Positions 1 through 63,746 of a stretch of DNA of 63,746 bases are shown in pieces; the stretch's first letter is position 1, and each line of letters starts with the position of its first letter. Origin of the DNA: an uncultured Granulosicoccaceae bacterium (GTDB taxonomy: Bacteria; Pseudomonadota; Gammaproteobacteria; Granulosicoccales; Granulosicoccaceae); assembly GCA_937927895.1 (NCBI GenBank), contig CALGKA010000025.1:1-63746 (forward strand), in the 5' to 3' direction. Under the pieces are notes generated by a model. That model was not told the DNA's origin. It made no database searches and saw nothing but the letters and a program-made list of their open reading frames with translations. The position numbers and the translations under genes are program-made.

Positions 1-546
1 CCATGCAACCCATGCGCCGCTGGCGGTATAAAAGCATCAGACTTTATTCGCCCTGCAGGTGTAGATTTCAACCCGGCAGCCGCCATGGCAATGGCTGGAA
101 AAGGCAAAGAGCTTTGGAATGACACATCGCTAAGTACCAACGGATTGTCGTGCGCCTCTTGCCACAATGGCGGTGCATTACTTAACGCAACATTTGCTGA
201 ACCCTACCCACATGAAGTCAATATGCCTACCCAACAAGCAGGTGTCGGTAAAGTTGATGTCGATGAGATGGTTAACTTTTGCATGGTCGCCCCAATGCAA
301 GCCAAACCGCTTGCATGGAACTCTAGCGACTTGATAGCTCTGAGTGCTTACTCACTTGAATTACAAGCATCTTTTAATCCATGTGCCGCCAACCCATGTG
401 CTGCAAAAAACCCATGCAATCCATGTAATCCATGTGCAGCGAAAAACCCTTGCAACCCTTGCGCTGCGAAAAATCCATGCAACCCTTGCGCCGCGAAAAA
501 CCCGTGCAATCCTTGCAACCCTTGCAACCCGTGCGCTGCCAAATAG
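1..546 (+). CDS. Cytochrome c-like protein with Cys-rich NPC repeats (5' end outside window)
   Basis: The frame is open from base 1, so the N-terminus lies upstream. The visible part starts in a PCNPCAAGG stretch, passes through a class I cytochrome c-like domain and ends in a repeat tail. The heme site is CASCH at about bases 151-165. A segment with MVAPM near the domain end can supply the distal Met ligand, and the block around KPLAW is typical of periplasmic monoheme cytochromes. The tail (about bases 379-543) has 13 NPC triplets separated by AA or AAK, giving 13 cysteines. The NPC repeats therefore flank the heme domain on both sides. A strong terminator follows the stop. Electron transfer in the periplasm is the likely role of the domain. 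The role of the repeats (metal or heme binding, disulfide mesh) is unknown. An internal ATG at 85 would remove the upstream repeats and any signal peptide, so it is not preferred. Confidence 0.8.
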
Positions 547-558
547 CTCGCACATACT

Positions 559-1425
559 ATGTCAGCAGTAATCAAAGAGCCCGCTTGTCGGGCTCTTTTT
601 TTGATCACCACACTCGTTACGCTATTGGCTTGTGCGAATGCAAATCCGATCGCGGCGCCTGCTACCGTGACTATTCCGGCCGGTGAATTTATCATGGGTT
701 CGGATCAGCAAGAACGCGAATTCGCCTATCTTATTGACGAGACAGCCTATGGCCACTCGCGCACGCGTACTGGTCAATGGTACGATTCTGAACGTGATCG
801 CGTGACCGCCACCACTGATGCTTACAACATCACCGTCACGCCCATCACCAACGCTCAATACAAGCTATTTTTAGATTCAACCGCCTATCATGCTCCAAAT
901 GTAGACGCCGCTACATGGAAAAGCTATGGACTGATTCACCCGTTCGAGCGGACTATACGCCATGCGTGGAACAACAATCAGCCACCACCGAACCGCGAAA
1001 ATCACCCTGTCGTACTGGTCAGCTATGAAGATGCGAAAGCTTACGCCGCCTGGTTATCATCGCTTCTTAACGAGAACTGGCGCTTGCCCACTGAAGCGGA
1101 GTGGGAAAAAGCCATCAGAGGCACAAAAGGCAATATTTTCCCTTGGGGAAACACGTTTGATAGTGCTAAATTAAACAGCCACGATGACGGCCCGTTTGAC
1201 ACAGTTGCTGTGGGCGAAAGATCGTCACCCGGCCCGTTTGGATTACTTGATGGCGCCGGCCAGGTGTTTGAATGGGTGCTTACAACCAATGCACAACGCG
1301 CCTGGGTAAAAGGCGGCTCATGGGACGACAGTGGCTGCGGCGTCTGCAGACCTGCCGCACGCCACAGCAGAAACAAAACATTACGCCACATACTTATAGG
1401 TTTTCGACTGGTTAAAACTGAATGA
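559..1425 (+). CDS. SUMF1/formylglycine-generating-enzyme-like lipoprotein
   Basis: The protein is 288 aa. Residues 12-25 are a hydrophobic export signal ending in a lipobox, LLAC, with Cys25 as the predicted lipidated residue. The rest is an FGE-sulfatase (SUMF1) fold: PAGEFIMGS near residue 39, a central WRLPTEAEWEKA motif and a C-terminal GGSW...CRPAAR...GFR core. True aerobic FGE has two catalytic cysteines just after GGS(W/Y). Here the first is Asp and the remaining Cys pair (GCGVC) is placed differently, so sulfatase activation is unlikely and a binding or other SUMF1 role is more probable. The start at 559 has no clear ribosome site and lies beside the upstream terminator, but only this start gives a charged n-region before the hydrophobic segment. 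The next gene overlaps by ATGA, which implies coupling. Confidence 0.75.
   Translation: MSAVIKEPACRALFLITTLVTLLACANANPIAAPATVTIPAGEFIMGSDQQEREFAYLIDETAYGHSRTRTGQWYDSERDRVTATTDAYNITVTPITNAQYKLFLDSTAYHAPNVDAATWKSYGLIHPFERTIRHAWNNNQPPPNRENHPVVLVSYEDAKAYAAWLSSLLNENWRLPTEAEWEKAIRGTKGNIFPWGNTFDSAKLNSHDDGPFDTVAVGERSSPGPFGLLDGAGQVFEWVLTTNAQRAWVKGGSWDDSGCGVCRPAARHSRNKTLRHILIGFRLVKTE
574..602 (+). terminator. Rho-independent terminator inside the start of the next ORF
   Basis: A perfect 10-bp stem (574-583 with 589-598), loop CTTGT, is followed by a run of T to 602. It ends the cytochrome transcript 28 nt after its stop codon. It also covers codons 6-15 of the downstream lipoprotein ORF as read from the ATG at 559. 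Confidence 0.85.
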
Positions 1426-2189
1426 CACAGGATGCTATAGCAACAACCCACTCAACCTCACTGCCCGAACAATTGGCTGCTTTATCAGTCGAGCAACTTG
1501 AGACTATGAAATCAGCCGGCGAGCAAATCAATCATTGCTATCGGCTACTCAAGAAAAATGAAACACACGGCAATGTAGTAAGGGAAGTACTCAACAATCA
1601 AGGCACGTTTTACGAACTTGAACACTACCCGAAGGGTGATGTTCACGATAGTGATTCACACTCACAATACTTCTATCACGCACACCGTGGCATAGATGGT
1701 GAAAACGGTCATTTCCATACATTCTTGCGCGCTAAAGGTATGCAAGGCAATCCAAAGCCTGCCCCCTACTCTGGAAAAGAAAAGTGGCCAGCAGGCGACG
1801 ATGCACTGAGCCATTTAATCGCTATTTCCATGGATCCTAAGGGTTATCCCATCGGGTTATTTTCTACCAACCGTTGGGTCACCGGGGAAACCTGGTATCA
1901 CGCTGACGACGTAATCAAAATGCTGGACCATTTCAACATGGATCTGCTGTACCCGTCATGGCCTGTCAATATTTGGATTTCTAAGACCATGCAACTATTC
2001 AGACCACAAATCGAACAGCTGCTTATAGAGCGCGATCAGTCAATAGAAAAGTGGCGCATCGCCCACCCTGATATTGATGTTTATGAAGATAGAGACCTGG
2101 AAGTCACCAGTAGCTTGCTAATCGACGTAGATGCGCAAATATCACTTATAAACAAAGAATTAGCGCAACGAAACCCAGTGCCAAGCTAA
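1422..2189 (+). CDS. Conserved hypothetical His-rich protein (DUF6969-like)
   Basis: A 255-aa soluble protein without signal peptide or membrane segments. Its start overlaps the stop of the SUMF1-like gene by 4 nt (ATGA), so the two are probably translationally coupled. The middle holds a striking aromatic/His block (HYPKGDVHD, SHSQYFYHAHR, NGHFHTF, about residues 66-105) that could bind a metal, followed by PIGLFSTNRWVTGE. I recall this pattern from a family of unknown function listed as DUF6969. That assignment is from memory and the function is unknown. The C-terminal third is helical and charged. Confidence 0.7.
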   Translation: MTQDAIATTHSTSLPEQLAALSVEQLETMKSAGEQINHCYRLLKKNETHGNVVREVLNNQGTFYELEHYPKGDVHDSDSHSQYFYHAHRGIDGENGHFHTFLRAKGMQGNPKPAPYSGKEKWPAGDDALSHLIAISMDPKGYPIGLFSTNRWVTGETWYHADDVIKMLDHFNMDLLYPSWPVNIWISKTMQLFRPQIEQLLIERDQSIEKWRIAHPDIDVYEDRDLEVTSSLLIDVDAQISLINKELAQRNPVPS

Positions 2190-2438
2190 TGATCAATTTG
2201 CCGGATACGTAAGTTGCTCAGTACCTTAACCGCGCCCTCGATAATGTAGGCAATGAACGACCTCTACCGATAAATAATTCCCGTGCTGGCATATAAATCA
2301 ATCAGTGCCCTATCAAGCGGGGTCTGATTAACCACCTAATAGATGCTAAAAAGGGGCACAGTAAATCAACTCCTTGCACGCGGATTCAATTGGCGTACAA
2401 CAGCAAAACACTGGTGCATTGGCACAGGCGAAACACTC

Positions 2439-3638
2439 ATGAATGCTAACGACTTAAGATCAAAACAAGACCTCGAAATCGCAAACCAGCTGATGGACAC
2501 CAAAGAGGTCAAGCGCATCAACGAGATGATCGAGGTGCGCGAAGAAAAGGGCCCAATGGGAACCCGCCGCCGCTTGCTCGCTACCTCTGTAAGATTAAGC
2601 CGCAACATGGCACCCTGGCTACATGAAATGGCCGATGATTGCATGGCCAAGCTTGGTGTTGAGATCCCGCTGGAGCTCTATGTATACGCCAGTCCGTCAT
2701 TTAATGCAGCCTGCGTTAAACCTGAAGACGGACGCCTTTTTATTATGTTTTCTTCAAGCCTTCTAGAAGGGTTTGAAGGGTCAGAATTGCGCTTTGTTCT
2801 AGGTCATGAACTTGGTCATTACTTATATGGTCACCACGATATCCCTATTGGTTACTTACTCAACGGTAAAGCCAAACCCAGCCCCAAGCTGGCGCTACAG
2901 TTAACAACCTGGTCGCGCTACGCAGAGATTTCAGCCGATCGCGCCGGAGCGCACTGCGCTCAAGATCCACTCGGTGTGGCGCGCTCATTGTTCAAGCTTG
3001 CCTCTGGCTTAAGCAGCAAGTTAGTGCAGTTCAACATTGACGAATTCATGGAACAAGTCGATGAAATGCAAACCGAAGATGCACTGCCCGGTCAAGGCGC
3101 ACCACAAGAAGATTGGTTTATGACGCATCCCTTCAGTCCACTTAGAGTCCGGGCCTTGCGTTTATTTGATACTTCAACACTAGCGAAAAAAGGCGGCACT
3201 AGCGTTGCAGAGCTAGAAGCCGGTGTTCAAGTATTAATGACTATTATGGAACCAAGCTACCTTGAAGGTCGAACCGATACCGCAGAGAGCATGCGTCGCT
3301 TGCTATTTGCAGCAGCACTTTCTGTGGCAAACGCCAATGGCAAAATTTCCGATAAAGAAATAGCCGTATTTGAAAAGTTCTTTGGCAAACGCAGTTTTAA
3401 TGAAGACTTAAACCTTGATCGATTAGCGCAAGATCTTGATGATCGAATTTCCCAGGTTAAAGACACCACCACTGTTGCGCAACGCATGCAAATTGTACGT
3501 GATCTATGCACCGTTGCACGCGCTGACAAAAAAGTCAGTAGCGCTGAACTCAAAGTGATCACCAATATCGCCAAAGGCCTTGAGGTGCCAGAACATTTTG
3601 TTCACCAAGCCTCGTCGATGGAAATTGGACTCGACTAG
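2439..3638 (+). CDS. M48-family metallopeptidase with C-terminal TerB-like domain
   Basis: From the ATG at 2439 (399 aa) the protein has a zinc-protease motif HELGH at residues 123-127, followed by GHH, and a third-ligand glutamate in EISADRAG near residue 163, as in M48 peptidases. No membrane segments are seen, unlike HtpX or Ste24, so this is a soluble cytoplasmic member. The last third (about residues 285-390) looks like two halves of a TerB-type helical domain (AAALSVANANGKISDKE and CTVARADKKVSSAELK), a fold often found in stress and tellurite-response proteins. The frame extends upstream to 2343, but 2439 is preferred because an AGGCGA sequence precedes it and the upstream residues do not resemble the family. 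The substrate is unknown. Confidence 0.8.
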   Translation: MNANDLRSKQDLEIANQLMDTKEVKRINEMIEVREEKGPMGTRRRLLATSVRLSRNMAPWLHEMADDCMAKLGVEIPLELYVYASPSFNAACVKPEDGRLFIMFSSSLLEGFEGSELRFVLGHELGHYLYGHHDIPIGYLLNGKAKPSPKLALQLTTWSRYAEISADRAGAHCAQDPLGVARSLFKLASGLSSKLVQFNIDEFMEQVDEMQTEDALPGQGAPQEDWFMTHPFSPLRVRALRLFDTSTLAKKGGTSVAELEAGVQVLMTIMEPSYLEGRTDTAESMRRLLFAAALSVANANGKISDKEIAVFEKFFGKRSFNEDLNLDRLAQDLDDRISQVKDTTTVAQRMQIVRDLCTVARADKKVSSAELKVITNIAKGLEVPEHFVHQASSMEIGLD

Positions 3639-3808
3639 TCGCCCGGCAACACGAATCGCCCGCTACCAAGTATCCGCCGCCCAACAATGTGAAATATCGC
3701 CCTTCGCCAGGGCCAAGACGTGCGTGCTAGAATTTTTCCGGTACCATAACTACGGCGGGGCATATTGCCTCATCATGTATCATATTTGAAACAACTACCG
3801 GAGCCACT

Positions 3809-4273
3809 ATGTCGGAACGCGCGACAATCACTGCTTACCTCACCGTGAGCCGAGCAGATGAAGCTATAACGTTTTACGAGGCTGCCTTTGGCTTTGAAGA
3901 GATCGGCCCACGCCTTGAAGATAACCACGGCAATATTATTCATACCGAATTAAAACTCGGCGACAGCTCTATTATGCTTTCCGAAGAGATGCCACAGTTC
4001 GGCAATAAAGGACCAAAATCTTTGCGCGGAACGTGCGTGCGAATGAACCTGCAAGTTGAAGATGCACACGGCACTGCAAGCCGTGCACAAACGGCGGGTG
4101 CTTCACTCGTATCACCGGTAGTCGATCAGTTCTACGGGCATCGATCAGGTAGACTTTGCGACCCTTATGGTCACGTATGGATTATCTCGCAGCAGATTGA
4201 AACCCTAAGTAACGAAGAGATTCGTCGCCGAACTGATGAATATTTTAAGGCCCAAGAAGAAGCAGAGACTTGA
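3809..4273 (+). CDS. VOC superfamily (glyoxalase/bleomycin resistance, PhnB-like) protein
   Basis: A 154-aa protein with the paired beta-alpha-beta-beta-beta modules of the vicinal oxygen chelate fold. It starts ITAYLTVSRADEAITFYEAAFGFEE and ends with the diagnostic DPYGHVWIIS segment. The sequence is closest to the PhnB/YdcJ-like group annotated as glyoxalase-like. The substrate cannot be told. A GGAG ribosome site lies at about 3799-3802 ahead of the ATG. The stop codon sits inside the first unit of a 13-bp tandem repeat. Confidence 0.85.
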   Translation: MSERATITAYLTVSRADEAITFYEAAFGFEEIGPRLEDNHGNIIHTELKLGDSSIMLSEEMPQFGNKGPKSLRGTCVRMNLQVEDAHGTASRAQTAGASLVSPVVDQFYGHRSGRLCDPYGHVWIISQQIETLSNEEIRRRTDEYFKAQEEAET

Positions 4274-4321
4274 AGCAGAGATTTGAAGCAGAGATTTGAA
4301 GCAGAGATTTGAAGCAGAGAC
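4257..4321. repeat. 13-bp tandem repeat spanning the stop codon of the VOC gene
   Basis: Four adjoining units of TTGAAGCAGAGAT (units at 4270, 4283, 4296 and 4309, the last ending in C) follow a degenerate unit at 4257-4269 that is still coding. The period is not a multiple of three. It appears to have grown from the 3' end of the gene. Confidence 0.9.
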
Positions 4322-4437
4322 TTGCAAGCAGATTCTTAATGCAAGAACTTAATAACAAGGTTTAAACACAATTGCACAAACCGAAAGGCAAACTGCAAGT
4401 AAGTGTCGACTGACCACAGGATTGACCAAAACTATAA

Positions 4438-4465
4438 AGCACTAGCAGCAATAGCTGCTAGTGCT
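4438..4465. terminator. Hairpin terminator between the VOC gene and ppsA
   Basis: A perfect 12-bp stem AGCACTAGCAGC / GCTGCTAGTGCT encloses an AATA loop. Short T stretches lie on both sides (ATTTT on plus, TTTA on minus), so it may serve the convergent VOC and ppsA transcripts. Confidence 0.7.
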
Positions 4466-4481
4466 ATTTTGAAGTTTCCAG

Positions 4482-6842
4482 TTACTCGACTTCCTGCCCA
4501 GCTAAGAACAACCACGTTTCAATGACTGTATCAGGGTTCAACGACACGCTAGTGATCCCCTGCTCCATCAACCACATGGCAAGATCCGGATGATCAGATG
4601 GCCCCTGGCCACAAATACCAACGTACTTGTTTGCCTTATTGGCAGCTGAAATTGCCATTGCCAAAAGCTTTTTAACCGCCGCATCGCGCTCATCAAACAA
4701 GTGTGCAATCAAACCTGAATCACGATCAAGACCAAGCGTTAATTGAGTAAGGTCGTTTGATCCAATTGAGAAGCCATCAAACTTTTCTAAAAATTCTTCC
4801 GCTAGAATCGCATTACTTGGCACTTCGCACATCATGACGATTTTAAGATCGTTTCGACCGCGCTCTAGACCATTTTCCTTTAGAAGTTCTAATACATCAT
4901 CTGCTTCTTGAAGGGTACGAATAAAGGGCACCATGATCCAGACATTAGTCAGACCCATTTCATCACGTACTTTTTTAAGCGCCCGGCACTCTAGCTCAAA
5001 ACACTCCCTAAATGATGACGATATATATCGTGAGGCTCCACGAAAACCAATCATTGGGTTTTCTTCATTGGGCTCGAATACATCACCACCAATCAAGTTA
5101 GCGTATTCATTTGATTTAAAATCACTTAAGCGCACAATCACAGGGTGAGGTGAAAATGCAGAAGCCAGTGTAGCAACCCCTTCAGTGAGCTTATCAACAT
5201 AAAAATCTACTGGTGATTTATAACCCGCGACTCGCTCATCAATTACCTTTCGAACATCGTCTTCCATCATTTCATAATTGAGCAGCGCTTTCGGGTGTAC
5301 ACCTATTGTATTGCTAATCATAAATTCCAAACGCATCAGCCCAACCCCATGATTAGGCAAACGCTGAAAATCAAACGCGCGCTCAGGGTTACCGACATTC
5401 ATGGTAATTTTAAAAGGTAAATCAGGCAGCGTATCTAACTGTATCTCCTTAACCTTGTATTCGATTTGCCCGTCATAGACTTTGCCGGTATCACCTTCCG
5501 AACAAGAGACTGTTACATCAATACCGTCTTTTAAAAGCTTTGTAGCATCACCGCAACCAACGACCGCAGGCACGCCTAACTCACGCGCTATAATCGCTGC
5601 ATGGCATGTTCTACCACCGCGGTTAGTCACAATCGCAGAAGCACGTTTCATTACCGGCTCCCAGTCCGGGTCCGTCATATCCGTGACCAGAATATCGCCG
5701 TCTTGCACCTTTGATAGATGCTCAAGGTTCGGTATGTTTCGAACCGTACCTGCACCAATGCGCTGGCCAATACTGCGCCCTGTCACTAATACAGTTGATT
5801 GAGTATGATCGAGCTCGTAGCGGCGAATTACATTTTTGTTTGATCGTGATTCAACGGTTTCAGGCCGCGCCTGTAATATATAGAGATTTCCGTCAACACC
5901 GTCTTTGCCCCACTCAATATCCATCGGCCGGCCATAGTGCTTTTCAATCGTCACAGCCATTGCTGCCAGCGCTTCCACATCAGAATCAGTAAGAGAAAGC
6001 TGCATGCGTTCAGCTTCGGTAGTATCGATGGTTTCGACTGCTACTTTTTCGCCATACACCATTTTAATTTGCTTGCTACCGCGGGTGCGTCGTACGATGG
6101 CGGGCTTATTTTGTGCAAGTGTCGGCTTATGTACATAGAATTCATCGGGGTTAACAGAGCCTTGTACGACACATTCACCGAGACCCCACGATGAAGTAAT
6201 AAATACTACATCTTCAAAACCGGTTTCAGTATCTATTGAGAACAACACGCCACTGGCACCGACATCACTGCGAACCATTCGTTGAATTCCAGCAGAAAGC
6301 GCCACGTCTGCGTGATCAAAGCCCTGGTGTACGCGGTAGGAGATCGCCCGATCGTTATACAAAGAGGCGAAAACCTCCTTAATTCGTGCGAGTACCTCAT
6401 CTATGCCAGTAACATTTAGAAATGTCTCTTGCTGCCCGGCAAACGAGGCCTCCGGTAGATCTTCAGCAGTGGCGGATGAACGCACAGCTACTGATATTTC
6501 ACCTTCGCCTTGTAATTTTGCATAGGCCTCACGCACAGCTGCTTCCAACGGCTCTGGAAACGGCGTATTCATGACCATCTCACGAATCTTCTTGCCTCGT
6601 ATCACCAGTTCGTCGACATCTTCAACATCAAAATCGACCAACAACGCATTGATTTGACTATCAAGATCGTTATGAGACAAAAAGTCCCGGAAAGCATCCG
6701 CGGTAGTCGCAAAGCCACCTGGCACAGTAATTCCAGCACTTGCTAGATTACTGATCATCTCACCAAGGGACGCGTTTTTACCCCCAACCACTGGAACATC
6801 GTCCATTGAGAGACCGTCAAAAAATAATACATAATTAGTCAA
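4482..6842 (-). CDS. ppsA: Phosphoenolpyruvate synthase
   Basis: A 786-aa protein matching PEP synthase along its length. It converts pyruvate, ATP and water to PEP, AMP and phosphate for gluconeogenesis. Seen in order: the N-terminal pyruvate/ATP-binding domain ([20 protein letters not shown] near 121-130), the phosphohistidine swivelling domain with [15 protein letters not shown] (catalytic His414), and the C-terminal PEP-binding barrel ending with [12 protein letters not shown], which carries the catalytic Cys. It is divergent from ppsR, the classic arrangement with its regulatory kinase/phosphotransferase. Only about 115 nt separate the two starts. Confidence 0.97.
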
Positions 6843-6957
6843 TGTGAATTCTCTTGATCTATTCTTAAGTTAATGGTCTTGTTAGCGTTTCCGCCAACAC
6901 CCTTATTCTAGCCAATTGGTGGGCACTGTGCCTTCACCTCTGAATCGGACACCACTC

Positions 6958-7776
6958 ATGCAGACGCGTACCACATACGTTATTTCAGATCGCACCGGGT
7001 TAACCGCTGAAGCCCTTTGCCACAGCCTGCTCAGTCAATTTCCCAACGTGCAATTTGATATTGAAAACCTGCCTTTCATAGACACCATTGAGAAAGCACA
7101 AGATGTTGTAAAGAGCCTAAATAAACTGGCTGAAAAGACCAATGAGAAACCCTTGGTTTTCGCCACATTGGTCAACGATGAGGTCCGGAAAATCATCCGT
7201 GACGGCAATGCAGTCTTTTTCGATCTATTCGATACATTTATCGATCCATTGGAAAAGGAACTTAATCTTGAGTCATCACATTCGGTGGGTAGGTCTCACG
7301 GTGTGCACGATCTTGCTCAATATTCCGCCAGAATGAGCGCTGTAAACTTCGCCATGACCACCGACGACGGCATGGAGACAGATCACTACGCCCGCGCTGA
7401 TGTGGTGGTTATTGGCGCCTCCCGAGCCGGAAAAACCCCCACCTGTCTGTATTTATCTCTTCAGTTTGGTGTTTTTGCTGCAAATTACCCCCTGACAGCG
7501 CCAGATCTTGAAAGCACCGAACTACCAAAAGCCTTAGCCCCACATAAGGACAAATTGTTTGGCCTCACCATTGACCCCTACCGCCTGCAACAGATAAGAA
7601 AAGAAAGATTTGCCGGTGACAGCTACGCATCACCGGATGCTTGTCAATTTGAAGTGGCGCAAGCAGAAGCTATGTACCGCGCCAATAACGTGCCTTATGT
7701 CAACACCACAAAGAAGTCGGTAGAAGAAATTGGCGCTTATATTCTGCATAAAGCGTCACTGCGTCGAAAAATCTAA
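6958..7776 (+). CDS. ppsR: PEP synthase regulatory protein (kinase/pyrophosphorylase)
   Basis: A DUF299-family protein (272 aa from the ATG at 6958) with YVISDRTGLTAE at the N-terminus and a P-loop GASRAGKTPT around residues 153-162. Members inactivate PEP synthase by ADP-dependent threonine phosphorylation and reactivate it by Pi-dependent dephosphorylation. Divergent placement beside ppsA supports the assignment. The frame extends upstream to 6916, but family members begin right at the RTTYVISD region, so 6958 is preferred. Confidence 0.95.
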   Translation: MQTRTTYVISDRTGLTAEALCHSLLSQFPNVQFDIENLPFIDTIEKAQDVVKSLNKLAEKTNEKPLVFATLVNDEVRKIIRDGNAVFFDLFDTFIDPLEKELNLESSHSVGRSHGVHDLAQYSARMSAVNFAMTTDDGMETDHYARADVVVIGASRAGKTPTCLYLSLQFGVFAANYPLTAPDLESTELPKALAPHKDKLFGLTIDPYRLQQIRKERFAGDSYASPDACQFEVAQAEAMYRANNVPYVNTTKKSVEEIGAYILHKASLRRKI

Positions 7777-7862
7777 CACTTTTTGCAATCGGAGACAGTT
7801 TGAATCACAGGCTTTTGAAGCGTTTTCCACTATACTTGCCCAATCTTAGCTGAGACCTTTCC

Positions 7863-8870
7863 ATGAAAATTCTTGTTACCGGTGCAGCCGGCTTTATTGG
7901 CTCAACCCTGTCCCACAAATTGCTCGCCCGCGGTGATCAAGTCATTGGTGTGGACAACCTCAATGACTACTACGACCCATCACTAAAAGAAGCCAGGCTT
8001 GCACGACTCACCAGCCACGAAAACTTCACTGAAGTGCGTATTTCCATTGAAGACAAAGACGCCATGGAGGCCACTTTCGCTACACACAAACCCGATCGAG
8101 TAGTGAACCTGGCAGCGCAAGCAGGTGTGCGCTACTCAATTGAAAATCCGTACGCCTATATTGATGCCAATATTTATGGCTTCATGAATGTTCTAGAGAA
8201 CTGCCGACACCACAACGTTCAGCATTTAGTCTATGCATCAACCAGCTCCGTATATGGCGCGCACACCAACATGCCTTTCTCGATACACGATCACGTTGAC
8301 CACCCGGTAAGTCTGTATGCCGCAACGAAAAAATCTAACGAACTCATGGCACACACCTACAGCCACTTGTTTGAGATTCCAACTACAGGTCTGCGATTCT
8401 TCACTGTATACGGCCCGTGGGGCAGACCCGATATGGCTTTGTTTAGCTTCACCAAGAAAATTCTAGCCGGCGAGCCAATAGACGTATTCAACCACGGCAA
8501 CCACAAACGCGACTTCACCTTCATAGACGATATCGTCGAAGGCGTTGTAAGAACCCTCGACAACGTAGCAGTCTCAGACCCGAACTGGAACCCGGAAACC
8601 CCAGGCTCTGCCACCAGCGCCGCCCCTTATCGTGTATACAACATCGGCAACAGCGAGCCCGTTAACCTAATGCGATACATTGAAGTACTAGAAGAATGCC
8701 TGGGCAAAAAAGCAGAAATGAATCTACTACCCCTTCAACCCGGTGATGTACCAGACACCTATGCCGATGTAACCGATCTGGTTAAAGCAGTAGACTACAA
8801 ACCCGCCACCACCGTTGAAGAAGGTATAGCCGCTTTTGTTGATTGGTATAAGTCTTACTACAAAATCTAG
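7863..8870 (+). CDS. NAD-dependent epimerase, UDP-glucuronate 4-epimerase type
   Basis: A 335-aa extended SDR enzyme. The NAD-binding GxxGxxG is TGAAGFIGS at residues 6-14, and the catalytic YxxxK is Tyr152/Lys156 ([10 protein letters not shown]). The sequence [16 protein letters not shown] and the block [17 protein letters not shown] are characteristic of UDP-glucuronate/galacturonate 4-epimerases (LspL/CapI type) rather than of GalE. The product would feed capsule or exopolysaccharide. No other polysaccharide genes flank it here. Strong hairpins follow its stop. Confidence 0.88.
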
Positions 8871-9587
8871 ATAAAGCGAAAGGGCTTCCAACAGCAAGCC
8901 TATAGCGAGTTGCGCTATAGGCAACTGCTAGACAACACTCAAATAAACGAAACAAATCTAGATGCTCGCAATCGGCTAGCACGTCCGAAATACCCAAACA
9001 GTCGAGCGCAAAAAGCCAACAATTTACCCAGATCCCAAAAAGCCGACGTAGAGTGCCGACACTCACGAAGTGAATCGGTAATGCAGTTAACCGCGCTTTT
9101 TGTTGTTTTTTGAAATCCTGCGGAGTGGGGTCAAAGCGCCAGGGACGGCGCTTTGAGCGCGGTGCACATGGATGTGCCATAGTTGACAATAATGGGCGCG
9201 ACCCTACTGAAGATAATTTCAAAAAATGGCGACAGCCACCCCTTCCCAGTTAAATAAGGGGCAACAAAGTAGCAAGAAGACCTTTGCTTCTGTTTGGGTC
9301 TTTCCAAATGAAGGCCGCCGGCAGGCATGCCAGCTCGTCAGCCGTCCGCAGGACAAGCCAAAGCGTCAGCCGCTTGCCAAGGCAAGTCAAAACGACAGCC
9401 GCCAGAAGGCAGGCAAAACAGCAGCTGCCTGGAAGGCAAAGAAAAGAAAAAGCGAAGCCCATAAAAAAAGGCTGATTAAGAAATCAGCCCCAGTGTACTA
9501 CTCTACCTTATAGTCCTCCCTTCCTTAGGATTCTCTAAAACAGAGCAGAGCATCTACATGCCCTGCCCTTTCAAGAGACTAAGCCAA
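8871..9587. other. 717-nt intergenic stretch rich in hairpins, no convincing gene
   Basis: Just after the epimerase is a 10-bp perfect hairpin (8898-8907/8913-8922) without a T tract. Further on are a 10-bp stem with loop AGGGAC (9131-9140/9147-9156), GCACATGGATGTGC (9164-9177), GTCC/GGAC (9344-9354), CTTGCC/GGCAAG (9373-9386) and TGCC/GGCA around TGGAA (9426-9438). Several loops expose GGA. A very basic 95-codon frame (9226-9513) runs through this but lacks a ribosome site and overlaps the porin terminator, so I do not call it. Confidence 0.6.
9463..9489 (-). terminator. Rho-independent terminator of the porin gene
   Basis: Stem GGCTGATT/AATCAGCC (9470-9477 and 9482-9489) is followed on the minus strand by seven T residues (9463-9469). 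It lies about 100 nt past the porin stop. Confidence 0.85.
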
Positions 9588-10487
9588 TTAGAAGGATTTA
9601 GAGAACTGAACACGGTAGTCAGTCTTATCGTCTGTAACATCGACTCGTGCAGATGTACCCCAACCACCACCAAGACCGTAGCTTGCATCTAGGCGAATCT
9701 TGTCCGCGTCGCCATCACCCTGGTCAGCTTCATAAGTAAGACCAAGACCGATGTCGTTCCAGCTACCGCTTAACTTAAGACCGATTGACTCACGTTCAGC
9801 CAATGAAGAAGATTCTGGTGTTGTTACACCAGTGACTTCATCTGTAACCGCGTCAACTGTAACAGTTTCCTCATAGCTCTTGAATGCAACAGCAGCTGTT
9901 ATACCGCCAATACCATAGCTTGCGCCAACAGACATGGCAGGGTGATCTTCTTTGCCTTGTGCACCTACACCTATACCAATACCAAAACCAGCAGCGTTAA
10001 ATTTAACACCACCACCAATTGTGCTGTGGTTGCCACCAGGTGACCAGTTAAGACCAACACCGAAGTTTCCAAATGTACCTGTGTAGCTAACACCAGCGTC
10101 TTGCCCAACGCCAACATCACGAAGGATGTCACCCGCTACCTGGCCGTATTCAATCGCGTTGTCTACTTCACCGATTCGGATATCACCAAAATCACCTTTT
10201 ACACCGATGTGGATTGAATCACCACCTGTTGAGCTACCAGAAAGCGCGCTGTCTAGTCTGTAGTTTGCGTAGCCAGTTAGGCCATTCGAAAGGGTGTCAG
10301 TGGCAGCGATGTTAAGTGTTGAATCATCACCGTTGAAGTTCCACTCACCGTCAGTAGCGTCAGAATCATCTGAAGCCAAGTTGATGCCAACAGAGCCAGA
10401 AAGCGTTACAGTTGGTTCTGCTTGAGCCAAAGGAGCTGCAGTGATACCTGCTAGTGCCAGTGCTGCTGCCGTCTTAGTGTATTTCAT
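9588..10487 (-). CDS. Outer-membrane porin (gram-negative porin family)
   Basis: A 299-aa protein with a clear Sec signal peptide (hydrophobic core ALALAGITAAPLAQA, cleavage after about residue 23). The mature chain is Gly/Asp-rich with alternating beta-strand pattern (VTLSGSVGINLAS, GLTGYANYRLDSA, GDIRIGEVDNAIEYG) and ends in Phe (FSKSF), the usual C-terminal signal for outer-membrane beta-barrel insertion. The length and the GDIRIG segment fit the Porin_4-like general diffusion porins. A GGAG ribosome site precedes the ATG. A long 5' region is shared with the divergent LysR gene, which could regulate it. Confidence 0.9.
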   Translation of the reverse strand: MKYTKTAAALALAGITAAPLAQAEPTVTLSGSVGINLASDDSDATDGEWNFNGDDSTLNIAATDTLSNGLTGYANYRLDSALSGSSTGGDSIHIGVKGDFGDIRIGEVDNAIEYGQVAGDILRDVGVGQDAGVSYTGTFGNFGVGLNWSPGGNHSTIGGGVKFNAAGFGIGIGVGAQGKEDHPAMSVGASYGIGGITAAVAFKSYEETVTVDAVTDEVTGVTTPESSSLAERESIGLKLSGSWNDIGLGLTYEADQGDGDADKIRLDASYGLGGGWGTSARVDVTDDKTDYRVQFSKSF

Positions 10488-10888
10488 TATATTATTTCTC
10501 CAGTCAGGTATATCTGATTGTGTTCATCTAAAATTTTCGTGACATCGAAGGAAGTCACAATTGCATCGCCTTGTTCCCACCCCGTTAGACCTAACCTGGT
10601 CTCAGCGACAGCGAGCACCATGACGTCGGACCAACGAGTGGTACACGCCAAATGTGTGTCAAATATGCTAACCAGCAATTTGCACAAAAACAACAGTTTT
10701 TTAGCAACACGACCCGCAATTATGGTTGCCGTAGTGAAAGATTGTGACAATTATCCGCATATTTCCGCCCTTTGTACTATGCGACCCCCTATTTGTGGTT
10801 ATTTTACTACGAATTGGAAATACCGTTGTTTTTGCATTATTTCCACAACCCGGCAGAAAAAGTAGCATAAACACCAGGAATCCAAGAC

Positions 10889-10908
10889 GGTTAAAATCCG
10901 TTTTAACC
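10889..10908. promoter_or_regulatory. Perfect inverted repeat, candidate operator
   Basis: GGTTAAAA-TCCG-TTTTAACC, two 8-bp arms around 4 nt, lies about 100 nt upstream of the LysR start and 400 nt upstream of the porin start. It could be an operator for the LysR protein or another dimeric regulator. There is no T tract, so a terminator is less likely. Confidence 0.45.
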
Positions 10909-10971
10909 AGCTCCCCCACCACAAGCGTTTTAGCCAGGACACCCACACAGCCAATAATTATTAATAGATGT

Positions 10972-11000
10972 GTGACTCTACTATTAAGCACACTTATAAT
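10972..11000 (+). promoter_or_regulatory. Sigma70-type promoter of the LysR gene
   Basis: A -35-like GTGACT at 10972-10977, a 17-nt spacer and a perfect TATAAT at 10995-11000. The expected transcription start, about 7 nt downstream, coincides with the ATG at 11007. Confidence 0.6.
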
Positions 11001-11006
11001 AGTACG

Positions 11007-12005
11007 ATGGAAACCACTCCCAACCAGAATCGCTACCGACAACTTCGCGCCTTTTGCCAAGCAGCCAAAACAGGCAGCATCTCAAAAGCCGCCGCACGGC
11101 TGCGACTGAGCCAACCATCCGTGTCGCTGCAAATACAAGCGCTTGAAAAAGAATTGCATTTACTATTATTTGAAAGACGCGGCCCGCGAATTAGACTAAC
11201 ACCCGCTGGGCAACTACTTTTAGACATGGCTGAGCCGCTAGTAGAAGGCATGGATAAACTCGTTGATTCTTTTAGCCATGCGGTAAGCGATGTCACCAGC
11301 GGCCCATTAGACATTGCATCCGGTGAATCCACCCTTCTCTATATACTCCCGGAACTGACTAAACACTTCATGGATAAGTACCCGAATATTAAAGTCAGAC
11401 TACACAACGTTACCGGTAGAGATGGAATCGTCAAGATGCGCGACGACTCTGTAGATTTTGCAGTCGGTGCAATGGATGAAGTGCCAGAAGACTTATCTTA
11501 TTACCCAATCTATAACTACAAACCGGTTTTGATTGTCCCGACCGATCACGCGCTGGCTAAAAGAAAAACAGTTAAGGCTGAAGATATCAGCCCTCACGGG
11601 CTAATACTTCCACCGCGCAGCTTAAGCACTCTTAATCAGATCGACGCGGTCTTTAAACAACACGGCTTGCCGTGCAATGTTGTATTAGAAGTAGGCGGTT
11701 GGGAGGTTATTAAGCGCTACGTTGAAATTGGGCTAGGCATTAGTATCGTGACGAGCTTTTGTTTGCGTGGCCATGAGCGCCTGGTAAAAATACCAGTAGA
11801 CAATATATTCCCCGACAGAAGTTATGGTGTCGTTATGCGGCGAGGTAAGTTTTTATCGCCACAGGCAAAAGCTTTCCTTGAATTTATGGATGCAGATTTT
11901 TTCTCAACCGATGGAGGGGTTGCTTCGGACCACCCGGATGAAAACGCGATGGCGTTAAATCAACTTAAGGAACGGCTCAATAGTGTAGTAACTGCCACAC
12001 AATAA
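11007..12005 (+). CDS. LysR-family transcriptional regulator
   Basis: A 332-aa LTTR from the ATG at 11007 (the frame opens at 10968). The N-terminal winged HTH is at about residues 6-65 (RAFCQAAKTGSISKAAARL, LSQPSVSLQIQALEKEL, LLFERRGPRIRLTPAG). The effector domain has the two-lobed LysR substrate fold, with PVLIVPTDHALA and VEIGLGISIVTSF, close to CysB/Cbl-like regulators. The promoter TATAAT ends 6 nt before the ATG, so either translation begins on a leaderless mRNA at 11007, or a longer product from 10968 uses another promoter. It is divergent from the porin gene, a plausible target. The ligand is unknown. Confidence 0.88.
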   Translation: METTPNQNRYRQLRAFCQAAKTGSISKAAARLRLSQPSVSLQIQALEKELHLLLFERRGPRIRLTPAGQLLLDMAEPLVEGMDKLVDSFSHAVSDVTSGPLDIASGESTLLYILPELTKHFMDKYPNIKVRLHNVTGRDGIVKMRDDSVDFAVGAMDEVPEDLSYYPIYNYKPVLIVPTDHALAKRKTVKAEDISPHGLILPPRSLSTLNQIDAVFKQHGLPCNVVLEVGGWEVIKRYVEIGLGISIVTSFCLRGHERLVKIPVDNIFPDRSYGVVMRRGKFLSPQAKAFLEFMDADFFSTDGGVASDHPDENAMALNQLKERLNSVVTATQ

Positions 12006-12039
12006 GCTTTTTTTACAACCACTTTATATAAGAGTCACT

Positions 12040-12477
12040 ATGGCCTGGACACCACACGTAACGGTTGCCGCTGTTATTCAACGAGACAACACCTATCTTT
12101 TAGTTGAAGAACTGATAGACGGTGAATCGGTCATTAATCAACCTGCCGGCCACTTAGACGACAATGAAAGCCTGGTTGATGCCGTGGTTCGTGAAGTGCA
12201 AGAAGAAACCGCCTGGCTGTTTCGACCACAGGGTATTGTCGGTATTTATCGCTACAAACATATGAGAAAAAATCTCACTTATGTACGCGTTGCTTTTTGT
12301 GGCACAGTTTCAGATCATAACCCCGAGCAAACACTCGACACCCCCATCATAAAAGCAAGTTGGTATACCCGCGAGCAAGTGCTGAATTCCAATGCACGCA
12401 GCCCAATGGTTCTACGCTGCATTGACGACTCTATAAACCAACCTCACCACCCACTGGATATGCTTCATGACCTGTAG
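12040..12477 (+). CDS. nudJ: Nudix hydrolase, NudJ-type phosphatase
   Basis: A 145-aa protein with a complete Nudix box starting GHLDDNES and ending REVQEETAW (about residues 37-60), which binds Mg and catalyses nucleoside di- or triphosphate hydrolysis. Length, the start WTPHVTVAAVI and position directly before mnmA match E. coli NudJ, which acts on thiamine pyrophosphate precursors and nucleotides. It is separated from mnmA by about 40 nt and is likely cotranscribed with it. Confidence 0.9.
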   Translation: MAWTPHVTVAAVIQRDNTYLLVEELIDGESVINQPAGHLDDNESLVDAVVREVQEETAWLFRPQGIVGIYRYKHMRKNLTYVRVAFCGTVSDHNPEQTLDTPIIKASWYTREQVLNSNARSPMVLRCIDDSINQPHHPLDMLHDL

Positions 12478-12516
12478 CGCAATGGCCCCCCATACCAACC
12501 GAACAGGTACAGATTC

Positions 12517-13617
12517 ATGACTACCACTCCGCAAGCGGTTGTACTTGGCGTGTCAGGCGGTGTTGATTCCGCAGTAGCGGCGCATTTGTTAAAACAAAAC
12601 CCACGCTACGATGTAAGTGCTGTATTTATGCAAAACTGGGAAGAAGACGACGATGATTTCTGCACCGCAATTGAAGACTTCCGCGACGCAAGCGGTGTCT
12701 GTGAAAAACTAAACATCCCGCTAAGCAGCGTGAATTTTTCTGCGGAATACTGGAAAACCGTATTCGCAGGATTTTTAGATGAGTACAACGCTGGTAGAAC
12801 GCCTAACCCTGATATTCTTTGCAACAAAGAAATTAAATTCAAAGCTTTTCTTGATCATGCAAAAAACCTCGGTGCCCAAAAAATCGCTACCGGCCACTAT
12901 GTGCGTAGCGACATAGCCGATGATGGCAGAGCACGATTACTAAGAGGGGCTGATTCAAACAAAGATCAATCTTATTTTCTTCATACCCTAAGTCAATCAC
13001 AGTTATTGCACGCTGTATTCCCCGTGGGTGATTTACAAAAAACAGATCTGCGCAATTTAGCACTTGAACTCAACCTGCAAGTACACGATAAAAAAGACAG
13101 TACCGGAATCTGTTTCATAGGGGAACGTAAGTTCCGTGAGTTTCTTTCAGAGTATGTAGCCACTAAAGCCGGTGACATCATCACCGGGGAAGGCGATCGC
13201 ATTGGTCGCCATAATGGAATAGCTCTGTACACCATAGGTCAACGCCAAGGCTTAGGTATTGGTGGCAATGCTAAATACCCCAATGAACCTTGGTACGTAG
13301 CTGACAAACACATACACGCAAACGAGCTGGTGGCAGTCCAGGGACATGATCACCCCGCCCTGCATAAAACCCAACTACGCGCGACCAAGCTTCACTGGAT
13401 CCGAGAACAACCGAAAGACAACTACCATTGCACCGCCAAAACACGTTACCGACAGAATGACCAGGAATGTACCATTTACTTAGAAAACAACGACACCGCA
13501 GTAGTGGCGTTCAAAGAAAGTGTGCGTGCTATTACACCAGGTCAGTCAGTAGTTTTTTACAATGGCGAAGAATGTTTAGGCGGAGGCATTATTGAAGAGG
13601 CTACCAATGGCATATAA
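12517..13617 (+). CDS. mnmA: tRNA-specific 2-thiouridylase
   Basis: A 366-aa enzyme that inserts sulfur at C2 of U34 in Lys, Glu and Gln tRNAs, receiving sulfur through the Tus relay. The ATP-pyrophosphatase loop is GVSGGVDSAV at residues 11-20. The two catalytic cysteines are Cys102 (NPDILCNKEIKF) and Cys199 (TGICFIGERKF). The C-terminal beta-barrel domain is present and the length is normal. It sits in the conserved nudJ-mnmA-hflD order. Confidence 0.97.
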   Translation: MTTTPQAVVLGVSGGVDSAVAAHLLKQNPRYDVSAVFMQNWEEDDDDFCTAIEDFRDASGVCEKLNIPLSSVNFSAEYWKTVFAGFLDEYNAGRTPNPDILCNKEIKFKAFLDHAKNLGAQKIATGHYVRSDIADDGRARLLRGADSNKDQSYFLHTLSQSQLLHAVFPVGDLQKTDLRNLALELNLQVHDKKDSTGICFIGERKFREFLSEYVATKAGDIITGEGDRIGRHNGIALYTIGQRQGLGIGGNAKYPNEPWYVADKHIHANELVAVQGHDHPALHKTQLRATKLHWIREQPKDNYHCTAKTRYRQNDQECTIYLENNDTAVVAFKESVRAITPGQSVVFYNGEECLGGGIIEEATNGI

Positions 13618-13779
13618 TTTTACGACTAAGCTACTCGTTCATAAACCCTATCAGGGTTATAATACTCCCAATTCGTTTACGCTAGATATTGCTATCAATC
13701 TTAACAACAGCACATGTGCCGCGATTCCAGACGCCACTAAAAACAACTACTGCTTTGCTATCACTATAAGGCCAATCAA

Positions 13780-14403
13780 TTGATAACCTCGCTGGAAAAC
13801 CAAACGATTGCGCTTGCAGGGATATTTCTAGCCACCGAAATCGTACAAGATATCTCAACCACAGGTGCATGCAATGAGTCGAACCTGCGCATCGTACTTG
13901 ATTCTCTTTTCAACACTAATCCCGAGTCTGTTGAATCTGTCTACGGCAGCGTTAGCCAATTACGAACCGGGCACCAGCGGCTTATTGATCAACTCGGTGG
14001 TACGGACACCAAACCAAATATGCAGATCACACAGTACACGCTGACATTACTCAAACTACAAAACAAATGCCAGGCATCGCCAGATATTATGGATCGCATT
14101 GGTCGCGGTATTGATCAAGCAAATACCATGAAAGCTCACTACGACACATTGGACCCGGAGATCATCACTCTGTTAGCGAAAATCTACACTGACAACATCA
14201 GCAATGTATCTCCCAGAATTGTGGTTCACGGCAACCGCGAATACTTAGAGCAAGAAAACCTTGCCAACCGAATTCGTGCCTGCCTACTCGCCGGTATTCG
14301 AGCAGCGGTTCTTTGGCAACAGTGCGGTGGAACACGCTGGAAAATAGTCTCTGGTCGGCAACGTTACGTTACTCAGGCGAACGTACATTTACGCGGAATT
14401 TAG
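13780..14403 (+). CDS. hflD: High-frequency lysogenization protein HflD homolog
   Basis: A 207-aa all-helical protein with the HflD pattern: NQTIALAGIFLATEIVQDI at the start, YGSVSQLRTGHQRLIDQLGG in the middle, and a C-terminal RIRACLLAGIRAAVLWQQCGG followed by a basic tail. The start is TTG at 13780, supported by TAAGG 8 nt upstream; there is no ATG in the right place. The gene follows mnmA by 162 nt as in enterobacteria, but purB, the usual next gene, is absent and a glycosyltransferase follows. HflD is a peripheral membrane protein known for binding lambda CII; its housekeeping role is unclear. Confidence 0.9.
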   Translation: MITSLENQTIALAGIFLATEIVQDISTTGACNESNLRIVLDSLFNTNPESVESVYGSVSQLRTGHQRLIDQLGGTDTKPNMQITQYTLTLLKLQNKCQASPDIMDRIGRGIDQANTMKAHYDTLDPEIITLLAKIYTDNISNVSPRIVVHGNREYLEQENLANRIRACLLAGIRAAVLWQQCGGTRWKIVSGRQRYVTQANVHLRGI

Positions 14404-14521
14404 CGACCGTTGTTGATCAATAAGAACAACCATACAACCTAGTTGACCACTAGATATAATTTAACACTCAATCAATATCCTGACTGCCCGCTAACAGCCT
14501 TTTACTTGTACGGTTGTACCG

Positions 14522-15610
14522 ATGCACGCTAGACGCGAAACAGTTCGCACAATATTGCCTAACTGCCTGATTTGCATGGGAGGTGAAGCAACGGAAGAAA
14601 TCTCTGCGGTGGTGCAAAGCCTACCGTATGCACTCGAGTGCAATGTGAATTACTTCGCAGAAGTGATGGAGCAAGTAAAAAGTAGCCTGCCTAAGTTTGA
14701 TGAATACACTTTTGTATTCACACGCAGCGTCACCGAATTGCCCGCCAAGTTTGATCACACAGCTAACGTGGTGGTGTTTATTATGGGCGATGAATGGGCT
14801 CGTGTACCAAGCTATGCTAACCGTGTGCACGCCGTTTTCAAAGCGCCTGGACAACACATGAAACTAGCCAGGCACAAGGGCTGGCCCAGGTTCAACCTAA
14901 TGACTACGGTTCAATATATTCGTCAGCATTTAAAGCGTTTTCCACACCACCATAAAGATACCTCAGGGCATATTTTCGCCATTCCCTATGGCTACTATCG
15001 CCTGCCAAAGCGCGATACAGTAACGCCGATTAACAATCGTTCAATAGACGCCTCTTTCACTGGCAGCATCGATCACAAAAAAGTGCTTGGTGGTTTAGTT
15101 AAAACTGCCAAAGTATTATCACGTGAACGCATGGTGAGCGTGGTTAATCAGTGGAAGCAAAATAAAGCGTTTAATATTGATGTCAAGTTATCTAGTTATT
15201 TTCCAAAGGCCGCTGACAAGCCTGAGCACGACGACTACCCTGAAATATTGATGGACACAAAAATTTGTTTATCACCCAGAGGAACACACCTTGAAACCTA
15301 TAGGCTATGCGAGGGCATGTATTACGGCTGCGTGGTGATATCAGAAGAACAACCCGATCATTGGTTTGCTAATGAATCACCGGCTATTATCGTTAAAAAT
15401 TGGAACGAGTTACCTTCGCTTTTAGATGACCTACTGAATAATCCTGAAAAGCTTGCAAAACACCAACAAGCCTCACTGGATTATTGGGAGCATTCACTGT
15501 CACCAAAAGCAGTAGCAAAATACCTTACCAACACACTCGGCACATTAACACCACAGTTGGCGGCCAATGATAATGAAAAACCAGAACACACTACAAAGGT
15601 AGCCGTTTAG
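14522..15610 (+). CDS. Exostosin-like (GT47-type) glycosyltransferase
   Basis: A 362-aa protein. The diagnostic part is in the C-terminal half: DTKICLSPRGTHLETYRLCEG then YYGCVVISEE, the nucleotide-sugar-binding signature of exostosin-family GT-B enzymes. No signal peptide is seen. The N-terminal half is poorly conserved. It probably transfers a sugar to a cell-surface glycan. It stands where purB is found in other gammaproteobacteria and has no polysaccharide genes next to it, so it may be an insertion. Acceptor and donor are unknown. Confidence 0.75.
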   Translation: MHARRETVRTILPNCLICMGGEATEEISAVVQSLPYALECNVNYFAEVMEQVKSSLPKFDEYTFVFTRSVTELPAKFDHTANVVVFIMGDEWARVPSYANRVHAVFKAPGQHMKLARHKGWPRFNLMTTVQYIRQHLKRFPHHHKDTSGHIFAIPYGYYRLPKRDTVTPINNRSIDASFTGSIDHKKVLGGLVKTAKVLSRERMVSVVNQWKQNKAFNIDVKLSSYFPKAADKPEHDDYPEILMDTKICLSPRGTHLETYRLCEGMYYGCVVISEEQPDHWFANESPAIIVKNWNELPSLLDDLLNNPEKLAKHQQASLDYWEHSLSPKAVAKYLTNTLGTLTPQLAANDNEKPEHTTKVAV

Positions 15611-15662
15611 TTTTACTGTTTAGGCTGTAGTAGACGTCTTTACATCGACGTAGCGATACCGC

Positions 15663-16805
15663 CTAATCGAGGCTTACTAATAAACCTGCCATCAGCTTGG
15701 CACGCTCTACCAGACTATCAACATGTATATGCTCAGCCTGGGTGCGCACACCTGCACCTCTAGCACCCAGACCATCTAATGTTGCGATACCCATGCCTCC
15801 GGTGATATTACCTATTGATCCGCCAGTAGCAACCGAAGTTTGCAAGCTTAATCCCAAATCAGTCGCTACAAGCAAAGCCTTAGAAAAAAGAGATTGAGAT
15901 AAAGCGTCAGGTTCCCACAGTGGCATCACTGCACTACGGTTAACATGCAGACCTGTGTCAGGATTAGGTGAATTGAGTGCCATTATTTTTGCTGAACTTT
16001 CAGAGACATCTTTCTTTGTGCGCGCTTGTACTACCACTTCAGCAGTGCACTTCTCTGCAAAGTTACTCCAACCACCGGATTGAATCGAATTGATCGAATA
16101 ACTGAAATCGTCTGTGCTCATCTGTTCTATTTCGATTAAGTGCCTCGCCATTTCAGATATTGCCGACAATGCAGCCGGGCTTTCATTGCTTGATCGCTTG
16201 ACTATGCCTTCAACAATATTAGTTTTTACATCAAGCTTATAACGAGTGGCCGCATACCTTCCAACACATACCCCACCGTCAGTCGTTGCAGGCTCCGGTA
16301 CCAACACGTACTTGTTGTTCTTTGCAGTGGCTTCAATAAGCTCGCGCGAAGAGGGACAACCAGGCTCTCTATCTGGCACTATTAAAATTGTTACCGGTAG
16401 CTTTTGACTACATTGATTGCGCGTCAGCTGTTGCAATGCTTCAATGCAAATCAGTATACCCGCCTTCATACCGAGAATACCCGGACCCCATAACTTGTTG
16501 CCTTCCCGTCTATAGGACATTACCTCACTGCTGCCTATGTCATGCACAGTATCCGCATGGCAACAAATCAGAATGCCCGGTTGTGATGTGTGTTGCGACG
16601 GTAGAGTCGCACGTAAGGTATCCCCAAAACCCATCCGGCCTGGCACCCTTTGAATACTTGCACCCATGGCAACAAGATCGTAAGTCGCCAGATCAAGCAC
16701 TTTGTTAACAGAGCAAGGCGTAAAGCTTGGGCTTTCAGTTTCTACCCAAGGCTTGAGATTAGCAATCATTTGCTCTGTATCGAAGGGTAATTCAGAGACA
16801 TTCAT
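15663..16805 (-). CDS. M20-family peptidase-like protein, probable pseudoenzyme
   Basis: A 380-aa protein matching carboxypeptidase G2-like M20 peptidases in overall order. The first metal motif is intact (CHADTV). The bridging aspartate expected in GPGxxDMKGG is Gly (GPGILGMKAG). The catalytic glutamate of DEExGS is Arg (DREPGC), with only the second Glu left. The lid-domain His is missing, and the C-terminal zinc His (GAH) is Arg (GVRTQAEH). So the fold is kept but the dinuclear site and general base are lost. Last gene of a minus-strand set with two EamA transporters and a substrate-binding-fold protein. A binding or regulatory role is inferred. Confidence 0.8.
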   Translation of the reverse strand: MNVSELPFDTEQMIANLKPWVETESPSFTPCSVNKVLDLATYDLVAMGASIQRVPGRMGFGDTLRATLPSQHTSQPGILICCHADTVHDIGSSEVMSYRREGNKLWGPGILGMKAGILICIEALQQLTRNQCSQKLPVTILIVPDREPGCPSSRELIEATAKNNKYVLVPEPATTDGGVCVGRYAATRYKLDVKTNIVEGIVKRSSNESPAALSAISEMARHLIEIEQMSTDDFSYSINSIQSGGWSNFAEKCTAEVVVQARTKKDVSESSAKIMALNSPNPDTGLHVNRSAVMPLWEPDALSQSLFSKALLVATDLGLSLQTSVATGGSIGNITGGMGIATLDGLGARGAGVRTQAEHIHVDSLVERAKLMAGLLVSLD

Positions 16806-16875
16806 ATTGTTGTATCGTTAGTTTAATTACGGTAAGTTAGTTACGATGCCTGCACACAAACATAATCACAAACAT

Positions 16876-17778
16876 TTAATTATTGTTGGCACTGGTAATC
16901 GGCGGCTTCGCGATTGGTTTAGTTGTTGGCTTACCGCTACGCACAGCAACAACTGTCACGCCTGCGAGGGTCAGTAAGCCACCAATCACGATACGTGCGG
17001 TAAGCTGATCACCCATAAGCAAGATACCAAAGCCTACCGCAAACAGTGATGACAAAGTAATAAACGGCGCAACGTCATTGACCTCGTAGCGCTGTAACAA
17101 ATAATAAAAAGAACCATGGCCCACAATAGTCGCACCGATAGCAGAATACACGGGTGACCAGTAATCGACTAACGCGATCCCTTGCACAAATGCCAGAGTG
17201 GGTCGCTCAATAATAAACGAAATTACGAGCAACGAAACACACGCAATTGCCGATATCCAAAACTGAAGATTAAACGCGCTTACGTTTTTTAAGCGACGCA
17301 TCAATATAGCCGTAACTGCCATTGCCAGGGATGCAAAAACAGTCAACACGAGCGATAACATATGATCTGGTCCAATAGGTTCAAAGCTGATTAACACCAC
17401 ACCGAAAAATGACAGAGCAATCGCGATAGTTCTGGTCCAGCCAACCGCTTCTTTTAAAAACAAGACAGCAATAATGGTTGAGAAAGGAACCACTAGTTGC
17501 GCAGCGACGGCCACAGCTGAGAGATTGTCAGTTAAATACATGGCGGAGAACATCAATGGGTAGTGCGCTACACCCAATAAAAGTCCAATAGCTAATACGT
17601 TTTTAAATTCATCCCTTGGCCAACGCGCAAATGGCAGCAACAAAACAAACACTACTAAAAAACGCAATGCACTAAAAAATATAGGACCGAACGCCTCCGT
17701 ACCCACTTTGCCTGCGATATAATTAAAACCCCAACAGGCATTTATAAAAACAAGCAAAGCCAGATGGTGCATCTTCAC
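16876..17778 (-). CDS. EamA/DMT-family transporter
   Basis: A 300-aa membrane protein with about ten hydrophobic segments in two EamA repeats. The first repeat has FINACWGFNYIAGKVG and ALRFLVVFVLLLPFARWP. The second ends with the usual FGILLMGDQL and a basic C-terminal tail. EamA members mostly export amino acids or metabolites across the inner membrane. It lies 67 nt after a second EamA gene and 70 nt before the M20-like gene in the same direction. The substrate is unknown. Confidence 0.88.
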   Translation of the reverse strand: MKMHHLALLVFINACWGFNYIAGKVGTEAFGPIFFSALRFLVVFVLLLPFARWPRDEFKNVLAIGLLLGVAHYPLMFSAMYLTDNLSAVAVAAQLVVPFSTIIAVLFLKEAVGWTRTIAIALSFFGVVLISFEPIGPDHMLSLVLTVFASLAMAVTAILMRRLKNVSAFNLQFWISAIACVSLLVISFIIERPTLAFVQGIALVDYWSPVYSAIGATIVGHGSFYYLLQRYEVNDVAPFITLSSLFAVGFGILLMGDQLTARIVIGGLLTLAGVTVVAVRSGKPTTKPIAKPPITSANNN

Positions 17779-17845
17779 GGCTTTGCTCCAAAAAAGTAAC
17801 GATAAAAATACTCAACCACAGCGATCTTAGAAATTATAAACCGCA

Positions 17846-18745
17846 CTAGTTTGAAATCGATTTTGGTCGTGCATTAACCAATGCAATGCCCACTGATACA
17901 CACAAAAGTGCCATCATGACATGCACACTTATGGCTTCATTTAACAGCAACCATCCAAACAAAACGCCAAACACAGGAGCTAAAAAACTATAGACCGCCA
18001 TATCGGCTGCGGGATAAATCGACAACACCCAATACCAGCTCAAAAACCCCACACCTACCACAACCAACACCTGGAAAATAAAAATACCCCAAATTAGCAC
18101 GGTTGGCTCGCGCAGTGTCTCTCCCACCCACAACGATCCTAACAACAGCAATGGCGCCGAAACCCCAAGTTGGTAAAGCAGTTGCATTTCCGGGCACGAT
18201 TTCGATAGCTTAGTGGTTTTAGCTAACAAAGCGATTGCCGCCCACAATATTGAAGCGACTAAGCAGAGTATGTCTCCTAGTAACGCATTATCAGTGGCCG
18301 GATCATTGTTATTCGATAAGGCAATAACTACCCCAACACAGGCTAAACCCAAACCTACAATGCGCTGTGTAGTTAAGGACTCACCAGGCACTAAGAAATG
18401 TGCGGCCACCGCCACCCATATAGGCATGGTATAAAACAACACCGAAGCACGAGCGACCGAAGTATAGTCAATGCCGATAAACATAAAGGTAAACTCAAGT
18501 GCGAACAAACAACCGGCGATCACCCCTGGCAACAAGCTGCCGTCCCTTATGTTTATAGACCGACGCATATACAGTGCAAACAACAAAACAGGTATAAACG
18601 CACAAGCCGACCTGAGCCCCGCTTGAAACACAGGGTGCATGCCCGCGTTAACTAATTTTATCAGCACTTGGTTTAAGCCAAGCAACGCTGAAAACGCAAC
18701 AAGTACAACTGCACCAAGGGCGTCGATTCGAGTTTTTCGCTCCAT
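17846..18745 (-). CDS. EamA/DMT-family transporter, coupled to the substrate-binding-fold gene
   Basis: A 299-aa membrane protein with two EamA repeats and about ten transmembrane segments (GAVVLVAFSALLGLNQVLIK, FLAPVFGVLFGWLLLNEAI). It is clearly different from its downstream EamA neighbour, so this is not a recent tandem copy. Its ATG shares one base with the TAA stop of the upstream gene (TAATG), a strong sign of translational coupling. It likely exports a small metabolite; the pairing with a binding-protein fold suggests a shared ligand. Confidence 0.88.
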   Translation of the reverse strand: MERKTRIDALGAVVLVAFSALLGLNQVLIKLVNAGMHPVFQAGLRSACAFIPVLLFALYMRRSINIRDGSLLPGVIAGCLFALEFTFMFIGIDYTSVARASVLFYTMPIWVAVAAHFLVPGESLTTQRIVGLGLACVGVVIALSNNNDPATDNALLGDILCLVASILWAAIALLAKTTKLSKSCPEMQLLYQLGVSAPLLLLGSLWVGETLREPTVLIWGIFIFQVLVVVGVGFLSWYWVLSIYPAADMAVYSFLAPVFGVLFGWLLLNEAISVHVMMALLCVSVGIALVNARPKSISN

Positions 18746-19530
18746 TAAAGTAATGGCGCCACAGACAACTTACCCTTTACTCCATAACGATCAATCAACG
18801 TCGCCACTCGACCACTCGCGATAGACTTTTGCACAAACGCCTGAATAAACGCAGCCGCTTCAGGCCGTCCAGGCCTGCACCCTATCGATTGTTGAACCGC
18901 TGTAAAGCTTGCATCAAGAATTCGAGAGCCTGGAAGCTTTTGCTGCTGCTCTAAAAGCTTCGGCCGCAGACCCGCTAACGCGTCAAGCGATTGATTAACA
19001 AAGAGCTCATAAGAGGCATCAATGCTGGGTGCCATTTCAAGCGTCGCGTGCTCTAAATGATCAGTTAGCCAAAGCTGATAAGCCGCGCGCTCTTTAACAG
19101 CAATTCGAACCCCTTCAGTATCTACATCGTTGATGCTTTGTAGCGAAGAGCCTACTGGTAACAAATAGGTTGCCTGTATCTCACAATAGGCAGAGCTAAA
19201 AGTGATTGATTTAGCACGCTCAGGTTCCGCTGCAATATTGGCAATATCCCAGACATTATCACCAGCGGCATCGGCCACTTCCCCCGGGCCTTTAAAAGGC
19301 ACAAGTCGAACAGCAACCCCTAGCTCCTCAGCCAACGCCTGCGCAATGGCAGGGGAAACACCGTCGGGCTCACCAGATTCTGCAGTGCCAGTAACCAATA
19401 AAAAATTGGACATATTCAGCCCAACACGCAAAACGCCTGTAGGCGCAAGCTGCTCAAGAAGTTGCTGATTCATAGGATCATCCAACAAAATTTGCAGCGA
19501 TGATACCACCCCGTGAATCAACATGCCCAT
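18745..19530 (-). CDS. Family 3 solute-binding-fold protein lacking a signal peptide
   Basis: A 261-aa protein. From about residue 33 (GVLRVGLN) it follows the bacterial extracellular solute-binding family 3 fold, with DGVSPAIAQALAEELGV, WDIANIAAEPERAKSITFS and a hinge region VRIAVKERAAYQLWL. The N-terminus has no export signal, and a good AAGG ribosome site lies ahead of the ATG at 19530, so the start is well placed. It is therefore predicted to be cytoplasmic, unlike ABC-importer binding proteins. No ABC ATPase or permease is nearby; instead two EamA exporters follow. Possible roles are an amino acid sensor or an enzyme on this fold, as in cyclohexadienyl dehydratase. Confidence 0.78.
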   Translation of the reverse strand: MGMLIHGVVSSLQILLDDPMNQQLLEQLAPTGVLRVGLNMSNFLLVTGTAESGEPDGVSPAIAQALAEELGVAVRLVPFKGPGEVADAAGDNVWDIANIAAEPERAKSITFSSAYCEIQATYLLPVGSSLQSINDVDTEGVRIAVKERAAYQLWLTDHLEHATLEMAPSIDASYELFVNQSLDALAGLRPKLLEQQQKLPGSRILDASFTAVQQSIGCRPGRPEAAAFIQAFVQKSIASGRVATLIDRYGVKGKLSVAPLL

Positions 19531-19580
19531 GTAAGGCCTTTATCACACACAGTCCAGTCAAACTGGCACGCACTAAACGC

Positions 19581-19606
19581 AAAAAGCGCGGAATAAACCG
19601 CGCTTT
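19581..19606 (-). terminator. Terminator of the 976-aa hydrolase gene
   Basis: A 9-bp perfect stem AAAGCGCGG/CCGCGCTTT (19583-19591, 19598-19606) with AATAAA between is followed by TTTTT on the minus strand. It lies about 30 nt after the hydrolase stop and separates it from the transporter set. Confidence 0.85.
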
Positions 19607-19637
19607 AAACATTTTACACTGAGCTAACTAGTGGCTT

Positions 19638-22568
19638 TTACAAGCAACTAATTGCCAACAATGTACCACCACCTGTCAGTATTGGAACACTGGGCACAGT
19701 CAACAGGCCATCGGAACCTACTGTGACAGCACCACTACTTATACCGTTGTAAGTATTATTGTTTCTGGTTGACCAGCTACATTGCTCACCGGCATCGACT
19801 TGAAAGCTCTGCGTTCTACGTGGGGTGATATCTGCCGTTTGTACTCCTTCAAGGGATCGCAATGATATTTCATATCGATTTGGCTGATCTACAATTACCG
19901 CTTCAAAAGGGGTTTGCGGAGTAGCCCATTCAATATTCATATTGTAGGCATCGTTACCGGATGCAGCAGGAAACAAATCACCTGATCCACTGGCGTTACT
20001 AATAGCCGGAAAACTCATATTTAACGGATAACGCCATGGAAAGCGCGCTTCGTGACCGAATCCGAACAGGTCTGTCATGGTAGCTACAAAGCCTAACCAA
20101 CTATGATCCGCACCACCTATAAAGTTTGCAGAGAAACCGACCTTCGCTTCATTAAGAGCACGTGCTAGTGGCTCACCCTGAGTTGCCCAATCAATGACTA
20201 AATCTGCTTTTCCTTCACCCATCATCAGGAACGCCATAGGGTCTGCACGGCGTCTCACCAGTTGCTCATGATGATTCATCCAATCCCATACACCCGTACC
20301 GTTGTACTGTTGAATAATTGAACTGTTTGGGCCGCCGTTAACAATGGGAAGATTACGCAACCGGCTTCCCCACAGCAGTTCAAAGTCGTCCTGAAACAAC
20401 GGGCTAGTGCTGTAGTTGGTCATGCCTTCACTGCCATAAACACCTGCAATTAAGTTTCCATAACGCATGCCGAAAGAGAACGATCCAGAACCGCCCATTG
20501 AGTGCCCATAGAAATGCACTTTACCAGCATCGGTATTAAAAGAAGGATTAGCCAGTACTTCATTAATCGCTTTTACAACGCGTTGCTCAGTGAAATTAGC
20601 GACTTGGCCACTGGTTGGCACGCTACCATTAATTAGATAGTTGTGATCGGCGGAATAACCGTACCACCATGAATGCGTAGTCCCGACTGTAAACCCAGGG
20701 TCATGGGGGAAAAGCATTATTACTTGCCAATTATACGGAGACTCACCTCTTATAGTGAAGTCTTCACCATAGGCATGCGGAGCAACAAGCAAAGGATAAG
20801 AACGTGAGGCATCATAACGTGAAGGAAGTGTCACGTTATAGTTATAAGCGTAGCCATTTAGTGTCGGGTTCCAGTTCGCATAATCCATGTAGTGGGTATA
20901 CAAATGACTAGAACCGGTATCTTGCACCAAAACCGGGCTCGGTGTATTGACCGACTCAAAGACTGGCGAACTAAGACTACTGTTACCGCTAGACACAGCA
21001 ATGTTTTCTGTACCGCCAACCACTGCAGTCACAGCATAATACGCCTGCCCTGATTGCCTGGTAGTGTGTACAAACAAGCCAGACTGATAGCTCAAAGGTG
21101 CTTGGCGATCACCGATTACAAAAGTACCAGGCAGATCAGGTGTTGCAGTTGCATTTTTATCAACTGAAGTATCTGAATCCAAAGCACCCCAGCGACTGGT
21201 TAACTTTGTAGCACTAGAAAGGTTCGATGCGGTAATCGGCGAGGTGTGTCGATAAACATGGTAGCCAGCAGTGTCATTAATTTCATTCCATGTTAAAAAC
21301 GTTTGACCGCTTCTGTGCACTGCCGCCAGTGAAGTAACCGTAACGCCGCCTGGTTCTTGTGGTTCTTGCGGTTCTTGTGGTTCTTGTGGTTCTTGTGGTT
21401 CTTGGGGCTCCTGTGGTTCTTGGGGTTCTTGGGGTTCCTGGGGCTCTTGACCACCAGTGTTTTCTGTTGCAAAAACGGTATCAAAAGTCACCCATGAACC
21501 ACCGTTATTTCGCTGCCAAACTCTAAGCGTTACAGTACCGCTTGTTGGCATTGAACCTATCTGTGTTTCCCAAGGAAACTGGTTTAACACCCCACTATCA
21601 AACAGACCTTGCACTGATCCATTCGCACCTGCAGTGACCCGCCATTGATTAAAATCACTGGCAGCAGGGCTCATATAAATCACATTTGAATTTGCAGCTA
21701 ACACATCCCCAGCGAACGGATACGTGATAATCGCTACATTCGTATTGGGTTGTTCCGGCTCAGGCTGCTCTGGCTCTGGTTGCTCCGGCTCTGGCTGCTC
21801 CGGCTCTGGTGGAGGTCCTCCGCCATTGTTCTCAGAGGCATAGACCGTATCAAAGGTCGACCATGGACCGCCGTTGTTGCGCTGCCAAAATCTCAAAGTG
21901 ATTGTTTGGTTGCTCGGCATTGAACCAATTTGTGTTTCCCATGGAAAACCAAACAAAACACCTGAATCAAACAAACCTTCTGCAGTGCTATTAGTGCCAA
22001 CCGTAATTCGCCACTCATTAAATGAACTTGCAGCCGGGTTTACATAAACGACATTGCTACCGGTAGAGAGAGTCTCTCCAGCAGTTGGCCAAGTGATAAT
22101 TGCATTGGATTGATTTACGGGTGGCTGTTCCGGAGTGGTACCCCCATCGCCAGTACCCCCATCGCCAGCACCATCGTTAGGAGCACGATAAACCGCCTCA
22201 GAGGTACGCCAGGAGCCGCCTGTTTCACGTTGCCAAAACGTTAAATAAAGGGAGCCACCAGTAGACGGAATAGCTCCAAAGGTCTGCTCCCAAGGGCTTG
22301 TATAAAACTGTTTGATGCCACCATTGTGCAGATCATCAGCACCACTACTGGTACCTAAAGTCATGCGCCATTCGTCATAACGTAGACTGCCAGGAACAAT
22401 GTAGAACGTATTGCCGGCTCTTTCTAACACCGCACCTTCAGGTGGGTAGTCAATAGTAGTTAGTTCCGCGGCGCTAACAAAAGGCGCAATTGCAAAACCA
22501 AGAATCACGCAGAAAAACTGCACGACACTTTTAATATTTGATCGTCGGAACAAAACAATACCCATCAC
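19638..22568 (-). CDS. Secreted multidomain alpha/beta-hydrolase (esterase), three N-terminal modules
   Basis: A 976-aa exported protein (signal peptide to about residue 34). Three repeats of a beta-rich module (about 37-128, 156-245, 278-369) share W-R-T-x-G, FDSGVL, PWETQIGSMP and WQRNNGG-W; they resemble adhesive or binding modules of other secreted proteins. They are joined by a GDGGT linker, four PEPEQ units and eleven QEP units. A fibronectin III-like region follows (TVTSLAAVHRSGQTFLTW...GYHVYRH), then an esterase/PHB-depolymerase-like domain with nucleophile motif GHSMGGS (Ser near 690), a GKADLVIDW acid region and GGADHSW His. The C-terminal module ends with a Cys pair (QCSW...SCL). 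The substrate is unknown; polyester or polysaccharide ester is plausible. First of three tandem paralogs counted from the left. Confidence 0.85.
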   Translation of the reverse strand: MMGIVLFRRSNIKSVVQFFCVILGFAIAPFVSAAELTTIDYPPEGAVLERAGNTFYIVPGSLRYDEWRMTLGTSSGADDLHNGGIKQFYTSPWEQTFGAIPSTGGSLYLTFWQRETGGSWRTSEAVYRAPNDGAGDGGTGDGGTTPEQPPVNQSNAIITWPTAGETLSTGSNVVYVNPAASSFNEWRITVGTNSTAEGLFDSGVLFGFPWETQIGSMPSNQTITLRFWQRNNGGPWSTFDTVYASENNGGGPPPEPEQPEPEQPEPEQPEPEQPNTNVAIITYPFAGDVLAANSNVIYMSPAASDFNQWRVTAGANGSVQGLFDSGVLNQFPWETQIGSMPTSGTVTLRVWQRNNGGSWVTFDTVFATENTGGQEPQEPQEPQEPQEPQEPQEPQEPQEPQEPQEPGGVTVTSLAAVHRSGQTFLTWNEINDTAGYHVYRHTSPITASNLSSATKLTSRWGALDSDTSVDKNATATPDLPGTFVIGDRQAPLSYQSGLFVHTTRQSGQAYYAVTAVVGGTENIAVSSGNSSLSSPVFESVNTPSPVLVQDTGSSHLYTHYMDYANWNPTLNGYAYNYNVTLPSRYDASRSYPLLVAPHAYGEDFTIRGESPYNWQVIMLFPHDPGFTVGTTHSWWYGYSADHNYLINGSVPTSGQVANFTEQRVVKAINEVLANPSFNTDAGKVHFYGHSMGGSGSFSFGMRYGNLIAGVYGSEGMTNYSTSPLFQDDFELLWGSRLRNLPIVNGGPNSSIIQQYNGTGVWDWMNHHEQLVRRRADPMAFLMMGEGKADLVIDWATQGEPLARALNEAKVGFSANFIGGADHSWLGFVATMTDLFGFGHEARFPWRYPLNMSFPAISNASGSGDLFPAASGNDAYNMNIEWATPQTPFEAVIVDQPNRYEISLRSLEGVQTADITPRRTQSFQVDAGEQCSWSTRNNNTYNGISSGAVTVGSDGLLTVPSVPILTGGGTLLAISCL
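21352..21450. repeat. 9-bp coding repeat (QEP linker)
   Basis: Eleven near-identical 9-bp units (GGTTCTTGT and close variants on plus) encode eleven Gln-Glu-Pro repeats in the 976-aa hydrolase, between its third module and the Fn3-like region. Slippage-prone DNA. Confidence 0.92.
21750..21809. repeat. 15-bp coding repeat (PEPEQ linker)
   Basis: Four 15-bp units encode four Pro-Glu-Pro-Glu-Gln repeats between the second and third modules of the 976-aa hydrolase. Confidence 0.92.
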
Positions 22569-22617
22569 TATAGCAACATTGATATCCCTGAATTTACGTT
22601 GAATACAGAAATCAAGT

Positions 22618-22633
22618 TGTGACGCACCTCACA
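22618..22633. promoter_or_regulatory. CRP-type binding site upstream of the 976-aa hydrolase
   Basis: TGTGACGCACCTCACA matches TGTGA-N6-TCACA exactly on both half-sites. It lies 50-65 nt upstream of the hydrolase start on the minus strand. A weak -10-like TAAATT (22591-22596, minus) would put a start near 22584 and the site at about -41, the class II activator position. Confidence 0.6.
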
Positions 22634-22694
22634 CGCAAATCACTATAATGTACTTGCTACCAATGAATATCGTCATATGCCAAAAAACAGCTTT

Positions 22695-24959
22695 CTAACG
22701 ACAGTCGATGCTGACCTTTGTGCCTTTGTAAGTTTGGATCTGTACGCCGGGGATCGTTACCAGCGCATCTGAATCAGCAGTAACCTTTCCTTCGCTTAGC
22801 ACGCGACGATTATTATTATCGAGTGTTTTCCAACGGCACTGATCACCCGCATTGAGCTTGAATTGCTGTGTATTTCTAGGTGTGATATCAGCCGTTTGCG
22901 CATCACTTAACGACCTTAAAGATACCGAATAAAGAGTCGATTTATCCACAATGCTTTTTGCGAAACGAGTGTGTGGAGTAGCCCATTCAATATCTAAGTT
23001 ATAAGAGTCGTGCTGCTCCAGACCAGGCCGCATAGCACCAGAGCCAGAGGCATTTTGTATCGACGGGAAACTTAAGTCTTTTGGATACCGCCACGGAAAC
23101 TCACTGTCATTACCGAAACCAAAAAGTGAATGAACGATGGCAGAGAACCCTAACCAACTATGCCCTGCCCCTGCCTCAAAGCGCGCTGAAAAACCGACTT
23201 TCGCATCATTGAATACTTTTGCAAGTGGTGCGCCTTGAGTCTGCCAATCAATGATATCGTCGGCCTTACCCTGAGCTACCATCAAATAGGCGATCTTATC
23301 GCCTCGACGTTTCTGTAATTGAGCATGATGATTCATCCAATCCCACACACCGGTACCAAGGTAACGGCTTGACGCATCGGCATAAGGACCACTATGGATA
23401 ATAGGCAGGTTCGACGATCGCTTACCCCATAACTGTTCAAACTCCGATTGAAACTCCGGGCTAGTGACGTAGTTAGTCATCGCTTCACTACCATAGATAC
23501 CAGCTAACACGTTGCCGTATCTAATCCCCAAAGACAAAGAACCAGACGCCCCCATAGAGTGCCCATAAGCGTGCACCAACTGCGGATCAACACTGTAATC
23601 ACGATTGGAGATAAGGTGCTCTATCGCCATCATTACGCGCTGCTCAGTGAAGTTTGCAACAACGCCTGAAGTTGGCACCGGACCATCTGTCTTGTAGTTG
23701 TGGTCAGCTGCATAGCCATACCACCAGGAATTTAGCGCACCTTGATTAGCACCGGGATCACTAGGAAACAGCTGAATCACTTGCCAGCCAAATTGGGATT
23801 CTTTATGGAAAGCCAAGTCTTCACCATAAGCATGAAGATTTACCAACAACGGGTATTTTTTTGAAGATCGATAACCCGCCGGCAACGTCACAGTATAGTT
23901 ATAAGCATAGCCGTTAAACGTAGGATTCCAATTAGCATAATCCATATACTGGGTGTACACCCGCCCTTTGCCATTATTAACCGACACAGCAACCACAGGC
24001 TGAGGTACGCTAACTGTCTCATTTACCCCATCAATTAAACTATTTTCACCACCAGACAACACTCTTGATTCTCTACCATTAACCACAGCAGTCACAGCAT
24101 AGTAGGCAGTTTCATTGTTAACACTGGTATAGACAAACAATCCATTATTTGGACTAAGCGGAGGCTGGTTATCTGCAATCACATAGGTTGCAGGTATTAA
24201 ACCGCTTGCGTGTTTATTTATAGAAGTATCTGAATCTAATGGCCCCCACCTTTCGGTCAGCAGTTGCGCCTCACCAATGTTGTTAGCCGTTATAGGTGCG
24301 GTATGACGATAAACATGATAACCAGTAGCATGATAAGGGGTAGATTTAGGCATCTCAGCCCATGTAATAAACGTTTGACCATTACGATGAATCGCCGCCA
24401 ACGATTGTACTACGTCACCATCAGCAGTCTTTACATCCACAGGCCCTGAAGCAGCTATTGGTTCTGATACGGCCGGTGCGGCTACAGTCGCTTCTTGTGA
24501 TACCGCCGGCGCTGCACCCACTGCAGTATTATATTGCGTGTCAAAGGTTATCCAGTTCGCTCCTTTTCTGCGCTGCCACCAACGCATTGTCACGGGCTTA
24601 CCATCTGTAGGCGCCGCTCCAAAAGTAATTTCCCATGGATCGACAATTAAAGTCCGTACGTTACTGTCGAATATTCCTGTAACGTCAGGCGAAACACCTA
24701 CTGTTATACGCCACTCATCAAAATCAAGTTCTCCCGGACTAAAATAGAATGAGGTCGTACTGCCCGACAACACATCACCTGGCATCGGATGAGTAATAAT
24801 CGCAGCGCCTTCAACAGCAACACTTTGAGCGTATGCGTGAGTCCCTAATGCTAGAGACAAACACAACAGAATATACATCACCCCTGCTCTGCCACGACCA
24901 AATTTATTGCTGGATTTTTTAAAAAAGCGAATTAAAAAATATATACTGCGACTAAACAA
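22695..24959 (-). CDS. Secreted alpha/beta-hydrolase (esterase) paralog, one N-terminal module
   Basis: A 754-aa paralog of the flanking hydrolases. It has one beta-rich module (about residues 52-145, with FDEWRITVG, DPWEITFGAAP and WQRRKGANW), an Ala/Val/Pro linker, the Fn3-like region (VVQSLAAIHRNGQTFITW), the esterase domain (YGHSMGASGS nucleophile, GKADDIIDW, GAGHSW) and the C-terminal Cys module (QCRW...IDCR). The open frame begins with TTG at 24959, giving a long basic n-region. An ATG at 24878 would start a shorter signal, MYILLCLSLALGTHAYA. The neighbour's signal is also long, so I keep the full frame with this doubt. Inverted repeats upstream may be operators. Confidence 0.83.
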   Translation of the reverse strand: MFSRSIYFLIRFFKKSSNKFGRGRAGVMYILLCLSLALGTHAYAQSVAVEGAAIITHPMPGDVLSGSTTSFYFSPGELDFDEWRITVGVSPDVTGIFDSNVRTLIVDPWEITFGAAPTDGKPVTMRWWQRRKGANWITFDTQYNTAVGAAPAVSQEATVAAPAVSEPIAASGPVDVKTADGDVVQSLAAIHRNGQTFITWAEMPKSTPYHATGYHVYRHTAPITANNIGEAQLLTERWGPLDSDTSINKHASGLIPATYVIADNQPPLSPNNGLFVYTSVNNETAYYAVTAVVNGRESRVLSGGENSLIDGVNETVSVPQPVVAVSVNNGKGRVYTQYMDYANWNPTFNGYAYNYTVTLPAGYRSSKKYPLLVNLHAYGEDLAFHKESQFGWQVIQLFPSDPGANQGALNSWWYGYAADHNYKTDGPVPTSGVVANFTEQRVMMAIEHLISNRDYSVDPQLVHAYGHSMGASGSLSLGIRYGNVLAGIYGSEAMTNYVTSPEFQSEFEQLWGKRSSNLPIIHSGPYADASSRYLGTGVWDWMNHHAQLQKRRGDKIAYLMVAQGKADDIIDWQTQGAPLAKVFNDAKVGFSARFEAGAGHSWLGFSAIVHSLFGFGNDSEFPWRYPKDLSFPSIQNASGSGAMRPGLEQHDSYNLDIEWATPHTRFAKSIVDKSTLYSVSLRSLSDAQTADITPRNTQQFKLNAGDQCRWKTLDNNNRRVLSEGKVTADSDALVTIPGVQIQTYKGTKVSIDCR

Positions 24960-24979
24960 TGGTGGATACCTGTAAAGAA

Positions 24980-25031
24980 AAGCGCTTAGCGCTAAAGAAT
25001 CAATTTATCGTCTGCACAATGCAGTGCAGAC
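24980..25031. promoter_or_regulatory. Two inverted repeats upstream of the 754-aa hydrolase
   Basis: AGCGCTTAGCGCT lies at about 24981-24993. A perfect 8-bp-arm repeat GTCTGCAC-AATGCA-GTGCAGAC lies at 25010-25031. Both sit in the 102-nt gap between the second and third hydrolase genes. They could be operators or transcript hairpins. Confidence 0.4.
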
Positions 25032-25051
25032 ATGACGACTAGCTTTAAGTG

Positions 25052-25069
25052 GCCGCTATTTTTAGCGGC
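25052..25069 (-). terminator. Hairpin over the stop codon of the 632-aa hydrolase
   Basis: GCCGCTA/TAGCGGC with a 4-nt loop includes the last codons and the stop of the lipoprotein hydrolase. There is no T tract, so termination is uncertain. Confidence 0.35.
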
Positions 25070-26960
25070 AGTTAACCACTAATCGAGTGCCATTTCCGGT
25101 CACAATCTGCACTCTTGGAATCGTTAATAAGCGACTCCCATCAACGGTGGCTGTGCCAGCACCGAGAGAAGCATTGTTACTATTGCTCTTTGCATTCCAA
25201 CTGCACTGCTGACCGGCTGTCGGTTTAAATGAGTTGGTATTGCGCGGAGTAATATCTGCAGTTTGATTGACACTCATAGAACGGATAGATATCTCATATC
25301 GGTTCGCACTATCGACAATATTCTGGTGAAAGTTGTTTCTCGGAGTTGACCATTCGATCGTAGTGTTATACAGATCATCCCCGGCGTTGGCAGGCGGCAC
25401 TGTTCCTGAGCCACTAGCGTTGTGAATACCCGGAAAACTCAATGACCGCGGATACCACCAGCCCGCATCGTTGCCACCAGCAAGACCAAACATGCTCGAT
25501 ACCACCGAATTAAAACCAAGCCAACTATGCCCGGCATTACCAACGGCAGCAGCTGAAAAGCCCACGCGTGCATCGGTGAAAGCCTTTGCCATAGGTCTGC
25601 CCTGGGTTTGCCAGTCAATGACAGCATCAGCCTTACCATGATCAACCATTAAGTAGCTAAAACGTTCCGCACGGCGTCGAACGAGTTGCTCCTGATGATT
25701 CATCCAGTTCCATACCCCGGTCACCTGCGACCCGCCCACACCATAGTTTCTTATGTCCGCGTTATTCTGCCCGTTATTAGCAATAGAAAGATTCGCAGAA
25801 CGCTCGCCCCACAACTGCACAAGCTCACTTTGAAAAATCGGACTTGTACCGTAGTTAGTCATTGGCTGACTGGCGTATATACCTGCAAATAAAGACGGAT
25901 AGCGCATACCAAGGGCAACCGCGCCCGAGGCCCCCATAGAGTGCCCAAAAGAATGAATTAACTCGCGATTAACATTAAACTGACCGTCGCTAATTAAAAA
26001 ATTAACCGCCGCTATTACGCGTTGCTCAGTGAAGTTTTCAATAGTGCCAGAGCGCGGAATTTGCCCCTGAGTTAGGTAGTTATGATCGGCAGCGTGGCCA
26101 TACCACCAGGTATTAATTTTATTGTTGGCAGAACCAGGGTCGCTCGGGAACAATTGTATTACCGACCAATTATACTCGGATTGATTAACAAACTTATGTT
26201 GCTCCCCGTAAGCATGAAGCTCAACCATTAAGGGATAAGCATTCGCACTGTTATAGTTTTGAGGCAGCGCTACAGCGAAGTTAAAAGCATAACCGTTAAA
26301 TGTAGGGTTCCACTTTGTATAGTCCATGTACTGTGTATAAATGCGTCCCTTGCCGCCATTATTAGAAACAGTCAGTACAGGTCGCGGCGTACTAACCGAT
26401 TCATTCATCGCATTTGTAGTCGCATTTCTACCAGCCACAATATTAGTATTCTCTACACCACCGTTGACAACCGTCACTGCATAATAGGCACTGCCTTGTT
26501 GATTGTTTTGTGTTGTGTGTACAAACAGCCCTCGATTATCAGCAAGCGGCTGACCTAAATCTTTGATCACAAAATTACCGGGTGTAGCACTGGAAGCATT
26601 GCTATTGATCGAGGTATTTGAATCCAGTGGCCCCCACTTTTGTGTTAAGCGCGTAGCATTGGCAAGATTGGCATTGCTTATCGGCGCATTGTGCCGATAG
26701 ACATGATAATCAGCATTGCCAAGCTCAAGCCAATCGAGGAAGGTTTGACCACTACGATGCTCCACATTCAACGAGGCGATTACATCACCCGTAGTGGTGG
26801 TCGGCCCGGGACTAGTCGAGCCACCCGAATTCGAGCCGCCATTTTCCGTCTGATTATTGCCGCTGCCTGTGCCTACACCGTTCGGTGGCACGTCGATTTT
26901 TCCGCCATCACATCCTGCTAATGCAGTAAAAATAAAGACAATAATGACTAGTGATTTCAC
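25062..26960 (-). CDS. Lipoprotein alpha/beta-hydrolase (esterase) paralog, no N-terminal module
   Basis: A 632-aa paralog anchored as a lipoprotein. It starts at GTG 26960 with TAGGA about 10 nt upstream, and its signal peptide ends in the lipobox LAGC with Cys16. A Gly/Ser/Asn-rich linker replaces the modules of its neighbours. Then come the Fn3-like region (VIASLNVEHRSGQTFLDW...DYHVYRH), the esterase domain (FGHSMGASGA nucleophile, GKADAVIDW, GNAGHSW) and the C-terminal Cys module (QCSW...VNCR). It is probably surface- or periplasm-tethered, while its two paralogs appear to be released. As the copy nearest the common upstream region it may be the first of the array to be transcribed. Confidence 0.85.
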   Translation of the reverse strand: MKSLVIIVFIFTALAGCDGGKIDVPPNGVGTGSGNNQTENGGSNSGGSTSPGPTTTTGDVIASLNVEHRSGQTFLDWLELGNADYHVYRHNAPISNANLANATRLTQKWGPLDSNTSINSNASSATPGNFVIKDLGQPLADNRGLFVHTTQNNQQGSAYYAVTVVNGGVENTNIVAGRNATTNAMNESVSTPRPVLTVSNNGGKGRIYTQYMDYTKWNPTFNGYAFNFAVALPQNYNSANAYPLMVELHAYGEQHKFVNQSEYNWSVIQLFPSDPGSANNKINTWWYGHAADHNYLTQGQIPRSGTIENFTEQRVIAAVNFLISDGQFNVNRELIHSFGHSMGASGAVALGMRYPSLFAGIYASQPMTNYGTSPIFQSELVQLWGERSANLSIANNGQNNADIRNYGVGGSQVTGVWNWMNHQEQLVRRRAERFSYLMVDHGKADAVIDWQTQGRPMAKAFTDARVGFSAAAVGNAGHSWLGFNSVVSSMFGLAGGNDAGWWYPRSLSFPGIHNASGSGTVPPANAGDDLYNTTIEWSTPRNNFHQNIVDSANRYEISIRSMSVNQTADITPRNTNSFKPTAGQQCSWNAKSNSNNASLGAGTATVDGSRLLTIPRVQIVTGNGTRLVVNCR

Positions 26961-27291
26961 GTATTTCTATTCCTATTAGTACTAAAGACCAGGCAAACCA
27001 ACCCCCATCACAGTGGTTGAGTACCCAGCAGGCGCTTACCCTAGCAGATTGTCGCTTTCAGACCGTGTGCCTGACTAACTTATAACTTCTTGTATCCACT
27101 AAACCGAAGATTTGAGAATCGTTTCAAAAATTGAACAAACACTTGTATGCTCGATTACTACCCCAAGCGGCCAATTAGGCTTAATATGACGCTACAAAAC
27201 AGTTAACGAAGGCTTTCCTTGTCGGCCGAAGCATAAAGGAAATACCGTCACTGAAACTTAACGGACTGTTAAACACATAAAGATCTGAGCA
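26961..27291. other. 331-nt divergent intergenic region
   Basis: No gene is seen. It must hold promoters for the lipoprotein hydrolase (minus) and the deacylase (plus). The only structure noticed is a short AT-rich inverted repeat TTCAA-AAA-TTGAA at 27123-27135. Confidence 0.5.
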
Positions 27292-28587
27292 ATGATCCAC
27301 AAAGAAGTTCAAATCGACCGCCTCTGCGCTGCCATTGATAACGCCGAAGCAGATCTAGTCGAACTCACGCAAAAATTGATCAATATCCCAACAATCAATC
27401 CACCAGCCAAGAACTATCGGGAAATATGTGATCTGTTAAGTGCGCGGCTCAGCCGCAGCGGTTTCAAATGCGAACTAGTAAGAGCGCATGGTGCTGTGGG
27501 AGACACAGATCGCTACCCACGCTGGAATATTATTGCCAGACACGAAGGCAAACACACCGGCCAATGTGTGCATTTTAACTCCCACACCGATGTTGTCGAT
27601 GTAGGTGAGGGATGGACAGTCGATCCATTCGCAGGTGAAGTCAAAGACGGAAAAATCTACGGCCGAGGCGCCTGCGACATGAAAGGCGGGCTCGCGGCGT
27701 CAATCATCGCTTGTGAAAAATTCATTCAGATTTACCCGGACTATAACGGTGCTATAGAAATTTCAGGCACTGCTGATGAAGAATCCGGCGGTTTTGGCGG
27801 TGTGGCTTACCTCGCAGAGCAAGGATGGTTTAACCCGGAGCGCGTGCAACATGTGATTATTCCAGAGCCACTCAATAAAGATCGAATTTGTCTTGGTCAC
27901 CGTGGAGTGCTGTGGACAGAAATAGAAACTCATGGGCATATTGCTCATGGCTCTATGCCCTTTCAAGGCGACTGCGCCGTCCGCCACATGGGCGCTGTGC
28001 TGGAAGCGTTAGAGCATTCGTTGTATCCATCACTGGCAAACAAAAAAACCGCCATGCCCGTGGTACCAGAACAAGCCCGACAATCAACTTTAAACATCAA
28101 CTCAATCCACGGTGGTCTAACAGAACCAGAAGATGGCTACACCGGCATGCCATCAGCGCTCGTGCCAGACCGATGCCGCATGGTGCTGGATAGACGTTTT
28201 ATTATTGAAGAAGACATAGACGATGTCCGCCAAGAGCTACAATCATTACTACTAGAGGTTGGCCAAAGCCGCAAAAAGTTCAAAGCAACGACTAAAGAAT
28301 TGTTCTCTGTTATTCCTTCAATGACTAACAAAGACGCACCTATAGTCACCGCTGTAACTAAAGCCATTGTAGAACAACTAGGTAAGGAGCCAGACTTTGT
28401 TGTATCACCTGGCACATATGATCAAAAACATATTGATCGAATAGGCCGATTAAAAAACTGTATAGCCTATGGGCCCGGTATTTTAGATCTAGCGCACCAG
28501 CCGGATGAATATATTGGCATACAAGACATGCTTGACTCGGCTAAAGTTATGGCAAGATCTTTGGTATCTCTGCTAACTGATAAATAG
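27292..28587 (+). CDS. M20-family deacylase (ArgE/DapE type)
   Basis: A 431-aa zinc hydrolase with all expected motifs: SHTDVV (first metal His and catalytic Asp), GACDMKGG (bridging Asp), ADEESGG (catalytic and metal Glu), EPLNKDRICLGHRG and a lid-domain GHIAHGS. Near the C-terminus, LDLAHQPDEY supplies the last zinc His. It belongs to the acetylornithine deacetylase/succinyl-diaminopimelate desuccinylase group. Its length exceeds that of ArgE or DapE, so a specialised N-acyl amino acid substrate is likely. Contrast with the degraded M20 protein at 15663-16805. It faces the liu operon tail to tail. Confidence 0.88.
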   Translation: MIHKEVQIDRLCAAIDNAEADLVELTQKLINIPTINPPAKNYREICDLLSARLSRSGFKCELVRAHGAVGDTDRYPRWNIIARHEGKHTGQCVHFNSHTDVVDVGEGWTVDPFAGEVKDGKIYGRGACDMKGGLAASIIACEKFIQIYPDYNGAIEISGTADEESGGFGGVAYLAEQGWFNPERVQHVIIPEPLNKDRICLGHRGVLWTEIETHGHIAHGSMPFQGDCAVRHMGAVLEALEHSLYPSLANKKTAMPVVPEQARQSTLNINSIHGGLTEPEDGYTGMPSALVPDRCRMVLDRRFIIEEDIDDVRQELQSLLLEVGQSRKKFKATTKELFSVIPSMTNKDAPIVTAVTKAIVEQLGKEPDFVVSPGTYDQKHIDRIGRLKNCIAYGPGILDLAHQPDEYIGIQDMLDSAKVMARSLVSLLTDK

Positions 28588-28638
28588 AGCAATGTCAAAC
28601 GCGCGCGCTCAAACGGGAGTTGCGTAAAACAATTTTAA

Positions 28639-30591
28639 TTAATCATCTACGCTTAAGCGCAACAAAATACCACCATCTTCTACTTGATCATCAACGGTCA
28701 CCAATAGCTCTTCAACTTCGCCATCACGCGGCGCTGTTAATGTGTGTTCCATTTTCATGGCTTCCATGATGATAAGCGGATCCCCTAGAGCGACCTTCGC
28801 GCCCACTTCCACATTAATAACCTTTATAAGCCCTGGCATTGGGGCTGCAATAGTATCTCCACCTGCACCATCTGGCCCATCGCCGTCGAGTTGATCTGGT
28901 ACAGTAAAATGCCATGCTCGATCTGCAAACACACTCACCCCTAGTGCATGAGATTGAATGCTAACCTCAACCGATTGATTATCAAAGAGCACTCTGTCCG
29001 AATCTACCACCATAAGCATATGGCATCTTTCGTCGATAGTGGCACGCCACCCACCAGAACCATCTGTTTCAAGTGCCACTACTCTTTCAATGCCATCTTG
29101 ATCGCTTAGCTGTACTGTATGCTTAAGTGGTTGCCAAAGAGTGAAAGCGACAAACGGATCACTGTCACGATCATTAATACCTGCAGCCTCTATTGCAGCC
29201 AACGCTATAATTAAGTCTGGAGGCACCAAAGTGCCGGTCAATTGATCAATATTTCTATCAATTAAACTCGTATCAAATTTCCCCTCAACAAAATCTTTTT
29301 GATCTAACAAATCGTTTAAGAAATTGATATTAGTGACCGTACCTGCGGCATGAGTGTGGCGTAATGATTGGCGCATTAATCGAAGTGCGGCATCACGCGT
29401 TTCACCATGGACGATAAGCTTGGCAATCATCGGATCATAGAATGGCGATATTACATCGCCCTCGCGTACACCCGTATCTACCCTGGCCTGTTCCGCAAAG
29501 TCTAAATAATGTAACGTGCCGGTGGCAGGCAAAAAACCCTTAGCTACATCTTCAGCGTAAATACGCGCTTCCATTGACCAACCATTGATTGATAAATCGT
29601 CCTGGCTATACGGCAACGGTTCACCAGAGGCGACACGTAGTTGCCATTCAACCAAATCACAGCCAGTAATCGCTTCAGTTACCGGGTGCTCTACCTGCAA
29701 GCGAGTATTCATTTCCATAAACCAGAACTGATCTGGCTGCAAACCATTCGAGCCATCAACGATAAATTCAACTGTTCCTGCACCTGAATAATCTATCGCT
29801 TTAGCGGCTTCTATCGCAGCTTTTCCCATCGCATCGCGCATAGCATCTGTCATTCCAGGCGCTGGCGCTTCCTCAATTACTTTCTGATGCCTTCTTTGCA
29901 ACGAACAATCACGTTCAAACAAGTGCACTACGTTACCGTGGTCATCACCGAAGACTTGAATCTCTATATGCCGAGGTGATGCAATATATTTTTCTATTAA
30001 ACAATTTGCATCTGCAAAACTTGCTTGAGCTTCACGTTGTGCACTTGCCAATGCATCGGCAAACGTCTCCGGCGTTTCAACCAGACGCATTCCTTTACCG
30101 CCACCACCTGCGCGTGCCTTTATTAACACCGGGTAGCCAATTTTAAGCGCTTGTTGTTGTAAAAATTCTGAACCCTGATTTTCACCATGATAACCAGGCA
30201 CTACCGGCACACCCGCTTTATGCATCAACACTTTTGCTGCGTCTTTTAATCCCATGGCACGTATAGCCGCGGCACTCGGGCCAATAAAACGCAGCCCGGC
30301 TTGCTCTACTTTTTCTACAAATTCCGGGTTCTCTGAAAGAAACCCATAACCCGGGTGAATAGCCTCAGCGCCAGTCACTAAGGCCGCTTCGATAATAGTT
30401 TCACCGCGAAGGTAGCTTTCAGTAACAGCTGATGGCCCGATATAAACAGACTCATCTGCCATTGCCACATGCATGGCATGTCGGTCGGCATCTGAATACA
30501 CAGCCACTGTTTTCACACCCAGTGCACGCGCTGTACGCATTACCCTGCAGGCAATTTCACCCCTGTTGGCAATTAGTATCTTATTTAGCAT
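28639..30591 (-). CDS. liuD: Methylcrotonyl-CoA carboxylase, biotin-carrying alpha subunit
   Basis: A 650-aa biotin-dependent acyl-CoA carboxylase subunit. The biotin carboxylase domain starts NKILIANRGEIACRV and has the ATP-grasp loop KARAGGGGKGMRLVE near residue 165. A linker domain and biotinyl domain follow, with EAMKMEH and biotinylated Lys613. It carboxylates 3-methylcrotonyl-CoA in leucine breakdown together with the beta subunit, whose gene ends 3 nt upstream. The neighbours isovaleryl-CoA dehydrogenase and hydratase decide for MCC over propionyl- or geranyl-CoA carboxylase, although geranyl-CoA use cannot be excluded. Confidence 0.9.
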   Translation of the reverse strand: MLNKILIANRGEIACRVMRTARALGVKTVAVYSDADRHAMHVAMADESVYIGPSAVTESYLRGETIIEAALVTGAEAIHPGYGFLSENPEFVEKVEQAGLRFIGPSAAAIRAMGLKDAAKVLMHKAGVPVVPGYHGENQGSEFLQQQALKIGYPVLIKARAGGGGKGMRLVETPETFADALASAQREAQASFADANCLIEKYIASPRHIEIQVFGDDHGNVVHLFERDCSLQRRHQKVIEEAPAPGMTDAMRDAMGKAAIEAAKAIDYSGAGTVEFIVDGSNGLQPDQFWFMEMNTRLQVEHPVTEAITGCDLVEWQLRVASGEPLPYSQDDLSINGWSMEARIYAEDVAKGFLPATGTLHYLDFAEQARVDTGVREGDVISPFYDPMIAKLIVHGETRDAALRLMRQSLRHTHAAGTVTNINFLNDLLDQKDFVEGKFDTSLIDRNIDQLTGTLVPPDLIIALAAIEAAGINDRDSDPFVAFTLWQPLKHTVQLSDQDGIERVVALETDGSGGWRATIDERCHMLMVVDSDRVLFDNQSVEVSIQSHALGVSVFADRAWHFTVPDQLDGDGPDGAGGDTIAAPMPGLIKVINVEVGAKVALGDPLIIMEAMKMEHTLTAPRDGEVEELLVTVDDQVEDGGILLRLSVDD

Positions 30592-30594
30592 TTG

Positions 30595-32202
30595 CTACAT
30601 CCGAAACACCCCAAAGCGGGTGTCCTCAATTGGGGCGTTCAATGCAATAGAGAGGCTTAACGCCAGCACATCACGCGTTTTTCCCGGGTCAATAATGCCA
30701 TCGTCCCAAAGCCTTGCGGAAGCATAAAGTGGGTGCGATTGCTGTTCGAACATATCAATGGTCGGTTGCTTGAATGCAGCTTCCGCCTCTGCTGACCATT
30801 GTTCGCCGTTGCGCTCTAACGCATCGCGCTTAACGGTTGCCAACACACCCGCCGCTTGCTCGCCGCCCATTACAGAAATGCGAGAGTTCGGCCATGACCA
30901 TAAAAATCTTGGCCCATATGCACGACCGGCCATACCATAATTTCCAGCCCCAAAACTGCCGCCAACCAGCATGGTTATTTTTGGCACACTAGTAGTGGCC
31001 ACAGCAGTTACCAGCTTTGCTCCATGGCGGGCTATACCATCATTTTCATAACGCTTACCGACCATAAAGCCTGTGATATTTTGCAGAAATACCAAAGGGA
31101 TTTTTCGCTGCGAACAAAGTTCAACAAAGTGCGCGCCCTTAACTGCAGACTCAGAAAACAACACACCATTGTTGGCAATAATACCCACCGGCATGCCATG
31201 AACATGGGCAAACCCACAGACTAATGTATTGCCATAGCGCGCTTTAAATTCATCAAACCTGGAACCATCAACCACCCGTGCGATTACTTCACGGATATCG
31301 TAAGGTGTTTTAAGATCTGTTGGCACCACACCTGTGATCTCAGCGGGATCATACAACGGCGGTTCACTTGCCTGTAAAACTACGCTTGTTGGCTTTTCCA
31401 AATTAAGGTTAGCTATCGACTGCCTGGCTAACGCCAGCGCGTGGGTATCGTTGTCGGCTAAATAGTCTGCTACTCCTGAGAGTCTGGTGTGAACGTCACC
31501 GCCACCGAGCTCCTCTGCCGTCACTACTTCACCAGTGGCGGCTTTTACCAATGGCGGGCCGGCCAAAAAGATAGTGCCTTGCTCTTTTACTATAATCGCC
31601 ACATCTGACATGGCAGGAACATAAGCACCTCCCGCTGTACAGGAGCCCATCACAACAGCAATTTGCGCAATACCTGCCGCAGACATGCGCGCCTGGTTAT
31701 AAAAAATACGACCAAAGTGATCGCGGTCAGCAAAGACTTCATCCTGGTTAGGTAAATTGGCACCGCCACTATCAACCAAATACACACACGGCAGGCGGTT
31801 CTCAGCTGCGATCTCTTGTGCACGCAGGTGTTTTTTAACTGTCATTGGATAGTAAGTGCCGCCTTTAACAGTGGCGTCGTTACAAATTACCATCACATCT
31901 TGGTTATGCACCTGGCCTACACCCGCTATGACACTCGCGCACGGAGCCGCGTTGTCGTACATGTTGTGGGCTGCTGTGGCACCTACCTCTAAAAAAGGCG
32001 AGCCTGCATCTAATAAATTAGCCACGCGCTCACGCGGTAACATTTTGCCGCGCCCAACATGGCGCTGACGCGAATGTTCGCCGCCGCCGGCCGCAGCCTG
32101 ATTAGCCACAGTAGCCACTGCCTCGAGCGATTCAGCATGCGCTGCTGCATTGGCTTTAAACGTATCTGAAGTAGTAGAAACAGCTGAACGAATTATACTC
32201 AA
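30595..32202 (-). CDS. liuB: Methylcrotonyl-CoA carboxylase, carboxyltransferase beta subunit
   Basis: A 535-aa carboxyltransferase with two crotonase-like halves. The N-terminal half has [11 protein letters not shown] and [19 protein letters not shown]. The C-terminal half has [19 protein letters not shown] and the loop [20 protein letters not shown], which are signatures of MCC beta subunits. Length is normal. It sits one nucleotide from liuA and 3 nt from liuD, clearly one operon. It transfers carboxyl from biotin to 3-methylcrotonyl-CoA to form 3-methylglutaconyl-CoA. Confidence 0.92.
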
Positions 32203-32203
32203 T

Positions 32204-33364
32204 TTAAGTGACTCGCATTAATTCACGGCCTATTAACATGCGTCTTATTTCACTGGTACCTGCACCAATTTCCATCAGCTTAGCATCACGCATTAGACGA
32301 CTTACCGGTGAATCATTCATGAACCCGGCGCCACCCATGGCTTGCACGGCTTGGACTGCTTGTTCCATTGCTTTTTCACTAGAAAGTAACACACAGGCAG
32401 CTGCATCTTGCCGGGTTACCTGACCACGATCACAGGCATCCGCGACGGCATAGACGTACGCTCTGGATGAATTCATCGCGACATATAAATCTGCAATCTT
32501 TGCCTGCATTAGCTGAAAGTTACCGATAGATTCCCCAAACTGTTTTCGCTCGTGCATGTACGGCATGATGTGATCAAGGCAAGCGTGCATGATTCCCACA
32601 CCAATACCTGCCAATACCACGCGTTCATAATCAAGCCCTGACATTAAAACGTTAACACCCTTACCTTCTACGCCCAGTATGTTTTCCTTTGGAACTTCAC
32701 AGTTATCAAAGATCAACTCCGCAGTACTTGAACCGCGCATACCGAGTTTGTCAAAGTGTGCTGAAGTACTAAAGCCTTTGAAGTCCCGCTCAATTATAAA
32801 GGCGGTAATACCACGTGAACCTGCGGCCGCATCCGTTTTTGCATAAACGACTAATGTGTTAGCTTCTGGTGCGTTAGTGATCCAATACTTGGTTCCGTTT
32901 AACACATAGTGATCATTCTTTTTTTCAGCACTTAGCTTCATTGAAACGACATCAGAACCAGAACTAACTTCTGACATTGCCAGTGATCCAACATGCTCAC
33001 CAGAAACAAGCTTAGGTAAGTATTTCTCTCGCTGCTGATCTGTGCCATTTAACTGAATTTGGTTTACACATAAATTTGAATGCGCTCCATAGGAAAGCGA
33101 CACAGATGCGCTGGCACGCGCTATCTCTTCAACCACAATAGTATGTGCAAGATAACCCATTGCAGCACCACCGTATTTTTCATCTACCGTGACACCCAGT
33201 AAGCCTAATTCACCAAGCTCAGGCCACAGCTCCGGCGGGAATTGATTACTTTTATCTATTTCAGAGGCCATAGGTGCTACGCGTTCTTGCGCCCACCGAT
33301 GGACTAACTCACGGAGGGCTTCGACCTCATCGCCCAGCGCGAAGTTCATAGATGCATTGAACAT
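32204..33364 (-). CDS. liuA: Isovaleryl-CoA dehydrogenase
   Basis: An acyl-CoA dehydrogenase of 386 aa from the ATG at 33364. FAD and substrate motifs are [14 protein letters not shown] and YWITNAPEA. The catalytic base Glu247 in GLDYERVVL is in the isovaleryl-CoA dehydrogenase position rather than near the C-terminus, which sets it apart from most acyl-CoA dehydrogenases. The frame opens at 33388, but the ATG at 33364 has an AAGGGAG sequence upstream and fits the family start. It oxidises isovaleryl-CoA to 3-methylcrotonyl-CoA, passing electrons to ETF. Confidence 0.92.
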
Positions 33365-33482
33365 GGTAATTGTGCTCCCTTTCCTCATTAGGTACTGCGC
33401 AACTGCAAACCCATTACATGGAAATATAGTTGTTTTTCAGTATTTTTAAATCTGCTTAATTCCGTCATAGCCAACAACACAA

Positions 33483-33503
33483 TAGCTAGTAGCTAGTAGC
33501 TAG
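33483..33503. repeat. 7-bp tandem repeat TAGCTAG x3
   Basis: Three exact TAGCTAG units lie in the 205-nt gap between the hydratase gene and liuA. No known role. Confidence 0.85.
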
Positions 33504-33569
33504 AGCGCCAATTGCTAATAACTCCATGGCTAGTATATGCCCGTTGGTTGCACAGTAGTATTGCCTTAG

Positions 33570-34421
33570 CTACACTTTCTTAACCCAATTGGCTGGTCGT
33601 TTCGCGGTAAAAGCCGCTACACCCTCACGCCCTTCGTCGTGTCTTAAGCAGGCGGCAAATGCTTGTGCGGCATTCTCTATAGACGGTTCATTGGCAAGAA
33701 TAAGATCTTTAGTCACGGTATTGGCGTGCGGTGCGCACTTGCCCACCAGGTTAAGTATTTCTGTAAGCCTGGCCTCAATACTCGCAGCATCACAGAATTC
33801 ATCTGCCAAGCCAATTCTTACTGCCTCTTTCGCATCTACCCGCATACCACTCAACGCCAACCGCCGCGTATTAGACTGGCCAATACGCGAAACCACATAC
33901 GGTGCAATTTGACCCGGTGGTAAGCCAAGTGTGGTCTCTGACAACGCAAATAAGGCATTTTCACCGACCAGCACAATATCAGCACAGCTCACCATGCCAA
34001 ACCCACCGCCAAACGCCGGCCCTTCTACTACCACGATCACAGCTTTTGGAAAACTATTCAATTTTAAATAGAGCTCACCGACCTTACTATTCATCTCTAC
34101 GATAGGATCGGCGCCCGAGCTTGCGGGTTCGTCTAGTCTTTTTATTGCAGCTTTTAAGTCTGCGCCAGCGCAAAAAGCACCATTCGCACCCCGCAAAATC
34201 ACAGACCGCAATGCTGTGATTTTAAGAGCTTTGTCTAACACAAGATTCAGTTCAGCCATTAGCTGATCAGTCAGGGCGTTTTTAGTTGCCGCATGATCAA
34301 GCGTGACCATTAAATGGGGGCCACGAATAGCAATGGTAAGCCTTTCAAGCGCGAGCGCCGCAAAAACGGATGCGATGTCAGCAGTACTATTCGGATCAAG
34401 GTTTTTATTTTTAGCCATCAA
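33570..34421 (-). CDS. liuC: Enoyl-CoA hydratase family, probable methylglutaconyl-CoA hydratase
   Basis: A 283-aa crotonase-fold protein. The CoA-binding and oxyanion motif is GANGAFCAGADLKAA, and the second is EGPAFGGGFGMVSCAD. The first catalytic Glu of classical hydratases (GGGCE) is Gly, while the second Glu is kept in FALSETTLGL. As I recall, LiuC-type hydratases share this pattern. It precedes liuA on the same strand, so hydration of 3-methylglutaconyl-CoA to HMG-CoA is the best guess. It has an unusual N-terminal extension of about 25 residues. A gap of 205 nt to liuA leaves room for an own promoter for the rest. Confidence 0.78.
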   Translation of the reverse strand: MMAKNKNLDPNSTADIASVFAALALERLTIAIRGPHLMVTLDHAATKNALTDQLMAELNLVLDKALKITALRSVILRGANGAFCAGADLKAAIKRLDEPASSGADPIVEMNSKVGELYLKLNSFPKAVIVVVEGPAFGGGFGMVSCADIVLVGENALFALSETTLGLPPGQIAPYVVSRIGQSNTRRLALSGMRVDAKEAVRIGLADEFCDAASIEARLTEILNLVGKCAPHANTVTKDLILANEPSIENAAQAFAACLRHDEGREGVAAFTAKRPANWVKKV

Positions 34422-34802
34422 AATTCCAGTAACCCACTTGACCGTTATACTACACTGGTTAATTCTAAGTTTTAAGAAATACCGATTGGCAAGAAATTAA
34501 TACCGACCACTGTACTTTAACAATTGCTGGTTAAAGACTTTAGTTAGGATGCGGCCTTTAAATACTTTGGGGCCTAATAAAAAAGTGCGCAATGGTGTCT
34601 GCGCTTGAAAGTGTGGCGCCACAAGTGGCGCCAATTAATTACCGCTTTTAGAAGACTCCGCTTCCTTGTATAAAACACGCCTTACAACGTTACTACCAAC
34701 CACGCTCTCGATTTTTAAATAGTTTTTATTGTTATACCTTTCTCTTTACAAATTCCGTGACAGCATAAGCCCAACCACTCGACATTACCTGAAAAACCTA
34801 TT

Positions 34803-34831
34803 TTGACAGCGCAACTACCACTGTATTTATA
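34803..34831 (+). promoter_or_regulatory. Sigma70-type promoter of the small SOS-box gene
   Basis: A perfect -35 TTGACA (34803-34808), a 17-nt spacer and TTTATA (34826-34831) as -10. The -10 is embedded in the LexA-type palindrome. Confidence 0.7.
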
Positions 34832-34836
34832 TACAG
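34821..34836. promoter_or_regulatory. SOS box (LexA operator)
   Basis: CTGTATTTATATACAG matches the gammaproteobacterial LexA consensus CTGT-N8-ACAG with an AT-rich centre, differing from the ideal CTGTATATATATACAG at only two central bases. It overlaps the -10 of a TTGACA promoter, the expected place for repression. Confidence 0.85.
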
Positions 34837-34891
34837 CTTCAGTGCTATAGTTATTTTGTCAGCGCAGCCACCGTGTAATAAGAGAGTGGCA

Positions 34892-35164
34892 ATGAACACA
34901 GATAAAAACCCCCAAAACAAGCAAATACCACAAGAAAAAACAATAGCAACAGCAGAGCCAGAAAACACGACACACGCAGAAGCCAGCCAAGGCCTAAATG
35001 TTGTGCAGCAACATTTTGTTTTAAAATTTTGCCGCCAACTAGCAAGCGTGATTCAAGCGTGCGATCAAAGCGAATCTGCAGAAATCGAGGTGGGCCGTCG
35101 CCATATTGGCGAACATCAAGTGCGAGTCAAATTACAAGCTAGGCGTAAACACAGCCAGGTATAA
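34892..35164 (+). CDS. Small hypothetical protein under a LexA-type promoter
   Basis: A 90-aa protein I do not recognise. The first third is polar and probably disordered (NTDKNPQNKQIPQEK). The middle is a predicted helix (VVQQHFVLKFCRQLASVIQAC) and the end is basic (RRHIGEHQVRVKLQARRKH), which would suit nucleic-acid or protein binding. The ATG at 34892 is favoured over the longer frame from 34856 because GAGAGTGG precedes it and it lies 56 nt after the SOS box. The gene stands alone and is followed by a bidirectional hairpin terminator. Induction by DNA damage is inferred from the operator. It does not resemble SulA, DinI, YebG, UmuD or TisB as I know them. Confidence 0.6.
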   Translation: MNTDKNPQNKQIPQEKTIATAEPENTTHAEASQGLNVVQQHFVLKFCRQLASVIQACDQSESAEIEVGRRHIGEHQVRVKLQARRKHSQV

Positions 35165-35307
35165 TAGATCGCTATAATTTAAAAGGGCGACACTCAGATA
35201 AATCAATACCGGCTATAGAAGGGACAACCAACGTATTGGTAATAAAAACATTACCGGGTTAATCGTGAGCCGCCTTAGAAACAACACTGACTTTATCGCA
35301 GACAAAA

Positions 35308-35332
35308 AATATCCCGCAGAGCGCGGGATATT
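35308..35332. terminator. Bidirectional terminator
   Basis: Ten-bp stem AATATCCCGC/GCGGGATATT with loop AGAGC. A T-rich run follows on both strands. It lies between the SOS-box gene (plus) and the coiled-coil gene (minus). Confidence 0.8.
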
Positions 35333-35360
35333 TTCACACATTTATACTAGTGACAAATGT

Positions 35361-36068
35361 TTAGCCTAATTTCTTTTTCAACTTTCGGCGAGAAGTTGTT
35401 ACCGAGTTTGCTGCAGAGGCTGTTGATCGGATAGTAGAGATTGAATTAATCTCTGGCAAATCATCAACTCTGCGTCGCTCAACCTCAAGCATAGATTCAA
35501 GCTCAAGGATTCGGCTCATAAGCTCTTGCCCCGCTCTCTGACGCTCGGTAACAAGTGACTTCTCAAGAACCGTAATACGCTCGCGAAGCTCAGAATCACT
35601 GATCTCATAAGTAGTAACGACTTCTTGCAGTTCACTCATTTCTCGTTGCTGCATTTCGCTTTCACGTCGAGCAGCCTCAAATTCTGCTTTAGCGGCAGCT
35701 AGTTGCTCATTCAATTTCATACTCTCGCTTTCAGTACCTGCCAAGCGTTTTTGTAGTTCCTGATTTTCAGAAGCGAGGTTTTTCATTTCAAGCCGCTGAA
35801 CTTTAAGATCAGTATCGCGCGCTGTTAATTCGTCACGAGCAGAAGCTAGTCGAGCTTCCAGGTCTTTGTTTGCTTTGGCTAATTTTGTCGCCTCAGCACT
35901 GGCGCCAGCGAGATCAGATTTACTTGCTTCTAGTAACTTTTCGAGCTCAGCGATTCTGTTATCGCCGCAGCTAATCGCCTCGCTTAGAGTAGCGACGAGA
36001 GTGGCTACGTCTTTTTCAATTTTGTGTCTTTGATTCACGGTCAATCGTGCATGCATGTTATTACCCAT
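35361..36068 (-). CDS. Hypothetical coiled-coil protein
   Basis: A 235-aa protein that is almost wholly a long coiled coil (about residues 15-205), rich in Glu, Leu, Ala, Arg and Lys with heptad spacing. Examples are LEKLLEASKSDLAGA, LEARLASARDEL and LRERITVLEKSL. The tail is Ser/Thr-rich and ends in a basic RRKLKKKLG. No signal peptide or membrane segment. The start is either the ATG at 36068 or the one at 36056; neither has a strong ribosome site. I do not recognise the family. Coiled coils of this kind are often structural or polar scaffolds, but nothing here proves it. Confidence 0.7.
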   Translation of the reverse strand: MGNNMHARLTVNQRHKIEKDVATLVATLSEAISCGDNRIAELEKLLEASKSDLAGASAEATKLAKANKDLEARLASARDELTARDTDLKVQRLEMKNLASENQELQKRLAGTESESMKLNEQLAAAKAEFEAARRESEMQQREMSELQEVVTTYEISDSELRERITVLEKSLVTERQRAGQELMSRILELESMLEVERRRVDDLPEINSISTIRSTASAANSVTTSRRKLKKKLG

Positions 36069-36702
36069 ATAAATGTGTGGTTAGTAAGGTATCGATAACC
36101 GGCTACAGCACTCCGGTCGTACCCTGCCAACATTGCAGAACACAGACCAAAAGCTGTGCTGATATACACATAACGACAGCTAAAGAGCTCGCTTGAGAAC
36201 CGCGTATCATTGACATGATTAACCAGTGCACTCTAAATTACGAACCAGCTCACAAATTAGCCTATATAACGCTGAAAATGAGACCGACTCTACACTTTAC
36301 CGGGGCGCCTCAAGCGAAGCTGATTTGTTGTAAATTGCAAACAACGGCAACAAACCGGCACGGTTCCTGGCCATTTTGGGCCCATCGTTTATAGTTCAAC
36401 CACTTGGATATCGAACCCATGCGGAGAACCCATGACTGTACTCGCTTGTATCACTGTTTCAGTATTGTGCTTAGCTGTAATTGCGCGCAGACCAGCATAG
36501 GCAAACCACACACGCAAGCGGCTGTTAACTGCCCTAATGCGCAATTAGTAAGCACCTTAGATACACTCAGCAGGCTGGTTAATAGCTGATTATTAGCCAC
36601 CTCACCCCGCCTTTCATCCCACTCAAAAGCCTGCTACCTTCCCTAATTCAATAGACTGCCAACCGGCAGTGCACCTTGGGTAATAATGAGGCGAAATGTC
36701 GA
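36069..36702. other. 634-nt intergenic region, nothing convincing
   Basis: I see no gene, RNA or repeat here beyond short open frames without ribosome sites. The right end contains the GAGG ribosome site of the malonyl-CoA synthetase gene (36688-36691). Confidence 0.5.
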
Positions 36703-38214
36703 ATGGCTAATGTGCTTTACGATGCGTTGTTAGCAGTACACAAAACAAATGATAAAACATTCCTGCGTCTCAACGACCAGCAGCAGATCAGTTACCGCGA
36801 TTTAATTACTTTAGCCGCCACCTATTCAGCCTTATTGACTGCATTAGGTGCAAAAGCTAATGACCGTGTGGCAGTCCAGGTGGATAAATCCGCTGAAGCG
36901 ATCGCACTATATGCCGCCTGCCTACAAACAGGTTGCGTATTTCTCCCGCTAAATACCGCTTACACTGCCTCAGAAGTCGAGTATTTTATCTCCGATGCTA
37001 AGCCAACCGTCCTGGTCTGCGATAACCGCGCTGAACAATCTCTAACCCCAATAGCTGAAAGCCAAAATTGCAGTGTAGTCACGCTAAACGCTGACGGCAG
37101 CGGCAGCTTGCAACAACGTGCTAGTGAGCTAGCACCTGCAACAAGGGTTCAAGAACGAGGCGACGATGATCTAGCCGCCATACTGTACACATCAGGCACT
37201 ACCGGCCGCTCAAAGGGCGCGATGCTAAGCCATCGCAATTTACTCTCTAATACCATCACATTGGTAGACTATTGGCAGATAACGGACGCAGATGTTTTAT
37301 TACACGGGCTACCCATTTATCACACACACGGTCTTTTTGTGGCCACCAATACCATGCTAAAAGCCGGGGCAAGCTGTATTTTCCTACCGGCCTACAATAC
37401 CGATGATTTTATAAAGTACCTTCCACAGGCTACCGTCATGATGGGAGTACCCACATTTTACACCCGCTTGCTGGCCGATGATCGACTTAACAAAACACTC
37501 GTTAGTCAGATGCGTTTATTTATCTCTGGCAGTGCACCGCTACTAGCCGAAACTCATGAGGCGTTTGAACAACTTACGGGCCATCGAATTCTAGAACGCT
37601 ACGGCATGACCGAAACCAACATGAATACGTCTAACCCCTACAGCGGAGAACGACGCGCAGGTACCGTCGGCTTTGCCTTACCTGGAGTAGACGTTCGCAT
37701 TGTCGACCCGGAAACCAACAACATTCTCAGCACCGATGAAATAGGCGTGCTAGAGGTTCGTGGCGAAAACGTTTTCAAAGGCTATTGGCAAATGCCCGAA
37801 AAAACCGCCCAGGAATTTAAACCCGACGGCTTCTTTATTACCGGTGATCTCGCCAGGCAAGATAGCAACGGTTACTTACATATTGTCGGCCGCGATAAAG
37901 ACCTCATTATATCCGGCGGCTTTAATGTCTACCCAAAAGAAATTGAGCTTGTACTCGATGACCACACCGATATTCTAGAATCAGCAGTAGTAGCGGCCCC
38001 ACACCCGGACTTCGGCGAAGCAGTCGTGGCGGTTTTAGTGCCTGCCGAAGGACGCACTATTGATCTTGATTCAGTAAAAGTTGCAGCAGCGGAGCGTCTT
38101 GCCAAATTCAAGCAGCCAAAGAAATATATTGTTCTCAACACCTTACCGCGCAACACCATGGGCAAAGTGCAAAAAAATATCCTTCGAGACCAGGTTCTGG
38201 ATAGTTTCACCTGA
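36703..38214 (+). CDS. matB: Malonyl-CoA synthetase (malonate-CoA ligase)
   Basis: A 503-aa acyl-adenylate-forming enzyme. The P-loop-like motif is ILYTSGTTGRSKGAMLSHRN. The segment ERYGMTETNMNTSNPYSGE is diagnostic for MatB-type malonate ligases. Adenylation motifs ITGDLARQD and VGRDKDLIISGGFNVYPKEIE follow, and the catalytic Lys is in NTMGKVQKN near the end. It activates malonate or methylmalonate with CoA and ATP. The ATG at 36703 is chosen over TTG 36676 because GAGG lies 11 nt upstream and family members begin there. No malonyl-CoA decarboxylase gene is adjacent. Confidence 0.9.
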   Translation: MANVLYDALLAVHKTNDKTFLRLNDQQQISYRDLITLAATYSALLTALGAKANDRVAVQVDKSAEAIALYAACLQTGCVFLPLNTAYTASEVEYFISDAKPTVLVCDNRAEQSLTPIAESQNCSVVTLNADGSGSLQQRASELAPATRVQERGDDDLAAILYTSGTTGRSKGAMLSHRNLLSNTITLVDYWQITDADVLLHGLPIYHTHGLFVATNTMLKAGASCIFLPAYNTDDFIKYLPQATVMMGVPTFYTRLLADDRLNKTLVSQMRLFISGSAPLLAETHEAFEQLTGHRILERYGMTETNMNTSNPYSGERRAGTVGFALPGVDVRIVDPETNNILSTDEIGVLEVRGENVFKGYWQMPEKTAQEFKPDGFFITGDLARQDSNGYLHIVGRDKDLIISGGFNVYPKEIELVLDDHTDILESAVVAAPHPDFGEAVVAVLVPAEGRTIDLDSVKVAAAERLAKFKQPKKYIVLNTLPRNTMGKVQKNILRDQVLDSFT

Positions 38215-38297
38215 GCTCGATTCATATAAAACCATTACATACTCTACATTCGATAGCGCTTGTGCCGTACACTGCCTCACCGACGGTCTTATGCATG

Positions 38298-38337
38298 GTG
38301 ATGCAAATGAAAAGTGCACAGTGATGCAAATGGAAAG
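38298..38337. repeat. Two 17-bp direct repeats upstream of rapA
   Basis: GTGATGCAAATGAAAAG (38298-38314) and GTGATGCAAATGGAAAG (38321-38337) differ at one base and are 23 nt apart, 58 nt before the rapA ATG. They could be binding sites for a regulator. Confidence 0.7.
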
Positions 38338-38394
38338 CTAAGCCGTTAACCATTAGAATTACCCACTCAACCGCCACCCCTAAAAAAAATATAA

Positions 38395-41124
38395 ATGCAT
38401 AGTTTTATACCTGGACAGCGCTGGATCAGCGACACTGAAAGCGATCTCGGCCTCGGCACCATATTAAAGACCGAACCTCGTCTGGTGACCATCGTTTATA
38501 TGGCAAGTGGCGAAATAAGAACCTACGCCACCGAAACCGCCCCACTAACACGGGTTCAGTTTGCCGCTGGCGACCGAATCAGAAGCGCCGACGAACGCAG
38601 CATTATTGTAAATGATGTTGAAGAGATAGACGGACTACTCGCCTACCATGGCGTCGCCGATGACGGCACAAAAGAGACTCTAAGCGAAACCCAGCTTGAT
38701 AACTTTATGCAGTTTAATCGCCCGTCTGACAAACTATTCAACGGTCAATTTGATAAAGAACGTCGCTACCATATTCGTTTAACCACTCGAGAAGTTCAGC
38801 AGCGCTTGGCACGCTCGACAGTACACGGCCTTTGTGGCGCACGTGTTGATCTTATACCGCACCAGCTTTACATCGCGAATGAGGTATCCAAAAGACTCAA
38901 CCCCCGTGTACTGCTGGCTGATCAAGTTGGTTTAGGTAAAACCATTGAATCAGGCATGATCATTCACAGCCAACTGGTACGTGATGCTATCTCTAGAGTA
39001 TTGGTCATAGTACCTGAGCCGCTCTTGCATCAGTGGCTCGTTGAAATGAAACGCCGCTTTAATCTTAAATTTAGTATTGTCGATGAATTAATGTATGAAG
39101 AATCATTGGCATCAGCCACTGACGGCAATCCATTTCTAGATCGCCAACTAGTACTCACCACACTACCGGTCTTGCTCTCCAATGAAAAAATAACCACCCA
39201 CGCCATCGAAGCCGGCTGGGACACACTCATTGTCGATGAAGCACATCATTTAGAAACACCGGATGAAGCCGAACAAACACCAGGTTATGACTGCGTTGCC
39301 GCACTTGCCGCAGAAGTACCGTCCCTGATGCTACTAACTGCAACGCCTGAACAAATGGGCCACCAAGGTCACTTTGCACGCCTGCAACTACTAGACCCAC
39401 ATAGATTTGTATCACTAGAGTCGTTTACTGCCGAAGAGGCCAACTACCGCGCCCTCGCAGATATTGCCACAGTGCTGGAAAACGAAAAGAAACCTGATAG
39501 CGAACAACAAAAACTGCTCGACTCCCTGGACTTACCGACGCCTGATTCAGAATCAGAGCAAAGCACCGCTGATCAAACCATTGACACACTCATTGATTAT
39601 CATGGCACCGGGCGCGTAATGTTTCGCAACACCAGGCGTGCGGTAACCGGCTTCCCTGAGCGCAAGTACGAACCCTACATGATCAGCACAAGCGATGCCC
39701 TTGTAGACTGGCTGGCCGATAAAATTTCTGAAATAGCGCCGGAAAAACTGCTACTTATCTGTAAAACCGTTAAACATGTTGAAGCACTAAACGAAGCACT
39801 ACGAACAAAGTTCGGTATTCACTCAGCCGTGTTCCACGAAGACATGTCTATTGTTGAGCGTGACCGCGCTGCAGAGTTCTTCGCAGACGATGAATCAGGC
39901 AGCCCTATTCTGCTTTGTTCAGAGATAGGCAGCGAAGGCCGTAACTTCCAATTTTTGCATCAAATGATATTGGTAGATCTGCCCGACAACGCTGACCTTT
40001 TAGAACAACGTATCGGTCGACTGGATCGCATTGGCCAAAGCCAGGAAATAAAAATCCTGGTACCGTACGTTAAAGGCAGCCGCGATGATTTCCTACAGCA
40101 TTGGTACCACGAAGGTCTCAACGCGTTTGAACAGACTTGCCAGGTTGGTGAACTGGTAAAAGCAGAATTACAAGAGCGTTTCGACAAAGCCCTTAACGGT
40201 GAAGAAGATATCAACGCACTAGTTGACGATGCCAATATTATCGCGCAAAAACATCGTGAAAAAATAGAATCAGGGCGCGACCGTCTACTAGAGCTAAGTT
40301 CTCATAAGGAATCAATCTCAAAAGAGTTAATCCACGAGATAGATCAATTCGATACTGAAAACTTATTGCAAAAGTACATGGACCAGGCGCTGGATAACTT
40401 AGGTGTAGACGTTGAAGACCAATCCGCCCACGCCTATATCATTAGGCCTGGCGAACACATGGCCGTTACCGAATTCCCGGGGCTCAATGAAGATGGCGCA
40501 ACCATCACCTATAGAAGGCACATCGCTTTAGCGCGAGAAGACGTACAGTTTCTTACCTGGGAACACCCTCTAGTAGAGACCGCCATGGAACAGATTATCT
40601 CCGGTGGCTTTGGGCAAGTGGCCGTCGGCGCCATGCAGCATGAAAAATTGCAAAAAGGCAGCGTGCTTCTTGAAGCGCACTATGTATTCGACTGCCCTGC
40701 GCCAAAATCACTTAACTTAGAACAGTTTCTAAGTGGCGACCTATTGCGCGTAGTGCTCTCTAGCGATGGCACAAACCTTACTGAGGAGTTCGATCACGAA
40801 ACCTTAAATGAGGCTTTTCACTCTATCAAGCGGCCATTAGCAAAGCAATTGGTTGGCGCCAAAAGACAAGAGCTACAAACATTGATCGAAGCCGCTGAGA
40901 ACACAGCCAACAGCGAGCTGGAAACACTCAAATCACAGGCAATCGAACTTGCCAACGCTCAACTCGGCGCTGAACTCAATCGCCTGACAGAACTTGCTAA
41001 GCGCAACGATTCAATACGCGAAGAAGAAATTGACGGCCTTAGAGCCAGAATGGAAGGCTCTGCGCGGGCACTCACGCAGTTGCGTTGCGTGCTTGATGCC
41101 GTTCGAGTCTTTGGAATCGCTTAA
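38395..41124 (+). CDS. rapA: RNA polymerase-associated ATPase RapA
   Basis: A 909-aa Swi2/Snf2-family protein that recycles RNA polymerase after transcription. The N-terminal Tudor-like domains start FIPGQRWISDTESDLGLG. The helicase core has Walker A LLADQVGLGKTIESG, the DEAH box IVDEAHHLE and motif VI EQRIGRLDRIGQ. The long C-terminal region carries coiled coils. Length is slightly under the E. coli protein (968 aa). The gene is typical of gammaproteobacteria. Confidence 0.95.
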   Translation: MHSFIPGQRWISDTESDLGLGTILKTEPRLVTIVYMASGEIRTYATETAPLTRVQFAAGDRIRSADERSIIVNDVEEIDGLLAYHGVADDGTKETLSETQLDNFMQFNRPSDKLFNGQFDKERRYHIRLTTREVQQRLARSTVHGLCGARVDLIPHQLYIANEVSKRLNPRVLLADQVGLGKTIESGMIIHSQLVRDAISRVLVIVPEPLLHQWLVEMKRRFNLKFSIVDELMYEESLASATDGNPFLDRQLVLTTLPVLLSNEKITTHAIEAGWDTLIVDEAHHLETPDEAEQTPGYDCVAALAAEVPSLMLLTATPEQMGHQGHFARLQLLDPHRFVSLESFTAEEANYRALADIATVLENEKKPDSEQQKLLDSLDLPTPDSESEQSTADQTIDTLIDYHGTGRVMFRNTRRAVTGFPERKYEPYMISTSDALVDWLADKISEIAPEKLLLICKTVKHVEALNEALRTKFGIHSAVFHEDMSIVERDRAAEFFADDESGSPILLCSEIGSEGRNFQFLHQMILVDLPDNADLLEQRIGRLDRIGQSQEIKILVPYVKGSRDDFLQHWYHEGLNAFEQTCQVGELVKAELQERFDKALNGEEDINALVDDANIIAQKHREKIESGRDRLLELSSHKESISKELIHEIDQFDTENLLQKYMDQALDNLGVDVEDQSAHAYIIRPGEHMAVTEFPGLNEDGATITYRRHIALAREDVQFLTWEHPLVETAMEQIISGGFGQVAVGAMQHEKLQKGSVLLEAHYVFDCPAPKSLNLEQFLSGDLLRVVLSSDGTNLTEEFDHETLNEAFHSIKRPLAKQLVGAKRQELQTLIEAAENTANSELETLKSQAIELANAQLGAELNRLTELAKRNDSIREEEIDGLRARMEGSARALTQLRCVLDAVRVFGIA

Positions 41125-41229
41125 TCGCGAAAGGCATAAACTGAAACCTGTTTTCTAGTTGCCTGCCAAGGTAAAATATCGAGCACAACGCCTGTGCTCG
41201 ATGCAGCACCAATACCCCAAGGTTGCCCA

Positions 41230-42045
41230 ATGAAAATTGTCTCTTTTAACGTTAACAGCTTACGTTTACGCTTCCACCAACTAGAAGCACTGATCGAAAA
41301 GCACCAACCCGATATCATTGGCCTACAAGAGACAAAAGTCACCGACGAAGAATTCCCTATAGAGATCATCCAGGATTTCGGCTACAGCGTGGAATACCAT
41401 GGGCAAAAAACTCACTACGGCGTAGCACTGATGTCGCAAACACCCTTTGAATCCGTGATTAAGGGCTTACCAGGCGACACAGAAGATTCCCAACGCCGCC
41501 TAATCACAGGCACAACAACCACCCACAGCGGCAAGAAGATCACAGTCATGAACGGCTACTTCCCCAATGGGGAAAAGCGTGCTCACCCCACTAAGTTTCC
41601 CGACAAAGAAAACTTCTACAAACAGCTCACGGCTTTTTTAAACTCAGATTATAAAAATGATCAACCGATCGCCATCATTGGTGATTATAATATCGCCCCC
41701 GTTGATGCCGACATTGGCATCAGTGAAAAAAGTGTGAAGTCCTGGCTGAGCACAGGTCATGTAGGATTCTTACCTGAAGAACGCGAGTGGTTTGAAACGC
41801 TCAGCGCGTTCGGTCTAGACGATACCTATCGGGTAAAGTACCCGGACTCAAAAGAATTTTTAAGTTGGTTCGACTACCGAACTCGCGGTTTCGATCGCGA
41901 ACCTAAAAGCGGCCTTCGAATAGACCACCTACTCACCACCAAACCTCTCACCGACTGCCTGGTAGACAGTGGCATGGACTATGATATCCGCGCCATGGAA
42001 AAACCGTCAGATCACGCCCCTGTTTGGAGCGAGTTTGATTTTTAA
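41230..42045 (+). CDS. xthA: Exodeoxyribonuclease III
   Basis: A 271-aa AP endonuclease/3' exonuclease of the E. coli XthA type. Catalytic motifs: FNVNSLRLR, GLQETKV (metal Glu), GDYNIAP (Asp/Asn), and SDHAPVW at the end (Asp-His). The ATG at 41230 matches the family start (MKIVSFNVNS); the frame opens earlier at 41194 without support. It works in base-excision repair. A second, ExoA-type homolog lies at 52952-53716. Confidence 0.95.
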   Translation: MKIVSFNVNSLRLRFHQLEALIEKHQPDIIGLQETKVTDEEFPIEIIQDFGYSVEYHGQKTHYGVALMSQTPFESVIKGLPGDTEDSQRRLITGTTTTHSGKKITVMNGYFPNGEKRAHPTKFPDKENFYKQLTAFLNSDYKNDQPIAIIGDYNIAPVDADIGISEKSVKSWLSTGHVGFLPEEREWFETLSAFGLDDTYRVKYPDSKEFLSWFDYRTRGFDREPKSGLRIDHLLTTKPLTDCLVDSGMDYDIRAMEKPSDHAPVWSEFDF

Positions 42046-42163
42046 CACGACCTTGTAAATATGGGGGCTCCATAGCACTTAGATGATTCAAGCCGATTGA
42101 CTTTACCTTGTACCTATTCGGACCACCCCTTAAATTACTTATCACATTTAATCAGATTGACTT

Positions 42164-43297
42164 TTATACTCGCGTACCAGCGAGTTCGGCACCTAACGCT
42201 AATGCCTCGAGCTTTGCATACGCAATCTCCGGATCTACAGACCCAAAGCCCGCAAATGTTCCAAAACCACAGTCAGAACCCGCAATAACACGCTCTGCCC
42301 CCACTATGCCGACAAAGCGCTCAACCCGCTGAGCCACCAGCTCCGGGTGCTCAACAAAGTTGGTCGTTGTATCTACCACACCAGGTATCAGTACGACATC
42401 GTCAGGGATAGTGTTCTTGTGCTCTTCTATCACTGCCCACTCATGCGCATGGCGCGGGTTAGAGGTTTCAAACAAAAGGTATTTGGCTTGCGTTTTTAAT
42501 AAGGTCGGCAAGACTTTTTCCATACCGATGTCACAGGTATGCGGGCCTTCGTAATTCCCCCAACAAATGTGCACACGTACTTTATCTTTCGGGATATCAC
42601 TTATCGCATGGTTTAACGCTTCAACATGCGACTCAGCCACAGCAATAAATTCAGCATCACTTAAGTCACTAAATAACATATGCCGTGATAAAGCTAAGTC
42701 CGGGCAATCAAGCTGCAGATCAAGACCCGACGCCACTATGGTTTCATATTCGTTTTTCATAACATCAGCAAGCGCTGCCAGGTACGCCTCGCGCGTGGGA
42801 TAAAAATCATTATTCAAGAACAACGAAATCACACCGGGTGATGCAGCATTCATAAAACCACGCTCTAAACCGTGCTTTTTCATACCCGCTTTAAGGTTAC
42901 TAATATCTTTTTGTAGCTCCCCCTGGCCTTTTGATTTCACCTCGCCGGTACATTGCGGCCTTGCATATTGAGGCGTTCCACCACTGTCTGCCAAGCGCTC
43001 AAGGAAACTTGGAAACTGCTTTAAATCCGCAGGCGCATTGCGCGGACTATCACCTGAAAAACCCTCGTAGCGATCCTTCACGTAAGTCGAATAAGATATC
43101 TTTGATGTCTCACCGTCTGAGACAATATCAATCCCGGCTTTCTTTTGCCGCTCCACCGTTTTATCAACGGCCGATTCCATCACTTGGTCAAATTTATCTT
43201 GCTGATAAGGCTTACCGTGTTCTTTGGCAAAGATCTGATCAACGACTTCTTGTGTGCGAGGCAGTGAACCTACGTGAGTAGTGAGTATCTTAGTCAT
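42164..43297 (-). CDS. MetE C-terminal-like zinc enzyme (cobalamin-independent methionine synthase family)
   Basis: A 377-aa barrel protein of the UROD/MetE-like superfamily. It begins TKILTTHVGSLPRT, typical of short MetE-like proteins, and carries the zinc set His243 and Cys245 (HICWGN), Glu277 (FETSNP) and Cys343 (GSDCGFGTF). Such enzymes activate thiols for methyl or alkyl transfer; the family includes epoxyalkane:coenzyme M transferase. It lacks the MetE N-terminal half and so is not the full methionine synthase. The ATG at 43297 has GGA 8 nt upstream and is favoured over 43312. It closes a minus-strand cluster of HpsN-like dehydrogenase, SDR, SnoaL-like and bicupin genes, separated from the bicupin by 84 nt. 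Confidence 0.82.
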   Translation of the reverse strand: MTKILTTHVGSLPRTQEVVDQIFAKEHGKPYQQDKFDQVMESAVDKTVERQKKAGIDIVSDGETSKISYSTYVKDRYEGFSGDSPRNAPADLKQFPSFLERLADSGGTPQYARPQCTGEVKSKGQGELQKDISNLKAGMKKHGLERGFMNAASPGVISLFLNNDFYPTREAYLAALADVMKNEYETIVASGLDLQLDCPDLALSRHMLFSDLSDAEFIAVAESHVEALNHAISDIPKDKVRVHICWGNYEGPHTCDIGMEKVLPTLLKTQAKYLLFETSNPRHAHEWAVIEEHKNTIPDDVVLIPGVVDTTTNFVEHPELVAQRVERFVGIVGAERVIAGSDCGFGTFAGFGSVDPEIAYAKLEALALGAELAGTRV

Positions 43298-43381
43298 AAA
43301 ATTTCCATGCAATAATTCCGTCAGCTCTAAATCTAAGACCGACTGTTAGGTTATTCAGCGCTTGATTGTTTAGCTACCTCA

Positions 43382-44347
43382 CTACGCCCAATAGGTAGGA
43401 CCAGCAGGATCATCAGTGTTACGAACCCTGAACATACTGGCCTCACCACTCATTGAAGCCACCACGCTATGCTCTACACCTGGTGGTACCGCGCACACAT
43501 CACCTGGTGCCAATACGGTTTGTTCATTACCCCAACGAAGTGTCCAATGACCCCGCATGGCCATTAGAATCTCATGGCGCTCAGTGCTATACAGTGAACC
43601 ATCAAGAGACGTGCGGCTTATTAAATCTATTTCAAACCCGGGCTTATCTTTAAGCATGCCATCAATTGCTAAAACCTTAGCTGGTTGCTTATTCGACATC
43701 GCCATCATATCCCAGTATCGTGCAACAAAACGCGGCACTACCTCTGCGGCATCGGGTTGTTGAAACTCTGCAACTTCCGATGCGCTAAGTACCGGTTGCG
43801 GCTGTATGCCTTCTGGCAACGATTGGCCAAGCTTTGTGTCATAGAGAACGCCGTTGTCACCTAACACTAGCCCATGTTGACTAGCTTCTTCTATCACTTG
43901 CGGTGCCCATACTACTCCACCACCTGCATCATCACCGCCAAGCACCGCCATAATCATGCCGTAGTCTGTACCTATATTTTCAAAGCCTCTAAACATGTGG
44001 GTGGGTATATTGATCAGATCACCCTCTTCCAATGTGACTTCACCGGTATCACCGGTTGGCCCCCAAAAGAATCGCCACTTGCCAGACAATACAAAAAACA
44101 CTTCTGCGGTGGTATGCGTGTGCAACGAGTTCCGACATCGCGGTGGCTGACCAGCGGCTCCGATATTAAAGCCGGGTGTATCGCTTATATGAACATGTTG
44201 ATCTGCACTTTCAGAAACCCCGGCACCAATAATGGTGAAGTTTTCTTTTTGATCAGAACCCGGAGTGTGCGCATCTATAAATGCAGTACGGCAAGGTTTT
44301 AATTCACCGTATCGAACTATCCGCTGCTGCATATCTACAGTACTCAT
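43382..44347 (-). CDS. Bicupin protein
   Basis: A 321-aa protein with two cupin barrels. Cupin 1 (about residues 60-140) has the metal set HTHTTAEVFFVLSG...GDLINIPTHMFRGFEN (two His, one Glu, one late His). Cupin 2 (about 245-315) has RHEILMAMRGHWTLRWG and GDVCAVPPGVEHSVV. It resembles gentisate-dioxygenase-like or isomerase bicupins in fold only. Its stop and the next gene upstream are 2 nt apart, so it belongs to the five-gene cluster. A metal-dependent dioxygenase, lyase or isomerase role is possible. It does not look like the single-cupin DMSP lyases. Confidence 0.8.
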   Translation of the reverse strand: MSTVDMQQRIVRYGELKPCRTAFIDAHTPGSDQKENFTIIGAGVSESADQHVHISDTPGFNIGAAGQPPRCRNSLHTHTTAEVFFVLSGKWRFFWGPTGDTGEVTLEEGDLINIPTHMFRGFENIGTDYGMIMAVLGGDDAGGGVVWAPQVIEEASQHGLVLGDNGVLYDTKLGQSLPEGIQPQPVLSASEVAEFQQPDAAEVVPRFVARYWDMMAMSNKQPAKVLAIDGMLKDKPGFEIDLISRTSLDGSLYSTERHEILMAMRGHWTLRWGNEQTVLAPGDVCAVPPGVEHSVVASMSGEASMFRVRNTDDPAGPTYWA

Positions 44348-44349
44348 GA

Positions 44350-45342
44350 TCAGCCCGTCCCCAGTACAATCTGTTTCCAGATAGCAGTTTCATCATAAAG
44401 GGCCCATTCACGACGCAAGCCGTAAGGACCAAATTCAGCATGGCTAATACCCAACACATAAACTTCTGCGTTGCTCGGTGCACCAAACGCACCCCATCCG
44501 TCGTGCTTACCGTGCAGTGACCATCGAATGGCTGCGCGCGGCGCCATGTGTTTATCTTCGCGACCAATGCAATGGTCAATGGTAAATTCCGCGTTCGGAA
44601 ACGATGACCGCAGACCTATCCAAAAAGCATCAGCACCTTCATGCCCTATTGCCGTTATACCACCCGGGTATTCCAAATTACTGGCTCGATCATATTCAGC
44701 CGGTATAACGGCTAAATCTGCATGCATAATTCTTGTCAGAATGTCTGCGTATTTAGCGCCCCACTCATTGTCATTACCACGGCCTTTATAAGGGCCGCTA
44801 ACATCCGTGGCGGGCGTTAAGGGTTGTGCGCAGTGGTCTGCACCGCCTTCTTTTTCTATTAGATCAACAGCATAACGCCTGGCATCTAAACCTAGCTGCT
44901 TAACAATGGCGCCTTGGTCGCGAATCAGCCATTCATCGTCAATTTGGTTAGCACGGGCTGCACAGTCCGCAATTATTCTATAGCGAAGTTTCTTACCAGT
45001 CGGCTCACCGTAAACACCTGGCTTTGCATGTGTGGCGGTTGATAAAATTCTATGCGATGAAAGCATTACGGGATCGTTGTCAGAACCAGACTCACCACAC
45101 CAGATAACATCCTCACCCAACAATTGTCGATCAGGGAATTCATTTAATGTGGCCATTGTGGCCGCTATTACCGATTGATTCCCTATTACGACAGAGCCCG
45201 GTGAACGCACAGGAATATTATCAGCATAAAGATGAGTAAGGGAACTTAACTGCCGCCCCTCCCAGATATCTTTCGTTATACCAATAATGTAGTCGGGGAA
45301 GTCTTTCCATTTCGGATCAAAGCCTTGCAAAGTTTTAGTCAT
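44350..45342 (-). CDS. Tandem SnoaL/NTF2-like domain protein
   Basis: A 330-aa protein from the ATG at 45342, which overlaps the SDR stop as ATGA. It has two NTF2/SnoaL-like cone domains. The first (about residues 15-145) includes SLTHLYADNIPVRSPG and VIAATMATLNEFPD. The second (about 190-325) includes YADILTRIMHADLAVIPAEYD, EGADAFWIGLRSSFPNAEF and APRAAIRWSLHG. SnoaL-like proteins act as cyclases, isomerases or dehydratases on small substrates, often without cofactor. The fused double form and tight linkage to dehydrogenases suggest a catabolic isomerisation or hydrolysis step. The reaction is unknown. Confidence 0.78.
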   Translation of the reverse strand: MTKTLQGFDPKWKDFPDYIIGITKDIWEGRQLSSLTHLYADNIPVRSPGSVVIGNQSVIAATMATLNEFPDRQLLGEDVIWCGESGSDNDPVMLSSHRILSTATHAKPGVYGEPTGKKLRYRIIADCAARANQIDDEWLIRDQGAIVKQLGLDARRYAVDLIEKEGGADHCAQPLTPATDVSGPYKGRGNDNEWGAKYADILTRIMHADLAVIPAEYDRASNLEYPGGITAIGHEGADAFWIGLRSSFPNAEFTIDHCIGREDKHMAPRAAIRWSLHGKHDGWGAFGAPSNAEVYVLGISHAEFGPYGLRREWALYDETAIWKQIVLGTG

Positions 45343-46103
45343 CCTGCAGTCCAACCCCCGTCTATTAAATGCGAAGCACCGGTTACCAATGCTGAAGCAT
45401 CACTCGCCAAATACAACACAGACCCCATGATATCTTCTACTTCACCAATGCGGTCTAGCTTTATTTTTGTTTTGATCCACTCAACGCGCTCAGGGTTATC
45501 AAAGGTAACTTTCGTTAGCGGCGTCTTAATAAACGTCGGGCAAATAGAGTTAACACGAATATTGTGCTCACCCCACTCTATAGCCATGGACTTAACCATA
45601 CCTTCCACTGCATGCTTAGATGCACAATATACAGTTCTATCTTGCCCCCCGACATGCCCCATCTGCGATGAAATATGAATAATAGAACCACTACGCTTTG
45701 CCGCCACCATGCCTCGTGCCGCAGTAACCGACACAAAATAGGCACCACGAACGTTGGTATCCATGACCCGCTGATAATCTTCAACTGTTGTTTCAAATGC
45801 AGGTGTGGGGCATGCCGCACCTGCAGAGTTAACCACTACATCAAAGGCCGCGTGTGATTGTATAGCATCTGTAATGGATTCAACCTGGCTTATATCAATT
45901 AACAAAGACTCCGCATTAAAGCCTGCGTCTACCACCGCTTCGACAGCTGCCGTGAGTTTCTCTTGACTACGTGCCGCCATTACTACATGAGCACCCGCCT
46001 CAGCCAACGCCACAGCACAACCCAAACCTATACCACTAGACGCACCCGTAACCAGCGCACGTTTACCGTCTAATCGAAATGAAGGGGTTTTTGGAAGCTC
46101 CAT
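45339..46103 (-). CDS. Short-chain dehydrogenase/reductase
   Basis: A 254-aa classical SDR. The NAD(P) motif is VTGASSGIGLG (residues 18-28). The catalytic Ser-Tyr-Lys set lies in SIIHISSQMGH and TVYCASKHA. The C-terminus LVTGASHLIDGGWTAG is typical. It starts 2 nt after the stop of the HpsN-like gene, and its stop overlaps the next start (ATGA). In known sulfonate-diol pathways an SDR (HpsO) works with HpsN, so oxidation of a diol-type substrate is a reasonable inference. Confidence 0.9.
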   Translation of the reverse strand: MELPKTPSFRLDGKRALVTGASSGIGLGCAVALAEAGAHVVMAARSQEKLTAAVEAVVDAGFNAESLLIDISQVESITDAIQSHAAFDVVVNSAGAACPTPAFETTVEDYQRVMDTNVRGAYFVSVTAARGMVAAKRSGSIIHISSQMGHVGGQDRTVYCASKHAVEGMVKSMAIEWGEHNIRVNSICPTFIKTPLTKVTFDNPERVEWIKTKIKLDRIGEVEDIMGSVLYLASDASALVTGASHLIDGGWTAG

Positions 46104-46105
46104 AG

Positions 46106-47428
46106 TTAGCTTTTATCAACCGCTAGTGCCGCTTCACCATAGGGCACGTTTCTGCCGCCAAACCGCCTTACTCTTATGTTGGCTTGCTCTGCATGACCTA
46201 CAAATCCCTCAAGCATGCATAATCGAGAACAATACTCACCCATTAAGGCTGATGCCTCATCTGTGGTGACTTTTTGATACGTGTGGGTTTTAATAAACTT
46301 ACCGACCCAGAGGCCGCCCGTATAACGACCGGCCTTTTTTGTGGGGAGCGTATGGTTCGTGCCAATGACTTTATCGCCGTATGCAACATTGGTACGTTGT
46401 CCCAGAAACAAAGCGCCGTAGTTGGTCATGTTGTCTAGAAACCAATCATCACGATCAGTCATTACTTGCACATGTTCAGACGCCACAAACTCAGCCTGCT
46501 CCAGCATTTCATCGTAGCTGTCACAAAGAATAACCTCACCGTAGTCTTGCCATGCCACTTTAGCAATTTCAGCGGTCGGTAAAATGCCAAGGATACGATC
46601 AATCTCTGTCAGTGTATCTTGAGCTAATGCCTCCGAATTGGTGATCAATACCGCCGGGGAATTTAGACCATGCTCTGCTTGACCCAATAAGTCGGTGGCG
46701 CACATTTCAGCATCAACAGTGTCATCAGCTATAACGAGTGTTTCAGTTGGCCCTGCGAATAAATCGATCCCGACACGACCATACAACTGACGTTTCGCCT
46801 CAGCAACAAACGCATTACCGGGGCCTACCAACATATCAACCGATGCAATGCTTGCAGTTCCCAGGGCCATCGCGGCCACGGCTTGAACACCACCTAAACA
46901 ACATATTTCATCAGCGCCGCCCATATGCATAGCGGCAACGATCGCCGGATGCGGAGCACCACCCTGTGGCGGTGCGGACGCAATTACACGTTTAACACCC
47001 GCAACCTTGGCAGTCACAACACTCATATGCGCAGACGCCACCATTGGATATTTGCCGCCTGGCACATAACAGCCAACAGAATTAACCGGGATATTCTTAT
47101 GCCCGAGTATTACCCCTGGCTGCGTTTCTACCTCTATATCGGATAACGAAGCTTTTTGATGTTCAGCAAAGTTTTTCACTTGAGCTTGTGCGAACTTAAT
47201 ATCGATAAGGTCCTGCTTAGCTACCTTGCTAATAGCCTCTTCTATCTCGGCTTCCGAGAGCAGAAAACTGTTGGGAGAATAATTATCAAATTTTTCGGAA
47301 AGCTCTCGCACGGCATCATCACCACGTTTGCCGACCTCATTCAAAATTCCCTCAACGACTTCCCGGACCTTGCTGTCATCTTCGGCACGCAATTCCTGGC
47401 TACGTGCAGTTTTTAGGTGTTTTGCCAT
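46106..47428 (-). CDS. Histidinol dehydrogenase family, HpsN-like (sulfopropanediol 3-dehydrogenase type)
   Basis: A 440-aa NAD-dependent dehydrogenase of the HisD fold. It has the zinc ligands in [11 protein letters not shown] (Gln, His), the catalytic Glu-His pair in VASEHVQV, the GTNHTLPT motif and a late zinc His in [17 protein letters not shown]. The last block differs from biosynthetic HisD and resembles HpsN, which oxidises R-dihydroxypropanesulfonate to sulfolactate. The catabolic neighbours and the absence of other his genes support a non-histidine role. It is the first gene of the cluster. The true substrate (sulfonate diol or another polyol) is not shown by the sequence. Confidence 0.83.
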
Positions 47429-47710
47429 TTTCCATTTGCCTACTGTGACTAGCCATAAAAGCCTGAATAAATTGAGATTGGTGTATTACTACCCAGCTTC
47501 TGGACGGATAGCATACCAACGAATACAGGTGATTTTTGCATATGCATGCAACATGAACAATAACCCACCCACTAGCGGTCGCGAGCGGGACGTAATCCTC
47601 TGCGATGCAACACCCCTAACCATGCGTCGGCCAATATTCAACTGAAAATCCGGTAACGGCGGTGCACGGCTAATAGGGTAGAATCGGCATCCCACCCAAA
47701 GGTACGCACC

Positions 47711-50038
47711 ATGAATCCAGCCAGTATTATCGCCACCGAACTGGGCACCAGGCAATCCCAGGTAGAATCAGCCATTGCCCTGCTAGACGAAGGCTCAACG
47801 GTGCCGTTTATTGCACGGTATCGAAAAGAGGCCACCGGTGGACTAGACGATATCCAACTCCGCGAATTACATACACGCTTAGCGTATATCCGGGAACTCA
47901 ATGACAGACGCGAGCGCATTATTGCAAGCGTTGAGGAACAAGGTAAGCTCACCGACGAACTAAAGCAGAGCTTTCTTGATGCAAGCAGTAAAACCGAGCT
48001 GGAAGACCGCTACCTACCTTATAAGCCAAGACGCCGAACCAAAGCACAAAAAGCACGTGAAGCGGGCCTGCAGCCATTGGCTGATTTGCTCCTTAAAAAT
48101 CACAGCGCCGACCCGGAAAAAGAAGCAGCAGCTTTTATTAGCGCTGAACACGAAATTACCACCACAGAAAATGCACTAGACGGCGCACGACAAATTCTAC
48201 TGGAAGAAATTGCAGAGATACCAGAACTAGCAAGTCCACTACGAGAATTCTTCTGGAACAAAGCGGAGTTTAAAAGTACCGTTGTCAAAGCTAAAAAAGA
48301 AGAAGGTGCTAAATTCACTGACTACTTTGACTACACCGAAAACATCAACAAAATTCCATCCCACAGAGCACTTGCACTCTTTCGCGGTAGCAACGATGGT
48401 ATCTTACGACTGGCACTCGATCTCCCCGAACAAGAACCAGACCAACAACACCCCTGTGTGACTAAAATAGCAGCACATCTGGAACTGCCCGCAGATGCAG
48501 AATGGATGCAAGAAACTGCCAGACTCTGCTGGAGAATAAAATTACACACACGCTTTGAAAGCGAACTAAGACAACGCCTGCGAGAAAGTGCAGAAGCAGA
48601 AGCTATAGATGTCTTTGCTAAGAACCTGCGCGATCTTTTATTAGCAGCCCCCGCAGGCCCAAAAGCGACTATAGGTCTAGACCCGGGCCTTCGCACCGGT
48701 GTCAAAGTGGCCGTAACTGCCGCCACCGGAAAGCTCATAGACACAGCAACCATTTACCCGCATCAACCCAAAAACCAATGGGATCAATCGATCGCCACGA
48801 TTGCCGCACTTGCGAAAAAACACAACGCCGAACTGATCGCGATAGGCAACGGCACCGCTTCACGCGAAACCGATAAACTCGCAGGCGATATAATCGCTAA
48901 GCATCCAGAGCTCGGCTTGCAAAAGATAATTGTCAGTGAAGCAGGTGCATCAGTGTACTCTGCATCCGAAACAGCCTCTAAAGAGATGCCCGATGTAGAC
49001 GTATCTATAAGAGGTGCCGCCTCCATAGCACGTCGCCTGCAAGATCCACTGGCAGAGTTAGTTAAAGTTGATCCGAAGGCCATAGGTGTTGGCCAATATC
49101 AACACGATGTCAACCAGATCGACCTTGCCAGCTCGCTTGATGTAGTGGTTGAAGATTGCGTAAACGCTGTCGGGGTAGATATTAATAGCGCCTCCGCGCA
49201 GTTGCTTACCCATGTATCCGGGCTGTCTGAAACCTTAGCTGAAAACATTATAAAATTTCGCGACGACGTTGGTCGCTTTAAAACCCGCAGCGAGCTTAAA
49301 AAAGTACCGCGACTAGGACCAAAAGCATTTGAACAGTGCGCAGGCTTTTTACGCATTATGGATGGTAGCAATGCGCTTGATTCGTCAGCGGTACACCCAG
49401 AAGCCTACCCCGTGGTTAAAAAAATTGCCGCTGATACCGGTAGCGATATTCGTAAACTAATCGGTGATAGCAGCACGCTAAGCACGCTTGATCCCAAACG
49501 CTACACCGATGAGCAGTTCGGCCTGCCTACAGTAGTTGATATACTCAAGGAACTTGAAAAACCAGGCCGTGATCCGCGACCGGAATTTAAAACCGCAACT
49601 TTTAAAGACGGTATAGAGAAAATCTCAGACCTCAAGCCCGACATGATCCTTGAAGGCGTCATTAGCAATGTCACCCACTTCGGGGCATTTGTTGATATAG
49701 GTGTACATCAAGACGGTTTAGTGCATATTTCTGCATTGACCGATAAGTTTGTTAAAGACCCACACGAGGTCGTCTCCACCGGTGATGTAGTCAAAGTAAA
49801 AGTGATGGAAGTTGATGAAAAGCGCAAACGTATCGCCCTTACTATGAGACTCACCGACAACGCGCGCGATACGCAGGAATCTGCTGGTAGCGCGCAAAAG
49901 CCACGCAACGGCAATAGCGGCAATAAAAAACCACATCAAGCAAGACAACCACACAAGAAACCGCAAGCAGACAATGCCAACTCAATGGGAAGTTTTGGTG
50001 CGGCCCTACTGGATGCGAAGTTAAAAACAAAAAAGTAA
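47711..50038 (+). CDS. tex: Tex-family transcription accessory protein
   Basis: A 775-aa Tex protein. Seen in order: the N-terminal helical region with [17 protein letters not shown], a YqgF/RNase H-like domain with [14 protein letters not shown], helix-hairpin-helix segments ([22 protein letters not shown]) and a C-terminal S1 RNA-binding domain ([26 protein letters not shown]). A basic low-complexity tail follows. It binds nucleic acids at the RNA polymerase. Length is normal. Its start is 282 nt from the divergent HpsN-like gene. Confidence 0.95.
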
Positions 50039-50374
50039 ACGTGGGGTTTGTAGCTCGAAAGAACGGTGGCTAGGCGTCTGCGCGGTAGAAATCCGCGTAG
50101 CTAGTGTCCATCCATAAACAGCGCGTAGCGAGGTTGTTCCAGGTGCGTGAGATTTTGCCTACTACATGTAGGCGTTTAGTCATTCTAAATAACTACATGA
50201 AGTCGGTAAAAGATTACGTACCTGGGGCGACCGCAGTAGCGTTCGTTTATGGATGGGCACTAGCTCGCTATTACGATCAATTTCGTTAAAGAAGAAACTA
50301 TTCGCCTCTATTGATCGAAATATATAGCTCAAAATCTCACACCCTCGCTACGACCCTGGTTCTCGAACAAGCTC
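50039..50374. other. 336-nt intergenic region occupied by a long palindrome
   Basis: No gene. Most of it is the 163-nt symmetric hairpin at 50101-50263. A 61-codon frame across the hairpin has no ribosome site and follows the palindrome rather than any family. Confidence 0.7.
50101..50263. repeat. 163-nt long imperfect palindrome (79-nt arms, no gaps)
   Basis: Arms 50101-50179 and 50185-50263 are inverted copies around TCATT, with 56 of 79 positions matching and no insertion or deletion. The outer 19 nt match at 18 positions. Several remaining differences become G-U pairs in RNA. Both ends read CTAG. A MITE-like element or a structured RNA are the likely explanations. Confidence 0.85.
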
Positions 50375-51514
50375 CTAGGTTAGCTTTGCCCCTAAAGCGT
50401 CTGCCACCATCTTTTGAAAATGATGCACTGCATGTTCTGATAGCTCAGTTTTATCGGTATCCACCACAAACCTGCCTTGGTTATACCCTTTTGATAACAG
50501 CCCCTTTTGCACCTTCTCGCACAGCGATATATCTTCCGGTTGCAAAATATCTTTTTGATACGCCATCGCATCACTTAACTGTGAGCTCGGTTTTGCGGTT
50601 GCTGTAAACCAATCTTGAAATTCAATGGTTTGATCTTTGCCTGAAGGATTCATTTGTAGCACTGACAAATTGGCTTCTCCAGGGTATGCCCAAATTGTTA
50701 AGTTAGGCCACAAAAACCAACCGGCATAACCAAAGTCAACATCACCTGTTTCAAACTTGTAGGCACTATTGTCTGTCGACTTGGCTGCATTTGAGATATG
50801 ACTGGAATAGATACCCTTGACTACAGAGCGATAACTTTCCATATCAACCAGATCAACAAAATCCCGATGAGCAGTATGACAGTGGTAGCACTCAAGGAAG
50901 TTATCGATCATTACTTTCCAGTTGCAATCAACGGTATAGGTATCACGTTGTGCAAATACTAGATTATCAACTGATGGGCAATATTGTCGTATTTCATCTT
51001 CAAGCCCTGCAGCCATCTGCGTAAGTGGTGCTGCATTTGGATCGAGATTGATCATCACTAAACCACAAAACAACTCAACTTGAACGGGCTTTAAAGCAAA
51101 ATCGCATTTTTTGAACCCCTCCATAGAGTCAGTATTACGAGCGCCCTTCAACTGACCATCAAGATCATACGACCACGCATGGTAGGGGCATACAATTAGA
51201 TTGGCGTGACCACTACCGCTGACCAACTGATGACCGCGATGCTGGCAAACGTTGTAGAACGCACGCAGTTGCCCTTCTCTGTCACGCACCACAAACACTT
51301 CTTGCTCATGAATTTCAGTGGTCAGGTAATCACCCGTGTTTTGCAGTTGGCTAACATGCCCTGCGTACCACCAGCTTTTATAGAAAATGGCTTCTTTTTC
51401 CAGCTCAAAAACAGATTCATCAGTATAGAAGCGCGCCGGCAACGTGTACGAATGGGCCGGATCTGCATGAAAAGGCGCGTCACCCTTTTTTAGGTTTATC
51501 ACTGCAGTATCCAT
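50375..51514 (-). CDS. Rieske-type aromatic-ring-hydroxylating/demethylating oxygenase alpha subunit
   Basis: A 379-aa oxygenase subunit. The Rieske 2Fe-2S site is Cys90, His92, Cys109 and His112 (CQHRGH, CPYHAW). The mononuclear iron site is in DNFLECYHCHTAHRDF (His211, His216). The CYHC spacing and overall length resemble glycine-betaine or stachydrine demethylases and carnitine oxygenases (GbcA/CntA-like) more than benzene dioxygenases. The ATG at 51514 has GGA 8 nt upstream; TTG 51526 is the frame limit. No reductase gene is adjacent, so electrons must come from an unlinked partner. The substrate, perhaps a quaternary amine, is inferred. Confidence 0.85.
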   Translation of the reverse strand: MDTAVINLKKGDAPFHADPAHSYTLPARFYTDESVFELEKEAIFYKSWWYAGHVSQLQNTGDYLTTEIHEQEVFVVRDREGQLRAFYNVCQHRGHQLVSGSGHANLIVCPYHAWSYDLDGQLKGARNTDSMEGFKKCDFALKPVQVELFCGLVMINLDPNAAPLTQMAAGLEDEIRQYCPSVDNLVFAQRDTYTVDCNWKVMIDNFLECYHCHTAHRDFVDLVDMESYRSVVKGIYSSHISNAAKSTDNSAYKFETGDVDFGYAGWFLWPNLTIWAYPGEANLSVLQMNPSGKDQTIEFQDWFTATAKPSSQLSDAMAYQKDILQPEDISLCEKVQKGLLSKGYNQGRFVVDTDKTELSEHAVHHFQKMVADALGAKLT

Positions 51515-51741
51515 AGCGATTTCCAAAGTCTATGACGAGCTTTTCAGACTACTTGATCTGTAAGTCTTTGAAAAGCCACTGAGCGACGCTTTTTGATTCC
51601 AACGAGTGCTTCAATCAATCTACGTTGTCAGATTTTCTGGATAAATGGTTACTTGGTTTCTCAACAGAACGCACTATTATCTCCGCTCATAAACGTTAGA
51701 TTATTGCTAACATCGACCCGCCCTATCAGGACCATACCTCC

Positions 51742-52251
51742 ATGGAAAAAATCATAGAGCGAGCACTATATCGAGCTCGCTGGCTTCTGGCACCAATATA
51801 CCTCGGCCTTAGCTTAGCTTTAGTTGCACTGGCTATTAAATTTTTTCAAGAAGTCGTACACCTGCTGCTACACGTGGTGTCAATGAAAGAAGCCGATATG
51901 GTATTGGTCGTACTATCGCTCATTGACATGGCTATGGTCGGTGGTTTGATTATTATGGTCATGATGTCTGGCTACGAGAATTTCGTCTCAGCGCTTGATG
52001 TTGCAGAAGGTGAAGAAAAACTAAGCTGGCTTGGCACCATGGACTCATCATCGCTAAAAGCCAAAATAGCCGCCAGTATTGTCGCGATATCATCAATACA
52101 CTTACTAAAAGTATTTATGAATGCCGAGAATCTAGAATCTGAAAAAATGAAGTGGTATGTGATTTTACACATCACTTTTGTGGTCTCAGCATTCGCGATG
52201 GGCTTTCTGGATATTCTGGCCGCCCGTGCCAAGCGAGCAGCAAACAGCTAA
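51742..52251 (+). CDS. UPF0114 family membrane protein
   Basis: A 169-aa inner-membrane protein with four hydrophobic segments ([76 protein letters not shown]). The opening [13 protein letters not shown] and the motif [22 protein letters not shown] are characteristic of the UPF0114/YqhA family, whose function is unknown. A CATGG start follows a weak ribosome site. A short hairpin follows the stop. Confidence 0.92.
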
Positions 52252-52261
52252 ATCAGCTGTT
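52243..52261. terminator. Hairpin between convergent genes
   Basis: AACAGCT-AAATC-AGCTGTT overlaps the stop of the UPF0114 gene and lies about 20 nt before the convergent AhpD-like gene ends. The T run is weak on both strands. Confidence 0.4.
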
Positions 52262-52282
52262 GCTGTTTACCATACAAAAACA

Positions 52283-52828
52283 TTATGCCTGATCAATTTT
52301 GGGCGCAGGTGCTAAGGTCATTTCGGTATTATTAATGTGATTAGTAATATTGGTAAAAAAGATGGTACTGACCGCCATGGCTGTTTCAACTAATTCCTGA
52401 TCATTGAGGCCTGCTGCACGGGCCTCATTGATCAGCTGATCTGATAACGCACCCGGGCGCTTAAAAAACGCACTGACAATTTGCAACAATGCATCCACCC
52501 GGGCATTGCCCGTTGGCGCAGCAGTTCGAACAGCCATTTGCATGGTCTTATCCATGCCTGCCTTTTTCGACTTCATTGTATGTGTGGAAAGGCAGTAATC
52601 ACATTGCGTAATTTCGCTTACCAATAACTTTATGGCTTCAATCTCCAGTTCATTCAATGAGGCACTGCTTAGGCTTTGTTCCATCACCAGATAGGCCATG
52701 GTTGAAGCCTCACTATTGGCAAACTGCAGATACACATCCGCGATTTTACCCTGCATTCGAGTTGGCTCAAGGCTCGCTAAGCATTGCTCTGAAAGATCGG
52801 ATTCACTCTTGGTTTTTAGTCTGGCCAT
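52283..52828 (-). CDS. Carboxymuconolactone decarboxylase family (AhpD-like) protein
   Basis: A 181-aa helical protein. The CxxC-H motif is CDYCLSTHT near residue 78, within the usual AhpD/CMD core (LNELEIEAIKLLVSEITQCDYC, TMKSKKAGM, LIQ-like helices). This redox-active motif supports alkylhydroperoxidase-like disulfide chemistry. An extension of about 30 residues precedes the core. It faces the UPF0114 gene. The gene is divergent from the ExoA-type nuclease; the two starts are 123 nt apart. Confidence 0.88.
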   Translation of the reverse strand: MARLKTKSESDLSEQCLASLEPTRMQGKIADVYLQFANSEASTMAYLVMEQSLSSASLNELEIEAIKLLVSEITQCDYCLSTHTMKSKKAGMDKTMQMAVRTAAPTGNARVDALLQIVSAFFKRPGALSDQLINEARAAGLNDQELVETAMAVSTIFFTNITNHINNTEMTLAPAPKIDQA

Positions 52829-52951
52829 GATTAACTCAAGTTTTTATACGTGCGTACAGTCTACCTCAGACCTTTCACAAAATAGAAAATCTTGTAAATC
52901 TGATATGCTTCTAATCAATAATCCCTCCCTTTGTGCCACGCAGCTGAACTT

Positions 52952-53716
52952 ATGAAAATCCTTTGCTGGAACGTTAACGGCTTACGCTCAACCCTCAAGA
53001 AAGGCTTTGCACAACAAATGTGGGATCTTGACCCCGACATTATTTGTCTACAGGAGATCAAAGCTCAACAAGCTCAAATGCGCGCGCCCGTGCTTGATGG
53101 TTACCATGAATACTGGAATAGCTCTACGGTAAAAAAAGGCTACAGTGGCACAATGATTCTCTCTAAAACCAAACCACTGTCTGTAAAGATTGGCGTGCCT
53201 GGCACACAGGCAACTGGTGAAGGTCGAGTGATCACAGCGGAGTACGAATCATTTTACTTAGTCAACGTTTATGCACCAAATTCTCAAGACAAATTAAAAA
53301 GGCTAAATGTTCGCCTTGAATGGGATGCCGCATTACGCTCAACCCTTATATCACTAGATGAAATCAAACCCGTCATACTGTGCGGAGATCTGAATGTCGC
53401 ACATAAAGAAATTGACTTAGCACACCCGAATCGAAACCGCGGCAAACACGGGTTTTCAGATCAAGAGCGCGACAGCTTCACTGAACTACTGGACTCAGGA
53501 TTCATCGACGCATTCCGGCACTTTGAATCAGGCCCCGAACACTATACATTCTGGCGCTTTAATAAAGGTACGCGCGAAAAGAACATGGGTTGGCGCATAG
53601 ACTACTACTGCGTCTCACATTCTCTTGAAGCCGATTTGGCGAATTGTTATCACCTACCAGAGATCATGGGCTCAGATCATTGCCCGATTGTTCTTGAACT
53701 GGCAGACTCTCTATAA
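52952..53716 (+). CDS. Exodeoxyribonuclease III family AP endonuclease (ExoA/APE type)
   Basis: A 254-aa nuclease of the same superfamily as xthA but of the ExoA/APE1 branch. It has LCWNVNGLRS, ICLQEIKA (metal Glu), YSGTMILSK, LVNVYAPNS, GDLNVAH and a final GSDHCPIVL (Asp-His). WR(I)DYYCVS supplies another conserved Asp. The ATG at 52952 fits the family start; the frame opens at 52931 without support. The window thus carries two distinct AP endonucleases of this superfamily. The hemerythrin gene starts 21 nt downstream. Confidence 0.92.
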   Translation: MKILCWNVNGLRSTLKKGFAQQMWDLDPDIICLQEIKAQQAQMRAPVLDGYHEYWNSSTVKKGYSGTMILSKTKPLSVKIGVPGTQATGEGRVITAEYESFYLVNVYAPNSQDKLKRLNVRLEWDAALRSTLISLDEIKPVILCGDLNVAHKEIDLAHPNRNRGKHGFSDQERDSFTELLDSGFIDAFRHFESGPEHYTFWRFNKGTREKNMGWRIDYYCVSHSLEADLANCYHLPEIMGSDHCPIVLELADSL

Positions 53717-53737
53717 CTTCAATTAAAATGCACCATT

Positions 53738-54346
53738 GTGTCTGATACTTTTATATACAACAGCAAAGACAACCACGTAGAGCAGCGCTGCGAGCTAAGC
53801 GCGCTTTTACAGAAGCATTTGCATGAGTTACAAAGTGTGGTGGGCACTCGCGATGAATGGCCTTTGCATAAGAACTTTGCCGGTGAAGCAGAATTCTGGA
53901 TGCAAGTGCACAAAGCATTGTTAGGTGCTGCGGCTGAATTCCCCGATCGTTGTGCAACGTTGTTACTGCTCGCAGATGATCCGCCGGCTCGTAAAAAACA
54001 CTTAACACAGCTTTCGCAGCTAGGCGGTCAACTTATTCACCATGCACATACCCACCACCACGTTGAAGACCATCATTTTTTCCCTGTGTTTCAGCGCGCT
54101 TTTCCAAAATTAAATCACCACCTTGAACTACTTGATGGTGATCATAGAATACTAACAGAAACACTAGATCAACTAGAAAACGCTGTACGCACATTACCCG
54201 CAATACAAGCCGATAAAGGCAATCAATCAGAAGTATTATTTAGAGGTGAAGAGCTATTACATGCTGCAAACAGGCTTAACAAGCTTTTTAAACAGCATAT
54301 AGCAGATGAGGAAGAAATATGCATACCAGCCATACTACAGCTCTAG
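53738..54346 (+). CDS. Hemerythrin HHE domain protein
   Basis: A 202-aa protein with a helical hemerythrin-like cation-binding bundle. Metal residues are suggested by LIHHAHTHHHVEDHHFFPVF, LLDGDHRIL and a final FKQHIADEEEICIPAIL. The di-iron centre would bind oxygen, nitric oxide or act in iron-sulfur repair. The start is GTG at 53738; there is no in-frame ATG nearby. It lies 21 nt after the ExoA-type gene and may be cotranscribed. It is convergent with the FixJ-type regulator gene. Confidence 0.85.
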   Translation: MSDTFIYNSKDNHVEQRCELSALLQKHLHELQSVVGTRDEWPLHKNFAGEAEFWMQVHKALLGAAAEFPDRCATLLLLADDPPARKKHLTQLSQLGGQLIHHAHTHHHVEDHHFFPVFQRAFPKLNHHLELLDGDHRILTETLDQLENAVRTLPAIQADKGNQSEVLFRGEELLHAANRLNKLFKQHIADEEEICIPAILQL

Positions 54347-54385
54347 CTGTTGTAAATTAGCCAAAGCAAAAAATTACCTCACGCA

Positions 54386-55039
54386 TTATTCGGCTGCAGA
54401 GTTGCCTATATTATTCGGCACCACAAAACCAACCTCTTTCGCTAATACTCGAAGTTCTGGCAATGAGTTGCAAATCGTTTTTTCAAGTATTCGCGCCCTG
54501 TGATGTTCTACAGTACGATGGCTGATACCTAGCTCGCTTGCGATTACTTTACTTGAGGGTACTGTCTCCCCTTCTATTAGTAGCTTATAGACTTCTAGTT
54601 CTCGACCAGTCAATTTATGAAATCGAGACAATATAGTATTCTTTTCATCATTGGCTTGTCTAATCTCAAAGTCTTTCGCAGTGGCTTCAGAGATCCGCTC
54701 CAGAAGTATCTCAGGTAAAAAAGGTTTCTCAAGAAAATCCACTGCACCAGCACGCATAGCAGTAACTGATTCAGTTACACCACCGTGGCCGGTTATAAAA
54801 ATAATCGGTATAGTTATCCCGCGCTCACTGAGCTCCGCTTGAAGCTCCAGGCCGCTTACCTCTGGCATGCTTAAATCCAGTACCAAACAGCCGTGCTGGT
54901 TGTTATATGACTCAAGGAATTTTTTTGCTGAATCAAAAGGATGCACGGTTAACCCATGGTACTCAAGCGCCCTGGGGAGCGTTCTTAAGACCGATGGATC
55001 ATCGTCTACCAGAAATACGATCGGATTATTTTTTGCCAT
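54386..55039 (-). CDS. FixJ-type two-component response regulator
   Basis: A 217-aa regulator from the ATG at 55039. The receiver domain has the acidic cluster VDDD, phospho-acceptor Asp55 in LVLDLSMPE, FITGHGG and Lys in FLEKPF. The LuxR/FixJ HTH follows (LTGRELEVYKLLIEG, SELGISHRTVEHHRARILEKT). The frame extends to GTG 55051. It lies 110 nt after the histidine kinase gene on the same strand and is the evident partner. The divergent multicopper oxidase gene is a candidate target. Confidence 0.92.
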   Translation of the reverse strand: MAKNNPIVFLVDDDPSVLRTLPRALEYHGLTVHPFDSAKKFLESYNNQHGCLVLDLSMPEVSGLELQAELSERGITIPIIFITGHGGVTESVTAMRAGAVDFLEKPFLPEILLERISEATAKDFEIRQANDEKNTILSRFHKLTGRELEVYKLLIEGETVPSSKVIASELGISHRTVEHHRARILEKTICNSLPELRVLAKEVGFVVPNNIGNSAAE

Positions 55040-55148
55040 GCAAAGTTTCACTTAACTAGAAAATGCGCTCCGCTGCTATGTTTTAATTTTCAAACCATAC
55101 CAGCACAACTCGTATTACAGCCCGGATTTTTCAGCCCGGCTATTAAGG

Positions 55149-56309
55149 CTAGGTTTTTTCAGTCAAGGGCAATGTAAAAGTAAAAGTAGCCCCTTTTTCC
55201 TCGCTTGCGTCTACCTCAATTGTGCCACCGTGGGTTGTGATGATGTCACGGCTTATTGACAACCCTACTCCCATGCCATCGGCTTTTTCAGTTTCAAATG
55301 CCTTAAAAGGATCAATTCCAGGCCCTATGCCCGGCCCGGTATCAGACACTGTCACGCTGACAACATCATCAGTACAATCTGTCGACACCTTTACAATATC
55401 AGGTTTCAGCCTGTCTGTATCCGGCATTTCTGATATCGCTTCTACGGCATTTCTTATTAAGTTAACGAGCACCTGGGCGATTTGAACGCTGTCAACTACA
55501 ACAGTCGGAATTTTACCACTGACCACTTCAATTTGAACATCTGCCGTTCGCGCCTCACCGGCCATTATGCGTGCCGCTTGTTGGACTAGACTATTGATAT
55601 CTGTTGAGCTCCGGGCAGAATTCTTGTTACTAATAAACTGCCGAAGTGCTCGAATGATCGCACCAGCACGCTGGGTTTCAGATTGAATATCATCCAAACA
55701 TTCAAACAGCAGCGGATCATTTGAAGCATTTCCTTTGGCGATCTGTACCGCCGTATCCGCCGAGGCTGAAATTGCCAACAAAGGTTGATTCAACTCATGA
55801 GCAAGCCCGGTCGCCATTTGCCCAACAGTCGATATGCGGCCTAAACGCGCAAGATCACCCTGCAATTTCAGCGATTGCGTTTCTGAAACTTTTCTCTGTT
55901 CCATTTCCGCCTGCAGAGATGCATTTGATTCCGCCAATTCTGTAGGGCTACGAAGTGCTAGCAGCTTTGGCATCACCGGGTATAACGAAATAGCCGTAAG
56001 CACTGAGGCAATCGCGGTAAAAGCCTTAACCATTCCCTGAAAACCATACTGACCATTCCATACCACCCAAATGCTCACCACATGGGTCACACCACAGGCA
56101 AATATGAAAATACAAAACATGTAAACAACACCCGGAAACGGGACTTCTTTTCTTTTTCTCAAGAAGTACAACAGCGCTATAGGTATGGAAAAATAAGCAA
56201 AGGCGATCGCCACATCTGACAACACATTTAACCAAAGAATATCTGGTCGCCACTGATAACAAACACCATGCGGCATAAACTCATCTAACAAACTGGTTGG
56301 AGCAACCAT
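55149..56309 (-). CDS. Histidine kinase with ethylene-receptor-like copper-binding membrane domain
   Basis: A 386-aa sensor. Residues 24-118 are three membrane segments that match the plant ETR1 ethylene-binding domain. LSDVAIAFAYFSIP and FIFACGVTH carry Asp32, Tyr39, Ile42, Pro43, Ile69, Cys72 and His76, which align with ETR1 Asp25, Tyr32, Ile35, Pro36, Ile62, Cys65 and His69 at a constant offset of seven. The Cys and His bind Cu(I) in ETR1. A short coiled coil (about 125-150) leads to a FixL-type kinase core: phospho-His171 in LAHELNQPL, an N-box (LVNLIRNAVEAIS) and DTGPGIG and GVGLSISRDI ATP motifs. No PAS or GAF domain. The partner FixJ-type gene is downstream and a multicopper oxidase is divergent. 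Confidence 0.88.
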   Translation of the reverse strand: MVAPTSLLDEFMPHGVCYQWRPDILWLNVLSDVAIAFAYFSIPIALLYFLRKRKEVPFPGVVYMFCIFIFACGVTHVVSIWVVWNGQYGFQGMVKAFTAIASVLTAISLYPVMPKLLALRSPTELAESNASLQAEMEQRKVSETQSLKLQGDLARLGRISTVGQMATGLAHELNQPLLAISASADTAVQIAKGNASNDPLLFECLDDIQSETQRAGAIIRALRQFISNKNSARSSTDINSLVQQAARIMAGEARTADVQIEVVSGKIPTVVVDSVQIAQVLVNLIRNAVEAISEMPDTDRLKPDIVKVSTDCTDDVVSVTVSDTGPGIGPGIDPFKAFETEKADGMGVGLSISRDIITTHGGTIEVDASEEKGATFTFTLPLTEKT

Positions 56310-56635
56310 CGTGTAGCCTCTTCGGTTTTTGAAACGCCCGGTAACGTATCGGGAATATAGTATCTAGTGCATAACTTAGCACGGCGGTAAGCAACCAAGG
56401 TTGCCGAACCTGCATGATCATGCGCTTCGGCAAACTACCAATAATCAGCGCAAGCTATAGGAAATAATTCTTTAAGCACCTACTGATTTATTCACTTGCC
56501 TACGCATTGCTAAAGAAAACCTCGTTACTTTTACTCATAGACTAACAACGCCGCTCGATCTAGTATCTTATTTGGCGTTGCAACGGGTTATCCTATGCAA
56601 CTAGTTTAATTACCTAAAACGAAAGACTGAACCAT
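56310..56635. other. 326-nt divergent intergenic region, kinase / multicopper oxidase
   Basis: No gene. It contains the perfect palindromes GCAACCAAGGTTGC (56391-56404) and GCATGATCATGC (56412-56423), and nearer the oxidase a CGTTGCAACG palindrome followed 11 nt later by TGCAAC. These are candidate regulator sites; no strong consensus promoter was found. Confidence 0.55.
56391..56423. promoter_or_regulatory. Adjacent perfect palindromes, candidate operators
   Basis: GCAACCAAGGTTGC and GCATGATCATGC lie 7 nt apart, about 85 nt upstream of the kinase start and 215 nt upstream of the oxidase start. They may bind the FixJ-type regulator or another dimer. Confidence 0.4.
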
Positions 56636-58033
56636 ATGAACAGGCGAACGTTTCTTCAATTAAGCACCATCAGTGCATGCATAGGTAAACTACCTATAGC
56701 GCTTGCCAAGAGCGCCGCGCCGACTTTCACCTTAACACCGAAAAAAGCCCAAATGAATATTGTCGGGGCAGAATTTCCGGCAACCGACATTTGGGGCTTC
56801 AACGGTGAAGTCCCGGGTACTCCCATCAGAATTCGGCATGGCCAGGCGGTAGACGTTACCGTTAGCAACGCCCTTGAAGTACCCACCTCCATACACTGGC
56901 ACGGCATTCGTCTACCAAATGCGATGGATGGAGTCGCGGGTTTAACACAGCCAGCAATAAAACCAACAGAACAGTTTCGCTATCAATTCACCCCACCCGA
57001 TGCAGGAACTTACTGGTATCACTCTCACGTTAACGCCTATGAACAGATTGGTCGTGGTCTGTACGGCCCGCTGATCATCGAAGAGACAGATCCGCCAAAA
57101 GTTGATAGAGACCTAACCTGGATGATCGATGATTGGCGCTTGCTAGACGACGCCTCAATCAGTGAAGACTTCGGCGCAGGCCATGATCGCTCCCACGCAG
57201 GTCGCATAGGCAACGTACCAACGGTTAACGGACGCTTTCGCGATGTTATTGGAGTACAAAGTGGCGAGCGCATTCGCTTAAGACTTATCAATGCATCCAA
57301 CGCACGCAATTTCTCACTATCATTCGGTGAGCTAACACCATCTGTAATCGCGATCGATGGGCAGGCAGTTAAACCCTACCAAACCAAAAAACCTATAGTG
57401 GTCGGAGCCTCTGGCAGAGTAGATCTCATACTAGACATGACAGGCGAACCTGGCTCATCACACACCGTAACCGATAGCTTCTACAGGCAAACGTATAACT
57501 TAATTCGACTAGAGTTTGCAGATAAACCGCTACGGGAATCACCGCTTGATACCCCCATAACACTTGCAAAACCCACAATACCAGAACCGGATTTAAGCAA
57601 CGCTCTGAAACTAGAAGTGACCATGGCAGGTGGTGCAATGAGCGGCTTACAACGGGCAAAGCTTAATGGCGAATGGATGGGGCTACGTGAAATTGCACAA
57701 CAGGGTTATGTTTGGGCCATGAATGACATCGTTGGTAATAAGCTTGATATGCCACCCTTGATCGATACCAATAAAGGCCAGTCAGTCCAACTGACGCTAG
57801 TCAACAACACAGCATTCCCGCACCCTATGCACTTGCATGGCCATCATATGAAATTGCTATCCGTTGATGGCCAAGCGTTAGCAGAACCATACTGGGTCGA
57901 TAGCCCGCTGCTTATGCCGCGTCAAACTATGACGCTGGCATTTGTTGCTGACAACCCGGGGGATTGGTTGTTTCATTGCCATGTATTAGAGCATCATGCT
58001 GCTGGACTCGGTGCATTGGTAAGAGTCACCTAA
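56636..58033 (+). CDS. TAT-exported multicopper oxidase
   Basis: A 465-aa laccase/CueO-like protein with a twin-arginine signal (NRRTFLQLS). Four copper motifs are present: HWHGIRL at 87, YWYHSHV at 127, HPMHLHGHH at 396 and HCHVLEHHAAG at 447. These supply the trinuclear and type 1 sites. The methionine-rich insert of CueO is absent, so metallo-oxidase activity on Cu(I) is not assured and phenol oxidation is possible. It is divergent from the ethylene-receptor-like kinase, whose sensing domain would also bind copper. The next gene faces it 37 nt downstream. Confidence 0.92.
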   Translation: MNRRTFLQLSTISACIGKLPIALAKSAAPTFTLTPKKAQMNIVGAEFPATDIWGFNGEVPGTPIRIRHGQAVDVTVSNALEVPTSIHWHGIRLPNAMDGVAGLTQPAIKPTEQFRYQFTPPDAGTYWYHSHVNAYEQIGRGLYGPLIIEETDPPKVDRDLTWMIDDWRLLDDASISEDFGAGHDRSHAGRIGNVPTVNGRFRDVIGVQSGERIRLRLINASNARNFSLSFGELTPSVIAIDGQAVKPYQTKKPIVVGASGRVDLILDMTGEPGSSHTVTDSFYRQTYNLIRLEFADKPLRESPLDTPITLAKPTIPEPDLSNALKLEVTMAGGAMSGLQRAKLNGEWMGLREIAQQGYVWAMNDIVGNKLDMPPLIDTNKGQSVQLTLVNNTAFPHPMHLHGHHMKLLSVDGQALAEPYWVDSPLLMPRQTMTLAFVADNPGDWLFHCHVLEHHAAGLGALVRVT

Positions 58034-58070
58034 TACGTACTAATTTTTCTTACTGGTTTTTCTTATTGGT

Positions 58071-59144
58071 TTATGGCCGACGAACAACATCACCCTCAAC
58101 TAGACCATCAACAATTTCTATCTGCAAACCATCAGACAGGCCGGTTTGTATTTCACGGCGTTCGAAAGTATCACCGCTTTTAATCAGTACAAATTTTTTG
58201 TCGTCTTCAAAGATCAGCAACCCCTCATCAAGTGTTAGTACATCGTCACGGCGATCAAGCACAATATCTGCATTGGCACTGTAGCCCGCTCTAATTTTGC
58301 TCTCCGGGTTCTCAGTTATAGCGGCGCGAATTTCAAACTGTACTGTACCTTCATCTCTGTTGCCCTTCGGCGAGATAAATTCCAGCACGCCGTCAAAGGA
58401 CTCATTTTCAATAGCGCCTATACTGATAACTAACGGCAAGCCTTCTGTTATACGCCCGACTTCAGATTCATCAACAGCACCAATAAAAATCATATCGGTC
58501 ATGTCGGCGATTGATGCGATGGTTGTACCTTCATTGAAGTTGTTCGTCTCCGTAACTGACTCACCTTCTTTCACTGGAACGGATAATATAGTGCCTTTAA
58601 CCGTTGATCTTATCTCACTAGAGACCGCACCACTCTCACCACTGCCACCTTCTTGTATCAGCAAAAGATTACTTCGTGCCCGGGTTTCCTCTTCGCGCTG
58701 AATTTCATAGTCGAACTGATACTTAGCGTATTCATCTTTAGAAATAACATTATCTTTTAACAGGTTGCGTCTTCGGTTACGCTCCCTAAGAGCGTTGGCT
58801 GCACTGATACGTGCGGTCTCTACGCGGGCTTGGGCGGAGTTAAGTGCCACCGCATCAGGAACTACCTGAATTTTAGCTATCAGCTCACCGCGCTTTACCT
58901 GTTGCCCGGCTTCAAGGTGGAGTTTTTCAACCACACCCGATACACGGGATTTTATTGTCACTTCACGGCGTGGCTCTATAGCACCCGTCGCAACTGCTTT
59001 CTTGATTATGGCGCCTGTTGTGACTTCCGAGGTTTCGAAAAACGTTTGTGGCGTTTCGTTTCTTTTTACTAAAAAATATAAACCAGCGCCTAGCAGCGCC
59101 AATACAATGAATAACAAAACAACTCTTATAATAACTTTAAGCAT
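58071..59144 (-). CDS. Periplasmic adaptor (HlyD/MacA-like) of an ABC exporter
   Basis: A 357-aa membrane-fusion protein with an N-terminal membrane anchor (VVLLFIVLALLGAGLYFLV). Then come the lipoyl-like half-motifs (VTIKSRVSGVVEKLHLEAGQQVKRGELIAKI and the paired ISTVKGTILSVPV region), a short helical hairpin with a basic NRRRNLL segment, and a beta-barrel domain. It connects an inner-membrane pump to an outer-membrane channel. It is the last of four genes, 2 nt after an FtsX-type permease. No TolC-like gene is seen here. Confidence 0.88.
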   Translation of the reverse strand: MLKVIIRVVLLFIVLALLGAGLYFLVKRNETPQTFFETSEVTTGAIIKKAVATGAIEPRREVTIKSRVSGVVEKLHLEAGQQVKRGELIAKIQVVPDAVALNSAQARVETARISAANALRERNRRRNLLKDNVISKDEYAKYQFDYEIQREEETRARSNLLLIQEGGSGESGAVSSEIRSTVKGTILSVPVKEGESVTETNNFNEGTTIASIADMTDMIFIGAVDESEVGRITEGLPLVISIGAIENESFDGVLEFISPKGNRDEGTVQFEIRAAITENPESKIRAGYSANADIVLDRRDDVLTLDEGLLIFEDDKKFVLIKSGDTFERREIQTGLSDGLQIEIVDGLVEGDVVRRP

Positions 59145-59146
59145 AA

Positions 59147-60418
59147 TTATTCCGCGCGTAATGCTTCAACTGGGTCAATCTTCATTGCATGCCTTGCCGG
59201 TATTAGCGTGGCGAGCAATGACGCAATCGCAAGTGCCACAACCGCTGCTATGGCAATGCGTAAGTCAATAGTGGGGGTATCGAACAATACATCTGCATCA
59301 ACACTTTGTGTGATCGGCCGTGTGATTAGATCAACCACATACAGACCTAACAGACCGGCAAACAAGCCGAGTATTCCAGACACTCCAACCAATGTTGAAG
59401 TCTCTGCTAAAATCATTTTAAGCACCGATGCAGGTGTCGCACCAATGGACTTACGGATACCAAACTCCCTTTGGCGTTCGCGTATGGCAATCAGCATAAT
59501 GTTACTCACCCCCAGAACACCTGCCAACAGAGTAGCGAGACCGACTGTCCAGACAAATGCACGTATACCAATGAATAGCCGCTCAATACGCAAAAATTCG
59601 TTTTCAGAGTTCCAATCACCAAATGCCCGGCTATCAGTCGGTGCAACTCTATGGCGCTGCATAAGTAATTGGCGCATTTGCCCGGCAACATCAACACTAC
59701 GTAAACCGTCAGCGGGAATCATGGCGTAAAAACCTATAGCATCGCCATAGTTAAATACTTGCTGAAAAGTACTGATGGGGATAAACGCCAGGCTACCCAT
59801 ACGCTCTCGATTGCTTCCGTAACGCTTGGGCTTAAACACACCAATAACGGTAAAACTAATTTGCCGTATTTGCACTTGACGCCCTATTGGATTTACCGAT
59901 TCACCAAACAGATCACTGTGCACTCGCTCGCCTATTACCACTACTTTGCGTTTTTCTTTGATATCCAACGGATTAATAAACCGCCCGTAATGGAAGTCCA
60001 TTGGTAGTACATGGCGAAACTCTGGCATATCACCGGACACTTCTACATCGGTAACTTTATTGCCATGCACCACATCGCTACGACCGCGCCAGCGCTCTAA
60101 TCTGACGCGCGGCGCAAGGTGAGCTATGTCGGGTATTTTTTGTAGCAAAGCAGTTGTATCGTCGTTGCTCAATTGAATCGGCCGACCTGGTGGTAAGCCT
60201 TGATACGGCTGCGATGATGCCTGCCCCCACATATACAAAGCATTAGTGGCATAACCTGCCATGCTCTTATTAACACCCGACTGAATACCGTTTCCAAAGC
60301 CGAGCATAATAATTAAAATAAATATGCCCCAAAATATTCCAGATGCCGTCAACAGCGTGCGCAACCGATTACTCTTTAGCACTTGCCACACTTCTGCCCA
60401 CAACTCTCGATCTATCAT
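59147..60418 (-). CDS. MacB-like ABC transporter permease (FtsX/MacB_PCD)
   Basis: A 423-aa permease with the N-terminal membrane segment (LTASGIFWGIFILIIMLGFGNG), a large periplasmic MacB_PCD domain (about residues 45-270) and three C-terminal segments around RQREFGIRKSIGATPASVLKMILAE, the FtsX signature. It lacks an ATPase domain, unlike E. coli MacB. The start overlaps the stop of a second permease gene by 4 nt. The two permeases probably form a heterodimer. Confidence 0.9.
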   Translation of the reverse strand: MIDRELWAEVWQVLKSNRLRTLLTASGIFWGIFILIIMLGFGNGIQSGVNKSMAGYATNALYMWGQASSQPYQGLPPGRPIQLSNDDTTALLQKIPDIAHLAPRVRLERWRGRSDVVHGNKVTDVEVSGDMPEFRHVLPMDFHYGRFINPLDIKEKRKVVVIGERVHSDLFGESVNPIGRQVQIRQISFTVIGVFKPKRYGSNRERMGSLAFIPISTFQQVFNYGDAIGFYAMIPADGLRSVDVAGQMRQLLMQRHRVAPTDSRAFGDWNSENEFLRIERLFIGIRAFVWTVGLATLLAGVLGVSNIMLIAIRERQREFGIRKSIGATPASVLKMILAETSTLVGVSGILGLFAGLLGLYVVDLITRPITQSVDADVLFDTPTIDLRIAIAAVVALAIASLLATLIPARHAMKIDPVEALRAE

Positions 60419-61650
60419 GATGGCTGCAACGCCTGCACAGGATCAATCGCCGCTGCGCGTCGGGCCGGCAGATAGCCTGCCAACGTTCCCGATACAATCA
60501 CCAATAACGTTACCGCTACCACCACAAAGGTATTAACGTCGGGCTGATACATGTATTCGTTTTCAGGAACAGTGGCTTTGAGTAATTCAAGCAAACCTAA
60601 ACTTGAAATCAAACCTATGTACCCGGCGATCACGGTGACAATCACTGACTCTAAAACAATTAGCCGTGTTATAGACCCGGGTGTTGCACCTATGGCTTTA
60701 CGTATACCAATCTCCCGGCGACGTTCTGCTACTGATATCACCATAATATTACTCACCGCGAGCACACCCGTTAATACAGTACCCACACCTACCACTGCCA
60801 CAAACACACGCACCCAATAAAAAAGATCAGTGACTTTCTTATATTCATCCAGGTTGTTATAAATTCGCGCAGCACGTTGATCATTAGGTGAAAAATTCTT
60901 ACGCTGTGCCAGCAGCTCACGCACTTGCTGTTCGCTTTCTTTACTTTGTTGATAAGTCGCATCGCCCACGGTGTAGGTCATTTGATGCAATCGAACGGGC
61001 TCGGCGTACACCAGCTGTGCAGTGGTGATAGGTAAGTAGACGGTCTCTTCTTCGTCTTGTGAGCCATCGTCAGTAAACACACCCACCACTTGATAAGAGA
61101 TTCCATTGATCGCGATCATTTTTCCAAGCGGTGCCGGTTGTTCAAATAAACGCTCGACTACTTTAGCACCTACAACAGCCACCTTGCGGCGCTCGGTAAG
61201 ATCATTTTCATTAATGTATCTACCAGCACTAAGAACGGTTTTCTCGAGGTACAAATGATCAGGATGCACGCCTCGTATATCAAACGCTGCCTGCTGCTTG
61301 CCGTAGCGCACTGTGCTATCACCACCCACATAGTAGCGTGCTGATATCTTATCAACGTGCTCTATGTTGCTACGAATTTGTTCGTAGTCTTCGTTTTCAT
61401 ATCGAATGGACCGACCACGCGGCAAGCCTTTGTAGTCAATGGTCGTTTTACCGCCGTATATTCGTATACTGTTGACGGCATCATCTTTGAATTGCAACTC
61501 GACTCCATTTTGAAGACCACGTCCGGCCCCTAATAACAGCACCAGCATAAAGATTCCCCAGGCGACCGTCAGTACCGCCAACACCGTCCGGGTCTTGTGC
61601 GTACGCAACGATTCAGAGATCTCAAACAGGGAATCGAATACATTCATCAC
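60415..61650 (-). CDS. MacB-like ABC transporter permease (second copy)
   Basis: A 411-aa permease with the same layout as its neighbour: an N-terminal segment TVAWGIFMLVLLLGAGRG, a periplasmic MacB_PCD domain and the FtsX region RRREIGIRKAIGATPGSITRLIVLE. The sequences have diverged clearly, so the duplication is old. It overlaps the ATPase gene by 4 nt. It is transcribed after the ATPase gene and before the other permease. Confidence 0.9.
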   Translation of the reverse strand: MMNVFDSLFEISESLRTHKTRTVLAVLTVAWGIFMLVLLLGAGRGLQNGVELQFKDDAVNSIRIYGGKTTIDYKGLPRGRSIRYENEDYEQIRSNIEHVDKISARYYVGGDSTVRYGKQQAAFDIRGVHPDHLYLEKTVLSAGRYINENDLTERRKVAVVGAKVVERLFEQPAPLGKMIAINGISYQVVGVFTDDGSQDEEETVYLPITTAQLVYAEPVRLHQMTYTVGDATYQQSKESEQQVRELLAQRKNFSPNDQRAARIYNNLDEYKKVTDLFYWVRVFVAVVGVGTVLTGVLAVSNIMVISVAERRREIGIRKAIGATPGSITRLIVLESVIVTVIAGYIGLISSLGLLELLKATVPENEYMYQPDVNTFVVVAVTLLVIVSGTLAGYLPARRAAAIDPVQALQPS

Positions 61651-62321
61651 AAACGTTCATCGCGAATGATATCGCCGTCGCGTAACTGAATAATGCGTTG
61701 AGTTTGCTCTGCAATTTCCCGCTCATGGGTGACCAACACCACAGTCATGCCCTGGGCATTTACATCACGAAACAGGCTCATGATCTGTTCACCGGTTTGC
61801 GTATCTAATGCACCGGTCGGCTCATCAGCAAGTAACAGTGCTGGCTGGGTAATTAAAGCCCGCGCTATAGCAACACGTTGCGACTGCCCACCGGAAAGCT
61901 CTGAAGGTTTGTGCGTCGCGCGATCCGCCAAACCCACCCGCTCTAAGTATTCCATCGCAATTTTATGCCGCTTACGTCTTGATACGTTTTGGTAGTACAA
62001 CGGCAGCGCTACGTTATCAAGCGCAGACTTGTGATGAATTAAGTTAAAAGACTGGAAGACAAATCCGATAAATCGGTTGCGATAGCGCGCTGCATCACGG
62101 GCTGACAAATTAGCAATGAGATTGCCGTCTAGAGTGTAGGTGCCACTGTCAGGGGAATCCAGGATTCCCAATATATTCAGTAGCGTTGACTTCCCAGAGC
62201 CGGATGAGCCCTGAATAGCCACAAATTCACCCGCCCCGATGAATAGATCCGTACCCACAAGCGCGCGCACCTGATGCTCACCCATGGCGTAGGATTTGGC
62301 AATGCTCTTAAGCTCAATCAT
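61647..62321 (-). CDS. ABC transporter ATPase (MacB/LolD type)
   Basis: A 224-aa ATPase. Walker A is GSSGSGKSTLLN, the signature is LSGGQSQRVAIARAL, Walker B is LLLADEPTGALD, and the H-loop is VTHE. The LFIGAGEFVAIQGSSG start and LNIL motif fit the MacB/LolD subfamily of mechanotransmission exporters. It leads the operon ATPase-permease-permease-adaptor with 4-nt overlaps. The substrate could be a peptide, lipid or toxin. The head is divergent from glutaryl-CoA dehydrogenase. Confidence 0.93.
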   Translation of the reverse strand: MIELKSIAKSYAMGEHQVRALVGTDLFIGAGEFVAIQGSSGSGKSTLLNILGILDSPDSGTYTLDGNLIANLSARDAARYRNRFIGFVFQSFNLIHHKSALDNVALPLYYQNVSRRKRHKIAMEYLERVGLADRATHKPSELSGGQSQRVAIARALITQPALLLADEPTGALDTQTGEQIMSLFRDVNAQGMTVVLVTHEREIAEQTQRIIQLRDGDIIRDERL

Positions 62322-62502
62322 TGGCTACAACAGATCTCCACACTGACTAATAGGATAGCCACAATAGCAGCCTTCGCTACGTAAATTCGTGTTGAGGGTT
62401 CGCTTTGGTAATAATTTCCGCTGTTACCGTCTAGCGCGAAGGTACCGTTGCCACTACACTTGACTACACCTCTCTTCTGAATGACACATACGGGATCAAA
62501 CC

Positions 62503-63741
62503 ATGGCACAGCCTAGAGTCCAGCAACACCACAGCAGCACACCGGAATCAGCGCGCGCCAGAATGCCCCACTTCAACTGGGAAGATCCATTCCTACTAGA
62601 GTCACAGTTGCTCGAAGAAGAGCGCATGATTCGCGATACTGCACATGCCTACTGCCAGGAAAAGCTCCAGACCCGGGTTCTTGAGGCGAATCGCCACGAG
62701 ACTTTTGATCGTGACATTTTCAACGAGATGGGTGAACTAGGCTTACTCGGTGCAACCATACCGGAAGCATTAGGTGGCATAGACGCAAGCTATGTCTCGT
62801 ACGGATTAATTGCCCGGGAAGTCGAGCGCGTAGATTCAGGCTACCGCTCTGCGATGAGCGTGCAATCATCACTAGTGATGCACCCTATATTTGCATTTGG
62901 CACAGATGCACAACGTAAAAAGTACTTACCAAAGCTTGCCTCTGGTGAATACGTTGGTTGCTTTGGTCTAACTGAACCCGACCACGGCTCTGACCCATCG
63001 TCAATGCTTACAAAAGCCAAAAAAACCGCTGACGGCTACGTAATCTCCGGTTCCAAAAACTGGATCACCAACTCACCTATTGCCGACGTATTCGTTATCT
63101 GGGCCAAGTCCGAAGCCCACGACAACAAGATCAAAGGCTTTGTTCTTGAAAAAGGCATGAAAGGACTAACCGCACCAAAAATCGAAGGCAAGTTCTCCCT
63201 GCGCGCCTCCATCACCGGCATGATCATGATGGATGACGTAGAAATACCAGAGGAAAACCTACTACCGGAAGTAGCCGGTTTAGCCGGCCCATTCGGCTGC
63301 CTTAACCGCGCCCGCTACGGAATTTCATGGGGCGCGATGGGCGCTGCAGAATCGTGCTGGCACTCAGCCCGCCAATACACCCTGGATCGCAAACAATTTG
63401 GCAAGCCCCTGGCTGCCAACCAGCTAGTGCAGAAAAAGCTAGCCGACATGCAAACAGAAATATCAATCGGCTTACAAGGCTGCCTACAACTAGGCAGACT
63501 GTTCGACCAACACCAGGCCCCCGCCGAACTGATCTCCCTAATGAAACGCAACAACTGCGGCAAAGCCCTGGACATAGCCCGAGTCGCCCGTGACATGCAC
63601 GGCGGCAACGGCGTATCAGACGAATACGGCGTAATCCGCCACATGATGAACCTGGAAGCCGTCAATACCTACGAAGGCACCCACGACATCCATGCACTAA
63701 TACTAGGCCGCGCACAAACTGGTATTCAAGCGTTTCAGTAA
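62503..63741 (+). CDS. gcdH: Glutaryl-CoA dehydrogenase
   Basis: A 412-aa acyl-CoA dehydrogenase that oxidises and decarboxylates glutaryl-CoA to crotonyl-CoA in lysine and tryptophan breakdown. Family-specific features: [60 protein letters not shown] and [17 protein letters not shown]. The catalytic base is Glu391 in [15 protein letters not shown]. The N-terminus has about 20 extra polar residues before the core; an internal ATG at about 62563 could also serve. Length fits. It ends at the window edge, complete. Confidence 0.95.
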
Positions 63742-63746
63742 GGAAT

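Follow-up and report, generated by a model that had tools for sequence, protein, structure and literature searches.

The window, by which we mean the whole analysed stretch of 63,746 nucleotides from an uncultured member of the Granulosicoccaceae, carries a gene for a sensor histidine kinase with an ethylene-receptor-type membrane domain, a gene for a FixJ-like response regulator directly downstream of it and, in divergent orientation, a gene for a multicopper oxidase (Table 1). The open reading frame originally predicted for the kinase proved to be real, and its strand is minus. Its N-terminal part matches the Pfam family ETR1_N (PF25487) with E=1.4e-37 and 128 bits, as compared with a gathering cut-off of 27, and ETR1_N is the sole sensor domain of the protein, a Pfam scan at E 0.01 having yielded neither GAF nor PAS. 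A short linker (residues 121-160) leads into a HisKA/HATPase_c core with its catalytic motifs in place: H171 as phospho-acceptor and the N, G1 and G2 boxes at 283, 323 and 345. Among NCBIfam families FixL is nearest to this core (residues 146-384, 178.7 bits against an equivalog cut-off of 850), and the core's top three hits in the PDB are LOV-FixL chimeras. For the regulator the best NCBIfam family is FixJ (171 bits against an equivalog cut-off of 255), so that it is FixJ-like and is not filed as FixJ; D59, T87 and K109 are in place. The prediction of a FixL-type core joined to a FixJ-type regulator therefore holds at the level of nearest families. We take the kinase motifs and the three regulator residues to have their customary roles. 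Translation of the regulator likely begins with the ATG at 55039, a position that coincides in alignment with the start in most relatives.

Table 1. Position, strand and basis of assignment of the features at the receptor locus (coordinates refer to the window).
Feature	Position	Strand	Basis
FixJ-like response regulator, receiver and GerE/LuxR helix-turn-helix domains	54386..55051	-	Pfam, NCBIfam
Ethylene-receptor-type sensor histidine kinase, 386 aa	55149..56309	-	ORF and Pfam ETR1_N, HisKA, HATPase_c
ETR1_N membrane sensor of the ethylene-binding type (residues 24-119) with three predicted hydrophobic helices	55953..56240	-	Pfam, alignment, hydropathy
Promoter region that separates the kinase gene from the divergent oxidase gene	56310..56635	.	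no shared operator established
Multicopper oxidase, divergent neighbour, outside any conserved unit	56636..58033	+	Pfam, NCBIfam, locus survey
Variable block with regulator, kinase, oxidase and HlyD/MacB-like efflux genes, flanked by hemerythrin-like and acyl-CoA dehydrogenase genes	54347..62502	.	

All seven positions of plant ETR1 that had been named as important in the original prediction recur in the kinase at a constant offset of +7. In the alignment D25, Y32, I35, P36, I62, C65 and H69 of ETR1 correspond to D32, Y39, I42, P43, I69, C72 and H76. The ETR1 numbering of D25, C65, H69 and the output lysine K91 agrees with a published account (PMC11819568), that of the other four positions is taken over from the prediction. 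The output lysine is K95 in the window kinase, at an offset of +4, and T98 occupies position +7; the stretch ahead of helix 3 is three residues shorter, just as in AzoEtr1 from Azospirillum brasilense (K98). The seven residues and the lysine, and with them the Cys and His of the presumed copper site, are kept in all eight family members that possess the receptor, including that of the window, to which the other seven are 54-70% identical. Close orthologs thus do not show the loss of Cys and His that would have counted against the original prediction. Among the eight, pairwise identity averages 0.75 over HisKA, 0.69 over the sensor, 0.57 over the linker and 0.52 over HATPase; being conserved nearly as well as the dimerisation domain and better than the ATPase, the sensor is strongly constrained. 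Residues 1-135 were modelled with AlphaFold from the single sequence, as a monomer without copper; the model, of low confidence (mean pLDDT 62, pTM 0.39), contains three long helices (22-52, 58-85 and 88-109), and hydropathy likewise gives three. This is consistent with, though no proof of, the fold expected of such receptors, three transmembrane helices with the metal site in helices 1-2.

The genome from which the window stems (4.55 Mb, 93% complete) contains a single ETR1_N match, and none was present in 14 control genomes. When genome contigs were scanned with the whole kinase, one kinase-core relative only was recovered (L009; G and L numbers denote genomes and loci). A second FixL/FixJ-like pair, with a PAS kinase, is encoded at L128:4658-7724 in the window's own genome and is placed as a paralog in the kinase tree. 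Within the family, 8 of 48 genomes scored above the ETR1_N cut-off; the 40 genomes that gave no receptor match include many incomplete ones, and an order-level search added none to the eight. The corresponding numbers are 4/14 for the genus (G000, G005, G007 and G008), 12/369 for genomes drawn from the class and 23/299 for genomes drawn from the phylum, samples that overlap, that each include G000 and that contain many incomplete genomes.

A profile built from 50 sources (the window and 49 loci) was matched by 45 of them, the exceptions being L008, L022, L023, L024 and L051. All seven residues are present in 26 of these 45 bacterial sensor rows, two of which are A. brasilense strains, and Cys and His are each found in 42. 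In the other 19 rows one or more of the seven is missing, so that the domain is not used alike everywhere. In the kinases of L045 and L046, from two genomes of one genus, Arg replaces the copper His and other site positions are changed as well, the pattern being the same in both (DFTAVCR). Two short proteins (L071:9774-10217, 136 residues, and L063:9835-10443, 198 residues) consist of little beyond an ETR1_N-like sensor and are not followed by an in-frame kinase. The absence of GAF, which had been put forward as a difference from plants and cyanobacteria, is correct for the window kinase but is not distinctive: none of ten bacterial relatives scanned at E 1e-5 has this domain, and short sensor-kinases devoid of both GAF and PAS are found elsewhere (L062, L069 and L077, and with a fused receiver L074 and L090). 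According to a review, such domains occur in many proteobacteria, where they are linked to widely differing outputs, and receptor homologs are present in brown algae (PMC7700396).

What sets the family members apart is their partner. With the regulator of the window as query (E 1e-5), a receiver protein with a DNA-binding domain was found to be encoded immediately downstream, in the same orientation, in 9 of 42 sensor loci, namely in all eight of the family and in L070; some loci end near the gene, and partners of other types may have been missed by this query. At the AzoEtr1 locus, a receiver-only match occupies the downstream position. L070:8653-10218, from another family of the class, encodes an ETR1_N kinase with PAS and has a FixJ-like partner. 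Its copper Cys position is Ala, other site residues are lost as well (DLIATAH), and the ligand of this protein is perhaps altered.

Several known systems come close to this arrangement. Plant ETR1, which has the same seven ethylene-binding positions, possesses a GAF domain behind the sensor and signals via CTR1, whereas the window kinase lacks GAF and would presumably act by His-Asp phosphotransfer onto the FixJ-like regulator. FixL and FixJ are the families nearest to the kinase core and the regulator; however, FixL senses oxygen with a haem-binding PAS domain, which is missing here, and both window proteins score below the respective equivalog cut-offs. SynEtr1 from Synechocystis carries GAF/PAS domains. 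It too is a bacterial ethylene receptor kinase that signals to a response regulator acting on transcription, but it is reported to sense light as well (PMC11819568), for which the window kinase has no such domain. A relative published as an ethylene receptor is AzoEtr1, which we identified with frame 6962-8539 of L027 (A. brasilense Sp7) on the basis of its 525 residues and of D35, C75, H79 and K98, all as published. Its sensor is 53% identical to that of the window over 109 residues without a gap. AzoEtr1 is stated to bind ethylene, its first 130 residues, cloned from strain Sp245, were expressed in yeast, and D35A and C75A copies did not rescue biofilm formation in the mutant (PMC11819568). 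Both systems combine ETR1_N containing the seven residues and the lysine with a histidine kinase and a regulator gene directly downstream. AzoEtr1 differs by its length and by a PAS domain that lies between sensor and kinase (PAS_4 in the L027 frame), and AzoRRetr1 is described as a lone 135-residue receiver with no recognised output domain (PMC11819568), in contrast to the DNA-binding FixJ-type regulator of the window. The same source names one cyanobacterium and the root bacterium A. brasilense as those for which bacterial ethylene receptors have been demonstrated (PMC11819568). An ethylene receptor from a proteobacterium, encoded next to a response regulator, is thus already known, and the novelty implied at the outset shrinks accordingly; the wiring in the window is a variant by virtue of its DNA-binding partner, not of the missing GAF domain. 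For the pairing of an ethylene-receptor-type sensor with a FixJ-type regulator we found no published description in the freely accessible literature consulted.

The output half of the pair also occurs with a different sensor. A family-wide regulator search recovered a copy 61-62% identical to the window's in G001, a genome of the same genus that has no ETR1_N match. The kinase encoded upstream of it (L119:7705-9450, minus strand) has a core 53% identical to that of the window kinase and a sensor part composed of GAF (residues 29-157) and PAS (180-285). This PAS domain is of the LOV type, as it matches 145 PDB sequences at 1e-6 or better, phototropins and blue-light histidine kinases being among the 60 matches listed, and it contains the motif GKNCRFLQ, which we take to be a LOV signature. 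In a tree of kinase cores, built from those 29 of 46 rows that have more than 180 matched positions (midpoint root, long branches elsewhere), the G001 core and the eight ETR cores form one group of nine rows with support of 99/99, inside which the place of the G001 core is not resolved. The two kinases hence have orthologous cores and similar regulators, with GAF and LOV in one of them instead of ETR1_N.

Between the G001 kinase and regulator genes lie 537 bases (L119:7168-7704) that contain a decayed kinase stretch. Its best matches are the ETR kinases of G007 (33.1 bits), of the window and G008 (29.3 bits) and of G030 (28.5 bits), followed by G001's own LOV kinase (26.6 bits), as compared with a maximum of 25.8 bits among 200 single-base shuffles. 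The ETR kinases lead by a modest margin, and the ATPase part alone is significant. The decayed gene points to a further kinase of this group that once stood beside the G001 regulator and was then displaced. A candidate N-terminal sensor remnant in L119 did not rise above the shuffles and is not counted as evidence. Regulators 51-53% identical to that of the window are present in G003 and G006, both of the same genus (L122:6866-7486 and L121:5720-6346), with no match to a related kinase nearby. The genes flanking the G003 regulator, EamA and LysR, match genes that adjoin the ETR pair of G005 (72% and 66%). The regulator tree is weakly resolved (61/76 at the main split), and a single origin of the pairing is neither proven nor excluded by it.

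The block that contains the receptor pair is itself variable. In G005 (L138), of the same genus, the hemerythrin-like and acyl-CoA dehydrogenase genes stand side by side, and in G006 (L136), likewise of this genus, they are separated by a 124-residue frame only. Positions 54347-62502 are therefore a gain in the window or a loss in these relatives. In G007 the receptor pair is situated near the same hemerythrin gene, with acetyltransferase and LysR genes intervening. A mobile origin of the block is not claimed, the base composition of its parts being ordinary (42-50% versus 47% for the window); the claim is limited to the pattern of presence and absence. The block further includes, at 58071-62321 on the minus strand, an HlyD-like gene, two MacB-like genes (the first of which only was scanned for domains) and one for an ABC ATPase.

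Copper-dependent ethylene binding has to be weighed against three other readings of the sensor. The metal itself might be the signal, Cu(I) or a copper-linked redox state acting on the neighbouring oxidase gene, as the original prediction found attractive. The conserved Cys/His site, the divergent oxidase gene next to the kinase in the window, L053 and L054, and a copper amine oxidase gene that follows the regulator in L057 past two small ORFs would all fit. However, the oxidase adjoins the kinase in just these three of the eight receptor loci, and two of the eight receptor genomes (G005 and G065) have no oxidase match at all. Conversely, of 28 family genomes out of 48 with an oxidase match at E 1e-30, some of them distant or partial, 22 are without a receptor match. 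Of the kinase-FixJ-oxidase order, the kinase-FixJ pair is thus constant (8/8) and the oxidase is not, and the family survey led us to reject a copper circuit that includes the oxidase as a conserved unit. Moreover, the positions of Y32, I35, P36 and I62 are retained too, which we take to be needed for ethylene beyond simple metal binding. Copper sensing as such is in our judgement unlikely.

Rather unlikely, too, is the reading that the Cu(I) site serves another small ligand, such as carbon monoxide, another alkene or oxygen through copper. A gas is the signal of FixL-type relatives, several site positions vary in some relatives, ETR1-type sites bind other alkenes, and further alkenes may well be available in the sea. 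Against this stand the 53% identity to a domain with published ethylene binding and the preservation of all seven positions. It is highly improbable that the sensor is a structural relic on a kinase that works ligand-free or receives its signal elsewhere. The GAF-LOV kinase on an orthologous core in G001 and the lone related regulators in G003 and G006 imply that the output does not always depend on an ETR1_N sensor, and L070 has lost its Cys in spite of a FixJ-like partner; yet among the eight family members sensor conservation comes close to that of the dimerisation domain, and the metal-site residues are invariant.

We therefore consider it likely that the kinase is a Cu(I)-dependent ethylene sensor that acts on transcription through the FixJ-type regulator. 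The predicted placement of an ethylene-receptor-type sensor on a FixL-like kinase is upheld by the ETR1_N score, the seven residues and the similarity to AzoEtr1, and sequence comparison gives good support to its reading as an ethylene receptor kinase. The predicted three-helix membrane domain would bind Cu(I) via C72 and H76, with D32 in a positioning role; in a model of ETR1, Cu(I) stays on C65 and H69 and contacts with D25 are infrequent (PMC6586836). Ethylene bound through this copper may alter helix packing, including a contact between D32 and K95, and the change could run via the linker into the HisKA dimer, where it would affect autophosphorylation of H171. Ethylene is reported to lower autophosphorylation of ETR1 and predicted to do so in AzoEtr1 (PMC11819568), and by analogy the same direction is assumed here. 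The phosphate would pass to D59 of the co-encoded regulator, which may then activate or repress genes via its GerE domain. In this way the cell probably reads ethylene and changes its gene activity. A lifestyle switch such as surface attachment as the output is a guess, made by analogy with AzoEtr1 and from the presumed association with seaweeds and seagrasses. In a search of the window's genome for ACC deaminase the best match scored 189 bits, where the cut-off is 392, and similar matches were obtained in 6 of 14 control genomes, so that evidence for this enzyme is lacking.

A shared operator was sought in 16 upstream regions, comprising those of the eight ETR kinase genes, of the LOV kinase and its regulator, and of six regulators without an adjacent related kinase. 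The best word pair overall, CAATTAAA, occurs in six of the 16 regions, in front of ETR kinase genes or related regulators. This count lies above all 20 shuffle maxima (4-5) but is reached by 10 of 200 shuffles and is borderline. When the eight-base words were considered alone, in a test set up after CAATTAAA had been seen, none of 500 shuffles reached the count. No operator is claimed, because the six CAATTAAA sites are scattered from -20 to -244 and the window's own promoter is without one. The consensus of the FixJ box is GTAMGTAR; it is absent from all 16 regions, TACGTA is present in two and ACGTA in nine (shuffle mean 6.4).

The exchange of sensors within one genus was unexpected. As a tentative proposal, ethylene receptor and GAF plus blue-light LOV, the latter displacing an earlier kinase, may be interchangeable sensors on one FixJ-type switch, so that ethylene, from algae or sea-surface photochemistry, and blue light could serve marine epiphytic Granulosicoccaceae as alternative cues for a single response to life on a host surface or near the surface. 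The natural swap of ETR-type and LOV sensors on one FixL-like core resembles the construction of the LOV-FixL chimeras found in the PDB and offers a matched pair for the question of how unrelated sensors drive one kinase. An abundance of Granulosicoccus is reported on kelp (PMC9238374), and on eelgrass leaves the genus made up 13% of the community on average (PMC5863793). Eelgrass is reported to be devoid of ethylene genes (PMC5863793), which argues against the seagrass as the source of the signal. With a sensor so close to a published one wired to a DNA-binding regulator in a family reported to be abundant on kelp and eelgrass, ethylene signalling between seaweeds and bacteria would become testable by a simple promoter reporter. 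Within the family, reaction-centre genes are present in 10 of 48 genomes (3.5 to 5.8 Mb) and absent from one 7.8-Mb single-contig genome; in line with this, G. antarcticus is described as having no pufLM and kelp Granulosicoccus of about 4.3 Mb as possessing these genes (PMC9238374).
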